This document shows positions 1-43,660 of a stretch of DNA of 43,660 nucleotides, piece after piece. A program made the translations under genes and the position numbers. The stretch is taken from the IMG/VR virus record IMGVR_UViG_3300005590_000044, positions 1 through 43,660 of that record. The stretch is one strand, 5' to 3'. The notes beneath the pieces were generated by a model. It was not told the origin of the DNA. It ran no database searches and saw only the letters and a program-made list of their open reading frames with translations. The stretch comes from a virus. How positions within the stretch are numbered: position 1 is the first letter of the stretch; every line of letters starts with the position of its first letter.

Positions 1-176
1 ACCGAGGCACGGCGACCGCAGGACACGACGGCACGGCGACCGCAGGGTACCGAGGCACGGCGACCGCAGGGGACCGAGGCACGGCGACCGCAGGGTACCG
101 AGGCACGGCGACCGCAGGGTACCGAGGCACGGCGACCGCAGGACACGACGGCACGGCGACCGCAGGGAACGACGGC
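1..176 (+). repeat. 24-bp tandem repeat array (part of copy B)
   Basis: A coding minisatellite with the unit GGCACGGCGACCGCAGGG plus a variable TACCGA, GACCGA or ACACGAC-type end. The period is 24 bp, preserving frame. The window is cut inside this array. The other part is at about 43530-43660, and a second array lies at 1407-1715. Confidence 0.9.
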
Positions 177-308
177 GTTCTGGTGATCGAGTTTTACGAC
201 GGCACGAAATACCGCAAGCGGTGTGCGGAAGTCGACGGCAAAAAGATCAAAGCGAACATCGCCTATCGACTCAACGACCAAGGCAAATTTGTGGAGGCAA
301 CCAAATGA
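1..308 (+). CDS. Octapeptide-repeat protein, C-terminal part (copy B, continues from the window end)
   Basis: Reading frame 3-308 continues, in frame, the gene that starts at 43174 and runs off the window end. The visible part starts with about seven copies of an eight-residue unit (GTATAG plus two variable residues such as YR, DR, HD) and ends with a conserved tail beginning GVLVIEFYDGTKYRK. That tail is almost identical to the tail of copy A (1047-1847). The unit is half the length of the 16-residue ice-nucleation repeat and shares its TxT/TAG pattern, so a beta-solenoid is likely (inference). The stop overlaps the next start as ATGA at 305. Function unknown. The N-terminal half resembles phage proteins sometimes labelled DUF7666; I hold that label loosely. 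Confidence 0.8.
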   Translation, partial: RGTATAGHDGTATAGYRGTATAGDRGTATAGYRGTATAGYRGTATAGHDGTATAGNDGVLVIEFYDGTKYRKRCAEVDGKKIKANIAYRLNDQGKFVEATK

Positions 309-649
309 GTCACGACCCGGTCAACAGCCCGAAGCACTACACGTCGCACCCTAGCGGCATCGAATGCATCCAGATCGCGGAGCATTTCGGTTTTAACCTC
401 GGCAACGCCCTCAAGTACATCTGGCGAGCCGACCTCAAAGACAACGCCGACGAAGACCTGCGAAAGGCGGCGTTCTACATCGCCCGCGAACTCAAAAAGC
501 GGGCCAGCGAACGAATCGAGGCGGATTCATTGGAGCGACTGCCGTCTTTTGCGAAAGCGAGCGACGAAGTGAAAGCGGCAACCGATCGCGTCCGGCAAGC
601 GTTCGCCCATGCGGGCGCAGCAGTGGTCCCGAAAGATGAGGACTTCTAG
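305..649 (+). CDS. DUF3310 family phage protein
   Basis: A 114-residue protein starting at ATG 305, overlapping the previous stop. It carries the DUF3310 signature: NSPKHY near the N-terminus, then GIECIQIAEHFGFNLGNALK, KYIWRADLKDN and a DLRKAAFYI helix. The family is widespread in tailed phages, usually among early or replication genes, and has been loosely called nucleotide-kinase-like without a proven reaction. The C-terminal 40 residues are charged and low in conservation. It sits between the two copies of the octapeptide-repeat gene in the early operon. Family call firm, function unknown. Confidence 0.85.
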   Translation: MSHDPVNSPKHYTSHPSGIECIQIAEHFGFNLGNALKYIWRADLKDNADEDLRKAAFYIARELKKRASERIEADSLERLPSFAKASDEVKAATDRVRQAFAHAGAAVVPKDEDF

Positions 650-925
650 GTGCAATTCAAGTTTGAAATCCAGCAGAGCGACATCGACCAGGGCACCAGG
701 TGCAGCAGCGACAACTGCCCGATTGCAAGGGCGATCGAACGCGAAACCGGCAAGCAGGTCAGCGTCACCAAAGACACCATCGTCATCTGGGACGCCCGCG
801 GATTCGACACGATCGAAACGCCACCGAAATCGGTTACCCGATTCGTGGAAGCGTTCGACGCCGGCGACCCGGTCGAACCGTTCTCCTTCCGAGCAACGCC
901 GACGGAAGGATGCCGACTGCCATGA
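650..925 (+). CDS. Hypothetical 91-aa early protein
   Basis: A GTG start at 650 directly abuts the TAG of the DUF3310 gene, and the stop overlaps the next ATG (ATGA at 922). The protein is soluble and acidic, with a Cys pair (TRCSSDNCP) in the N-terminal third and a beta-rich middle (VSVTKDTIVIWDARGFD). Tight coupling on both sides supports translation. No family recognised. Confidence 0.7.
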   Translation: MQFKFEIQQSDIDQGTRCSSDNCPIARAIERETGKQVSVTKDTIVIWDARGFDTIETPPKSVTRFVEAFDAGDPVEPFSFRATPTEGCRLP

Positions 926-1050
926 GCCGACACCTCCCGAAAGTCAACTATGTCGGCAGCGGCGACTGGCACGCTTTTGTCGGCCGAATCAAGGCACACG
1001 CCACCCCATTGCTGTGTGAGTTTGAGCAACATCATCAGGTAACGACATGA
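922..1050 (+). CDS. Hypothetical 42-aa protein
   Basis: A short gene starting at ATG 922, overlapping the previous stop by four bases and ending with ATGA onto the repeat-protein start at 1047. It encodes a small soluble peptide beginning MSRHLPKVNYVGSGDWHAF. The coupled overlaps at both ends are the main evidence that it is translated. It may only serve as a translational link. Function unknown. Confidence 0.55.
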   Translation: MSRHLPKVNYVGSGDWHAFVGRIKAHATPLLCEFEQHHQVTT

Positions 1051-1847
1051 CCCTCAACCTAACCGACCGCGTGCTGGTCTTACGAAGCACACCGGCCAAT
1101 CGCGTTTCGAAGAACGGTTTCGTCTGGCCCGAATCGGGGCCGGTCGAGTGTCCCGATTGGGAGCCGACAAAGAAGTGCGGCAATGGCCTGCACGGTCTGC
1201 TGTGGGGCGAGGGCAACGTTGAACTCTTGTGTCTCAGTGAAGACGCGGTGTTTCAGGTCGTGTCGGTACCGACCGATTCGATCGTCGACCTCAAGACCAA
1301 GGTGAAGTTCCCCGAAGGGGAAGTGATCTTTTCGGGCGACCGCTTCGAAGCGGGTTCGCTCATCTCGAAACATGCACCGAAAGGGGCGAGAGTCACGTTC
1401 GGCCGCGCGACCGCAGGGGACCGAGGCATGGCGACCGCAGGGTACCGAGGCACGGCGACCGCAGGGGACCGAGGCACGGCGACCGCAGGGATCGGTGGCA
1501 CGGCGACCGCAGGGTACCGAGGCACGGCGACCGCAGGGGACCGAGGCACGGCGACCGCAGGGATCGGTGGCACGGCGACCGCAGGGGACTGGGGCACGGC
1601 GACCGCAGGGGACCGGGGCACGGCGACCGCAGGGATCGGTGGCACGGCGACCGCAGGGGACTGGGGCACGGCGACCGCAGGGGACGACGGCACGGCGACC
1701 GCAGGGGACGGGGGCGTCTTGGTGATCGAGTTCTACGACGGCACGAAGTACCGCAAGCGGTGTGCGGAAGTCGACGGCGAAAAGATCAAAGCGAACGTCG
1801 CCTATCGACTCAATGACCAGGGCGAGTTTGTGGAGGCGACCAAATGA
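1047..1847 (+). CDS. Octapeptide-repeat protein, complete (copy A)
   Basis: A 266-residue protein. Residues 1-120 form a folded N-terminal domain (LRSTPANRVSKNGFVWPESG, then CGNGLHGLLWGEGN and KVKFPEGEVIFSGDRF), similar to phage proteins I associate with DUF7666. Residues 121-223 are 13 octapeptide units of the form TATAG-x-x-G, where x-x is DR, YR, IG, DW, DD or DG. Residues 224-266 are a conserved tail (VLVIEFYDGTKYRKRCAEVD). The repeat resembles half of the 16-residue ice-nucleation/beta-solenoid repeat, with a TxT motif in each unit, so a flat TxT array is plausible. There is no signal peptide, so the protein is probably cytoplasmic or virion-borne. It is a recent paralogue of the gene crossing the window ends. 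Biological role unknown. Confidence 0.85.
   Translation: MTLNLTDRVLVLRSTPANRVSKNGFVWPESGPVECPDWEPTKKCGNGLHGLLWGEGNVELLCLSEDAVFQVVSVPTDSIVDLKTKVKFPEGEVIFSGDRFEAGSLISKHAPKGARVTFGRATAGDRGMATAGYRGTATAGDRGTATAGIGGTATAGYRGTATAGDRGTATAGIGGTATAGDWGTATAGDRGTATAGIGGTATAGDWGTATAGDDGTATAGDGGVLVIEFYDGTKYRKRCAEVDGEKIKANVAYRLNDQGEFVEATK
1407..1715 (+). repeat. 24-bp tandem repeat array (copy A)
   Basis: Thirteen in-frame repeats of a 24-bp unit (the first is partial) encode the octapeptide array of copy A. Variation is concentrated in the two codons after GGG, giving DR, YR, IG, DW, DD or DG. The GCACGGCGACCGCAGGG core is nearly invariant, a sign of ongoing unit turnover. Confidence 0.9.
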
Positions 1848-1945
1848 CCATCTCCGAATCCGCCGCTGCCCTAGGCGCAGCCGAACGCGGTCGGAAACGA
1901 ATCAAAGACTGGCACCAATACCTCGAAACCTACGGAATCAAATGA
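1844..1945 (+). CDS. Hypothetical 33-aa protein
   Basis: A very short gene linked by ATGA overlaps to both neighbours (1844 and 1942). It encodes a basic peptide, MTISESAAALGAAERGRKR followed by an aromatic helix (DWHQYLETYGIK). It resembles the small linker peptides found before RecA-like genes in some phages, but no family is recognised. Coding status rests on the coupled start/stop sites. Confidence 0.5.
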   Translation: MTISESAAALGAAERGRKRIKDWHQYLETYGIK

Positions 1946-2775
1946 GCATCCTCGCAACAGCGACAAACGGCAAGCGACCGCGACCACGACGAACCGTCCT
2001 CTATGGAACGCACGGCATCGGCAAAACCACCTGGGGCGCAGCCTGGCCCTCGCCGTTGATCCTTCCGACCGAAGACGGCAACGCCGACATCGACTGCGCA
2101 GCGTTGCCCCTGATCGTCGACCCGGCAGAGGTCTGGGAGGCGGCGAGGGAACTCAGCAACCCGACCGAACCGCACCCCTTCAAGACCGCCGTCCTCGACA
2201 GCGCCGACTGGCTCGAGCGGTTGATCTGGAAGCGTCTCTGCCACGACGAAGACAAGAACTCAATCGAGGACTTCGGGTTTGGCAAGGGGCACACGAAGAC
2301 GGCAGAGAAACTCGCCCCGATTCTGTCGGCGTTCAACGGATGCCGGGACGCCGGATTGCACGTCGTAATTTTGGCGCATTGCGAAATCCGCAAAGTCGAG
2401 AAACCGACCGGCGAATCATACGGTTGCTACCAGCCGAAACTCAACAAAGCGTCGGCGGCGTTGCTCCAAGAATGGGCCGACGAAGTCCTGTTCGCTGACT
2501 ACGAAATCATGACGCGAACGAAAGACGAAGGGTTTAACAAGACCCGCGAAATCGCGATCGGCGAAGGCGAGCGGGTGATCATGACGACCGAACGACCAGG
2601 ATGGCTCGCCAAGAACCGCCTGGGGTTGCCCCACAAGATGCCGATGAACTTCGCCGAATACGCGAAGTATCTCCCGCCCATTTCGGCACCAGGCAACGTG
2701 CCAGGTGCGGTCGTCAACGGATCAAGCAAGGGAGGAGGCACGGATGCCACCAACGCCGCGAAAACGGAAGCCTAG
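1942..2775 (+). CDS. RecA-like ATPase, Sak4-type recombination/annealing protein
   Basis: A 277-residue protein starting at ATG 1942 (ATGA overlap). Walker A is GTHGIGKTT at residues 22-30, followed by a RecA-fold core with a Walker-B-like strand (TAVLDSADW, about residue 82) and a VVILAHCEI strand carrying a sensor-like His. The C-terminal 30 residues are Gly/Asn/Ala-rich and probably disordered. Phage ATPases of this size, encoded beside a DUF669 ssDNA-binding protein and an SF2 helicase, usually belong to the Sak4/AAA_24 group that helps single-strand annealing and replication. The upstream gene is translationally coupled. Exact activity is inferred from fold and neighbourhood. Confidence 0.8.
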   Translation: MSILATATNGKRPRPRRTVLYGTHGIGKTTWGAAWPSPLILPTEDGNADIDCAALPLIVDPAEVWEAARELSNPTEPHPFKTAVLDSADWLERLIWKRLCHDEDKNSIEDFGFGKGHTKTAEKLAPILSAFNGCRDAGLHVVILAHCEIRKVEKPTGESYGCYQPKLNKASAALLQEWADEVLFADYEIMTRTKDEGFNKTREIAIGEGERVIMTTERPGWLAKNRLGLPHKMPMNFAEYAKYLPPISAPGNVPGAVVNGSSKGGGTDATNAAKTEA

Positions 2776-2935
2776 CGAATGCGAGATGTCGCTCGCCGAC
2801 GTCGCGAAGATCGTCGGACTTAGCACCAGCCGAGTCAAGCAACTGGAAGCCAGGGCACTGCGGAAGCTACGCGACGGACTCGCCAACGACCCCATCATCC
2901 GCGACTACCTCGAGGAAACGAAGGAAGCCACATGA
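2744..2935 (+). CDS. Small sigma-70 region 4-like HTH protein
   Basis: A 63-residue protein. ATG 2744 is chosen because GGAGG lies just upstream; a longer in-frame start would extend into the previous gene. After a basic N-terminus (MPPTPRKRK) the protein is a helix-turn-helix reading MSLADVAKIVGLSTSRVKQL then EARALRKLRDGL. This is the pattern of sigma-70 region 4, which binds the -35 element. Nothing else of a sigma factor is present. It could act as a DNA-binding regulator or as an appropriator of host RNA polymerase for phage promoters. It overlaps the ATPase gene end by 32 bases and the next start by four. Confidence 0.75.
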   Translation: MPPTPRKRKPSECEMSLADVAKIVGLSTSRVKQLEARALRKLRDGLANDPIIRDYLEETKEAT

Positions 2936-3120
2936 AGAAACTGACGATCGGCGAACTCAACGCCGAATTCATCGGATCGCGAAACGACCACCCCGGTCGC
3001 AAGCAGACCGAAAACATCGTCCCGCCAAAGTTGGTCGGCCGAATGTACCCGAACCCCTACGGATGCCGCGGCCTGCGGTTCGTAGATTCCCGTCGCCAAC
3101 GCCGGCGAATCGGGAAGTAA
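2932..3120 (+). CDS. Hypothetical 62-aa basic protein
   Basis: ATG 2932 overlaps the previous stop. The protein is basic and Arg-rich at the C-terminus (RRQRRRIGK) with no membrane segment and no recognised domain. It is followed by a 43-bp gap holding the 16-bp leader motif that precedes the DUF669 gene, so it may end a transcriptional sub-unit. Confidence 0.6.
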   Translation: MKKLTIGELNAEFIGSRNDHPGRKQTENIVPPKLVGRMYPNPYGCRGLRFVDSRRQRRRIGK

Positions 3121-3142
3121 CAACGCAACTGTTCTCGAAACC

Positions 3143-3158
3143 CCTAGCAAGGAACCAG
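3143..3158 (+). promoter_or_regulatory. Leader motif CCTAGCAAGGAACCAG, copy 1
   Basis: A 16-base motif ending five bases before the ATG at 3164. It contains an AAGGA Shine-Dalgarno core but is conserved well beyond it. Identical copy at 3839-3854; 15/16 match at 41686-41701. Confidence 0.6.
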
Positions 3159-3163
3159 AAGAA

Positions 3164-3736
3164 ATGTCAAACGGCAACCTCAACTTCAACGTAAACGGCA
3201 ACCTCAACTTCAACGCCAACGCCGTCGACCCGGACGACGGATTCAACGTCCTACCGGCCGGCGAGTATCGCGTCTGCGTAACGAAAGCAGTCCTCGCCGA
3301 CACGAAGAAGAAGGACGGCAAAATCGTCAAGGTCTCGTACCAGGTGCTCGATCAGGGGCGATATTTCAACCGCCTGATCTTCGAAGATTTCAACTTCGCG
3401 AACCCGTCGGCCCAAGCGACCGCGATCGGCAAGGCGCAGCTTTCCTCCCTTTGCCGCGCATGCCAGGTGATGAACCTCAACGACACCAGCGACCTGTTGC
3501 AGATCAACGGAAGCAAACCGTTCGTCGTAAAGGTCAAAGTGAAACGAGAGGAAGGGTTCGGCGAAAAGAACGTCGTCGTCACCAGGAAGAAGATCGTCAA
3601 GCCGGCCGGACAACCGAACCAGCCGCAAGAGCAGCAGCAACAGCAACAGCCGAACGACCAGGCCGGCAGCGCAGCAGCCTGGGCGGGAGAGCAGCAGCAG
3701 CACGGCGCAGACGCGACTCACAACCCGTTCTCGTAA
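3164..3736 (+). CDS. DUF669-type single-stranded DNA-binding protein
   Basis: A 190-residue protein. The core (residues about 28-145) matches the phage DUF669 pattern: LPAGEYRVCVTKA, then a conserved aromatic/acidic block (FNRLIFEDFNF) and a KAQLSSLCRACQV helix. The family acts as phage ssDNA-binding protein beside Sak-type annealing proteins. The N-terminus holds a perfect short repeat (NGNLNFN twice). The C-terminus is a disordered Gln-rich tail with two Q runs, ending NPFS rather than the canonical SSB tip. The gene uses the 16-bp leader motif as ribosome-binding region. The helicase encoded downstream carries the SSB-like tip instead. Confidence 0.8.
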   Translation: MSNGNLNFNVNGNLNFNANAVDPDDGFNVLPAGEYRVCVTKAVLADTKKKDGKIVKVSYQVLDQGRYFNRLIFEDFNFANPSAQATAIGKAQLSSLCRACQVMNLNDTSDLLQINGSKPFVVKVKVKREEGFGEKNVVVTRKKIVKPAGQPNQPQEQQQQQQPNDQAGSAAAWAGEQQQHGADATHNPFS

Positions 3737-3772
3737 CAACTCACCCTAGCGGGGTTGGGCGAGAGGGGTCTC

Positions 3773-3833
3773 CCCGCGGGACCGCATATCCCGCGGGCGC
3801 GTTTTCGATAGCGCGTCGTCCATTGTTTTTTTT
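3773..3833 (+). terminator. Candidate intrinsic terminator/attenuator
   Basis: Two copies of CCCGCGGG (3773-3780 and 3790-3797) can pair with a nine-base loop. A second small GC stem (3798-3801 with 3812-3815) follows, then eight T residues (3826-3833). It lies in the 120-bp gap after the ssDNA-binding gene and before the next leader motif. The T run follows the second, weaker stem, so partial termination is as likely as full. Confidence 0.5.
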
Positions 3834-3838
3834 GTTCA

Positions 3839-3854
3839 CCTAGCAAGGAACCAG
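3839..3854 (+). promoter_or_regulatory. Leader motif CCTAGCAAGGAACCAG, copy 2
   Basis: Identical 16-base copy of the motif at 3143, placed two bases before ATG 3857 and just after the candidate terminator. Confidence 0.6.
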
Positions 3855-3856
3855 CA

Positions 3857-4264
3857 ATGGCCAAGCAATTCGTCGAGATTGAAATCGACGTCCCTGACGG
3901 TTGGGAATTCGTCCGCTTCGGGACAGCGGAAGAAGGCGACACGATTCTGTCGGTTCGATCACCCGAAAAAACGCCGCAGAGCGAGATCGGTTGCCGATAC
4001 AACCGCATCATCGTTCGACCCGCCTGGCAATGGCCGAAGTGGCTCACCGCCCCCTGGATCGCGATGGACAAAAACGGCGACTGGTTCGGATACGACAGGG
4101 AGCCGAAACGCCGCGATGTGACTTGGGCGGGCCAGAGCAGCTTAGTCAAGTATCGACAACTCGACAACATCGAATACGTCGCCTTTGACCCGCCCGCCTG
4201 CGACGACTGGAAGCAATCCCTGCGACGAAACCCGCACGCAACGGAGGCGACCGAAGCGAAATGA
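3857..4264 (+). CDS. Hypothetical conserved phage protein (135 aa)
   Basis: Starts at ATG 3857 behind the leader motif. The N-terminus is a beta-rich segment (VEIEIDVPDGWEFVRFG). The middle has Trp-rich motifs (RPAWQWPKWLTAPWIAMDKN then GDWFGYDREP), and the C-terminus a CDDWKQSL segment. I recognise the overall pattern from early regions of other phages, but it has no assigned function. No membrane segment. The stop overlaps the next gene (ATGA at 4261). Confidence 0.65.
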   Translation: MAKQFVEIEIDVPDGWEFVRFGTAEEGDTILSVRSPEKTPQSEIGCRYNRIIVRPAWQWPKWLTAPWIAMDKNGDWFGYDREPKRRDVTWAGQSSLVKYRQLDNIEYVAFDPPACDDWKQSLRRNPHATEATEAK

Positions 4265-4458
4265 ACTTCGCAGACATCTGGGCACGACTGCTCAGCAAGA
4301 AACCGACTCTGACCGATCCGAAAGCGACGGTCACGATGAACAGCGAACAGCTGCGAAAGCTACTTCGCCAAGTTCACGATCAAGGCGTCATCGCGGGCCA
4401 GAAGTCCGTCGACACCGAAGCGTCTATGGACCGAATCTTTGGAAACTTTTTCTCGTAA
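4261..4458 (+). CDS. Hypothetical 65-aa protein
   Basis: ATG 4261 overlaps the previous stop. The protein is largely helical, with a central NSEQLRKLLRQVHDQG helix and a C-terminal FGNFFS. No family recognised. A short 11-base gap separates it from the next start, consistent with the same operon. Confidence 0.6.
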   Translation: MNFADIWARLLSKKPTLTDPKATVTMNSEQLRKLLRQVHDQGVIAGQKSVDTEASMDRIFGNFFS

Positions 4459-4469
4459 ACGAGGACGAC

Positions 4470-4835
4470 ATGTCAACGACCAAAAGCGTCAGAACGACCG
4501 CGGACACGGTTATCCGCCTTACCCTTTGGGCGACGAATAACAAGGAAGTGATCGACGGACTGGAAAAGAAATCCGCCTACAAATTGGCAACGCAGCACGT
4601 CGGGGAGGAAACCGTCCTCTCAATGGCAGCGTTTGAAAACTGTTGCGAGCAAGTAGGCATCAAGCTAGCCGGCGACAGGAAGCCGGACGCCGACACCGCG
4701 AAACTCGAGGAACGCATCGGCGAACTCGAGACGCGACTCGCCGCCCTCGAGGCACGCCTCGACGAACAGGCGAAGACCCTCCTCGAAATCGCAAAGGCAA
4801 CGCCGCCTCTCTTCTTGCCCGCGGAGACTTGCTAG
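4470..4835 (+). CDS. Hypothetical coiled-coil protein (121 aa)
   Basis: Starts at ATG 4470. The first 60 residues look globular. About residues 70-110 form a clear heptad coiled coil (KLEERIGELETRLAALEARL), suggesting an oligomeric protein. The last base of its TAG is the first base of the GTG start of the helicase gene (TAGTG at 4833), so the two are translationally coupled. Possible accessory factor of the helicase; no family recognised. Confidence 0.65.
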   Translation: MSTTKSVRTTADTVIRLTLWATNNKEVIDGLEKKSAYKLATQHVGEETVLSMAAFENCCEQVGIKLAGDRKPDADTAKLEERIGELETRLAALEARLDEQAKTLLEIAKATPPLFLPAETC

Positions 4836-6574
4836 TGCCGGGATTCGGATACACGCTCCGACCCTACCAGCAGCAAGCGATCGCAGCGACGTGGGGTTAC
4901 CTTTGCAACCAGCAAGGGAACCCCGTCGTTGTTTTGCCGACCGGAGCCGGCAAGTCGATCGTCATCGCGGACATCGCAAAGGACGCCGCGAAAGTAAACC
5001 GCAAAGTACTCGTCGTCGCGCACCGCAAAGAACTGATCCGGCAGAACGCGGAAAAGATCCGCACGCTAGCGCCGATGGCGAGCGTCGGAATCTACTCGGC
5101 CGGATTGAAACGGCGAGACACCGAACACGACGTCATCTTCGCCGGCATCCAAAGCGTATGGAAACGCGCGTTTGATTTCGGCGAGCGACACCTGGTCATC
5201 GTCGACGAAGCGCACCTGATCCCCGCGAAGGACGCCGGGATGTACAGCACGTTTCTCGCCGACCTTCGGACCGCGAACCCGGACTTTCGACTGGTCGGCA
5301 TGACGGCAACGCCGTTTAGACTCGACAGCGGCCTGATCTACGGACCGGACCAGATATTCGACGGGGTTGCGATCGACGTCCCGGTCGGCGAACTGATCAA
5401 GGACGGGTACCTCTCGCAGATCACCAGCCGGCCGGTTACCGAAATCGACATGGCGGGCGTTCACCACCGGGCCGGCGAATTCAACCGGCAGCAAATGGAA
5501 GCCAGGTTTGACGAACACGTCATCGCGGCGACTGAGGAAACGGTCGCGATCGCGGAGGAAACCGACCGCAAAAGCATTCTGGTCTTCGCCAGCGGCGTCA
5601 CGCATTCGCAGCACATTGCCGAATGCATCAACGCGATCAGCGGCGAAGAAGCGGCAGTCATTACCGGCGACACGTTGCCCCTCATACGCGAATCGATCCT
5701 CGAGGGGTTCGCCAACGGCAACCGGAAGTGGCTGATCAACGTCGACGTTTTGACGACCGGATTTGACGCCCCCTGCATCGACATGCTCAGCATCATGCGG
5801 GCGACCGAATCGCCGGGACTTTTCGCGCAGATTGTCGGCCGCGGACTTCGCAAGTCACCAGGCAAGAACGAATGCATCGTCGCGGACTTCGGCGGCAACC
5901 TTCGACGGCACGGACCGATCGATTCAAAGGACTACGGGAAGAACGCGACGAAGAAGAAAAGCGGCGACGGCGGCGAAGCACCCGGCAAGGATTGCCCGTC
6001 CTGCGAATCGCGGCAACCGATCTCTGCCAGGGTATGCGACGACTGTGGATGGCGGTTTCCGCCACCAGAAAGCCAGGGGCACGACGGCGAAGCGGATCGG
6101 GAGTCAGCGGTCCTCGAAAGCGAACAGCAGGCCGAATGGTGGGAAGTGATCGAGCAGTCCTGCAACGAACACACGAAGAAGGGCGCAGACGACGACCACC
6201 CCAAAACGCTCCGAATGAACTACCAATGCCGGAAGGAAGGCGAAGAAGGAAACCTCGGCCAGCGGCAGATCTCCGAATGGGTATGCATCGAACACGGCGA
6301 AGGATCTTATGCCAGGCGGAAAGCGGAAACCTGGTGGGCAGCGCGAAGCGAAACCGAATGCCCTGAAACGATCATGGAGGCGCAGAGCATCATCTGGAAC
6401 CGACTCTTTGCCGAGACGAAGCGGATCAAAGCGATTCCAAAGGGCCGGTTCTACGAAATCGTCGATCACGAACTCGGCCCGATTCCAAACTGGGAGCCAG
6501 GCATGGATGACGACGACGACGAATACCGCGATCCGTTCGCACCAGACTACGTCGTCGAGGACATCCCGTTTTGA
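4835..6574 (+). CDS. SF2 DEAD/DEAH-box helicase with zinc ribbon and SSB-like tip
   Basis: A 579-residue protein. GTG 4835 is preferred: GGAG lies eight bases upstream and the start overlaps the previous stop; upstream in-frame sequence is the shadow of the coiled-coil gene. Motifs in order: LRPYQ (8-12), Walker A PTGAGKS (35-41), DEAH (124-127), TAT (157-159), motif VI QIVGRGLR (332-339). A CPSC/CDDC zinc ribbon lies at 387-404. A C-terminal domain of about 160 residues follows. The end is an acidic Asp run closing with VVEDIPF, which resembles the C-terminal tip of bacterial SSB. Role: strand opening in phage replication or recombination, next to the PrimPol gene. Confidence 0.88.
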   Translation: MPGFGYTLRPYQQQAIAATWGYLCNQQGNPVVVLPTGAGKSIVIADIAKDAAKVNRKVLVVAHRKELIRQNAEKIRTLAPMASVGIYSAGLKRRDTEHDVIFAGIQSVWKRAFDFGERHLVIVDEAHLIPAKDAGMYSTFLADLRTANPDFRLVGMTATPFRLDSGLIYGPDQIFDGVAIDVPVGELIKDGYLSQITSRPVTEIDMAGVHHRAGEFNRQQMEARFDEHVIAATEETVAIAEETDRKSILVFASGVTHSQHIAECINAISGEEAAVITGDTLPLIRESILEGFANGNRKWLINVDVLTTGFDAPCIDMLSIMRATESPGLFAQIVGRGLRKSPGKNECIVADFGGNLRRHGPIDSKDYGKNATKKKSGDGGEAPGKDCPSCESRQPISARVCDDCGWRFPPPESQGHDGEADRESAVLESEQQAEWWEVIEQSCNEHTKKGADDDHPKTLRMNYQCRKEGEEGNLGQRQISEWVCIEHGEGSYARRKAETWWAARSETECPETIMEAQSIIWNRLFAETKRIKAIPKGRFYEIVDHELGPIPNWEPGMDDDDDEYRDPFAPDYVVEDIPF

Positions 6575-7173
6575 TCTACGCGAACGAGAACGATCCGAAA
6601 GCGGCCCATTGGCTTTCACGCATACCGATCACGATCGACCACATTGACCAACGGAGTATCGCCGATGTGCAACCGTCGGAAAGGCTGGACGAGAATGGAT
6701 CGACGGAGTATCGGCTGACTTGGAAGCACTGGATTACGCCGTCTGGTCGGCGGATTTGTGCGCTGCGGGCGTCGGGTCGCCGCACATCCGACAGCGACTC
6801 TTTTGGGTTGCTTGGTTGGCCGACGCCACAGAAAGCGGACGGGCGGGGAGCGACGGGGCCGAACTCTCAGAACGCGGATCTGGGCAAGACGGCGAGGATC
6901 GCGGGCTGCGGTTGGAACACGCCGAGAGCTACGGACGGGAGCAAGGGCGGGCCGAACCAGTCAGGTGGTTCGCTGCCCAACGACGCAGCAAACATGAGTT
7001 CTGGCGAAACGTCGACTACATCTACTGCCAAGACGGGAAGTATCGGCCAGTTGGACCCGGCACATTCCCTCTGGCTCATGGGATACCCGGTCGAGTGGCT
7101 CAGTTGCGTGGATTGGGAAACGCTATCGTCCCGCAATTGGCGGCAGAATTTATCGGCACGTTCATCGACATGA
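6571..7173 (+). CDS. Fused open frame: methyltransferase N-terminus joined to an alternative-frame protein
   Basis: TTG 6571 overlaps the helicase stop. Residues 1-37 (MIYANENDPKAAHWLSR, then DQRSIADVQPSE) match the N-terminus of phage C5-cytosine methyltransferases. The frame then reads a second type of sequence: TEYRLTWKHWITPSGRRICA, GWPTPQKADG, GWNTPRATDG, and a C-terminus AHSLWLMGYPVEW. I know this pattern from phage proteins encoded at methyltransferase loci. The methyltransferase C-terminal frame lies in another register over the same DNA (6663-7184). Whether this fused frame makes a useful protein is unknown; the missing FxGxG and PCQ motifs mean it is not a methyltransferase. Confidence 0.5.
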   Translation: MIYANENDPKAAHWLSRIPITIDHIDQRSIADVQPSERLDENGSTEYRLTWKHWITPSGRRICALRASGRRTSDSDSFGLLGWPTPQKADGRGATGPNSQNADLGKTARIAGCGWNTPRATDGSKGGPNQSGGSLPNDAANMSSGETSTTSTAKTGSIGQLDPAHSLWLMGYPVEWLSCVDWETLSSRNWRQNLSARSST

Positions 7174-7184
7174 TTTTGGAATAG
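6663..7184 (+). pseudogene. C5-cytosine DNA methyltransferase, internally deleted remnant (C-terminal frame)
   Basis: In this frame the DNA reads GKAGREWIDGVSADLEALDY, SADLCAAGVGSPHIRQRLFW, and near the end PGTFPLAHGIPGRVAQLRGL then NAIVPQLAAEFIG. These are classical phage C5-methyltransferase segments. The matching N-terminus is in a different frame at 6571-6681. About 90-110 residues expected between them, including the FAGIGG SAM motif and the PCQ catalytic loop, are absent. A single deletion whose length is not a multiple of three explains this. The first ATG in this frame is at 6720, and the stop lies one base before ATG 7186. Catalysis is not possible as read. Confidence 0.75.
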
Positions 7185-7185
7185 C

Positions 7186-9540
7186 ATGGAAGTTCACAAA
7201 TTCTATCGGTCCAACGGTCTTAGGGTCCACGAAATCCCAACGGGCAAGAAATGCCCGATCGCGAAGGGTTGGCCGGACAGCACGAAGACACACGACCAGG
7301 TCGACCAGGCACTCGAGAACGCCGGCCGGTTCGACAAGTACGGTTGGCTCTTGGACGACAACCACCTGGTCGTCGACATCGACGTTCACGACCTCGAGAA
7401 CGCGGACGGATACGCATCGCTGGCAAAATTGGAAGCAGCGATCGGGTTTAAACTCGAGGACGCCTGCGGGGCGATCGTGCAATCGCCATCGGGCGGGCGA
7501 CACTTCTACTTCGCGAAGCGGCCAGAGGACGATTTCGGGAAGGTCTACGGCGACCACTATCCCGGCATCGATTTTATCCACGGGCACGGCAAGCAGGTCA
7601 TCGCGGCAGGGAGCAACCACGACAAGCATCCCGGCAAGACCTACTCGATCGACGGCGGCGACCTTTTCGAAGTGCCGATCCAGCTGATCAAGCACCTGCA
7701 AGGATTGCGGGCCGGCCAGGCGGACCGGACGATCACGGTCGACACCGAACCAGGCGAACGCGCCGGCGACGAATTCAACCAGAGCGACCGCGGACTCCAA
7801 CTGCTCATCGCGGAACTTTCCGCCCGCGGTTATGTAGTTCGACACAAGGGCACGTATTGGGAATTCGACCGACCAGGCAAGACGACCGACAGCGACTGCA
7901 GCGGGCACGTCGGCAAGCGGGCCAACTCGACCGGCAACCTTCAACTGACCGCCTTCACCCTTTCGGATCCGCACTTCCCAAGCGGCGAATCGATAACGAT
8001 CTTTCGAGCCTACTCGCTCCTTTGCTGCGGAGGCGACGATCGCCAAACCGCCAACGCGCTATTTGAGCGGGGGTTCGCTAGGCCAGACTACAGCGACATC
8101 ACGATCAACCTGCCAGGCGACGACGGAAGCCACGTCGAATCGCCCGCCTGGAAGGGCGACGAAGCGATCCACCTGGCCGAAGACGAAGACGACGAAGAAG
8201 ACGACGACGAACACGCCCCGCAAAGCGTCGACGGCGTCCCCTTCCCCGAATGGGTCACCAGCGGCAGCGGACTGATCGAGGACGTCGGAAAGTACTTCAA
8301 GCGTTGCACGAAGCTATCGACGCCGGAAGTCGAATTCGCGGTTGGACTCGCCGCGGTTAACGCGATGGTCACCCGGAAGGTTTCGGACGATAGCGTTTAT
8401 CAAACGCCGGCCAACCTCTACACCGCGATCCTCGCCAGCAGCGGAGCCGGGAAGGACGCCCCGCGAAAGTGCATCGCCAAGATCATCACGGCATGCCGGC
8501 CAGGCATCGCCGGACCGAACTCGCTAACCAGCGGAGCCGGCGCACTTGAGAGTCTGAAATTCAAGCCGGCATGCTACGCGGTCATCGACGAACTCGCCGA
8601 CGATTTCCGAATCTGGATGAACCCGCGGACGCCGTTCAACCAGGACGTCATCCGGATCCTAAAATCGGTCTTCACCGATACCTGGGCGGACCGCTTCAAC
8701 CCGCGATGCACACGACGAAAGACCGACGCCAAAACGGGCAAAGACGAAAACGACCTGACGTCCGTCCAGCCGCACCTTTCGATCTTCGGCGTCACGACGG
8801 AAGATGACTTTTTTGATTCGTTCGTGGAAGCGAGGACGACCGACGGGTTTCTCGGCCGATGGATGATCTTTTGCCTCGACCCGAAAGCCGGCACGAAGCG
8901 ACGGGTCACGAAGAAACCGAACATTCCAGACGACCTGGTGACCAGGCTACGCGAATGGGGCGAATGGGGCGTCAGCAGCGGCGACCTTGCCAGCGAGAAT
9001 CCTGAGGGGATGCCAGACCAGCCAGCGACCGTCAAAGAAATCGAGCGAAGCAGCGAAGCGATCGATCGCCTCGAGGATCATTACGACGCGATCGACGACC
9101 GGGCCGACAGCGAAGACGAAGCCGGCTATCGAGTCAAGGCAGCGGTCTGGCGACGGGCGAGCGAAAAGACCGCACGCCTCGCCCTGCTCTTCGCCGTTTC
9201 GCGAAGCCGGCCAGGCGACGAAGTACAGATCACAAAGGCGGACGCAGAGAAGGCGATCGCCGTCTCGAACTTTTTGGCGAAGCGAATGGTCTGGCTCGCG
9301 CAGCGGCACTCGGCCAGGACCGACTGGGAGCGAACGTGGAAGGGCGTTGTGAAATCGTTTCCAGCGAAGAAGTGGCTCACATGGCGGCAAGCCAGGCGGA
9401 AGAACCAGGCACTCCGCGAACGCGACCTGCGGGAAGCACTCGCATGCGCGGTCAACGTCGGCCAACTCGAGGCGATGGAAACCAGCCAAACAACGAAGTA
9501 CCGACGGGTCGCCGACCTCCGTCGCAGCAAAGCCAAATAG
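7186..9540 (+). CDS. Primase-polymerase (PrimPol/AEP) fused to DUF3987-like helicase/ATPase
   Basis: A 784-residue protein. The N-terminal PrimPol domain shows the archaeo-eukaryotic primase triad: DID at 64-66, the SGGRH motif at 102-106, and GID at 127-129 followed by a Gly/His-rich strand and AAGS. A middle linker is very acidic (about 330-345). The C-terminal part carries a P-loop-like SSGAGKD at about 418-424 and AVIDELADDF downstream, typical of DUF3987-type phage/plasmid ATPases. Such fusions prime and can unwind DNA at phage origins. No separate DNA polymerase is recognisable in the window, so replication may use this protein plus the host polymerase. The candidate origin lies directly downstream. 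Confidence 0.88.
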   Translation: MEVHKFYRSNGLRVHEIPTGKKCPIAKGWPDSTKTHDQVDQALENAGRFDKYGWLLDDNHLVVDIDVHDLENADGYASLAKLEAAIGFKLEDACGAIVQSPSGGRHFYFAKRPEDDFGKVYGDHYPGIDFIHGHGKQVIAAGSNHDKHPGKTYSIDGGDLFEVPIQLIKHLQGLRAGQADRTITVDTEPGERAGDEFNQSDRGLQLLIAELSARGYVVRHKGTYWEFDRPGKTTDSDCSGHVGKRANSTGNLQLTAFTLSDPHFPSGESITIFRAYSLLCCGGDDRQTANALFERGFARPDYSDITINLPGDDGSHVESPAWKGDEAIHLAEDEDDEEDDDEHAPQSVDGVPFPEWVTSGSGLIEDVGKYFKRCTKLSTPEVEFAVGLAAVNAMVTRKVSDDSVYQTPANLYTAILASSGAGKDAPRKCIAKIITACRPGIAGPNSLTSGAGALESLKFKPACYAVIDELADDFRIWMNPRTPFNQDVIRILKSVFTDTWADRFNPRCTRRKTDAKTGKDENDLTSVQPHLSIFGVTTEDDFFDSFVEARTTDGFLGRWMIFCLDPKAGTKRRVTKKPNIPDDLVTRLREWGEWGVSSGDLASENPEGMPDQPATVKEIERSSEAIDRLEDHYDAIDDRADSEDEAGYRVKAAVWRRASEKTARLALLFAVSRSRPGDEVQITKADAEKAIAVSNFLAKRMVWLAQRHSARTDWERTWKGVVKSFPAKKWLTWRQARRKNQALRERDLREALACAVNVGQLEAMETSQTTKYRRVADLRRSKAK

Positions 9541-9715
9541 CGGAAACGCACTTCTTGGGATCTCTATCCCGACCGCCTCAGACGCACGCTAACGCGTCGA
9601 GGCAAGCAAACGCCAAATCATCCGCACCAGCGGTCCGTCGCAGCGAGGCGGCAAGCCAGGCGGCAAGGCGGCACGATCGCGGCGACGTAAGAAAAGATCA
9701 AAAAAAAAGGGTGGT

Positions 9716-10015
9716 CAAAACCCGGCAAAAACCCGGCACAAAGGTGGCAAAAAGGTGGCAGAGCAAGAGGGATTCCAAAATCAGGAATTAGAAATCAAAT
9801 CCACCTTTCTGCCGGGTTTTTGCCGGGTTCTTGCCACCTTTTTCCGAGATTTAGCCGGCGATTCACGGGGTTTCCTTATAGGTGACATAAAATACAAAAA
9901 AAAATAAATTATGTAAGTAATATGAAGAAGAAATCGGAATATCTATTATTGAGACCCCTATTTTTTTGCCACCTTTTGAACCGGCCGATTTAGCCAAAAA
10001 AATATAGTTTTTTAC
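9716..10015. other. Candidate replication origin: iteron-like repeats and AT-rich island
   Basis: Within the 848-bp non-coding stretch between 9541 and 10388 there are GGTGGCA elements at 9743-9749 and 9754-9760. Reverse-oriented copies (TGCCACC) lie at 9832-9838 and 9967-9973, and the 29-bp inverted repeat is embedded here. From about 9880 to 10010 the otherwise GC-rich DNA becomes strongly AT-rich with A and T runs, as in a DNA-unwinding element. Position beside the PrimPol gene supports an origin. It could instead be a promoter/terminator complex. I see no gene in 9541-10215. Confidence 0.6.
9719..9829. repeat. 29-bp inverted repeat (28/29) with 53-bp spacer
   Basis: The left arm 9719-9747 and right arm 9801-9829 are reverse complements with one mismatch. 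Each arm contains two ACCCGGCA units and one AAAGGTGG element. The structure could form a long cruciform or bind a dimeric initiator. It starts 179 bases after the PrimPol stop. Confidence 0.85.
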
Positions 10016-10215
10016 CAGCGGCGACACGCCGGCACGTTTGGCGACAGGAAGCGACAAGCGGAAGCCAGGCGGCGTTTCGGCCCTCTTTGGTGCCTCTGCA
10101 CAAAACACAAATCGCGGCGAGGATACCCACAGACGCGTCGCAGCCAGCGTTGGCCCGCGACCGTCGCCGCGGACCGCAACTATCCGGTTGCCCCAACAGG
10201 CCGCGGCGATTTTTC

Positions 10216-10287
10216 TGCGGGATTGAGCAGTGGCAGCTCGCCGGTTTCATGAGCCGGTCGTCGGATGTTCGATTCATCCTCCCGCAA
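10216..10287 (+). tRNA. tRNA-Met (anticodon CAT)
   Basis: A full cloverleaf can be drawn. The acceptor TGCGGGA (10216-10222) pairs with TCCCGCA (10280-10286), with discriminator A at 10287. The D stem is GAGC/GCTC with GG in the loop. The anticodon stem CCGGT/GCCGG encloses loop TTCATGA with CAT at 10248-10250. The variable region is five bases. The T stem is GGATG/CATCC with loop TTCGATT. The 3' CCA is not encoded. Position 1 pairs with 72, so it looks like an elongator rather than a classical initiator, though phage tRNAs can deviate; a CAT anticodon modified to lysidine (Ile) also cannot be excluded. Confidence 0.88.
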
Positions 10288-10288
10288 C

Positions 10289-10302
10289 TTCCCGACAGGG
10301 AA
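10289..10302 (+). other. Small hairpin after the tRNA
   Basis: TTCCC-GACA-GGGAA forms a five-pair stem with tetraloop directly after the tRNA 3' end. There is no T run. It may help define the 3' end for processing. Confidence 0.35.
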
Positions 10303-10322
10303 TGAATGGTTGCACCGCCCGC

Positions 10323-10348
10323 GGCAAGACGTCCCGGCAAGACGTCCC
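10323..10348 (+). repeat. 13-bp direct tandem repeat (two copies)
   Basis: GGCAAGACGTCCC occurs twice head to tail at 10323-10335 and 10336-10348, each with a GACGTC palindrome, 41 bases before the resolvase start. Possible protein-binding site; could be chance in a GC-rich leader. Confidence 0.45.
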
Positions 10349-10388
10349 GGCGACGGGGCGTCGCGCGGGGCGGCGAAAGAGATCACAC

Positions 10389-10694
10389 ATGACGCATCCA
10401 TCGAAACGCAAGGGCAACGCATACGAGCGTGAACTGGTTAACCAGGCACGCGAAGCCGGACTGCCGGCAGAGCGGGCCTATGCGAGCAACGGTCGGGCGT
10501 TGGGCGAACACGAAGAAGTCGACTGCAAGATCGCAGGGCAGCGGATTCAAGCGAAGCGACGGGCAAAGATCGCGGCATGGATCAAGCCGGCCGGAAATCA
10601 CGTCGACGCGCAGGCAGTACGGGAGAACGGCGGCGAAACGTTCGTCATTCTTCGATACGCGGATTACCTGGCAATGTTGAAGAAGATCAGCTGA
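10389..10694 (+). CDS. PDDEXK nuclease, Holliday-junction-resolvase-like
   Basis: A 101-residue protein starting at ATG 10389; longer in-frame starts would run through the tRNA and are rejected. The opening KRKGNAYERELVNQAREAG matches the N-terminal helix of Hjc-type resolvases, with the conserved Glu. The active-site pattern follows as EEVDCKI and RIQAKRR (D then Q-x-K). Size fits archaeal-type Hjc proteins found in phages, which resolve branched replication and recombination intermediates. It overlaps the phosphoesterase gene as TGATG at 10692. Confidence 0.82.
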   Translation: MTHPSKRKGNAYERELVNQAREAGLPAERAYASNGRALGEHEEVDCKIAGQRIQAKRRAKIAAWIKPAGNHVDAQAVRENGGETFVILRYADYLAMLKKIS

Positions 10695-11689
10695 TGGGGC
10701 GACACGGAAACAAGCGGCAACTCGACATCGTCGAATCGCACGTTCGGGAACACCCCGACACGGCAAGCCGGAAGATCGCGACCTACCTGTTCGGACGATA
10801 CCCCGGACTTTGGACAAGCCACAACGCAGTCCTGCACCAGGTGCGGCGAATGCGAGGCGTCGACGGCAAACTGAATCGAGAAAAAATGAAAGCCGGAACA
10901 AAGCCTCTGCCGTACATACCAGGCGGTTCGAAGAAGCGGAAGAAGGCAACGAAGCGACTCAACGACGCCGGCCGATGGCTGATCATCGGCGACCTTCACG
11001 TTCCCTTTCACGACCAGCGAGCGTTATCGGCAGCGATCAACCACGGCATCGACCAGAAAGCCGAACACTTGCTGATCAACGGCGACGCGCTCGACGCCTA
11101 CCAGGCGAGCATGTGGGTCAAGGATCCGAACCAACGCAGCATCGACAAAGAAATCATCGTCCTCAAGGGCATCCTCAAAGGGATCGAGAAAGAGTTTAGC
11201 GGCCGGAAGATTTACAAGATCGGCAACCACGAAGCACGAATCGAAAACTACCTCTACCAGAACGCGCCCCGCATGATCGGCATGAGCAAGTGGGATCTTT
11301 GCGAGGCGTTGAAGCGGGAACTCGAACTCGGCGACGACTGGGAATTCATCGATTCGAAACAGCTATACACGCTCGGCAAATTGCGAGGGTACCACGGGCA
11401 CGAACTGCCGAAAGGATTAACCAATCCAGTCAGCGTTGGCCGCGGGTTATTTTTGCGAGCGCACGAACACGCCTTTACGAATCACTGGCACCAGACATCG
11501 ACGCACATGGAAACCAACGGCAGCAAGACCAAAACATGGGTCTGCTTTTCGGTCGGTTGCCTATGCGACCTCCAACCGAACTACGCACCCGTCAACCGAT
11601 GGAACCACGGTCACGCGATCGTTGACATTTGGAAGACCGGCGAATTCAGCGAGCACAACCACCGGATCGACAAAGGGCAAATATGGTAG
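10694..11689 (+). CDS. Calcineurin-like metallophosphoesterase with N-terminal HTH-like domain
   Basis: A 331-residue protein with start ATG 10694 (TGATG overlap). The C-terminal two thirds hold the dimetal signature in order: GDLHVPFHD, NGDALDAYQ, GNHEARIENY, then HGH and a late NHGHAI histidine. The first 60 residues look like a winged or homeodomain-like DNA-binding segment (SRKIATYLFGR, then HNAVLHQVRRMRG). Phage members of this fold act as DNA exonucleases, or are of unknown specificity. Neighbouring resolvase and SNase genes suggest a DNA-processing role, for example host DNA breakdown. Fold certain, substrate not. Confidence 0.82.
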   Translation: MGRHGNKRQLDIVESHVREHPDTASRKIATYLFGRYPGLWTSHNAVLHQVRRMRGVDGKLNREKMKAGTKPLPYIPGGSKKRKKATKRLNDAGRWLIIGDLHVPFHDQRALSAAINHGIDQKAEHLLINGDALDAYQASMWVKDPNQRSIDKEIIVLKGILKGIEKEFSGRKIYKIGNHEARIENYLYQNAPRMIGMSKWDLCEALKRELELGDDWEFIDSKQLYTLGKLRGYHGHELPKGLTNPVSVGRGLFLRAHEHAFTNHWHQTSTHMETNGSKTKTWVCFSVGCLCDLQPNYAPVNRWNHGHAIVDIWKTGEFSEHNHRIDKGQIW

Positions 11690-11940
11690 CGCTTTTTTTG
11701 TTCCTCGCGGTTTTGATTCTTACGATTTTTTCCGCCTACCTGTGGATTGAACTCGGCAGTCACCTCGCCGCGATGACGATCGACCGCGACGACATCAAGG
11801 CGGACCGCGACCGATGCCTCGAGGAACGCAACCGAACGCTGGCGGAACTGAAAGACGCACAAACAACCATCGCCACGATTTCGGAAGCGATCAAGGACGC
11901 ACAAACAATCAACCCCGCAATTTCGGACGCGATCAAATGA
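11683..11940 (+). CDS. Small membrane protein with coiled coil (85 aa)
   Basis: ATG 11683 overlaps the previous stop by seven bases. One N-terminal transmembrane helix (LFLFLAVLILTIFSAYLWI) is followed by a charged coiled coil rich in Asp, Arg and Glu, containing an internal near-repeat (IKDAQT twice). This layout resembles inner-membrane spanins or other lysis accessories, but no second spanin partner is evident. The next gene overlaps it by ATGA. Confidence 0.65.
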   Translation: MVALFLFLAVLILTIFSAYLWIELGSHLAAMTIDRDDIKADRDRCLEERNRTLAELKDAQTTIATISEAIKDAQTINPAISDAIK

Positions 11941-12104
11941 GCAACGTCGAAAGCGAGAGTATGCGAACTTTCCTCGCCTATATCGTCGTCCCAACGCTAA
12001 TCCTGATCGCCGTCTTTTGGAATTGGGCGGAAACCGGTCCTTGGTACGGCGATCACCATTACGAACCGCAACCCGAATATCACTTCGACGGATCACGAAA
12101 GTGA
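11937..12104 (+). CDS. Small single-pass membrane protein (55 aa)
   Basis: ATG 11937 overlaps the previous stop. A single hydrophobic helix (FLAYIVVPTLILIAVFWNWA) is followed by a short acidic/aromatic tail (GPWYGDHHYEPQPEYHF). No family recognised. It lies in a run of small membrane genes; the next gene starts with GTG overlapping its stop. Confidence 0.6.
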   Translation: MSNVESESMRTFLAYIVVPTLILIAVFWNWAETGPWYGDHHYEPQPEYHFDGSRK

Positions 12105-12538
12105 ATGCACCCGCAGACAATTACGTCCGATCGGCACGCCTCATTCGAGTCATCGATGGCGATACCCTACGCGTCGAAATCGACCAGGGATCACGCCAGC
12201 GATTCGAATGCGATCTCCGATTGCGGCACGTCGACACGCCGGAAAAGCGCGGGCCAGAATCGCCGGCGGGCCGGTTCGTTCACGGCCAGGTCATCCGTTG
12301 GCTATCGGAACGAATGGCGTTTCCGTTGGCGGTCAAAACGCACAAATGGCAAGCCGGCAAGTTCGGAAGGTATCTCGCCGAAGTTTGGTGCGGCGACGAA
12401 TGCCTCAACGACTGGCTGATCGATAGCGGTTATGGATGGCCAATGGACGAACGCGGATCGGTCACCGTTCCACGCGACATCGAAACGCTATCGATCCCGG
12501 AATGGATCAAGCAACTTTGCCGGGAGAACGTCGCATGA
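12101..12538 (+). CDS. Staphylococcal-nuclease-like (thermonuclease) protein
   Basis: A 145-residue protein starting at GTG 12101 (GTGA overlap). The SNase core is clear: RVIDGDTLRVEID carries the metal-binding Asp residues, and LRHVDTPEKRGPES the second catalytic block with Glu. KFGRYLAEVW supplies the late catalytic Arg. There is no signal peptide, so it should act on DNA or RNA inside the cell. The family cleaves nucleic acids with calcium. With the neighbouring nuclease genes it may degrade host DNA or process phage DNA. Confidence 0.85.
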   Translation: MNAPADNYVRSARLIRVIDGDTLRVEIDQGSRQRFECDLRLRHVDTPEKRGPESPAGRFVHGQVIRWLSERMAFPLAVKTHKWQAGKFGRYLAEVWCGDECLNDWLIDSGYGWPMDERGSVTVPRDIETLSIPEWIKQLCRENVA

Positions 12539-12792
12539 GCAAGCAAAGGGAATTCTGGCTCTCGGCCTTTCGGGGCGATTTGATCGCATACCTCGAGCCG
12601 ATCGCCGGCGCGATACACGTCGCCGAAGTCGAGTCAGGCAAGCAACCGGAAGCGAAGTGCGAGAACTGCCAGTTCTTCCGGCCGACCGGAGCCGGGAACG
12701 ACGCCGGCAAGTGCCAGCAGCGATCACCGGTTACGACGTTCCCGAACGTGAACAAAGACGACTGGTGCGGCGATTGGAAGGGCGGCGACTGA
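12535..12792 (+). CDS. Four-cysteine metal-binding protein (85 aa, paralogue 1)
   Basis: ATG 12535 overlaps the nuclease stop. The N-terminal half is helical. The C-terminal half holds CENCQFF, GKCQQRSP and DDWCGDW, that is, C-x2-C followed by two spaced Cys, a compact zinc- or iron-binding knuckle common in phage small proteins. The same pattern recurs in the protein at 20194-20433. Function unknown. Confidence 0.7.
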   Translation: MSKQREFWLSAFRGDLIAYLEPIAGAIHVAEVESGKQPEAKCENCQFFRPTGAGNDAGKCQQRSPVTTFPNVNKDDWCGDWKGGD

Positions 12793-13037
12793 TGGCAAAG
12801 AAAGGCGACATCGTCGGCGTCACGTTTTTGGATCACGTCGAATCCGGTCACGAAGCCAAACCGATCAAGTTCGCCGTCTTCGGTCGCCTGGTAAGCGAGG
12901 ACAAGCGAAGCGTATGCGTTGGGTCATGGGTTTACGCGAACCCGCGACGAAGGATGCAGGACGGGAACACGACGACGTTCACGATCCTGAAATCTTGCAT
13001 CGAGAAATTCGTGGTTTACGAACCGCGGGAAGAATGA
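12792..13037 (+). CDS. Hypothetical 81-aa beta-rich protein
   Basis: TGATG overlap at 12790-12794. The sequence opens MAKKGDIVGVTFLDHVESG and continues as alternating strands (KFAVFGRLVSED, RSVCVGSWVYANP, TTFTILKSCIEKFVVY), suggesting a small SH3-like barrel. It overlaps the next start by ATGA. Function unknown. Confidence 0.6.
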   Translation: MAKKGDIVGVTFLDHVESGHEAKPIKFAVFGRLVSEDKRSVCVGSWVYANPRRRMQDGNTTTFTILKSCIEKFVVYEPREE

Positions 13038-13267
13038 ACATGGAAGTCGCCACCGCCCTGATCGTATTGAACACCGCCCTGATCGCATTGATCGCCGTTT
13101 TTGCGTACCTGCAAAGCCGGAAGCAGATCGACTGCCAGGAACGAATCGACCGGGCACGCCTCGAGGCACTCCGCGAAGCGAACGGACAGCACCAACGAAT
13201 CATGCAATCCGCTTTTCAAATTTGGACGGAAGCGGCACGTCAGGGATCGGGATGGATCGAGAAATGA
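13034..13267 (+). CDS. Small membrane-anchored coiled-coil protein (77 aa)
   Basis: ATG 13034 overlaps the previous stop. One transmembrane helix (VATALIVLNTALIALIAVFA) is followed by a basic/acidic helix (QSRKQIDCQERIDRARLEAL). Layout resembles a holin- or spanin-like accessory. Translationally coupled to the protease gene at 13264. Confidence 0.6.
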   Translation: MNMEVATALIVLNTALIALIAVFAYLQSRKQIDCQERIDRARLEALREANGQHQRIMQSAFQIWTEAARQGSGWIEK

Positions 13268-14523
13268 AACCAGCAGCCACAATATTAGCGATCTTCCTCG
13301 CCGCGACCGTCTACGGGCAGCAGCCGCAGACGACCCTCTCACCGATCGATTCGAAGATCACCATCCGAGTCAGCGAGCAAGCGTTCGTCGATCGACCAAC
13401 AACGCCACTGACCCGGCAAAGCCTGGTGCGAGTTGAAACCTACGATCGGACCAACGCGAACTCGGTCGGCACCGGATCGATCATCTACAGCGATGCCGAC
13501 TACAGCATCGTCGCCACCAACAGCCACGTCGTCGCGGTCGAGCCGCGGCACGCCCCGCGGGGCAACATCCTGGTCCGCACGACGGCGGGCGATTCCTACG
13601 CGGAAGTCGCGTATGAGAATCCGCAGTATTCGTCCAACGACATCGATCTCGCTCTCTTAACGATTCGAACACCAGGCGGGCAACCATTGCCGGCGATACC
13701 GATCGGCGATTTCAGCGGGGACGATTATTTCTCTGCCGGCTTTTCATTCGGCAACCCACAAGTCACGCCGCGGCATCATCGCATGACCGGCGCGACCTAC
13801 TCGGGCGGACGCGTTCTAGAAACGTCCGCGGGCATCAACCAGGGCGAAAGCGGATCGCCACTGGTTAACAAGGACGGCGAACTGGTCGCCGTCCTTTGGG
13901 GGTCTGACGGCAGTCATGCAATGGGCGTCCCAGTAACGCACCTGAAGCAGATCGTCGAGACTCGATTTTTGGGCAGCGGACGGATCCTCCGCGCTATCGG
14001 ACAGCGCATCCTTGCAAGGTCCAACATGCGAGGGGGGGCGACGATTCAATGCCCAGGTGGCACGTGTCCTCCCCGTATCCAGGCGACGGGACCGATCGCC
14101 TCCCCATCGGTTCCGTCGCCTTCTACTCCGCTTCTTTCCGGATCCGGCCGGCGAGATTTAACCCGCGACCCGGATGGATGGAAACCGTTATCCAACCCGG
14201 CACCAGCAACGCCGAACGAAGACACCATCGTCGCGAAGGTAATCGATCGAATCAAAAGCGACCCGTCGTTTCGTGGTCCAGCAGGTCCAGCAGGTCCAGC
14301 AGGGGCGGACGGCATGCGAGGTGAACCAGGTCCAGCGGGCGAACCAGGTCCAGCGGGCACGGGAATCGTCGACATCAAGATGAACGACAAAAACGAAATA
14401 TACGTCACGTACATCAACGGACGCACCGAGAACATCGGCACGATTAACGTGCCTCAACCCAAAGCATCAACGGCGAGCAACGCGCCCGCCTTCTTTTCCA
14501 TCGTTCCAAAGGGGAGAAATTAA
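13264..14523 (+). CDS. Secreted trypsin-like serine protease with collagen-like triplets
   Basis: A 419-residue protein. A Sec signal peptide is evident (MKPAATILAIFLAATVYG, probable cleavage before QQ). Residues 50-250 form a chymotrypsin/HtrA fold: catalytic His88 in TNSHVV, Asp128 in NDIDLALL, Ser196 in GESGSP. There is no PDZ domain. After a Pro/Ser-rich linker come collagen-like GPA/GEP/GAD triplets (about 338-364), then a short C-terminal beta segment. Collagen-like stretches in phage proteins usually drive trimer formation. The gene is followed by small membrane proteins and holin candidates, and no lysozyme or amidase is seen elsewhere. A role in proteolytic envelope disruption is a reasonable hypothesis; a virion-associated or superinfection role is the alternative. 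Confidence 0.85.
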   Translation: MKPAATILAIFLAATVYGQQPQTTLSPIDSKITIRVSEQAFVDRPTTPLTRQSLVRVETYDRTNANSVGTGSIIYSDADYSIVATNSHVVAVEPRHAPRGNILVRTTAGDSYAEVAYENPQYSSNDIDLALLTIRTPGGQPLPAIPIGDFSGDDYFSAGFSFGNPQVTPRHHRMTGATYSGGRVLETSAGINQGESGSPLVNKDGELVAVLWGSDGSHAMGVPVTHLKQIVETRFLGSGRILRAIGQRILARSNMRGGATIQCPGGTCPPRIQATGPIASPSVPSPSTPLLSGSGRRDLTRDPDGWKPLSNPAPATPNEDTIVAKVIDRIKSDPSFRGPAGPAGPAGADGMRGEPGPAGEPGPAGTGIVDIKMNDKNEIYVTYINGRTENIGTINVPQPKASTASNAPAFFSIVPKGRN

Positions 14524-14526
14524 CCA

Positions 14527-14754
14527 ATGGCGAACGAACCCTCTAATACTTTCGGCCCGGTCGAAAGTGCCGACGAAACGCGCCAAGCGCAGCACCAGGT
14601 CGCGAACGACACGCCCGTCGACGTGAACCCGAACGCCGCGCTTGCACGGTTCCAATCCCTCACTATGGGCCTGGCCGGCGCAGAATTCGAAGCAGCGGCA
14701 TCGCGGCGAACCATCATCGCCGACACGCTGATCAACAAAGCGACGTCCGGCTAA
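14527..14754 (+). CDS. Hypothetical 75-aa protein
   Basis: Starts three bases after the protease stop. A soluble, Ala/Asn-rich protein with a disordered N-terminus and a C-terminal helix (GAEFEAAASRRTIIADTLIN). Coupled to the next gene by a one-base TAATG overlap. No family recognised. Confidence 0.55.
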   Translation: MANEPSNTFGPVESADETRQAQHQVANDTPVDVNPNAALARFQSLTMGLAGAEFEAAASRRTIIADTLINKATSG

Positions 14755-14948
14755 TGGGACCGCTAGAGAAACTCGACATTCGCCTGTCTTCGCTGATTGA
14801 TCAAGCGGAGGCAGGCGAACCGATCGACTGGGCAAAGGAAGCCGAAGTCACGGACATGGAAATCGCAAGGGCGGGCGTCCACTACGCAAGCGAAGCAATC
14901 CAGCGAACCAAGCAGGAAGATGAGCAACTCACCCAACGAAGTGCCTGA
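14754..14948 (+). CDS. Hypothetical 64-aa helical protein
   Basis: ATG 14754 shares a base with the previous stop. Charged, helical and acidic (LDIRLSSLIDQAEAGEPIDW, later EVTDMEIARAGVHYASEAI). No membrane segment or family recognised. Its end overlaps the next gene by about 29 bases if the ATG at 14920 is used there. Confidence 0.55.
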   Translation: MGPLEKLDIRLSSLIDQAEAGEPIDWAKEAEVTDMEIARAGVHYASEAIQRTKQEDEQLTQRSA

Positions 14949-15273
14949 CAAAAAGATGTTGTACGGCGTTTTCCAAAAGTCGGAAGACTGGCGAAACCGC
15001 CTGCACCGAAAGTTGGCACACAAATCACTCGACATCGCCGACACCGAAGACGTGAACGTGGACAACAGCAGAATCGGAATGGGATGGAAGGAGCTCGCCG
15101 TTCTAGGGGCACTAGGACTCGGCGGTTTCCACCTTTACGGAAAGCAGACGTCACCAACGCCACCACCAACGCCGGCACAGCAAGCCTCGCCGATCGACAG
15201 CGAGTATGAAGTCCGGTTTTTTGATGCGGCAGGAAACCCGATCGACGTGCCCAACATCTCGCAACGAAAGTGA
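14920..15273 (+). CDS. Hypothetical membrane-anchored protein (117 aa)
   Basis: ATG 14920 is the likely start; in-frame GTG 14941 and ATG 14956 are alternatives and none has ideal ribosome-binding spacing. A charged N-terminal domain (EDWRNRLHRKLAHKSLDIAD) precedes one hydrophobic helix (ELAVLGALGLGGFHLYG). A Pro/Thr linker and a short C-terminal strand (EYEVRFFDAAGNPIDVP) follow. It sits just before the holin candidates, so a role in lysis or envelope interaction is possible but unproven. Confidence 0.6.
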   Translation: MSNSPNEVPDKKMLYGVFQKSEDWRNRLHRKLAHKSLDIADTEDVNVDNSRIGMGWKELAVLGALGLGGFHLYGKQTSPTPPPTPAQQASPIDSEYEVRFFDAAGNPIDVPNISQRK

Positions 15274-15283
15274 CCACGGGCCG

Positions 15284-15595
15284 ATGTTTTTTAAGAGTTT
15301 ACAGCTGATGACAGCAGGGTTCGGATTCTGCTGCGTCACGCTTTCGTTTTTTCTATTCGTCCATTTCGTGAACAGCAAGAAACCGATCGGCAAGGCGGTC
15401 GCGTTCATGCTCCTGGGCGAATCGATCGGGGGGGCAGCGACCGTTGTTTTCGCGATCGCCGCGGAAGGCATCCTGGACGTCATCACGCCGATTTCGGCGA
15501 TGGCACTGCGATGGGTCATGTTTTCGGCGGCAGCGATTTCCTCGATCCATCTCGCCTACCAGACGTGGAAGATCGAGACGGGGCAGGGCGAATAA
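15284..15595 (+). CDS. Multi-pass membrane protein, holin candidate (103 aa)
   Basis: ATG 15284. Three to four hydrophobic helices: FGFCCVTLSFFLFVHFV, AVAFMLLGESIGGAATVVFA and WVMFSAAAISSIHLAY, with a short charged tail. Size and topology fit a class I holin. The adjacent gene is a second holin-like protein, an arrangement often seen in lysis cassettes. No sequence family is recognised, so the call rests on topology and context. Confidence 0.6.
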   Translation: MFFKSLQLMTAGFGFCCVTLSFFLFVHFVNSKKPIGKAVAFMLLGESIGGAATVVFAIAAEGILDVITPISAMALRWVMFSAAAISSIHLAYQTWKIETGQGE

Positions 15596-15598
15596 ACC

Positions 15599-15865
15599 AT
15601 GTCGGAAAGCCTACAGAACTGGTCCGAATTTGGCCTTGCCGGCTTGACGATCGCGTCTCTTTTTGCGGCCCTCGGATTGATTGTTAAATGGCTAGTCGCG
15701 CACGTTGACAAGCAAGCAGCGAGGCACGCCGACGAACGCAAGGAATGGCAAGCAAGTCAGCGAGAAAACGCCGACAAGATCACATCGCAACTTCAGATCG
15801 ACAGCAACAAAATCGAGAAAGCGATGACGCAACTCTCGAATGACATTAGGTCTCTTTTTAAGTAA
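15599..15865 (+). CDS. Holin-like single-pass protein with coiled coil (88 aa)
   Basis: ATG 15599. One N-terminal transmembrane helix (GLAGLTIASLFAALGLIVKW) followed by a long charged coiled coil (DERKEWQASQRENADKITSQ) ending in a short amphipathic segment. The layout resembles BhlA/XhlA-type holins or haemolysin-like phage proteins. It follows the multi-pass candidate by three bases. It could alternatively be a spanin-like protein. Confidence 0.6.
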   Translation: MSESLQNWSEFGLAGLTIASLFAALGLIVKWLVAHVDKQAARHADERKEWQASQRENADKITSQLQIDSNKIEKAMTQLSNDIRSLFK

Positions 15866-15881
15866 GGTAAAGGAACCCCCA

Positions 15882-16340
15882 ATGGGCAAGATTGAAGACC
15901 TGGCCGCGGAACTCGCATCGGGTCACCCCGACACCGGTGCATATAGCTCCGACGCCGCGACTGCCGCCGACGAACTCAACGCAGCGAACCGAACACGCAC
16001 CGTCCCGATCACGTCGGCGGAATTACTGGCATGGTCTGCTGGTCGTTCATCTGGTGATCGGCCACGGATTGTCAAAATCCGAGAGGCAGCGAATCACAGC
16101 GACGAGGGAGTCAGGGCTTTGGCGATCGCTGCTGACTTGATGATCACGCGAGACACAACATCGTTGGACCTGTCACTTTCTGATCGTCAGTTGATGCTGG
16201 CTGGATTGGTTGCTGGGGGTGTCCTTTCGGCAGCGGACAAATCCAGCCTTGAATCGATTTCAGTTCGGGCGATCAGCCGGGCCGAAGAATTGGGACTCGG
16301 TGTCATACGAACCGGGACAGTGGAACAGGCGAGGAGTTAG
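15882..16340 (+). CDS. Hypothetical protein of the host-contact/tail region (152 aa)
   Basis: ATG 15882 with AAGGA about seven bases upstream. All-helical, opening with GKIEDLAAELASGHPDTGAY and ending RAEELGLGVIRTGTVEQARS. I recognise this layout (a peptide containing ELNAANRTR and a C-terminal RAEELG/EQAR end) from siphophage genes just upstream of receptor-binding genes. Role unknown; possibly a structural or chaperone component of the tail tip. Confidence 0.65.
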   Translation: MGKIEDLAAELASGHPDTGAYSSDAATAADELNAANRTRTVPITSAELLAWSAGRSSGDRPRIVKIREAANHSDEGVRALAIAADLMITRDTTSLDLSLSDRQLMLAGLVAGGVLSAADKSSLESISVRAISRAEELGLGVIRTGTVEQARS

Positions 16341-16342
16341 AC

Positions 16343-16840
16343 ATGCCAAACAAAGTTTATATCAACCCGGAAACCGCGATCACGTGGTCGGACGCGGGAG
16401 CAACGAACGTGATCGACCTGGGGGGTCTGTCAGACGGCGCGGTCCGGGTCGGTGCCCAACATGACCTTGGCTCATCGGCCCGATCCGACATGTACGAATG
16501 GCGACTGAAGATTGACGGATTCGACTCGGCACCGGTGGTCGGCGAAACGATCGACCTGTACTTCGCCTACGCGGATGCCAGCGACAACACCCTGATTGAT
16601 GGTGATGTTGGAACTAGTGATGCGGCAGGCGCAACGGCTGACCTTCCGAACCTGCAATACGCCGGAAGCGTTGTCGTTCAGACGACCACGGCGGGCGATG
16701 ATCTGGTCGCGTCTGGAATCATCCAAATCGCGAGCCGATACGTTTCGCCGGTCGTCCACAACAACACTGCGGACGCGTTGCTCGGCACGAGTGACGACCA
16801 CTGGGTTTACCTCACTCCGGTACCCGCCGAAGTCCAGTAA
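16343..16840 (+). CDS. Predicted virion protein, beta-rich (165 aa)
   Basis: Starts two bases after the previous stop and shares its last base with the next ATG. Largely beta: EWRLKIDGFDSAPVVGETID, DGDVGTSDAAGATADLPNLQ, later SGIIQIASRYVSPVV and a TPVPAEVQ end. This pattern recurs beside LamG-like and fibre genes in related phages, so a tail-tip or capsid-surface component is likely. Exact role unknown. Confidence 0.65.
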   Translation: MPNKVYINPETAITWSDAGATNVIDLGGLSDGAVRVGAQHDLGSSARSDMYEWRLKIDGFDSAPVVGETIDLYFAYADASDNTLIDGDVGTSDAAGATADLPNLQYAGSVVVQTTTAGDDLVASGIIQIASRYVSPVVHNNTADALLGTSDDHWVYLTPVPAEVQ

Positions 16841-17703
16841 TGCTTAAAGCCATGCTTCGAACCAGACCTACATCATCCCTTGCAGCAACGCCAAGTGAGA
16901 ACCCGCTTCAACGCGGTCTGAAGTTCGCTTACATGCCGACCATCGACGGGAAGCGTCACACGAGAATCGGTCCAGTCATGGACACGACATCGGGCCAGCT
17001 TGATAACCCCGTGATCGTCAGCGGGGCTCGCGGTGGCGGGATTGCGACCGGCGCCTTTGATTACTGTGATTGGGGAACCGGAAGCCACACAAAGACGATC
17101 GAAGGCGCAACGAAGGCGTCGTGGTTTGCAAGGGTTTACACTCCCGGCATTAACGACCCGGATGCGGGGATGCTTGTTTGTCGGCACGTCGCGACTGGGA
17201 ACCACCGCTGCTTCATGTTTTCGGTTCAAAACGGAAACTATCCGCGAATTCTCATCTACACAGATGGGACGTCGAACGATTACGAATTTGAGGTCGCTGA
17301 TAACGCGATGCCCACAAACGAGTGGGTTGACTTGGGAGCCGACTGGGATGGCGTAACGCATGAAATGCGGATCTTTGTCAACGGCGAGCAGGTGCCAAGC
17401 ACGAGGACAACTAGCGGATCGATACCCAGCGTTATCCGAGATGCCTCTGCCAACGCTCGCTTGATGGTTGGAATCGCGGACCAATCGACGACGTCCCCTG
17501 ACTTCCCGTTCAATGGATATTTCACATCGGTGATGATGTGGGATCGGTTGCTGACGAAGCAAGAACATCGACAACTTTCGGCGGATCAACTCGCACCGTT
17601 TCGCCACAAAAGCCGCATTCGTCTCGCTGTTCCATCAGCGGCGCCTCCCGGCACCGGTGCGGCCGTCTATCACCACATGCAACAAATCGGCGTCTACGCG
17701 TAA
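16840..17703 (+). CDS. LamG/concanavalin A-like domain protein (287 aa)
   Basis: ATG 16840 overlaps the previous TAA. Residues about 85-245 show the LamG-type jelly-roll pattern: ASWFARVYTPG, HRCFMFSVQNGNYPRILIYT, WVDLGADWDGVTHEMRIFVN with GEQV, and FNGYFTSVMMWDRLLTKQEH. Such domains in phages bind glycans on the host surface or decorate the virion. There is no signal peptide. The fibre gene lies directly downstream, supporting a host-recognition module. Confidence 0.75.
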   Translation: MLKAMLRTRPTSSLAATPSENPLQRGLKFAYMPTIDGKRHTRIGPVMDTTSGQLDNPVIVSGARGGGIATGAFDYCDWGTGSHTKTIEGATKASWFARVYTPGINDPDAGMLVCRHVATGNHRCFMFSVQNGNYPRILIYTDGTSNDYEFEVADNAMPTNEWVDLGADWDGVTHEMRIFVNGEQVPSTRTTSGSIPSVIRDASANARLMVGIADQSTTSPDFPFNGYFTSVMMWDRLLTKQEHRQLSADQLAPFRHKSRIRLAVPSAAPPGTGAAVYHHMQQIGVYA

Positions 17704-17712
17704 GGCTAAAAC

Positions 17713-20154
17713 ATGCTTTCGTACTTAAAACAATCGACCGCTTCACAGACCCGCATTGTCGGGCCTTTTGTCGATGATACCGATTTCAAAACCGTCGAAA
17801 CCGGCCTGACGATCGCGAATACCGACGTCAAGTTGTCGAAGAATGGCGGCACGGCAGCGAACAAGAACAGCGGCGGCGGAACGCACATCGCAAACGGTGA
17901 CTACGCGTTTACGTTCGACGCGACCGACACCGACACGGTTGGCGAATTGTCGATCTCAATCAGCGTCAGCGGTGCGTTGATTTGCAAGGCGAAATTCGTC
18001 GTTTTGGAGGAGGCGGTTTACGATTCGATGTTTGCTTCCGGTGCGGCGGGACCGCTTGACGCTGCCGGTACGCGATCGGCGATGGGCCTTGCTAACGCCG
18101 ACCTCGATACGCAGCTTGATGCGATCGTTGCCGACACCAACGAGATTCAAGTTGACTGGGCCGATGGCGGCCGGCTCGACTTGATTCTTGACGCTCGCGC
18201 GAGCCAGAGCAGCGTTGACACGGTTGACGGGATCGTCGATCAGATTCTCGTTGATACGGCGGTGATCGGAGCGGCCGGAGCAGGATTGACCGCCATCCCG
18301 TGGAACGCTTCCTGGGATGCGGAAGTGCAAAGCGAATGCACCGACGCACTCAACGCATACGACCCGCCGACAAAGACCGAACTTGACACCGCATTCACCG
18401 AGATCAAGGGAGCGACGTGGTCAAGCGGCACCGACACCCTCGAGGCCATTCGTGATCGAGGTGATGCGGCATGGACAACGGGCGCCGGTGGTTCGCCTCC
18501 CGACCTTTTGCAAAGCACGACCATAGCAACGCTCGCAAGCCAAACGTCGTTCACGCTCACCGCAGGGTCAGCAGACGACGACGCGTACAACGGAGCCATC
18601 GCGATCATCACCGATTCGGCCACCTCGACGCAGAAGGCCGTCGGTGCGGTAAGCGACTACACCGGATCAACCAAGACGATCACGCTATCGAGCGATCCGG
18701 CGATTTTCACAATGGCAGTAGGCGACACGATCGATATTGTTGCATCAACCGGCACGGGAGCAACGGCGGCAGCGATTCGAGCCGAGATCGACAGCAACTC
18801 GACACAGCTTGCGGCGATTGTTCAGGACACGGCCGAATTACAAACGAATCAAGGCAATTGGCTGACCGCAACCGGATTCTCAACGCATTCGGCAGGGGAC
18901 GCGGCAGATGCCGTTTGGAACGAAGCGGCGGCGGACCATCTCACGGGCGGTTCATTTGGCGCGGAGTGGGATGCGGCGCACAGCTACCTGACGACTGGCG
19001 GTGTCGCCGATGACGTCCACGATGCGGACCTGACGAACTACACGACGCCGGGCTCGGCGGGTCAAACGCTTACCGACATCGTGACCGATACCGCCGAAAT
19101 CGGTTCGGCGGGTGCCGGCTTGACCGCGATCCCGTGGAACTCATCCTGGGATGCGGAAGTGCAAAGCGAATGCACCGACGCACTCAACGCGTATGACCCG
19201 CCAACGCACGCGGAAGTGACGACGGCTTTCACCGAGATCAAGGGTGCGACGTGGTCAAGCAGTACCGATACGCTCGAGGAAATCCGCGACCGCGGCGATG
19301 CGGCATGGACTGGAGGCGGGAGCGGTTCTGATCTTTTGCAAACCACGACGATCGCAACGCTCGCCAGCCAGACGTCGTTCACGCTCACCGCAGGGAGCAG
19401 CGACGACGACGCATATAACGGAGCGACGGTCATCGTCACCGATTCAGCAACCTCGACGCAGAAAGCGGTCGGTCACGTCCTCAATTACACCGGATCGACC
19501 AAAACGATCACGCTGGCGAGCGATCCGGGAATCTTCACGATGGCGGCAGGCGATACGATTGACATCGTCGCTGGAACGACCGTGAACGACCTGACAGCGG
19601 CAGCGTTGGCGAAATTCATCACGACTGACACTGGAGAATCGACCGCGGCGACTGGTAGCGTTGCGAAAATCGCGCAAGGGGCGGCAGGTGGCAACGTCAC
19701 GGTCGGAAGTTTGACGCAAGCGGCCCTCGCACAATTCGCCACCGACGATACCGGCGAATCGACGGCAGCAACTCGCAGCGTTGCCAAACTTTCGCAGGCA
19801 GGCGGGCAGGAAGCCTTCGAAAACACGAATGTCGCAACATTCACGCTTCGCAAGGGCGACAGCTACGACGGAACGGCGAATCCGCTTGTCTCGTTCACGG
19901 TTGCCAAAGATTACACCGGCTGGACGGGCACGCTCGTTATCACGCATCGGGTCACCGGAGCAACGATCATGTCGGCCAGCGTAACGGTTGCCTCGAGTAC
20001 TTCCCTGACGGTCACGCTAACGACCACAGAGACGGCGTTTGCACTACTGACCACAGACGACGATTTCGGGCCGCATCCATACGACCTCCAAATGACCAGC
20101 GGCAGCAATTCACAAACGGCCAGCAGCGGCGTTGCCCTAATCAAGAAAGCATAA
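17713..20154 (+). CDS. Long tail fibre-like protein with internal duplication (813 aa)
   Basis: ATG 17713. The N-terminal 110 residues form a beta domain typical of fibre attachment modules. Two copies of a roughly 165-residue module follow (nucleotides about 18253-18750 and 19087-19578), each containing GLTAIPWN, WDAEVQSECTDALNAYDPPT, FTEIKGATWSS and SQTSFTLTAGS. A shorter tandem of TGESTAATxSVAK units comes next (about 19629-19800). The end is a BppU-like beta domain (DYTGWTGTLVITHRVTGATI). Repetition, Ala/Thr/Asp richness and context indicate a trimeric receptor-binding or side fibre. Catalytic domain not seen. Confidence 0.75.
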   Translation: MLSYLKQSTASQTRIVGPFVDDTDFKTVETGLTIANTDVKLSKNGGTAANKNSGGGTHIANGDYAFTFDATDTDTVGELSISISVSGALICKAKFVVLEEAVYDSMFASGAAGPLDAAGTRSAMGLANADLDTQLDAIVADTNEIQVDWADGGRLDLILDARASQSSVDTVDGIVDQILVDTAVIGAAGAGLTAIPWNASWDAEVQSECTDALNAYDPPTKTELDTAFTEIKGATWSSGTDTLEAIRDRGDAAWTTGAGGSPPDLLQSTTIATLASQTSFTLTAGSADDDAYNGAIAIITDSATSTQKAVGAVSDYTGSTKTITLSSDPAIFTMAVGDTIDIVASTGTGATAAAIRAEIDSNSTQLAAIVQDTAELQTNQGNWLTATGFSTHSAGDAADAVWNEAAADHLTGGSFGAEWDAAHSYLTTGGVADDVHDADLTNYTTPGSAGQTLTDIVTDTAEIGSAGAGLTAIPWNSSWDAEVQSECTDALNAYDPPTHAEVTTAFTEIKGATWSSSTDTLEEIRDRGDAAWTGGGSGSDLLQTTTIATLASQTSFTLTAGSSDDDAYNGATVIVTDSATSTQKAVGHVLNYTGSTKTITLASDPGIFTMAAGDTIDIVAGTTVNDLTAAALAKFITTDTGESTAATGSVAKIAQGAAGGNVTVGSLTQAALAQFATDDTGESTAATRSVAKLSQAGGQEAFENTNVATFTLRKGDSYDGTANPLVSFTVAKDYTGWTGTLVITHRVTGATIMSASVTVASSTSLTVTLTTTETAFALLTTDDDFGPHPYDLQMTSGSNSQTASSGVALIKKA
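18253..19578 (+). repeat. Duplicated fibre module (two direct copies)
   Basis: Copies at about 18253-18750 and 19087-19578 share long runs of near-identical DNA, for example the stretch encoding SWDAEVQSECTDALNAYDPP. The intervening 336 bases are not repeated. This is duplication of a fibre shaft segment within the gene. Confidence 0.8.
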
Positions 20155-20163
20155 ACGCTGCAA

Positions 20164-20176
20164 GGAATCACGGAGC
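20164..20176 (+). repeat. Direct repeat GGAATCACGGAGC, copy 1
   Basis: A 13-base element placed 17 bases before ATG 20194, followed by a GGGTAG element. An identical copy lies at 22564-22576, exactly 2400 bases away, again shortly before a start codon. Confidence 0.6.
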
Positions 20177-20193
20177 CAGGGTAGAACGGAAGC

Positions 20194-20433
20194 ATGAGCA
20201 AAGAAATCGACTTCACCTGCGGCGATTGCGTAGCGTTCGATCACAGCAACATGGTCACGGGAGAAGGGCAGTGTCGAATGCGGGCACCAGATAACGATGG
20301 ATTCCCTTGGGTCAATCCAGTCCACGATTGGTGCGTTCCAGGGCACGCCAGGACCAGCCGCATGAACCCGGCACCGAAGACGAAACCAGACCACGAACCA
20401 TACGTTCGGCCGATCGCAAAGCCAAAGGAATGA
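20194..20433 (+). CDS. Four-cysteine metal-binding protein (79 aa, paralogue 2)
   Basis: ATG 20194. CGDCVAFD, GQCRMRAP and HDWCVPG place four Cys in the same spacing as in the protein at 12535-12792, pointing to a shared metal-binding knuckle. The C-terminal half is Pro/Lys-rich and disordered. It is the first gene of a small cargo block and overlaps the next gene by ATGA at 20430. Function unknown. Confidence 0.7.
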   Translation: MSKEIDFTCGDCVAFDHSNMVTGEGQCRMRAPDNDGFPWVNPVHDWCVPGHARTSRMNPAPKTKPDHEPYVRPIAKPKE

Positions 20434-20651
20434 ACATGGAACGAACAGCAATCGCAGGGATGATCATGCTAGGGATAGCAGCCGTCGCCCTTCTTTCATA
20501 CGCAGCGAACGCGACGATCATGAAAGCGATCGACCACCACAACAGCCAACCAGGCGGGGTCGTTTGCGAGGGATGCTGCCAGGCACCCCCCCCGTCGGTT
20601 CCTTCTGCCCCCATGACCACCGATAGCGGCGAAAAGCAGCCCGGTTATTGA
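20430..20651 (+). CDS. Small membrane protein (73 aa)
   Basis: ATG 20430 overlaps the previous stop. One N-terminal hydrophobic helix (AIAGMIMLGIAAVALLSYAA), then a Cys-containing Pro-rich tail (VCEGCCQAPPPSVPSAP) that should face the periplasm. It may be a signal anchor. No lipobox is evident near the N-terminus. Function unknown. Confidence 0.55.
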   Translation: MNMERTAIAGMIMLGIAAVALLSYAANATIMKAIDHHNSQPGGVVCEGCCQAPPPSVPSAPMTTDSGEKQPGY

Positions 20652-20701
20652 TCACAAAGTTAGTTCGAGTTTTTCACCAGGGATGGGGGAAAGGGGGAAA
20701 T

Positions 20702-20902
20702 GTGGACACGGATGATTTGAGCGACCTAGCCAACCCATCGCCAACGGAGATTGCGATCGCAACCGCAAGGATTCGCGAGGGATGGACGCCGACGATCGAA
20801 CGGAGACGACGGGTCATCCGGCAGCAGAAACGGATCGAAGGGCCGATGGTTATCGCCCTCGCCGACATCGACGAAGAACTGCCAGTGGAGGACATCTGGT
20901 GA
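20702..20902 (+). CDS. Hypothetical 66-aa protein
   Basis: GTG 20702 is preferred because a GGGGG-type ribosome-binding site lies about five bases upstream; a TTG at 20648 would add 18 residues. It has a helical PTEIAIATARIREGWTP segment, a basic patch (ERRRRVIRQQKR) and an acidic end PVEDIW that faintly recalls an SSB tip. The stop overlaps the next GTG. Similar short proteins occur in other phages; function unknown. Confidence 0.6.
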   Translation: MDTDDLSDLANPSPTEIAIATARIREGWTPTIERRRRVIRQQKRIEGPMVIALADIDEELPVEDIW

Positions 20903-21279
20903 CGAAGCCCCTGGTTTACATCGCATCGCCTTACACGAGCGGCGACCCTGCGATCAACACGAACTTTCAATGCCGCATATTTGACGCGATGTTGACCGCG
21001 AAACTCGCGACGCCGATCGCACCCCTTTGGTCACACTTTCAACACACGGTCTTTCCGAGGCGATACCAGGACTGGATCGCATACGCCGAAGAAATCGTCG
21101 CCAGGTGCGATGCCCTCGTCCGCCTCGATGCGGTCGAACCGTCGATCGGCTATCGCCAATCAGAATCAAGCGGAGCCGACAACGAAGTCAGGCTAGCCCG
21201 CGAACTTGGCAAGCCGGTCTTCACAACCCTCGACGACCTTTATCAATGGATTGACACCGAATGGAAGTGCAGCAACTAA
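20899..21279 (+). CDS. DUF4406 / nucleoside 2-deoxyribosyltransferase-like protein
   Basis: A 126-residue protein starting at GTG 20899 (GTGA overlap). The N-terminus VYIASPYTSGDPAIN and the late SSGADNEVRLARELGKPVF match the DUF4406/nucleoside-deoxyribosyltransferase fold, including the Asn and the Gly-Ala-Asp/Glu active-site pattern. Family members cleave or exchange nucleoside glycosidic bonds or bind nucleotides. In phages they may act in nucleotide metabolism or counter NAD-based defence. The end overlaps the methyltransferase start by 19 bases. Confidence 0.78.
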   Translation: MTKPLVYIASPYTSGDPAINTNFQCRIFDAMLTAKLATPIAPLWSHFQHTVFPRRYQDWIAYAEEIVARCDALVRLDAVEPSIGYRQSESSGADNEVRLARELGKPVFTTLDDLYQWIDTEWKCSN

Positions 21280-22559
21280 GCGTCGAACAACTGAGCAGCG
21301 ATCCGGCGAACGCACGAAAGCACGGCGACCACAACCTCGCCACGATCGTCGCAAGCCTTCGACGGTTCGGCCAGCAGAAACCGATCGTCATCGATAAGAG
21401 CGGCGTCGTTCGGGCCGGCAACGGCACGCTCGAGGCGGCACGGCAACTTGGATGGGAAACCATAGCGGTCGTCCAAACCGCCCTCGAAAGCAGCGAGGCG
21501 ACCGCATACGCGATCGCAGACAACCGAACGGCCGAACTTGCCGAATGGGACAACGAAGTCCTGATGGGCACGCTCGAGGGACTCCAACTGGAAGACCCGG
21601 ATCTCCTCGCCGCGGCAGGATTCACCGACGACGAACTCGCCGCGATCGCCGATGAATTTCGCGAAGACGACGAACTCGACGAAGACCCAACGCCGGCACC
21701 GCCTGCAACGCCAACGACGAAGCCAGGCGACATCTACGAACTCGGCAAGCACCGACTGATGTGCGGCGATTCGACCAGCGAGGCGGACGTGCGAGCGTTG
21801 GTCGGCGACACGTTCGTCGACGCCGTTGTCACGGATCCGCCTTACAACGTCGCCTATGAAGGCAAGACCGCGGACGCGTTGACGATCGAGAACGACGAAA
21901 TGGGGGACGGCGAGTTTTATAACTTCCTCCTCGACGCGTTCACCAACGCATGCCAGGTCACGAAGCCAGGCGGGCCGATGTACGTCTGTCACGCCGACAC
22001 GGAAGGCGTCAACTTTCGCAACGCCTACAACGCCGCGGGTTTCGAACTGAAGCAACTCTTGACTTGGGTCAAGAACAGCATGGTTCTAGGCCGGCAGGAC
22101 TACAACTGGAAGCACGAACCGATCCTCTATGGATGGAAGCCAGGGGCGGCGCACTGCTGGTATGGCAAGTTTGACAAGACCACGGTCATCGACGACGACA
22201 TCGACCTCAAGAAACTCGGCAAGCCGGAACTGATCGAGTTGATCAACAAATACCGGAACGGCGAATTCCCAACGGCGATCCGCGAAAGCCGGCCGACGGT
22301 CAGCGTCGACCACCCGACGATGAAACCGGTCAATCTGATCGCCTTCATGGTTCGCAACAGCACCAGGGAAGGCGACACCGTCCTCGACCTTTTCGGCGGC
22401 AGCGGATCGACGATGTCGGCATGCGAGCAACTCGGGCGACGGGCCAGGCTACTCGAACTGGATCCGAAGTACTGCGACGTCATCGTCCAACGCTGGGAAG
22501 CGTTGACCGGCGAGCGGGCAGTTTTGATTCGAGACGGTCGAACGATCGAGGCGGCATAG
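21261..22559 (+). CDS. ParB-like domain fused to DNA N6-adenine/N4-cytosine methyltransferase
   Basis: A 432-residue protein. Residues 1-105 are a ParB/Srx-like domain (LSSDPANARKH, FGQQKPIVIDKSG, VRAGNGTLEAARQLGW). After an acidic/Pro linker comes the methyltransferase: motif IV TDPPYNV (D192-Y195) and, near the end, motif I DLFGGSGST (from D376), followed by ELDPKYCDVIVQRW. Motif IV before motif I places it in the beta group. Phage ParB-methyltransferase fusions modify phage DNA against restriction, or act as orphan enzymes. It overlaps the DUF4406 gene. Base specificity cannot be read from the sequence. Confidence 0.88.
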   Translation: MEVQQLSVEQLSSDPANARKHGDHNLATIVASLRRFGQQKPIVIDKSGVVRAGNGTLEAARQLGWETIAVVQTALESSEATAYAIADNRTAELAEWDNEVLMGTLEGLQLEDPDLLAAAGFTDDELAAIADEFREDDELDEDPTPAPPATPTTKPGDIYELGKHRLMCGDSTSEADVRALVGDTFVDAVVTDPPYNVAYEGKTADALTIENDEMGDGEFYNFLLDAFTNACQVTKPGGPMYVCHADTEGVNFRNAYNAAGFELKQLLTWVKNSMVLGRQDYNWKHEPILYGWKPGAAHCWYGKFDKTTVIDDDIDLKKLGKPELIELINKYRNGEFPTAIRESRPTVSVDHPTMKPVNLIAFMVRNSTREGDTVLDLFGGSGSTMSACEQLGRRARLLELDPKYCDVIVQRWEALTGERAVLIRDGRTIEAA

Positions 22560-22563
22560 CAAT

Positions 22564-22576
22564 GGAATCACGGAGC
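22564..22576 (+). repeat. Direct repeat GGAATCACGGAGC, copy 2
   Basis: Identical to 20164-20176. It lies just after the methyltransferase stop and 19 bases before ATG 22596, again followed by a GGGTAG element. It may be a regulatory box or a recombination scar bounding the 20194-22559 block. Confidence 0.6.
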
Positions 22577-22595
22577 ACACCTGGGGGTAGCGAGC

Positions 22596-23135
22596 ATGGA
22601 TTACGAATCAGCCGAACGAATGTATCGAGCCGCGAAGTGGACGCTCATCGTCGCGATCTTAGCGGCAACGGCCGGGGGATTCGTATGCGGCGGGCTAGCG
22701 TTCAGCGCCGGCAAGGCGAGCGGAGCCGTCACGGATCGGGAAACGAACCGGCCGGCCGGCGTCCAGTACATCGAAGTCGATGCGGTTGAATTGAACTACG
22801 TCAAGGAAGGCGGCAGCGAAACCGTCACCCTTCGCCAATTGCTCCTTCATCGCAACGTGCCAGGCGAAAAGCGATACCAGATCGCCGACTGCATCGTTTG
22901 CCAGGGCGGACGCGACGAATACACCTGGGCGAAGATCGGCGGGCGATACCGAATCTGGATCACGATCCGCGGGAAACCCTACGAGATCAACACGCCGATC
23001 TTTGTCGGATCAACCACGCTGGTCGACGTCGACCAAACGGAGCAGCACGAACGCTGGGTCGCCGCGATCGACGGCGGATGCGACGAAGGGGCATGCTTCG
23101 AATACATCTATCGCGATTCGTACCTCGACCAATGA
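22596..23135 (+). CDS. Membrane-anchored protein of unknown function (179 aa)
   Basis: ATG 22596. A short cytoplasmic N-terminus is followed by one transmembrane helix (LIVAILAATAGGFVCGGLAF), then a beta-rich extracytoplasmic domain with four Cys (ADCIVCQGG and GGCDEGACFEY). The Cys pairs could form disulfides in the periplasm. It is separated from the methyltransferase by a 36-base gap holding the 13-bp repeat. The stop overlaps the next ATG. No family recognised. Confidence 0.6.
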   Translation: MDYESAERMYRAAKWTLIVAILAATAGGFVCGGLAFSAGKASGAVTDRETNRPAGVQYIEVDAVELNYVKEGGSETVTLRQLLLHRNVPGEKRYQIADCIVCQGGRDEYTWAKIGGRYRIWITIRGKPYEINTPIFVGSTTLVDVDQTEQHERWVAAIDGGCDEGACFEYIYRDSYLDQ

Positions 23136-23581
23136 ACGAAGACGAACCGCTACGACGCAGCGACATGCGACTTTTTGAGCAAGCAATGAACCAGCGATGG
23201 CCAATCGACGACAAATATCGATCGCTGATGGTTCGACGGTTGATGTCGATCATCGCCGACCCCGAAAGCAACGCACGCCAAGTCACCGCGGCGAGCCGCG
23301 CACTGATCGCCGCGGAGGCACAAAACCAGCATGACGACACCCCGAAAGGCAACGAAGGAGGAAATCGATTTTCTGCGATCGCTGAGCAACTCGGAATTGT
23401 CGTCCCTGCTGGCAGAGTTACCGATCGCCGAACAGACGTCGATCCTGCAGCAACTGATCAACGAACCGGAACCAGCGAAGCAGGACGAACGGCAGTCACA
23501 ACGGGAACTGATGGCGGCGAAGCGGGCGAAGGAACGCGACCTGCGGATCCCCCTGCCGAAGAACGTCCAGCGCCGGATTGA
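23132..23581 (+). CDS. Small terminase subunit candidate (149 aa)
   Basis: ATG 23132 overlaps the previous stop. The first 70 residues are helical: MRLFEQAMNQRWPIDDKYRS, LMSIIADPESNARQVTAASR and ALIAAEAQNQ. This resembles short phage proteins encoded just before the large terminase. Thereafter the gene overlaps the terminase gene by 251 bases (23331-23581) and its sequence becomes low-complexity. The real functional part may be the N-terminal half, with the tail constrained only by the terminase frame. The small-subunit role is inferred from position. Confidence 0.55.
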   Translation: MNEDEPLRRSDMRLFEQAMNQRWPIDDKYRSLMVRRLMSIIADPESNARQVTAASRALIAAEAQNQHDDTPKGNEGGNRFSAIAEQLGIVVPAGRVTDRRTDVDPAATDQRTGTSEAGRTAVTTGTDGGEAGEGTRPADPPAEERPAPD

Positions 23582-26500
23582 TTGCCTGGCCAACGCCGAG
23601 TTGTTTTTGACGACCTACTTCGGATCAACCTTTTTCCAGGCGTTCACGCCGGACAGAAAGGCGATGCTCAACAGCATCATCGATGCGGCCAGGTACGGCG
23701 GCGACTACGCACTCGCCGGACCTCGAGGCGAAGGGAAGGCATTGTCGTTAGATACGGTTTTACACCGAAGTGATGGAACGACGGTTGCGATGGGCGACGT
23801 TTCGGTCGGCGACTCGCTGGTTGATATGGATGGCAACCCGACGCAAGTTACTTTTGCGACACCGGTGCAGAAAGAGCGAAAGTGCTATCGCGTAACACTA
23901 GCGGACGGCGAAACGGTCATCGCCGATGCGGATCACCAATGGCTTGTCAATCGAAGCAGTTGCGGCCGAAGGGTCGTGACCACGCAACAAATGGCGGATG
24001 CAGGATTGTCTCTATCCAAGGGGCACCGATTTACGATACCCATCGCCTCGAAAATAGAACGGCCTCCGGTTGAGTTGCCAATTGATCCCTATGTTTTTGG
24101 CTGCTGGTTGGGCGACGGGTCGACCAACCGAAACGAATTTACCACCAGCGACGAAGACAAAGGGCACTTTGTCGGAGAGTTCAAACGAGCGTGCCTTGAT
24201 TGCAGCGGCACATCGAGACGCAAAAAAGGTGCGGGTTGCACGACATTTACCATTGGAATGGGGTCGAGCCGGTCAACCGCAATGCGAAAGAAAATACTGG
24301 CAGCAGTAACTGAAAAGGGGACCTACCAGGAACTAGCGAATCGCCACGGTATTTCGGCGATGACGGTCCATAAGGGAGGAAAAGAAGGTCTCAGGAAAAC
24401 CTCGCTCGTTGTTTTGCTACGGGAGATAAAAGCGTTGGGGACAAAATCCATCCCGTCGATTTATTTTGAGGGCAGCGCAGAACAGCGGACCTCGTTACTC
24501 GCTGGATTGCTTGATACGGATGGCAGCATTTCAAAACGAGGGCAAGTGGAATTTTCCAACGCTCGTCGGTCATTGTGCGAGGCAGTTGTTCGCCTGGCAG
24601 CATCGATCGGGGAACGCCCTGGTGCGATTTCGGAAAAGCAAATCGATGGCAAGACGTACTATCGAACTCGTTTCACAGCAAGGAGCCAGGTGTTTCGGTT
24701 GCCAAGAAAAGCGGAGCGAGTGATGTTTCGCGTTCCGCGGCCAAAAGCGGTGGTATCGATTGAGCCAGTTGATTCTGTCCCGGTCCGATGTATCCAAGTC
24801 GATTCACCAACGAGTACGTTTTTGATCGGCGATCGATTCACTGTGACGCACAACACCCGCCTGGCGATGTACGGGGCGGTTTACCTGATGTTCGCCGGAC
24901 TTTCGCCCTTCCCGATTGTCATCGGCAAGAGCCAGACGAAATCGCAGAACGAACTCAAAACCATCAAGGAACGCCTGCAGCAGAACGCCGAACTGATCGC
25001 CGATTTCCCTGAAGTAGGCGTCCCCTTCCAATCGGTCGGGGCATGGTCCAGCAGGGCACGAATGCAAACCGTCGGCGGCGTTTCGACCAACATCGAAATC
25101 GCAGCGGACCACCTGATCTTCCCAACGATCACCAGGGAACAACTGCCGGCCGATTGGCCGGACGAATGCGAACCGACCAGCCAGGGACAGATCATGTCCA
25201 GCCTGGGCGTCGACGGACCGATTCGAGGCACGAACTTTCGTGACCATCGGCCAACGCTGGCGATCCTCGACGACATCGAGAACAAAGAAACGGCCGAAAG
25301 CGACGGGACGATCGAAAAGAACGAAGACATCATCGAAAAGGATGTCGGCGGATTGGGCGGCAGCGGTCGCCGGGTTTCGCGAGTCATGCTTTGCACGACG
25401 CAGAACCGGAAGTGCATCGCGTACAAATACACCGACCGGAAATGCAAGCCTTCGTGGAAGGGCCGGCGTTTCCGAAAGATGATCACGCCACCAGACCGAA
25501 AGGATCTTTGGGACGAATACATCGAACTTCGGCAAGCAAGGGCCGACGACGACCCGGACGCGCGGGTCGCGTTTCGGTTCTACCGCGACAACCAGGCCGA
25601 AATGGATCGCGGAGCCGAAATCAGCAACCCATACAGCTACGATCGCCGCGATGCCGAAGACGGCGAGACGATAGAGCTCTCAGCGATCCAAGCATACTAC
25701 AACCGGGTCGCGGACTTCGGCGAAGAAGCGGTCGCGACCGAAGACGACAACGACCCGCCAGAGACGGTCGGCCCGCAGGGCAGCGGATTGACAGCGGGAA
25801 TCGTTGCGAGCCGCAACAGCGGACTCGATCGATTGCAGGTGCCAGCGAACACGACGTGCATCACCTACGGGATCGACCTCGGCAAATACCGATGCCACTG
25901 GGTCGGCATCGCCTGGTGGAAAGGGGCGGGCGGTTGCATCTTCGACTACGGGGTCGCGGACGTTTACGGCACCGACGAATCGATGGACAACGACCAAAGC
26001 GAGCCGGCGATCTACCGGGCACTGGTCAACTGGCGGGACGAACTCCTCGCCACAAAGATCGTCGACGCAGCCGGCACGGAGCGGTCGATCAATTCGGTGA
26101 TGGTCGACAGCGGGACGTTCACCGATTCCGCCTACGAATTCATCCGGCAGGTCGGCGGGAACTTTCATGTCAGCAAGGGGGTCGGCGGATACAAGCAACC
26201 GAAAGCGAACACGAACACGATCGTCGCCAACCACCTACACGCAAGCAAGCAAACGGAAAAGGGCGTCTGGCTCTGGAATCTTGACACCGACTACTGGAAG
26301 CAATGGGTTCATGAGCGGTTTTTAACGCCGACGTTCGACGACGAAAACATGCTGCGACGGGGAAGCCTCTCGCTCTTTTCGCCGGGACCACGGAAGAAAC
26401 ACCTGACCTTCGCGCAGCACATCACCGCGGAGGAATACGTCGAGGAATTCGTCGCCGGCAAGGGAACGAAAAAATACTGGTACCCGCACGGCAAGAACAA

Positions 26501-26702
26501 CCACTGGCTCGATGCGACCTACCAGGCGGCAGCGGCCGCAGGCGGGATGGGCGTCGAAATCCTCAGCGGACCAGAAATCAAGATCGCCGCGAAAGCGGTC
26601 GATGGCGGCGCGAAGAAGAAGCAGAAGAAGCGACGACCGAATCACGGTCGATTCAAAACCCGTCCAGGTGGATGGGTCCAAGGACAACGAAGGAGAACTT
26701 GA
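23331..26702 (+). CDS. terL: Terminase large subunit, interrupted by an intein
   Basis: A 1123-residue precursor; 751 residues after splicing. The extein Walker A is GPRGEGK at 130-136, completed by the Thr that follows the intein (unspliced Thr509), so splicing rebuilds GPRGEGKT. Walker B is LAILDDIE (Asp647/648). The nuclease domain has an RNase-H-like YGIDLGK (Asp849), MVDSGTF (Asp926) and a late HWLDATYQ (Asp1061). The packaging motor translocates DNA into the prohead and cuts the concatemer. The N-terminal 80 residues are charged and overlap the upstream gene in another frame. The C-terminus is basic. Unless the intein splices out, the ATPase site is split and inactive. Confidence 0.9.
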   Translation: MTTPRKATKEEIDFLRSLSNSELSSLLAELPIAEQTSILQQLINEPEPAKQDERQSQRELMAAKRAKERDLRIPLPKNVQRRIDCLANAELFLTTYFGSTFFQAFTPDRKAMLNSIIDAARYGGDYALAGPRGEGKALSLDTVLHRSDGTTVAMGDVSVGDSLVDMDGNPTQVTFATPVQKERKCYRVTLADGETVIADADHQWLVNRSSCGRRVVTTQQMADAGLSLSKGHRFTIPIASKIERPPVELPIDPYVFGCWLGDGSTNRNEFTTSDEDKGHFVGEFKRACLDCSGTSRRKKGAGCTTFTIGMGSSRSTAMRKKILAAVTEKGTYQELANRHGISAMTVHKGGKEGLRKTSLVVLLREIKALGTKSIPSIYFEGSAEQRTSLLAGLLDTDGSISKRGQVEFSNARRSLCEAVVRLAASIGERPGAISEKQIDGKTYYRTRFTARSQVFRLPRKAERVMFRVPRPKAVVSIEPVDSVPVRCIQVDSPTSTFLIGDRFTVTHNTRLAMYGAVYLMFAGLSPFPIVIGKSQTKSQNELKTIKERLQQNAELIADFPEVGVPFQSVGAWSSRARMQTVGGVSTNIEIAADHLIFPTITREQLPADWPDECEPTSQGQIMSSLGVDGPIRGTNFRDHRPTLAILDDIENKETAESDGTIEKNEDIIEKDVGGLGGSGRRVSRVMLCTTQNRKCIAYKYTDRKCKPSWKGRRFRKMITPPDRKDLWDEYIELRQARADDDPDARVAFRFYRDNQAEMDRGAEISNPYSYDRRDAEDGETIELSAIQAYYNRVADFGEEAVATEDDNDPPETVGPQGSGLTAGIVASRNSGLDRLQVPANTTCITYGIDLGKYRCHWVGIAWWKGAGGCIFDYGVADVYGTDESMDNDQSEPAIYRALVNWRDELLATKIVDAAGTERSINSVMVDSGTFTDSAYEFIRQVGGNFHVSKGVGGYKQPKANTNTIVANHLHASKQTEKGVWLWNLDTDYWKQWVHERFLTPTFDDENMLRRGSLSLFSPGPRKKHLTFAQHITAEEYVEEFVAGKGTKKYWYPHGKNNHWLDATYQAAAAAGGMGVEILSGPEIKIAAKAVDGGAKKKQKKRRPNHGRFKTRPGGWVQGQRRRT
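23739..24854 (+). mobile_element. Class 3-type intein with LAGLIDADG homing endonuclease in terL
   Basis: 372 residues inserted between Lys136 and the Thr of the P-loop. The intein begins Ala-Leu-Ser-Leu-Asp-Thr rather than with Cys or Ser, and ends VTHN with Thr as +1 residue. The class 3 triad is visible: Trp68 in DHQWLV, Cys351 in RCIQVD, Thr370 in VTHN (intein numbering). Two LAGLIDADG helices are present, FGCWLGDGS (Asp126) and LLAGLLDTDGS (Asp261), both with their acidic residue, so homing activity may be intact. A small HTH-like segment (ELANRHGISAMTVHK) sits between them. Base composition and codon use are more A/T-rich than in the flanking extein, suggesting later arrival. Confidence 0.9.
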
Positions 26703-27067
26703 TGGGACGACGACAAACGACCAGGCCGAATCAAACCGGACCGAAACCGGACCAAACCGGACCGGAGCCGGCCAAATACCGTCCGCGACCCTGCTCGCTA
26801 TGCGAGGCGAAGCGGCCGAAGGATTCCGATTACGTTCGCGTCTACAAGACGAAGCGAACCAGCGGGGCGGTCATCCGCTACTGCAAGTGCATGTTTTGCA
26901 GCAATACCTACAAGGATGCCAGTACCGCGCAGCCTTCATCGCCGGCCAGCGTCGACGACAGCGGCCAGGTGCAGCAGCATGGCGAAGGGAATGGTCAGCA
27001 CCAGGCAGTAGAGAACCAGGCAGGCAACGAAAACGAAGCCAGCGTAAAAGATCTGCCCTCGGTATAG
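26702..27067 (+). CDS. Zinc-ribbon protein with low-complexity tail (121 aa)
   Basis: TGATG overlap with the terminase stop. After a Thr/Pro/Gln-rich start there is a zinc ribbon: CSLCEAKRP, then about 25 residues later YCKCMFCSNTYKD. From about residue 75 the sequence is Gln/Asn/Ser-rich and lies opposite the coding part of the minus-strand TM2 gene, so this tail may be largely a by-product of that gene. Small zinc ribbons next to terminases occur in several phages; some act with HNH or packaging proteins. Function unknown. Confidence 0.65.
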   Translation: MGRRQTTRPNQTGPKPDQTGPEPAKYRPRPCSLCEAKRPKDSDYVRVYKTKRTSGAVIRYCKCMFCSNTYKDASTAQPSSPASVDDSGQVQQHGEGNGQHQAVENQAGNENEASVKDLPSV

Positions 27068-27163
27068 CTGGCCTAAGCCGGGAACGAAGAAGGAAAGCAC
27101 CGCGGCCAGACCAGGACTCGGGGCGTTTTGGACGACGATTGTGCGAACTTCGGGCTGGTTCAT
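26936..27163 (-). CDS. TM2-domain membrane protein (75 aa) on the opposite strand
   Basis: Minus-strand ATG 27163 is preferred, with GAGG five bases upstream; an ATG at 27202 would add 13 residues. The sequence is a textbook TM2 domain: APSPGLAAVLSFFVPGLGQL, YRGQ, then a second hydrophobic segment of about 35 residues ending LLHLAAVVDAGRR. TM2 proteins are common in bacteria, including Planctomycetota, and rare in phages. It is the only minus-strand gene inside the structural region, so it looks like an acquired, independently transcribed cargo gene. Its 3' half overlaps the zinc-ribbon gene tail in antisense. Confidence 0.82.
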   Translation of the reverse strand: MNQPEVRTIVVQNAPSPGLAAVLSFFVPGLGQLYRGQIFYAGFVFVACLVLYCLVLTIPFAMLLHLAAVVDAGRR

Positions 27164-27261
27164 CGATGCCTCGGCAAGTTTTCGGACGGGAATACCATCC
27201 ACATGGTACGCATGTGTCCCGGTGATGCAAGTTTATCGCCGCGACCTGCTCAATTGCGGGC

Positions 27262-27477
27262 ATGGCAACGGCATCCCAACTCTTAACGAAGGTCAACGCA
27301 GCGATCGACGCGTTGTTGACCGGCCAGCACGAAAGCTACTCGATCGGCGACCGAACGGTCACCCGGTTGGATCTTGATTCGTTGATGGCGACACGCGCGA
27401 CCCTCGAGCGGCAAGTGAGCCGGGAATCGAACGGGGCGTTTCGGGTCGCGCGGATCGGAAGGGCCAGCAAGGGATGA
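27262..27477 (+). CDS. gpW-like head-tail joining protein (71 aa)
   Basis: ATG 27262. The pattern LLTKVNAAIDALLTGQHESY, SIGDRTVTRLDLDSLMATRA and LERQVS matches lambda gpW in length and in its two-helix, beta-hairpin layout. The location between terminase and lambda-type portal is the same as in lambda. gpW closes the portal vertex after packaging and provides a tail-binding site. It overlaps the portal gene by four bases. Confidence 0.8.
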   Translation: MATASQLLTKVNAAIDALLTGQHESYSIGDRTVTRLDLDSLMATRATLERQVSRESNGAFRVARIGRASKG

Positions 27478-29090
27478 TCGGAGAAGCAATCGACAAGATG
27501 GTCGGCATGGTTTCGCCGGTCGCCGGTTTGAAACGTTCGCACGCCAGACGCGTCCTGCGTTCCTACGAAGGGGCCAGGCCAAACCGTCTGACGGCAAGCC
27601 GGACGCCGACGAATCAATCGGCGGACAACGAACTCCTCGGCCCTTTCGGGGCGGACAACATGCGGGCCTGGGCACGGATGCTCGTCCGCGATAACGCATA
27701 CGCATGGGGCGTCGTTGATACGATCGTTTCGAGTGTCGTTGGCAACGGCATCAAAACGCAATCGATGCTGGAAGACGACGCCGGCAACGACCGGACCGAC
27801 GAAAACGAACAACGCGACAGCGTCTGGCAAGATTGGTGCGAAGTTTGCGACGTCAACGGGCAGCTAAACTTCGACGAAATCCAGGCACTCGCTCAACGCG
27901 AAATTGTGGAAGCCGGCGAATGCTTGGTCCACTACGTCAACACGCCTGGCAAGACTCATCGCGGCATCACTCGCCCGGTTCCCCTCGCCATTGAATTGAT
28001 CGAGGCGGACCGCCTGGCGAGCGACCGCGACAATTACACGTTCCGAAAGATCGGCGGCAAGAACCGGGTCGTCCGCGGGATCGAAATCGACGACCTCGGC
28101 AAGCCGGTCGCGTACTGGATCTATCCCGAACACCCAACCGCACCAGGTGTCCTGCGGCAAGAGCCGCGACGGATCCCGGCACGGAACATCCGCCACCTGT
28201 TTCGGCAAGACCGGATCGGACAGAGCCGCGGGATTTCATGGTTCGCACCCGTCCTAACGTGGATCCGCGACCTTGGGTTCTACGTTGACAACGAACTGCA
28301 GGCCAGCGCGGTCGCCTCTTGTTTCACGGTTGCGATTAAGAGCGACGGCACGCTCGAAACGGAAGGATTGCTCAACCCGGATCTCGACGACGACGTCGAC
28401 GAACGGAGCAACCGCTACGAACACCTCGAGCCAGGCATGATCATGCACCTGGGGCCAAACGAATCGATCGATTCGGCCAACCCCGGTCGCCCGAACAGCG
28501 CCGCGGAACCGTGGATCAACCTGATGCTTCGAGGCATCAGCGTCGGAACCGGCCTGAGTTTTGAGACGGTCGCAAGGGACTACAGCAAGACCAACTACAG
28601 CGCGAACCGAGCAAGCCAACTCGAGGATCGCCGACGATTCCGCAGGTGGCAGGGATACCTCTGCAACAACCTGTGTCAACCGACCTGGGACCGATTCACC
28701 GAAGCGGCAGCGATCGCCGGCGTCGATGGATTCCCAACTATGACCGAACTGCTCCAGGCGAGGCGGAAGGCAGCACCCGTCAAGCACTTGCCACAGGGAT
28801 GGGAATGGGTCGACCCAACGAAAGAGCAAGCCTCGTCCGCGGCAGCGATCGACGCGATGCAAAGCACCTACCAGGACGAAACCGCGGCGAAGGGTAAGAA
28901 CTGGCGAACGGTTCTGCGGCAGCGAGCCAAAGAAGTGCAGTTGATGAAAGACCTCGGACTCCAGCCGAACCTCAGCGGAGGAACGCCGGCAGCGGAGAAA
29001 CCAGACGCGAAACCAGACGAACCAGACGTCGACGACGACGAAGCGGAAGAAGAAGAAACGGAAGACGAACTGGAGGCGATCGATGGCTAA
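27474..29090 (+). CDS. Portal protein, lambda gpB-like family
   Basis: A 538-residue protein (ATGA overlap at 27474). Characteristic segments include NMRAWARMLVRDNAYAWGVV with DTIVSSVVGNGI, then HLFRQDRIGQSRGISWFAPV, and ISVGTGLSFETVARDYSKTN with YSANRASQLEDRR. These match the lambda-type portal family. The C-terminal 70 residues are Asp/Glu-rich. Twelve copies form the DNA entry ring at one capsid vertex and dock the terminase and gpW. It overlaps the capsid polyprotein gene by eight bases. Confidence 0.9.
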   Translation: MIGEAIDKMVGMVSPVAGLKRSHARRVLRSYEGARPNRLTASRTPTNQSADNELLGPFGADNMRAWARMLVRDNAYAWGVVDTIVSSVVGNGIKTQSMLEDDAGNDRTDENEQRDSVWQDWCEVCDVNGQLNFDEIQALAQREIVEAGECLVHYVNTPGKTHRGITRPVPLAIELIEADRLASDRDNYTFRKIGGKNRVVRGIEIDDLGKPVAYWIYPEHPTAPGVLRQEPRRIPARNIRHLFRQDRIGQSRGISWFAPVLTWIRDLGFYVDNELQASAVASCFTVAIKSDGTLETEGLLNPDLDDDVDERSNRYEHLEPGMIMHLGPNESIDSANPGRPNSAAEPWINLMLRGISVGTGLSFETVARDYSKTNYSANRASQLEDRRRFRRWQGYLCNNLCQPTWDRFTEAAAIAGVDGFPTMTELLQARRKAAPVKHLPQGWEWVDPTKEQASSAAAIDAMQSTYQDETAAKGKNWRTVLRQRAKEVQLMKDLGLQPNLSGGTPAAEKPDAKPDEPDVDDDEAEEEETEDELEAIDG

Positions 29091-31314
29091 AAAGCAAAAA
29101 CGTCCTCGTCGCGTCAACACCTACGCGAACCAGGACAAGCAGATCCTGCGAATGGTCTCCATCGTTGCCGATTCGGCCAACGACGAAGATCGCAGCATCG
29201 CAGTCATCATCGCGACGGAGAATCCCGTTCGGCGATACGACGCGAAGCGAAAAACGCACGTCGACGAAATCCTGATGATGGACGGCGTCCAGTTTCGCAC
29301 CAGCCTGCGACAGCTGCCGATCGTTGATAGTCACGACCGGACGACCGTCCGCAACGTCTACGGAAGCGTCCGCGACATCGAAGTGCAAGGCGATCAACTG
29401 ATCGGACGGGCAACCTTCGCCGACGACGTCGAATCGCAGAACGCCTATCGCAAACTTCGCGACGGGCACCTGACGGACTTCTCGATCACCGCCTCGCCCA
29501 ACGAAATCCTCGAATTGCAGCGAGGCGAAAGTTACGCCATCGGCGAGCGGGAATTTGTCGGACCGACCGACATCGTCATGGCATGGCAACCGACCGACGC
29601 CTCGCTGGTCGCAGCGGGCGCAGACCCAACCTCACGCGTCCGCGAACTGCGGCGTTCCTACGAATATCACGGAGAAGACGAAACAATGGATCCCGAACTG
29701 CTCGCCGAACTGATCGCCCGCGGAATGCCGGAAGCGATCAAGGAAGACAACGCCGCGATTCTTCGATGGGTCATCGATAACCCGGTCAAACGGGCCGAAG
29801 ACGAAAAAGAAGAAGACGACACCGAACGCGAAGAAGACGACGCCGAAGAAGGCGACGACACCGAACGCGAAGAAGGCGACGAAGAAGAAGATCGCGAAGA
29901 CGACGACAAGACCGAACGCGCCGTCGACAAGGCAGTCAAATCGGAGCGTCGACGCATCCAAGAAATCCAGTCCGCATGCGAAGGGGTCGGAATCGAGCGG
30001 GCATTTGCCGACGACCTCTGCCGTCGCGGTCTTTCCCTCAACACCGCCCGCAAAAGGATCCTCGGAGAAATGGCAAAGCAAAGCGAAGAACTCGGCCGGC
30101 GACCAGACGACGACATCACCCGCACTCGGGTGACCGAAAGCGAAACCGACAAGTTCAACGCCGCCGTTCGCGACGGGTTGATCATGCGGAGCGTTGCATC
30201 CAGCGGCGTCAGCCGGCCAGCGTTCGAAGGCGAAAACAAGCCGGCACCAGGTGCCGATGATTTCCGCCACATGAGCATGATGCGGATCGCCGAACGCATC
30301 CTCCAGCGCGGGCGGATCAACACCGACCGCATGAACCAGAAGGACATCGCGATGGTTGCCCTCGGGCACACGCCGACGATCAACCGGATCCAGCGGGCCG
30401 GCGAAGCGTATCACACGACCGGATCGTTCCCGAACCTTCTCCTCGACGCAGCCAACAAAACGCTGAATGCGGGTTACGAGGAAGCGGATTACACCTGGTC
30501 GATGTGGGCACGCCAAGCACCATCGGTCGCCGATTTCAAAGAAATCAACCGGATCCGGTTTAGCGAATCGCCAGACCTCGAGCATGTCCCCGAAAACAGC
30601 GACTACCCGGAAGGGTCGGAATCCGACGAACGCGAAAAGTACTCGATCGAAAAATTCGGTCGCGTATTCAGCGTCACCTGGGAAACCGTGGTCAACGACG
30701 ACCTCGACGCGATCAGCCGAATCCCCGCGATGCACGGAGCCGCGGCACGGCGAACGCAGAACAAAAAGGTCTATGAAGTCCTCACCGACAACGACGACCT
30801 GAACGACGGCGTTGCATTGTTCCACTCGAGCCACAGCAACCTCGCCGGCAGCACCGGCGCACCGAGCATCACGACCCTGAATGCCGCCTACGTTTCGATG
30901 ATGACGCAAACCGGCCTGACCGACGCGATCATCAACGTCGTTCCGCGGTTCATCATCGTGCCGGTCGCCCTTTCGGCGACCGTACTGCAACTGCTCGGTT
31001 CGATGGCGGATCCATCGGCGGGCGGAACCGCGGCCGGTAACTCCAACACCAAGAACATCTATGGACCTGGTGGCGGGCGAGCATTGACGCCGATCGTCGA
31101 ACCGCAACTCGACGGCAACTCGGCGACCGCCTGGTATCTCGCCGCGGCGAACAACCAGGTCGACACCGTCGAGCTTGCGTTCTTGCAAGGCGAAGAATCG
31201 CCGGTCATCGAATCGGAATGGGATTTCAACAAAGACGTCTGGAAGCACAAAGTGCGGCAGACCTTCGGCACCAAAGCGATCGATTATCGCGGGGTCTACA
31301 AAAACGCCGGCTAA
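29083..31314 (+). CDS. Prohead protease-major capsid protein fusion
   Basis: A 743-residue polyprotein. The N-terminal prohead protease shows catalytic His84 in PIVDSHDR and Ser134 in TDFSITAS. A very acidic Asp/Glu linker (about 235-285) and a helical basic stretch probably act as scaffold. From about residue 330 the sequence turns into an HK97-fold major capsid protein, with FKEINRIRFSESPDLEHVPE, ALFHSSHSNLAG and a C-terminal EWDFNKDVWKHKVRQTFG. Such fusions are known in tailed phages: the protease frees the shell protein during maturation. No separate capsid or scaffold gene is present. ATG 29083 overlaps the portal gene. Confidence 0.88.
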   Translation: MAKKQKRPRRVNTYANQDKQILRMVSIVADSANDEDRSIAVIIATENPVRRYDAKRKTHVDEILMMDGVQFRTSLRQLPIVDSHDRTTVRNVYGSVRDIEVQGDQLIGRATFADDVESQNAYRKLRDGHLTDFSITASPNEILELQRGESYAIGEREFVGPTDIVMAWQPTDASLVAAGADPTSRVRELRRSYEYHGEDETMDPELLAELIARGMPEAIKEDNAAILRWVIDNPVKRAEDEKEEDDTEREEDDAEEGDDTEREEGDEEEDREDDDKTERAVDKAVKSERRRIQEIQSACEGVGIERAFADDLCRRGLSLNTARKRILGEMAKQSEELGRRPDDDITRTRVTESETDKFNAAVRDGLIMRSVASSGVSRPAFEGENKPAPGADDFRHMSMMRIAERILQRGRINTDRMNQKDIAMVALGHTPTINRIQRAGEAYHTTGSFPNLLLDAANKTLNAGYEEADYTWSMWARQAPSVADFKEINRIRFSESPDLEHVPENSDYPEGSESDEREKYSIEKFGRVFSVTWETVVNDDLDAISRIPAMHGAAARRTQNKKVYEVLTDNDDLNDGVALFHSSHSNLAGSTGAPSITTLNAAYVSMMTQTGLTDAIINVVPRFIIVPVALSATVLQLLGSMADPSAGGTAAGNSNTKNIYGPGGGRALTPIVEPQLDGNSATAWYLAAANNQVDTVELAFLQGEESPVIESEWDFNKDVWKHKVRQTFGTKAIDYRGVYKNAG

Positions 31315-31335
31315 CCAACAGCCGGATGATTGATA

Positions 31336-31362
31336 GCCGCCCCCTGCACGTCAGGGGGCGGC
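31336..31362 (+). terminator. Strong GC hairpin after the capsid gene
   Basis: GCCGCCCCCTG (31336-31346) and CAGGGGGCGGC (31352-31362) form a perfect 11-pair stem with a five-base loop, 22 bases after the capsid stop. Only ATTT follows, so it may terminate weakly, attenuate, or protect the 3' end of the abundant capsid mRNA. Confidence 0.65.
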
Positions 31363-31407
31363 ATTTCGACCAACAACAACCACACCCCAAAAAGGGACTT
31401 CAAGACA

Positions 31408-32067
31408 ATGGCTGGAAAGCAAGACTTTATCGAATTCTGCGACGATTTCATCGGCGCAACTGCACCGGACGCCACTGGCGGCGTTGGGTCGCCCTGGTTG
31501 ATCGACGACACGTCCTCGGGCGGATCGCCAGCGTTCACGCTCGAAAGCGACAACGGCGGCGCGTTCAAAATGGAACTGGCGTCGACGACGGAAGTCGAGA
31601 ACGTCTGCCTGCATTTCGGCGACCAGCTACCGTTCGACATCGACAAGATCGATCTCGTCGAATTCATGGTCAAGACCGAAGCGACCCTCGACAGCGCGAC
31701 CACGCTGTCGATCGGCGTCGGATCGGCCCGCGCAGACGACCCGGACAGCATCGCCGCGGCAGCGTTGTTCAAGTTGGCCGGCAGCAACTCGATCGTTGTG
31801 GAAAGCGACGACGGGACGACCGACAACGACGACGTCGCGACCGGCAAGAGTCTCGTCGACGCCTATCAACGCCTGGTGATTGATTTCTCGGGCGGTAAAA
31901 GCGACGTCAAGTTCTACGTCAACGGCGCACGGGTCGCAGCTGGAACGACCTTCTCGATGGCGGCATACAGCGCCGGCCTGCAGCCGATCGTTCAGCTGCA
32001 GAAGACGTCGGACGCCAACACCGACTCCGTCTCGGTGGACTACATCCGGGTCGTTTGCCGGCGATAA
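31408..32067 (+). CDS. Predicted virion decoration/structural protein (219 aa)
   Basis: ATG 31408. Beta-rich protein with a jelly-roll-like pattern: FIEFCDDFIGATAPDATGG, GGAFKMELASTTEVENVCLH, DKIDLVEFMVKTEATLDSAT, and an end SVSVDYIRVVCRR. Proteins of this type follow the capsid gene in many siphophages and are probably capsid decoration or minor virion proteins. No catalytic motif seen. Confidence 0.65.
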   Translation: MAGKQDFIEFCDDFIGATAPDATGGVGSPWLIDDTSSGGSPAFTLESDNGGAFKMELASTTEVENVCLHFGDQLPFDIDKIDLVEFMVKTEATLDSATTLSIGVGSARADDPDSIAAAALFKLAGSNSIVVESDDGTTDNDDVATGKSLVDAYQRLVIDFSGGKSDVKFYVNGARVAAGTTFSMAAYSAGLQPIVQLQKTSDANTDSVSVDYIRVVCRR

Positions 32068-32070
32068 GCG

Positions 32071-32436
32071 ATGACGCTAGCGGACCAGATCGAATCGGAC
32101 GCAACGCTGGTGTTCACAAGCACCAGCGATTTCGCGGAATCGGTGACGTACCACCCTCATCAAGACTTTGGGGAAGCGGAGCCGACCGATCGATCAATTA
32201 ACGCCATCGTTATCCGCGACCAGATCGCGACCCTTTCGGAAGACCAGGCGTCCGTCGCGCCGGTCTTTCGGGTCTACGTTGCCAACGACAGCACCGACGG
32301 CATCAGCAGCAGCGAACTCAACCTCGGCGGCGACCAGATTACGCTCCCTCCCCGCGACGGGAAGAGCGCGGAGCGACGATCGATCACGCAACTTTTGCAG
32401 CAAGACCCCGGAATGCTCGTTCTCGAATGTCGGTAA
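32071..32436 (+). CDS. Head-tail connector-like protein (121 aa)
   Basis: ATG 32071. Beta-rich with MTLADQIESDATLVFTSTSD, AIVIRDQIATLSEDQ and GGDQITLPPRDGKS. The position directly after the capsid/decoration genes, together with this pattern, resembles the lambda FII-type or adaptor protein that follows capsid genes. The assignment is positional. It overlaps the next gene by ten bases. Confidence 0.6.
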   Translation: MTLADQIESDATLVFTSTSDFAESVTYHPHQDFGEAEPTDRSINAIVIRDQIATLSEDQASVAPVFRVYVANDSTDGISSSELNLGGDQITLPPRDGKSAERRSITQLLQQDPGMLVLECR

Positions 32437-32927
32437 CAACTGCACGACCGATCAACGAACGCATCGCCGCGACTTTGTACGCTCGGTTGCGTTTGCTCAC
32501 CGCGGACTATGTCGGCACGACGAAGATCAAGGAAGTCGTCCGGCCAACGCTGCGGGGGAACTACACGCCAAAGCACCTGCAGGTCGTGTTGACGCAGGAC
32601 GATCCCGAACGCGCCCCTGATTTCGATCGACCAGGCAACCCGCCCTCGATCGGATGGGAGCAACGGTTCGACATTCGCTGCCACGTCATGCCAAGCGAAA
32701 CCGACACAACGCCGGTCGCAGAGTACATCAACACGATCAGCGCGGACGTGGTCCTGGCAGTAACGACGGGCAGCGTCCAGTGGCACAACTTCGACGGACT
32801 CGCCATCGACGCCGAATGGCAAAGCCGGGAAACGATCGACGAAGACGGCAGCTTTGGCGGAATCAACGTCCCGCTATCGGTCCTCTATCGCGTTGAAGAA
32901 AACGACCCCTACCAGGCACGCGCATGA
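32427..32927 (+). CDS. Predicted tail completion/minor tail protein (166 aa)
   Basis: ATG 32427 overlaps the previous gene. Sequence features: INERIAATLYARLRLLTADY, GWEQRFDIRCHVMPSETDTT, and a C-terminal GGINVPLSVLYRVEENDPY. This alternating alpha/beta plan is common in head-tail joining or tail-terminator proteins. Exact role unresolved; the call is from gene order (capsid, connector, this, gpZ-like). Confidence 0.55.
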   Translation: MSVTTARPINERIAATLYARLRLLTADYVGTTKIKEVVRPTLRGNYTPKHLQVVLTQDDPERAPDFDRPGNPPSIGWEQRFDIRCHVMPSETDTTPVAEYINTISADVVLAVTTGSVQWHNFDGLAIDAEWQSRETIDEDGSFGGINVPLSVLYRVEENDPYQARA

Positions 32928-33505
32928 TCGAACTGACCGTCGACAAACGCGAACTTCGCGAACTCGAGGCGATGGTCAAGGCAACCAGGCGGAAGCTACC
33001 GAACGAACTCAAGATCGCGATCAACGCGACGGCAAGGAAGACGAAGACGACGATGTCGCGACAGGTGCGGCAAGAATTGGCGACCAGCGCGAAAGCGGTC
33101 AACCGAACGATCAAGATCACCAGCAAGGCGACACGAACCAGCCTGCACAGCAACGTCCGCCTTTCGAAGACTGCCCGCGTTTCCCTTAAGGAATACAAAG
33201 CCAGGCACACTCGATCGGGTGTCAGCTACAAGATCAGCAAACGGCAAGGAAGGAAGACCGTCGCGGGCGCGTTCATGGGACCGAAACCAGGGGCGACCGC
33301 GGTCAAGCTACGCGGTCACGCCTTCAAACGCGTCGGCAAGAAACGCCTACCGATACAGAAACTACACGGACCGTCGCCCTGGGGCGTTTTCAAAGTCCAG
33401 AAATTGAAGCAGCCGACGGTCAAGGCGACCAGGCAGGAACTGACGAAGCAGATCAGACGCCGCATTCGGTTCCTTCGTCTCAAGAAAAGCGGAACGATCA
33501 AATGA
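32924..33505 (+). CDS. Minor tail protein Z-like (193 aa)
   Basis: ATG 32924 (ATGA overlap). Highly basic. The opening ELEAMVKATRRKLPNELKIA, then NATARKTKTTMSRQVRQEL, matches lambda gpZ-like tail completion proteins. The middle block is rich in Lys/Arg, with KRQGRKTVAGAFMGPKPG. gpZ acts at the head-proximal end of the tail. The stop overlaps the next ATG. Confidence 0.7.
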   Translation: MIELTVDKRELRELEAMVKATRRKLPNELKIAINATARKTKTTMSRQVRQELATSAKAVNRTIKITSKATRTSLHSNVRLSKTARVSLKEYKARHTRSGVSYKISKRQGRKTVAGAFMGPKPGATAVKLRGHAFKRVGKKRLPIQKLHGPSPWGVFKVQKLKQPTVKATRQELTKQIRRRIRFLRLKKSGTIK

Positions 33506-33819
33506 CACTCGCGCAAACCTTGGCGACCGCCATCGCGGAAGAAATCACGCCGGCAGGCGGTCACGCCGTCTACCCGAACACTGCCGTGGTCACCAACGAC
33601 CCGGATGCCAAAAACGAACGCCTGCGGGGCGTTGCGGTTTACCAGCACGACGACGACATCGTCTCCTGCACGATCAACGCGACTGGGGCGACCTTCGTCG
33701 CGATCGTTTTGGCGATTGGCGACCTGGCCGGCGAACTCGGGATGACCTGGAAGATCACGGAAGCCGGGATCGACGTCTACAACCACCCAACCACGGAGCA
33801 ACCCGATGGCACTTCTTAA
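33502..33819 (+). CDS. Predicted tail terminator-like protein (105 aa)
   Basis: ATG 33502 overlaps the gpZ-like stop and the end overlaps the tail tube start by 14 bases. Its size, its location between gpZ-like and tail tube genes, and its alpha/beta layout (TLAQTLATAIAEEITPAGGH, then VAVYQHDDDIVSCTINATGA) fit a gpU-type tail terminator. No diagnostic motif is seen, so the role is inferred from gene order. Confidence 0.5.
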   Translation: MTLAQTLATAIAEEITPAGGHAVYPNTAVVTNDPDAKNERLRGVAVYQHDDDIVSCTINATGATFVAIVLAIGDLAGELGMTWKITEAGIDVYNHPTTEQPDGTS

Positions 33820-34756
33820 ACGAATCCGACTCCTCGCCGCGAAAGTCGAGACGACGCCTGGCACCGCGATCGCGTTGTCGGCCAGCGATGCATCGTTCAA
33901 CGCATACGACATCGCGGCGCAACCGACGATCCCGATCAATAAGCGGGAAGGTCAGGGCGGATTCGGATACCTGCCAAGCGTACCAGGCGGGCGAATGGGC
34001 GTCGTGACCTTCAAGACCGATCTCGGATGGGACGGCACGTCGACGGTTCCGACTTGGGCGAGCGTCCTATTGCCGGCCTGCGGTTGGGTGGATTCCAGCG
34101 GCACGTTCACGCCGCGAAGCGAATCGATCGGATCGAACGTCAAGACTTTGACGATGGCGGTTTATCAAGCCGACCGGATTAAAAAGATCATCGGCGCGGT
34201 TGGTACGTTCCAGGTCGTCCTGCCGGCAGGCGGAATGCCACACATTGAATGGACCTTCACCGGCGCATGGGAAGCGGTCGCCGACGGAGCCATTCTCACG
34301 CCGACCCATCCGACCGCCGCGGCCCTTCGATGGGGCGAAGGGACGATGACGTTCGCCAGCGTTGCACAAAAGGTCAGCAGCGCGACGATCGACGCCGGCA
34401 ACAACGTCGTGATGCGGGAAGACCCCGCGACCGCTTCGGGCTACGTCACCGGCGTTATCACGAACCGGGAAGTCAAGATCACCGCGGACCCGGAATCGAC
34501 CCTGGTGGCGACCGACGACCCGTATGGCGACTGGCTATCCGCAACCGAAGCGGCACTGGCGATCACCGTCAAAGGGCCGGAAGGCGGCACCAGCGATGCG
34601 GAACTCGCCTTCAACGCGCCGAAAGCGCAGATCGAGAACAGCCAGGAAGGCGACCGAAACCGGATCGAAACCGACGACCTCACCTGGGGTGCCAACAAAA
34701 ACGGCGCGACGCAGGACCAGGAACTCTCGATCGTATTCACTCCCCTCGTTGCCTAA
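33806..34756 (+). CDS. Major tail tube protein
   Basis: A 316-residue protein at ATG 33806. Beta-rich with an N-terminal RIRLLAAKVETTPGTAIALS (typical of siphophage tube proteins), internal GGRMGVVTFKTDLGWDGTS and a late GGTSDAELAFNAPKAQIENS. A tail tube protein directly upstream of the frameshifted assembly chaperones and the tape measure is the canonical order. The protein stacks as hexamers around the tape measure to form the tail tube. Confidence 0.8.
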   Translation: MALLKRIRLLAAKVETTPGTAIALSASDASFNAYDIAAQPTIPINKREGQGGFGYLPSVPGGRMGVVTFKTDLGWDGTSTVPTWASVLLPACGWVDSSGTFTPRSESIGSNVKTLTMAVYQADRIKKIIGAVGTFQVVLPAGGMPHIEWTFTGAWEAVADGAILTPTHPTAAALRWGEGTMTFASVAQKVSSATIDAGNNVVMREDPATASGYVTGVITNREVKITADPESTLVATDDPYGDWLSATEAALAITVKGPEGGTSDAELAFNAPKAQIENSQEGDRNRIETDDLTWGANKNGATQDQELSIVFTPLVA

Positions 34757-34765
34757 GGTGACAAA

Positions 34766-35089
34766 TTGAGCAGCATCGAACCAGGCGACAGGTTCGTCGT
34801 CGAGTACGGAACGAAAGGGCGAACCATCGAAGCGGTCGCCCTCAGCCTTCGGGCGAAGCGGAAATTGATCGGCCTGGTGCAAGCGGTCGAGAATGCCGGC
34901 AAGGAAAAAGACCCGGTCGCTCTATTCGACCAGGTGGAAGCCGCCCTGAGGATTTGCGTCCCTGATCTCACGGACGCGCAATTCGACACGATCGACGAAG
35001 CGACCGCGATGGAAATCGTCGAACAAACGATCGCCGGCCAGGATTTGTCGGCGGACGAAAGAAAAAAGTCCGAATCGCCGCCCTCATAA
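34766..35089 (+). CDS. Tail assembly chaperone, short form (gpG-like)
   Basis: A 107-residue protein with a TTG start at 34766, with AAGGTG ten bases upstream. An acidic alpha/beta domain: SIEPGDRFVVEYGTKGRTIE, ALSLRAKRKLIGLVQAVENA, DLTDAQFDTIDEATAMEIVE. Near its end lies the heptamer A AAA AAG (35062-35068) in the zero-frame register required for -1 slippage. Unshifted ribosomes stop at 35089; shifted ones continue in the frame 35068-35439. This is the lambda G/GT strategy, in which the two forms load the tape measure and tube in a fixed ratio. Confidence 0.8.
   Translation: MSSIEPGDRFVVEYGTKGRTIEAVALSLRAKRKLIGLVQAVENAGKEKDPVALFDQVEAALRICVPDLTDAQFDTIDEATAMEIVEQTIAGQDLSADERKKSESPPS
35062..35068 (+). 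promoter_or_regulatory. Programmed -1 frameshift site A AAA AAG
   Basis: In the zero frame the codons read AGA AAA AAG; slipping back one base gives AAA AAA GTC and opens the downstream frame. A AAA AAG is the most efficient heptamer known in bacteria. GC-rich sequence 20-60 bases downstream could form a stimulatory stem. Confidence 0.82.
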
Positions 35090-35439
35090 GGTGCGGCGAA
35101 CTTTGCAAGGCATGCGGCGCTCACTGCGGCCAGGATTTCGCCGACGGCAAGATCCTGGTGGCATGCCCCGCCTGCGAAGAATCGGGCGAAGGGCCGGACG
35201 GAAACCCATGTCCGCATTGCTCCGACGGATCGTTTCAGCTTGCCGGATGCCCGCGGGCCGAATTCGATCACGACATGACGGACGCCATCAACGTCGCCGC
35301 GATGTGCGACAAGGGCATGCTTCCGGTCGCCGGGGGGATCGCGGATCAATCCGCTTGGTTCCTTTCCCTCTGGCAACAACTAACCAACGATCAAAACAAG
35401 ATCGACGCCGAACGAATCGAGCGGCAAAACAGCGAGTAA
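35068..35439 (+). CDS. Frameshift extension of the tail assembly chaperone (gpGT-like, zinc-ribbon-rich)
   Basis: No good start codon precedes the conserved part of this frame; it is reached by the -1 shift at 35062-35068, giving a fusion of about 224 residues (101 from the upstream frame, 123 here). The extension opens with multiple CxxC pairs: CGELCKACGAHCG, CPACEESG, CPHCSDG and a later CP. It ends in a helical domain (GGIADQSAWFLSLWQQLTND) that resembles other phage tail-chaperone C-termini. Cys-rich zinc ribbons in a GT-type extension are unusual. An in-frame ATG at 35158 would give a 93-residue internal product as an alternative. Confidence 0.78.
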   Translation, partial: VRIAALIRCGELCKACGAHCGQDFADGKILVACPACEESGEGPDGNPCPHCSDGSFQLAGCPRAEFDHDMTDAINVAAMCDKGMLPVAGGIADQSAWFLSLWQQLTNDQNKIDAERIERQNSE

Positions 35440-35445
35440 AAAGCA

Positions 35446-37248
35446 ATGGCAGACGTCAACATCGGAATCGGAGCAAGGGACGCCGCATCGCGTATTCTTG
35501 CGAAGACCGAAACGAACGTTAAGAAAGTCGGGACGACCCTCGACAAGACATCTGCACGTTCGCGCGTAGCATCGCAACGGTTCGTCGGCAGTTTGAAAAG
35601 CATCGCGAAAGCGGCAGGCGCAGCCGCGATCGCCCTCGGAGCGTTGAAAGCGATCCGCGGCATTTTCAACGGACTCAGCAACTCGATCGCCGCCTTCAAC
35701 ATTCAAGAGAAGGCGGTCCGCAGCCTCGAGAAAGCGATCGAACTGGCGGGCGGATCCGCGGCGCAAGCATCCCCGCGACTCCAAGACTTCGCCAGCAAGC
35801 TACAGCTGTCGCTCAACGTAGGCGACGAAGTAACGCTGGGACTGGCGGCGCAGGCATCGATGCTGGGCGTTGCGACCGATTCGATCGACGACGCAGCGAA
35901 AGCCGCGATCGGTCTCTCGGAGGCGACCGGGATCAACCTCCAGACGGCGATGAAGCGAGTCACCGGAGCGACGAACGGCGTCTTCGGCGAACTTGGCGAA
36001 CTCATCCCTGCGGTTCGAAACGCGACGACGACCGAAGAAAAGCTGGCGGCCGTTTTGCAGGTCGCGGAGAAGGGACTGCAGCAGAAAGCGCACGCAGCCG
36101 GCACGCTGGAAGGCGTCATGACTCGAGCCAGCAACAGCGTTGGCGATTTGATGGAATCGGTGGGGGCGTTGCTCGCGCCGATGAAGATGGCGATCAGCAC
36201 CGGCATCGCGGCGTTTGCCGAATCCTTGTCGGCGGCACTCGTACCAGCGGTCGAACGCAGCAAGCAACTGATCGAAGACATGCGGCCCGTTTTCGACGCC
36301 GTTGCGACGGTTGGGCGGGCGACCGGAGCGGTCCTGGGCGTTGCGTTCAGCCGCATGCAGGATTCGTTTATGGCACTTGCCAAAGCGGCCGGCATCACCG
36401 CGGAGACCGTCGCGGGCGGTTCGGATTTCATCCAGAAGGCGATCAACACCGCGGCCCGGTTCATCGTCAAGGGAATCAGCATCGCGACCGCCACGATCGC
36501 CAACCTGCCGACCGTTCTAGAAATCGCGGTCACGCAAGGGCAACTGATCCTAGCCCGCATGGAAGGGTTCTGGTCGCACCTATTCGAGAACAGCCTGCCG
36601 GCAATGGTTAAGTGGTTCGCTAGCGCGACCGCGAACGTTATCGCCGACATGGCAACGCACGTTCTAACGACGATCAGCAGCATGGCGAGCCGATCGGTCG
36701 GCATCATCACCGCACTTTTCACGGCGATGACGACGCGAAGCAAGGCAAGCGTCGGGGCGTTGGCGACATCAATCGCGAACTTCGGCGTCACCGCGACGAC
36801 CGAACTCAACAAAGAATTCAAAACCAATCTGCCAGACCTTCCGGAGATTGTCGGTCGGTCGATCACGCAAAAGGAAAAGACCCTCGAAGAAAAGATGGCG
36901 AAACTCGGCGGCAACCTTGCCAACGCGTTCGGCGATGAATTCGCGAAGAACCTCACCGCCCTCGACACGCTACTTGGTAAGGGAGGCGGGGGATTCTTCG
37001 ACGGGATCGATTTAAGCCTCGCAGGCGGCGACGGAGGCGGGCTATCGAGCAAAACGCCAAGCGGACTGCAAGCAACGCAGGGACGACTCCTCTCTCGAGG
37101 CGGAAACCAGACCAGCAAGGAACTCGAGCAACTGAAGATCGCCAACAAAAAAGCGGAAGAACAACTCGTCGCGTTGAAAGGGATGGAAGCGCTACAGCGC
37201 GACCAGGAAGCCGGCGACAAATTGCAGATCGAAGTCATCAACGGGTAA
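35446..37248 (+). CDS. Tape measure protein
   Basis: A 600-residue protein. The N-terminus MADVNIGIGARDAASRILAK opens a long helical protein with hydrophobic helices (KAAGAAAIALGALKAI, and Ala-rich stretches at about 270-420) and a charged C-terminal coiled coil (KELEQLKIANKKAEEQLVAL). Position right after the frameshifted chaperone is diagnostic. At about 1.5 angstrom per residue it predicts a tail of roughly 90 nm, so a siphovirus. No peptidase or muramidase motif is visible in it. Confidence 0.88.
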   Translation: MADVNIGIGARDAASRILAKTETNVKKVGTTLDKTSARSRVASQRFVGSLKSIAKAAGAAAIALGALKAIRGIFNGLSNSIAAFNIQEKAVRSLEKAIELAGGSAAQASPRLQDFASKLQLSLNVGDEVTLGLAAQASMLGVATDSIDDAAKAAIGLSEATGINLQTAMKRVTGATNGVFGELGELIPAVRNATTTEEKLAAVLQVAEKGLQQKAHAAGTLEGVMTRASNSVGDLMESVGALLAPMKMAISTGIAAFAESLSAALVPAVERSKQLIEDMRPVFDAVATVGRATGAVLGVAFSRMQDSFMALAKAAGITAETVAGGSDFIQKAINTAARFIVKGISIATATIANLPTVLEIAVTQGQLILARMEGFWSHLFENSLPAMVKWFASATANVIADMATHVLTTISSMASRSVGIITALFTAMTTRSKASVGALATSIANFGVTATTELNKEFKTNLPDLPEIVGRSITQKEKTLEEKMAKLGGNLANAFGDEFAKNLTALDTLLGKGGGGFFDGIDLSLAGGDGGGLSSKTPSGLQATQGRLLSRGGNQTSKELEQLKIANKKAEEQLVALKGMEALQRDQEAGDKLQIEVING

Positions 37249-37258
37249 GGGAAGCCAA

Positions 37259-37618
37259 ATGGCCAACGAAATCAAGACCACAATGCGAATGTTCCTCAGC
37301 AACGGGAACAGCAAGTTTGACCGAACCGTCAACAGCACCCTCGACCAAACCGCGGAAGGCGGACCAACGCCTGGTTACAAGACCATCGGCACCAGCGAGG
37401 AAACGGAAGCGTTCAGCGAACTGGGCACCGAAGGATGGGTGCTGATGCAAAACCTCGACGCGGCGAATTACGTCCAGTGGGGGTTTGCAACGGGCGCATA
37501 CGGCGGACGTCTCGAGGCAGGCGAATCGGCGATGTTCCGCCTCGAGCCGTCAACCACGCTCTATCTGAAAGCGAACACGGCGGCATGTAAGGTCGTCATC
37601 TACGGATTCGAGGACTGA
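37259..37618 (+). CDS. Predicted virion protein (119 aa)
   Basis: ATG 37259. Beta-rich small protein with IKTTMRMFLSNGNSKFDRTV, PGYKTIGTSEETEAFSELGT and GWVLMQNLDAANYVQWG, then EAGESAMFRLEP. This pattern occurs in phage tail-region genes and may be a small tail-tip or decoration subunit. Placed between tape measure and the next tail gene. Function unknown. Confidence 0.65.
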   Translation: MANEIKTTMRMFLSNGNSKFDRTVNSTLDQTAEGGPTPGYKTIGTSEETEAFSELGTEGWVLMQNLDAANYVQWGFATGAYGGRLEAGESAMFRLEPSTTLYLKANTAACKVVIYGFED

Positions 37619-37619
37619 C

Positions 37620-38489
37620 ATGCCGGATCCCGCGAAACGGATGTGGAGCAACTACGCATCCAGCCTCGAAACGCCAGACGGACGGAAGCGGATCATCAAG
37701 GTCCGCGAAACCTACACCGTCCCAACGACGACCAGCGACGACCTGGACTCGATCTATCTGACGACGCCAGACTTGCCGCAGGTCGGCGACATCCATCCCG
37801 ACACGACGAACGTCATCGCGAAGAAGGTCAAGCCGCGGCAGATCGGACCGTTGTATTGGCATGTCGACGTCGAATGGGAAGGCGAAGTCGGGCCAGGTGG
37901 CAAGCAGGACTCGCCACTGAACGACCCGCCCGAAATCTCATGGGGCAAAGTCGACTCGCAGGAACCGATCGACGAAGACCTCAATGGGGCGGCGATCGCG
38001 ACGGTCAACGGCGAGCCGATCGCAGGGGTCACGAAAGACCTAAGCGACCTGGTCGTCACGATCAAAAAAAACTATGCCGCGGTTGATCTCGCATCAACGC
38101 ACCAATACCTGCACTCGGTCAACAGCGACACGTTCCTCGATTTCGCCGCGGGAACCGGCAAGATGACCGGATTTAACGCGAAAGAAAAGATCGCCGACAA
38201 CGTGCCAGGCGGTCAGTACTTCGAAGTCACCGCGACGGTTCAATTCCGCTATCCGTATCAAACGACCGCAGCGCGGGCATGGTGGAAACGCGTCCGTCAC
38301 GAAGGGTACCGAGTCAAGGACGCCAATGGCGACATTGGAATCGGCCGAACGGACAAGGGCGAAATGATCTCCTCGCCAGTCCTTTTGAAAGCCGACGGCA
38401 CCGAAGAAACGACGTCGGCCAACGCGCACTTCTTGGAATTCCAAATCTATCAACCGCTTTCCTACGGGGCACTGGGACTGACGTCATGA
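37620..38489 (+). CDS. Predicted tail tip/baseplate protein (289 aa)
   Basis: ATG 37620, one base after the previous stop. Mixed alpha/beta protein: KRIIKVRETYTVPTTTSDDL, YWHVDVEWEGEVGPGGKQDS, YFEVTATVQFRYPYQTTAAR, and an end LEFQIYQPLSYGALG. Order after the tape measure suggests a distal tail or hub component. No catalytic motif. The stop overlaps the next ATG. Confidence 0.6.
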   Translation: MPDPAKRMWSNYASSLETPDGRKRIIKVRETYTVPTTTSDDLDSIYLTTPDLPQVGDIHPDTTNVIAKKVKPRQIGPLYWHVDVEWEGEVGPGGKQDSPLNDPPEISWGKVDSQEPIDEDLNGAAIATVNGEPIAGVTKDLSDLVVTIKKNYAAVDLASTHQYLHSVNSDTFLDFAAGTGKMTGFNAKEKIADNVPGGQYFEVTATVQFRYPYQTTAARAWWKRVRHEGYRVKDANGDIGIGRTDKGEMISSPVLLKADGTEETTSANAHFLEFQIYQPLSYGALGLTS

Positions 38490-39079
38490 CGCAGATCGGA
38501 GCCTATACGCCCGAACGCGCAAGGGCGATCAGCAACGCCGTCGATCGACTGCTGCGCGACGCAGCGAGGCGAGGCGGCGTTCATTCGCACCGATACGACG
38601 GATGGCTCGCGAAGACGACCAGCACCATCACCGCGGGGGTTGCAGGAACCAGCGTCGGCACCGGATCGGCGACACCATACACGATCGACAGCAGCGACAA
38701 CCTGGTCGCGATCCAAAACGCAAGCGGCGACGTTTCGCTGGACGTCAAGAACTTAACGACCAGCACCGTACCAAGCGACACTTGGGTGACGCTACTCGAT
38801 GTCAGCGGCCGATTGGTTATCGGCGAAATCGCCAGCGTTGGCACGAAGTCGGGAATCTACCGGGCACCTTCAGGTGGCATCGCGGCGATAAGCGGATCGA
38901 CTCTCGGGTCGGCAACTTGCGATGCCTACGAATTGGTCGCCGGCGTCCGAACGGCAATCAGCGGAGAATCGGAAACTGTCTACAACCAGGCCGCGGAGGC
39001 AGTAGCGGCCAACGCCTATATCTTCGCCGTCGAAGATCGCAACGGCGACCTGATCGCAGTCTGGGAGGATTGCGAATGA
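38486..39079 (+). CDS. Predicted virion protein (197 aa)
   Basis: ATG 38486 (ATGA overlap). A helical N-terminus (ERARAISNAVDRLLRDAARR) is followed by a beta domain with Ser/Thr-rich strands and ends with YIFAVEDRNGDLIAVWEDCE. Likely tail tip or fibre-attachment component by position. Function unknown. Confidence 0.6.
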   Translation: MTQIGAYTPERARAISNAVDRLLRDAARRGGVHSHRYDGWLAKTTSTITAGVAGTSVGTGSATPYTIDSSDNLVAIQNASGDVSLDVKNLTTSTVPSDTWVTLLDVSGRLVIGEIASVGTKSGIYRAPSGGIAAISGSTLGSATCDAYELVAGVRTAISGESETVYNQAAEAVAANAYIFAVEDRNGDLIAVWEDCE

Positions 39080-39804
39080 AAAAGAAGAACGCACCAGGCG
39101 GTTGCAATTGCTGCGGGCCGGATCCTTGCGTCGACCAGACGGCAACCGGGCTGCGGGTCACCATTTCGGGGTTTTCAGATTGCTCCGATGCGCTGCCAAC
39201 GACGAACGGCGATTTCAACTGCGACCGCGACCTTTCGCAATTCAACGGAAGCTATGATTTTTCGGTCGCCGATGTCGATCCGACAAGCGGAACAGCAGCC
39301 GATCGCCGCCTGCACTATTTCGAGGAAATCTTCGACGCGTCGGGTTGTAGTTGGAAGGACGGGGATCCGGAGCCGCCCTTCTGGAACGGCAACTGCAAGC
39401 ATCAGCACTATCTCGCAATTTGCGTCGAATTTCGCTGCCTAACGAGCGAGCCAGACACCGGAATGCAAATAGCAGTCCGAGTCTTGACGGCAACGATCGA
39501 GCCAGCTACCAGTTCAGCAACCCAGGAATCCAATTGCGACTCGCTAAGTTTTTCTTCGCCAGCGAGCGCCGGCAGCAATATGGTCGTCTGGCGTGAGAAC
39601 GCACCTGGCACCAGCGACCCGGATCATGACTCGTCATTTACGAGCGTCAGTTTCACCAGGGACGCCGGCACCGGTTGGACCGAAGAAGTCCAGTATGACA
39701 ACGGAGACGCCCGCTGTTGCGACGACACGCCGGGATTTCCGCAAGCCACGATCTCGCTAACATCGGACACCCATACCGTTGATCTCGTCCTTCTCTACAC
39801 ATAA
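39076..39804 (+). CDS. Cysteine-rich virion protein (242 aa)
   Basis: ATG 39076 overlaps the previous stop. The N-terminus is Cys-rich (GGCNCCGPDPCVDQ), with further Cys pairs along the chain and near the end (ARCCDDTPG). The rest is beta-rich. Many Cys in a tail-tip protein suggest metal or disulfide stabilisation. The end overlaps the next gene by 26 bases. No family recognised. Confidence 0.6.
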   Translation: MKKKNAPGGCNCCGPDPCVDQTATGLRVTISGFSDCSDALPTTNGDFNCDRDLSQFNGSYDFSVADVDPTSGTAADRRLHYFEEIFDASGCSWKDGDPEPPFWNGNCKHQHYLAICVEFRCLTSEPDTGMQIAVRVLTATIEPATSSATQESNCDSLSFSSPASAGSNMVVWRENAPGTSDPDHDSSFTSVSFTRDAGTGWTEEVQYDNGDARCCDDTPGFPQATISLTSDTHTVDLVLLYT

Positions 39805-40156
39805 GTGCCCCGAATGCGGGAACGAAGCGCCGCAAGTCGTCAAACTTTGTCGATGCGGATACCGTCGCCCCTCTGCCGCGATCACCGCGGGCGGCGTCGG
39901 TTCGGAATTGCTACGGATTATTCCCAAGCGGTTTAAGAAAACTGGATGCGGTTGCGAGGCATACGCATGCCGAATGAATCGATGGGGAATCGACGAATGC
40001 GAGCGACAAGCAGAAAAGATCATCACCTACATCGCCGCAAAGGCACCGACGGCGATCCCCTCGTGGATTGCGAGGCGGATCGCCGGCCGATGGCTCTCGC
40101 GGGCAATCCAGGCGGCAAGGATCAACCCTCCAACTCGTAAGCCGCCTCGAGCATAG
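39779..40156 (+). CDS. Zinc-finger protein with Cys/His-containing C-terminal domain (125 aa)
   Basis: TTG start at 39779, overlapping the previous gene; no better start is seen. An N-terminal ribbon (CPECGNEA then LCRCGYRR) is followed by GCGCEAYACRMNRWGIDECE and a C-terminal basic helix. The GCGC-x-MNRWGID-C pattern recurs in tail-tip regions of other phages, often near host-interaction genes, with no known function. It is the last gene of the rightward late operon; its end overlaps a minus-strand remnant. Confidence 0.6.
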   Translation: MISSFSTHKCPECGNEAPQVVKLCRCGYRRPSAAITAGGVGSELLRIIPKRFKKTGCGCEAYACRMNRWGIDECERQAEKIITYIAAKAPTAIPSWIARRIAGRWLSRAIQAARINPPTRKPPRA

Positions 40157-40305
40157 CGGCCAACATGGTCTGCTGGGCCGCGGATTCTTCTTCGGTTTGC
40201 TCCGGCGACGACCGCCTGCAACTCCTCCAACCGCGGAGTGTCGCAGGCCAACATCGCCTCGGAAGCGGCGACCATCAATTCAGATACGGTTCGTGGGGTT
40301 TCCAT
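40122..40305 (-). pseudogene. Small minus-strand gene disrupted by a frameshift
   Basis: Minus-strand ATG 40305 has an excellent GGAGGAG ribosome site five bases upstream. The frame reads METPRTVSELMVAASEAMLA then CDTPRLEELQAVV. The protein-like sequence then continues in a neighbouring frame as SPEQTEEESAAQQT, MLAAMLEAAYELEG, stop at 40122. The shift lies near 40200-40215. Acidic helical protein of about 60 residues if repaired. It could be a sequencing error, a true pseudogene or a shift site. Confidence 0.6.
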
Positions 40306-40386
40306 CTTTACTCCTCCAAGCCGCAGACAACCGCCTGCGATCGATTCATTTTTGAGCGGAACCAGGGGGCGAGAACGAACTCGTCC

Positions 40387-40641
40387 TCATAGGTCGCCGA
40401 CTGGATCGTCAGCGGATACCGAAAGATCACTTCGGTTTTTCGAGCCTAGTAGCCCGAAACCGGACGCGAATATGAAGCGACGACGATTCGCGGCACAATG
40501 AACTGACCAAATGACCAGACGCGTCATCGCCGGTTCGTCCGCCTCGAGGTATGCGGCCAACGCTTCGCGGATGATCTTGCTCGGTTTCTTCCCGGTTTCT
40601 TTGCATCGCTTGTCGAGTGCCTCTGGAAGACTACCAGGAAC
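40387..40641 (-). pseudogene. Ribbon-helix-helix (CopG/Arc-type) regulator remnant
   Basis: On the minus strand 40629 downwards reads LPEALDKRCKETGKKPSKII then REALAAYLEADEP, the strand-helix-helix pattern of CopG/Arc DNA-binding proteins. The open frame begins after a stop at about 40642 and has no ATG, GTG or TTG before the RHH strand, so the normal N-terminus is missing. After about 40510 the sequence loses protein character. It looks like a truncated repressor or antitoxin-like gene. Confidence 0.5.
40418..40440 (+). terminator. Intrinsic terminator for the rightward late genes
   Basis: ACCGAA (40418-40423), a seven-base loop, TTCGGT (40431-40436), then a T run to 40440. It is oriented to stop + strand transcription about 260 bases after the last late gene. 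Confidence 0.65.
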
Positions 40642-40724
40642 TCATCGACCGGATCCGCGAAACGCACTCGACCGACGGATGCAAACGCAAGATCGCAGCG
40701 GCCGAACGCGACCTGGAGATTTAG
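40617..40724 (+). pseudogene. Short + strand remnant (35 codons)
   Basis: A frame from GTG 40617 to TAG 40724 reads VPLEDYQELIDRIRETHS then TDGCKRKIAAAERDLEI. It has the composition of a real charged helical protein C-terminus but no ribosome-binding site. It begins just where the minus-strand RHH remnant loses its N-terminus, suggesting a recombination junction near 40620-40630. Confidence 0.35.
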
Positions 40725-40807
40725 AGTTGTTGGGCAGCAACGATCGCACCGAACCGTTCGGCGGGCAATTCAGCTTTGTCATTGCGGAACGCCGGAGCGG
40801 GCGTCAC
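40721..40807 (-). CDS. Short minus-strand gene or remnant (28 aa) after the LuxR gene
   Basis: GTG at 40807 (minus strand) overlaps the LuxR-type stop as GTGA. The frame reads VTPAPAFRNDKAELPAER then FGAIVAAQQL and stops at 40721. Coupled start and protein-like composition suggest the truncated start of a once longer gene. Function unknown. Confidence 0.35.
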   Translation of the reverse strand: MTPAPAFRNDKAELPAERFGAIVAAQQL

Positions 40808-41283
40808 TCCGCGAAAACGTAATCCCGGAACAAGACGCCTAGTTGTTCGCTGGTTTTCGCGCCTAATTTCTCCATCGCCGATCGGCGGTGCAAATTGACT
40901 GACTGTAGCGAGACATCGAGTCTCGCCGCTATCTCTCCGGTCGTCACCCCGTCAACTAGCATCCGGCAAACCGACGTTTCGCGGTCGGTCAGTCTCGTCT
41001 CGGCGAGCATTCCCCATATCGAAAACGACAGCATGAAAGCGCCGGGAGGGAGCCGGAATAGGTGGCAATGGAACGGCCGACCGTTGCGACGGGCGATCGC
41101 GAGGATCCGCACAGGCTCGCCGGTCGTGACCGCTTTTGCCCAGGCTAAAAGCAGTGCATCCGGGTCGGCGACGTGATCGGACATGGGACCCGACAGGGGG
41201 TTCCCGTCGAACGTCGACGTGTAATGGATCAGTTTTCCCTCGGAATTCGATACCGCGATTCCGAAATCGTAAATCTTTTTCAT
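40804..41283 (-). CDS. LuxR/GerE-type HTH transcription regulator
   Basis: A 159-residue protein read leftward. ATG 41283 is chosen because upstream in-frame sequence is Arg/Phe-rich and covers palindromic DNA; the ribosome site is weak. The C-terminal GerE domain is clear: RLTDRETSVCRMLVDGVTTG, EIAARLDVSLQSVNLHRRSA, MEKLGAKTSEQLG. The N-terminal 95 residues (YDFGIAVSNSEGKLIHYTS and FHCHLFRLPPGAFMLSFSIW) look PAS- or GAF-like, a possible ligand sensor. No receiver domain. It is transcribed away from the xis/int-like pair, so it may be the control protein of the former lysogeny switch. Confidence 0.82.
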   Translation of the reverse strand: MKKIYDFGIAVSNSEGKLIHYTSTFDGNPLSGPMSDHVADPDALLLAWAKAVTTGEPVRILAIARRNGRPFHCHLFRLPPGAFMLSFSIWGMLAETRLTDRETSVCRMLVDGVTTGEIAARLDVSLQSVNLHRRSAMEKLGAKTSEQLGVLFRDYVFAE

Positions 41284-41297
41284 CGTGAAAGAAAGCT

Positions 41298-41330
41298 GCA
41301 CACATTTTTTCAAAACGAAAGATTGTGTGC
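41298..41330. promoter_or_regulatory. Inverted repeat GCACACA/TGTGTGC upstream of the LuxR gene
   Basis: GCACACA (41298-41304) and TGTGTGC (41324-41330) are perfect reverse complements 19 bases apart, starting 15 bases upstream of the regulator start. Candidate autoregulatory operator; runs of T and A lie between the arms. Confidence 0.5.
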
Positions 41331-41374
41331 GGATGCCCACACGGTGAAAATCCCGTCTGTCAGGGGGACCGATC

Positions 41375-41415
41375 GTGTCCACCGAGTAGAAAAGGATATC
41401 TTCCGATGTGGACAC
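41375..41415. promoter_or_regulatory. Inverted repeat GTGTCCAC/GTGGACAC in the divergent control region
   Basis: Eight-base perfect arms at 41375-41382 and 41408-41415 with a 25-base spacer, between the leftward LuxR gene and the rightward int cluster. Candidate operator for the switch. The 488-bp stretch 41284-41771 otherwise holds no gene I can support. Confidence 0.55.
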
Positions 41416-41685
41416 GCAAAAGAAAAGTCGATACAAACGGAAAACCACGGGGGACGATCGGCGTGGTAACGCCAATCGCCCCACCATCAATCACGACCTG
41501 CCTCAACAGGACGATCAGAATGGCAATTTCTCCGCGGCGACCGTTTGATACGCAAAAGCGGGTCCGGTCGCAACCGCGAAACGATCAAATGTCCTGCTCG
41601 GATTGCGCACGTCCGCCACCTTCGGGGCTGAAAGAAGCCAGGCGACTCGCCTACAGTACACATTCGTCCATTGGATCTACTCTCC

Positions 41686-41701
41686 CCTAACAAGGAACCA
41701 G
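41686..41701 (+). promoter_or_regulatory. Leader motif CCTAACAAGGAACCAG, copy 3
   Basis: Differs at one base from the copies at 3143 and 3839. Here it is 70 bases before the next long gene; a small frame (GTG 41725 to TGA 41775, 16 codons) could use it. Confidence 0.5.
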
Positions 41702-41710
41702 ATTCAAAAG

Positions 41711-41765
41711 ACGGTTGGAAAACCGTGAATGAAATACAGAGGGAGCCGCCCGACCTTTTCGGGCG
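41711..41765 (+). promoter_or_regulatory. Two leader hairpins before the xis-like gene
   Basis: Hairpin one: ACGGTT/AACCGT (41711-41716, 41721-41726) with GGAA tetraloop. Hairpin two: CGCCCGA/TCGGGCG (41747-41753, 41759-41765) with a five-base loop, ending seven bases before ATG 41772. Together with the leader motif this looks like a post-transcriptional control leader. Confidence 0.45.
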
Positions 41766-41771
41766 AATAAT

Positions 41772-42014
41772 ATGATGGCACATTTTGACGGATTCGAAAG
41801 CGGAAAAGTTTACCCTTTTTTGGAAGTCATGGCGAGATTGGACTTTGACGGACCGGATCAAAAAAAGGCGCGTCGATCGTGCCAGACATTCATCCGGCGA
41901 TCGTTCGAGCGGGCTGGCATGAAATCGCCCTCGAATTGGCGAATTCTCTCGGGAAAAGCACTCGTTCGCGCCTTCAACGGCGACGAAGAAACGACGGAGG
42001 ATGGTACAGAGTGA
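41772..42014 (+). CDS. Small DNA-binding-like protein upstream of integrase (80 aa)
   Basis: ATG 41772 or 41775. Basic central part (KKARRSCQTFIRRSFERAG, then SPSNWRILSGKALVRAFNG) and an acidic end. The stop overlaps the integrase GTG (GTGA at 42011). Position and size suggest an excisionase or control protein, but no helix-turn-helix pattern is clear. Function uncertain. Confidence 0.55.
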   Translation: MMAHFDGFESGKVYPFLEVMARLDFDGPDQKKARRSCQTFIRRSFERAGMKSPSNWRILSGKALVRAFNGDEETTEDGTE

Positions 42015-42634
42015 TCAAGGTCTACGTCATCCGGAAGGGACCGCGACATTTTCTCATGCGTTGGAAAGACCCCCTCAGCCTTCGCCTGCGGGAGAAGCGA
42101 GCCAGCGGGACAACGCGACGGGAAGCGGAGCGTGAAGCGGGCGATCTCGAAACCGCCCTGCAAGGACCGGCAGCGGCAGCGATCGCAACCCTTGCGGATT
42201 TCGTGGACAGATACGAAACGGACCACGTCCTGGTCGCAACCGGGCACGGCAACCAGGCCAAATGGAACGCGGTCATTTCGCACTTCTACGACTACCTCGA
42301 GACGAAGAAGGCGAGCGACCAGGTGCCCCTCCGCGCGATCGACGCCGAAACCCTACTCGGATTCGAGACGTACCTGGCCGGCAAATTAAAGAGCCAGGCG
42401 AGCGTGCATTCATACATGGCGACCCTTCGGGCCGGCCTGAGTTACGCCGCGGACGCCGGATGGATGGCTCCGATCGCGAAGCGACGGAAGCGAGGACGGG
42501 ACGCCTCGACGCCGGCGACGATGAAGGGGCGTCCGCTTTGCCAGGAAGACGTCGACCGACTCCTCGCCTCGCGAAACGGCAGACACCTGCGGGGCAAATT
42601 TCAGAAAAGCAGAAAAAAATTCTGCGACGACTGA
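42011..42634 (+). pseudogene. int: Tyrosine-recombinase integrase truncated before its catalytic domain
   Basis: GTG 42011 overlaps the previous stop. The first 60 residues form an arm-binding-like beta domain (VIKVYVIRKGPRHFLMRWKD, then EREAGDLETAL). Next is the SAM-like core-binding domain (TLADFVDRYETDHVLVATGH; YLAGKLKSQASVHSYMATLR; AGLSYAADAGWM). It reaches CQEDVDRLLAS, where the catalytic domain normally begins, then turns into a short unrelated tail (KFQKSRKKFCDD). The Arg, His-x-x-Arg and Tyr of the active site are absent and not found downstream. 207 residues against a usual 330-400. Integration is not expected from this gene alone. Confidence 0.78.
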
Positions 42635-42776
42635 CGACAGCAGATCGCGAAAGGCGACCAGAGGCGACAAGCCGAAACACGCCAGTTTTGACCGATAGTC
42701 GCAACACTTCACAAGTCGATTTCTTGCCGTAGATTTCGACCACGGTGCGACGAACGAAGGAACGAAACAAGACCCT

Positions 42777-42826
42777 CGCCTGGAACCAACGCCCAACGCA
42801 CCGCGGGCAACCAGGCGGGGGTTTTT
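42777..42826 (+). terminator. Candidate terminator before the early operon
   Basis: CGCCTGG (42777-42783) pairs with CCAGGCG (42811-42817), with an inner GCCC/GGGC stem, followed by GGGG and five T (42822-42826). It lies 20 bases before the next start codon; a regulatory attenuator is also possible. The rest of 42635-42846 shows no gene. Confidence 0.5.
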
Positions 42827-42846
42827 CATACGCAACGGAGAACGGG

Positions 42847-43083
42847 ATGGACCTCGGAGCGGCAGCAGTAGTCGCAGCGGCGACGACAGGCTGGGCAGCG
42901 ATGGCATGGGTGCTTTTTGCGGACGCAAGGACGGCAAGCGGGAGGATCGGCACGACGCCAACACCAGAAGGATCGCGACAGGAACGCAAGGGATCGCGGG
43001 ACGGACGGCGCGAAGGATTCGCTGGGACAAGGACGTCCCCTTCTTTTTTCACCAGCGACAAGCGGAGCAAAGCAGGTGCTTAG
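42847..43083 (+). CDS. Small membrane protein (78 aa)
   Basis: ATG 42847 with GGAGA about six bases upstream is preferred to an upstream in-frame ATG. One hydrophobic segment (GAAAVVAAATTGWAAMAWVLFA) then a basic Arg/Ser/Gly-rich tail. Its end overlaps the next gene by eight bases. Function unknown. Confidence 0.5.
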   Translation: MDLGAAAVVAAATTGWAAMAWVLFADARTASGRIGTTPTPEGSRQERKGSRDGRREGFAGTRTSPSFFTSDKRSKAGA

Positions 43084-43177
43084 TTACACCCTCGCCCTTT
43101 TGCTTTTCGACCTAGCCTGCGCGTTGATCGTTTGCGGGCTGATTTGGAAGGCACCGACCAGGGAGGACTTCGAATGA
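43076..43177 (+). CDS. Very small membrane protein (33 aa)
   Basis: GTG 43076 with GGAG eight bases upstream. Almost entirely one transmembrane helix (LSYTLALLLFDLACALIVCG) followed by WKAPTREDFE. The stop overlaps the next ATG at 43174. Coding supported by the ribosome site and coupling. Confidence 0.55.
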   Translation: MLSYTLALLLFDLACALIVCGLIWKAPTREDFE

Positions 43178-43660
43178 GCATTGACCTAACCGACCGAGTG
43201 TTGGTTTTACGAAGCACACCGGCCAATCGCATTTCAAAAAACGGTTTCGTCTGGCCCAAGTCGGGACCGGTCGAATGTCCTGATTGGGACCCGGCAGAGA
43301 AGTGCGGTAATGGATTGCACGGTCTGCTGTGGGGCGTCGGCGACGCTGGACTCTTGTGTCTCAGTGAAAACGCGGTGTTTCAGGTCGTGTCGGTACCGAC
43401 CGATTCGATCGTCGACCTCAACAGCAAGGTGAAGTTCCCCAAGGGAGAAGTGATCTTTTCGGGCGACCGCTTCGAAGCGGGTTCGCTCATCTCGAAACAT
43501 GCACCGAAAGGGACGAGAGTCACGTTCGGCACGGCGACCGCAGGGTACCGAGGCACGGCGACCGCAGGACACGACGGCACGGCGACCGCAGGGTACCGAG
43601 GCACGGCGACCGCAGGGGACCGAGGCACGGCGACCGCAGGGTACCGAGGCACGGCGACCG
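43174..43660 (+). CDS. Octapeptide-repeat protein, N-terminal part (copy B, runs off the window)
   Basis: ATG 43174 (ATGA overlap, GGGAGG eight bases upstream). The N-terminal 118 residues match copy A closely (RSTPANRISKNGFVWPKSGP, CGNGLHGLLWG, KVKFPKGEVIFSGDRFEAGS) and lead into TATAG-type octapeptides (YR, HD, YR, DR, YR) up to the window end. The frame at 43643-43660 equals that of bases 1-18, so joining the window ends restores one gene continuing to 308. About 12 units are seen in total if the 18-base overlap is collapsed. Function unknown. Confidence 0.82.
   Translation, partial: MSIDLTDRVLVLRSTPANRISKNGFVWPKSGPVECPDWDPAEKCGNGLHGLLWGVGDAGLLCLSENAVFQVVSVPTDSIVDLNSKVKFPKGEVIFSGDRFEAGSLISKHAPKGTRVTFGTATAGYRGTATAGHDGTATAGYRGTATAGDRGTATAGYRGTAT

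Follow-up and report, generated by a model that had tools for sequence, protein, structure and literature searches.

The window, i.e. the entire 43,660-nucleotide stretch of viral DNA that was analysed, encodes a terminase large subunit of the gpA type that is interrupted, between Lys and Thr of its Walker A motif, by a full-length class 3 intein carrying a predicted LAGLIDADG homing endonuclease. We consider this reading, with splicing by a route in which Cys351 acts first, to be about 95% probable, and infer that the intein splices, that its endonuclease is active and that packaging depends on splicing. The features of the precursor gene, all on the plus strand, are as follows.

23331..26702, +, precursor of the gpA-type terminase large subunit, interrupted in frame by the intein; a single open frame of 1123 aa, 751 aa after splicing
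23331..23738, +, N-extein of 136 aa, with the Walker A sequence ...GPRGEGK as its C-terminal end
23739..24854, +, class 3 intein, Ala1 to Asn372 (372 aa, precursor residues 137-508), read from the translation
23919..23948, +, block B, IADADHQWLV, in which His66 (B:10) presumably serves as catalytic base; His66 and Trp68 (B:12) are both invariant in 79 inteins
24096..24119, +, first LAGLIDADG motif, FGCWLGDG, residues 120-127, with Asp126 at least 90% conserved in 79 inteins
24261..24398, +, helix-turn-helix-like insert between the LAGLIDADG motifs, approximately residues 175-220 (about 45), core TYQELANRHGIS at 24321-24356; weak evidence
24495..24524, +, second LAGLIDADG motif, LLAGLLDTDG, residues 253-262, with Asp259, Asp261 and Gly262 invariant in 79 inteins; Pfam LAGLIDADG_3, E=1.1e-07
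24780..24809, +, block F, PVRCIQVDSP; its Cys351 (F:4) is presumably the nucleophile that starts splicing
24837..24854, +, block G, FTVTHN, containing Thr370 (G:5), His371 and Asn372
24855..26699, +, C-extein from Thr+1 (the Walker A Thr): remainder of the ATPase, with DDIE as probable Walker B, and nuclease domain

The intein is flanked by ...ALAGPRGEGK upstream and TRLAMYG... downstream in one uninterrupted 1123-aa frame, and it splits the Walker A motif GPRGEGK/T between Lys and Thr, with Thr as the +1 residue. The translation agreed exactly with the coordinates 23739-24854, and with Ala1, Trp68, Cys351, Thr370, Asn372 and Thr+1, as given in an initial annotation made from the letters only.

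Class 3 inteins are recognised by Trp at B:12, Cys at F:4 and Thr at G:5 (the W-C-T signature), a first residue that is not a nucleophile, and in most cases Ser or Thr as the +1 residue (PMC5222942; PMC5050341). The window intein has Ala1 and thus no Cys, Ser or Thr at the first position, Trp68 at B:12, Cys351 at F:4, Thr370-His371-Asn372 at the end of block G, and Thr+1. In an alignment with 25 relatives (A1) Cys351, Thr370, His66 and Asn372 were invariant and Trp68 was found in 24 of 25, and in a larger alignment of 79 inteins (A2) all five residues were invariant, a pattern that is partly selected since these sequences were collected by similarity to the window intein. Among 109 relatives read from their loci the +1 residue was Thr in 73, Ser in 31 and Cys in 5, position 1 was Ala in 69, with Pro, Gly and Asp also found, and Cys F:4 was present in 107; as the sequences were gathered by similarity, these counts are not a census. 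The initial annotation had named a conserved Cys or Ser at position 1 of close homologues, or poor conservation of Trp68 and Cys351, as observations that would speak against its class 3 assignment. Neither was seen, position 1 being mostly Ala and both residues being conserved in A1 and A2 (24/25 and 79/79 for Trp68, 25/25 and 79/79 for Cys351), and the assignment is borne out by structure.

The two inteins without Cys F:4 (L008 and L062) begin with Cys and have no Trp at B:12, as expected of class 1, and in a quick tree, where the placement of the window intein itself is weakly supported, a long branch sets them apart from all other inteins (SH-aLRT support 100%). Two further relatives are unusual in other ways. 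The intein at L116:2498-3577 combines Cys1 (CLALDTP...) with a complete W-C-T signature, and is perhaps a class 1/class 3 intermediate, and that in the terminase of Vibrio phage 1.238.A (L057, 701-1717) is class 3-like, retaining Cys F:4 and Thr G:5 but with Trp B:12 replaced by Asn.

The best matches of the window intein among PDB sequences (phmmer) were the class 3 DnaB inteins 6rix, 6bs8 and 6riy (MchDnaB1 and Msm DnaB; best E=8.7e-19), over blocks A/B and F/G. An AlphaFold2 model built from a 79-row alignment reached pLDDT 90.7 and pTM 0.87, and its splicing domain superimposed with all 125 of its residues on 6bs8 at 1.3 Å (39% identity). For MchDnaB1 (6rix/6riy) the fit was 1.6-1.7 Å (40-41% identity). 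In sequence as well as in structure, the window intein groups with class 3 and apart from class 1.

The host protein was identified through its nuclease domain, with matches to GpA_nuclease (Pfam PF20454) at E=1e-21 for the precursor and E=5.1e-22 for the spliced 751-aa protein, and through matches of the precursor to phrog_15 and phrog_38 (PHROG, terminase large subunit); ten of ten terminase homologues also match GpA_nuclease. The ATPase part of the spliced terminase gave no Pfam match to the gpA ATPase domain PF05876, and in the same part RGEGKT is invariant and DDIE conserved across 10 homologues. A PDB sequence search with the spliced terminase gave no convincing relative. A scan of viral contigs with the spliced protein as query returned 35 relatives with 52-66% identity in their best segments, and an uninterrupted RGEGKT was found in all relatives that cover the region (about 30 homologues), which identifies the intein as an insertion with exact boundaries. 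Stop-codon recoding was considered for some homologues (L024, L030, L037 and others) and rejected, the stop being a natural TAG at the gene end. Naming a host was likewise abandoned, since one scan of genome contigs with the terminase alignment yielded just a single 3.4-kb Alphaproteobacteria-binned contig (L146, 55% identity), which is too little to go on.

Downstream of the terminase lie the packaging genes for the portal (27474-29090) and a fused protease-capsid protein (29083-31314), so that terminase, portal and protease-capsid follow each other in the usual packaging gene order. The last of these is one 743-aa frame with matches to families of head proteases and of major capsid proteins, an apparent fusion. 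Elsewhere in the window we noted a DNA methyltransferase fused to a ParB-like domain upstream of the terminase (21261-22559), a 433-aa frame (13222-14523) in which a trypsin-like protease domain occurs together with a weak collagen-like stretch, and an 813-aa frame (17713-20154) that matched no PHROG and gave nothing above threshold in Pfam, where it had a sub-threshold match.

The whole modelled intein resembles PI-SceI (Z 28.6, rmsd 2.6 Å over 316 residues), and this fold, together with two LAGLIDADG motifs that carry the catalytic Asp residues, predicts an endonuclease. The insert between the motifs gave weak Pfam matches to HTH_Tnp_ISL3 (E=0.006), Sigma70_r4 (E=0.01) and HTH_23 (E=0.09), all under the curated cut-offs, and the confidence of the AlphaFold model is low across this stretch. 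In a Pfam scan of the 79 aligned inteins HTH_Tnp_ISL3 and Sigma70_r4 were matched by that of the window only, and some other inteins have sequence of similar length at this position. The insert could be an added DNA-recognition module, which we take as a lead only. A broader proposal, that the endonuclease gained an extra helix-turn-helix module absent from its relatives, which helped to retarget it to the gpA-type Walker A site, and that splicing may in addition be a timing step in packaging, appears unlikely.

The composition of the intein departs from that of its host gene, with a GC content of 52.9% vs 59-60% in the exteins and a GC3 of 0.54 vs 0.75-0.76, and none of 114 overlapping 1116-nt stretches taken from eight coding segments elsewhere in the window had a GC content as low. 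Low GC and GC3 along with a sporadic distribution point to an intein acquired from elsewhere. Around the insertion point 32 of 40 bases are identical in the nearest intein-less site.

Crystal structures of MchDnaB1 show a Cys124-His65-Thr143 triad, with a proposed role in N-terminal cleavage (PMC7664689), to which Cys351-His66-Thr370 corresponds in the window intein. In the proposed route to the mature terminase Cys351, helped by His66 and Thr370 and held in place by Trp68, would directly attack the peptide bond between Lys and Ala1, and the N-extein would then be transferred from the Cys351 thioester to the hydroxyl of Thr+1. Cyclisation of Asn372 would release the intein, and an acyl shift would join Lys to Thr, thereby restoring the ATP-binding loop GPRGEGKT. 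Once released, the intein could cleave alleles that lack an intein at this site and insert a copy of itself.

Judging from the interrupted motif, splicing would almost certainly be required for the terminase to bind ATP, and because the intein interrupts the ATP-binding loop we infer that packaging needs splicing as well. The initial annotation went further and tied head filling to a post-translational event; the necessity is retained here, and the regulation is not, as the sequence bears no sign of it. Such regulation would make the intein a conditional switch, in which splicing is delayed or senses redox state, metal or DNA, and packaging proceeds only late or when conditions are right; the switch would be a further property of a mobile class 3 intein and no substitute for that reading. 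In favour of a switch, the motor whose ATP site the intein occupies acts late, and mycobacterial DnaB inteins are reported to splice conditionally (PMC6195587, PMC7360933). On the other hand, phage TerL inteins that were assayed mostly spliced readily (PMC5050341) and intein-less homologues are the rule, and we regard a switch as rather improbable.

A decayed, splicing-defective intein, and hence a broken terminase gene, was rejected in view of a frame open over 1123 codons that preserves every catalytic residue, the two Asp motifs of the endonuclease and the motifs of the terminase, and with no second terminase gene recognised among the window proteins scanned this explanation has next to no probability. 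Equally negligible is a class 2 intein, which would share Ala1, but class 2 inteins are orthologues of KlbA that have Ser in position G:6 and use Cys+1 as a nucleophile (PMC4031507), whereas the window intein has His at G:6, Cys at F:4, Trp at B:12, Thr+1 and class 3 nearest relatives, the residues of blocks G and F being decisive.

The class 3 intein of the window belongs to a known kind. Class 3 inteins, some of them between the same TerL Lys and Thr, were described in 2016, and in the published assays five TerL inteins spliced and two cut DNA; relatives of the window intein at sites -b, -c and -e were among those that spliced, and the -b and -c inteins cut DNA (PMC5050341). Full-length phage relatives were found by tblastn (best E=4e-53), and relatives occur in 642 phage records, some of these class 1, and in at least 586 viral contig stretches, which contradicts the initial view that class 3 inteins are few. 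At least 58 of 109 inspected inteins are immediately preceded by Gly-Lys/Arg and followed by Thr/Ser, and among the matches listed no relative in phages or viral contigs exceeded about 42% identity. Given the published Lys/Thr inteins and the many relatives, that of the window is a further example, and a class 3 intein in the TerL Walker A motif is neither rare nor new. The small new points are the gpA-type host, seen also in several other viral contigs, the foreign composition, and the helix-turn-helix-like insert. The published mycobacteriophage survey lists only terminase_1, terminase_6 and terminase-like protein as terminase hosts, and a literature search of partial coverage returned no account of class 3 inteins in gpA-type terminases. 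The window offers a clean environmental example, with the P-loop of a terminase of the gpA type as its site, and the more than 100 inteins gathered indicate that class 3 is common in phage packaging ATPases, which fits its proposed phage origin.

Compared with individual systems, the mycobacterial inteins of Msm DnaB (6bs8) and MchDnaB1 (6rix/6riy) share the W-C-T signature and the fold of the splicing domain with the window intein (1.3-1.7 Å), but are mini-inteins without endonuclease in a helicase, whereas the window intein has an endonuclease and resides in a terminase; Msm DnaB-1 is also in a P-loop, but between Lys and Ser. Gaia TerL1-e (L046) is a class 3 intein for which splicing was demonstrated and is 35% identical over its full length, but is located near Walker B with Ser+1, and not in Walker A with Thr+1. 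The TerL1-a type of mycobacteriophages (PMC5050341), to which the NelitzaMV terminase intein (L054) was assigned by reading its junctions, has the class 3 signature, the LAGLIDADG endonuclease and the Walker A Lys/Thr terminase site in common with the window intein; it is about 31-35% identical, and its host is of the terminase_1 and not the gpA type. The inteins of Escherichia phage MIZ4 and Vibrio phage 489E54-1 occupy the same terminase site as that of NelitzaMV and have the W-C-T signature. Five viral contigs (L067, L077, L100, L124 and L140) also have class 3 inteins at Walker A of gpA-family terminases, whose host proteins match GpA_ATPase and in four cases also GpA_nuclease; these inteins are about 31-35% identical to that of the window, reside in exteins that belong to other branches of this family, and do not match the helix-turn-helix families of its insert.
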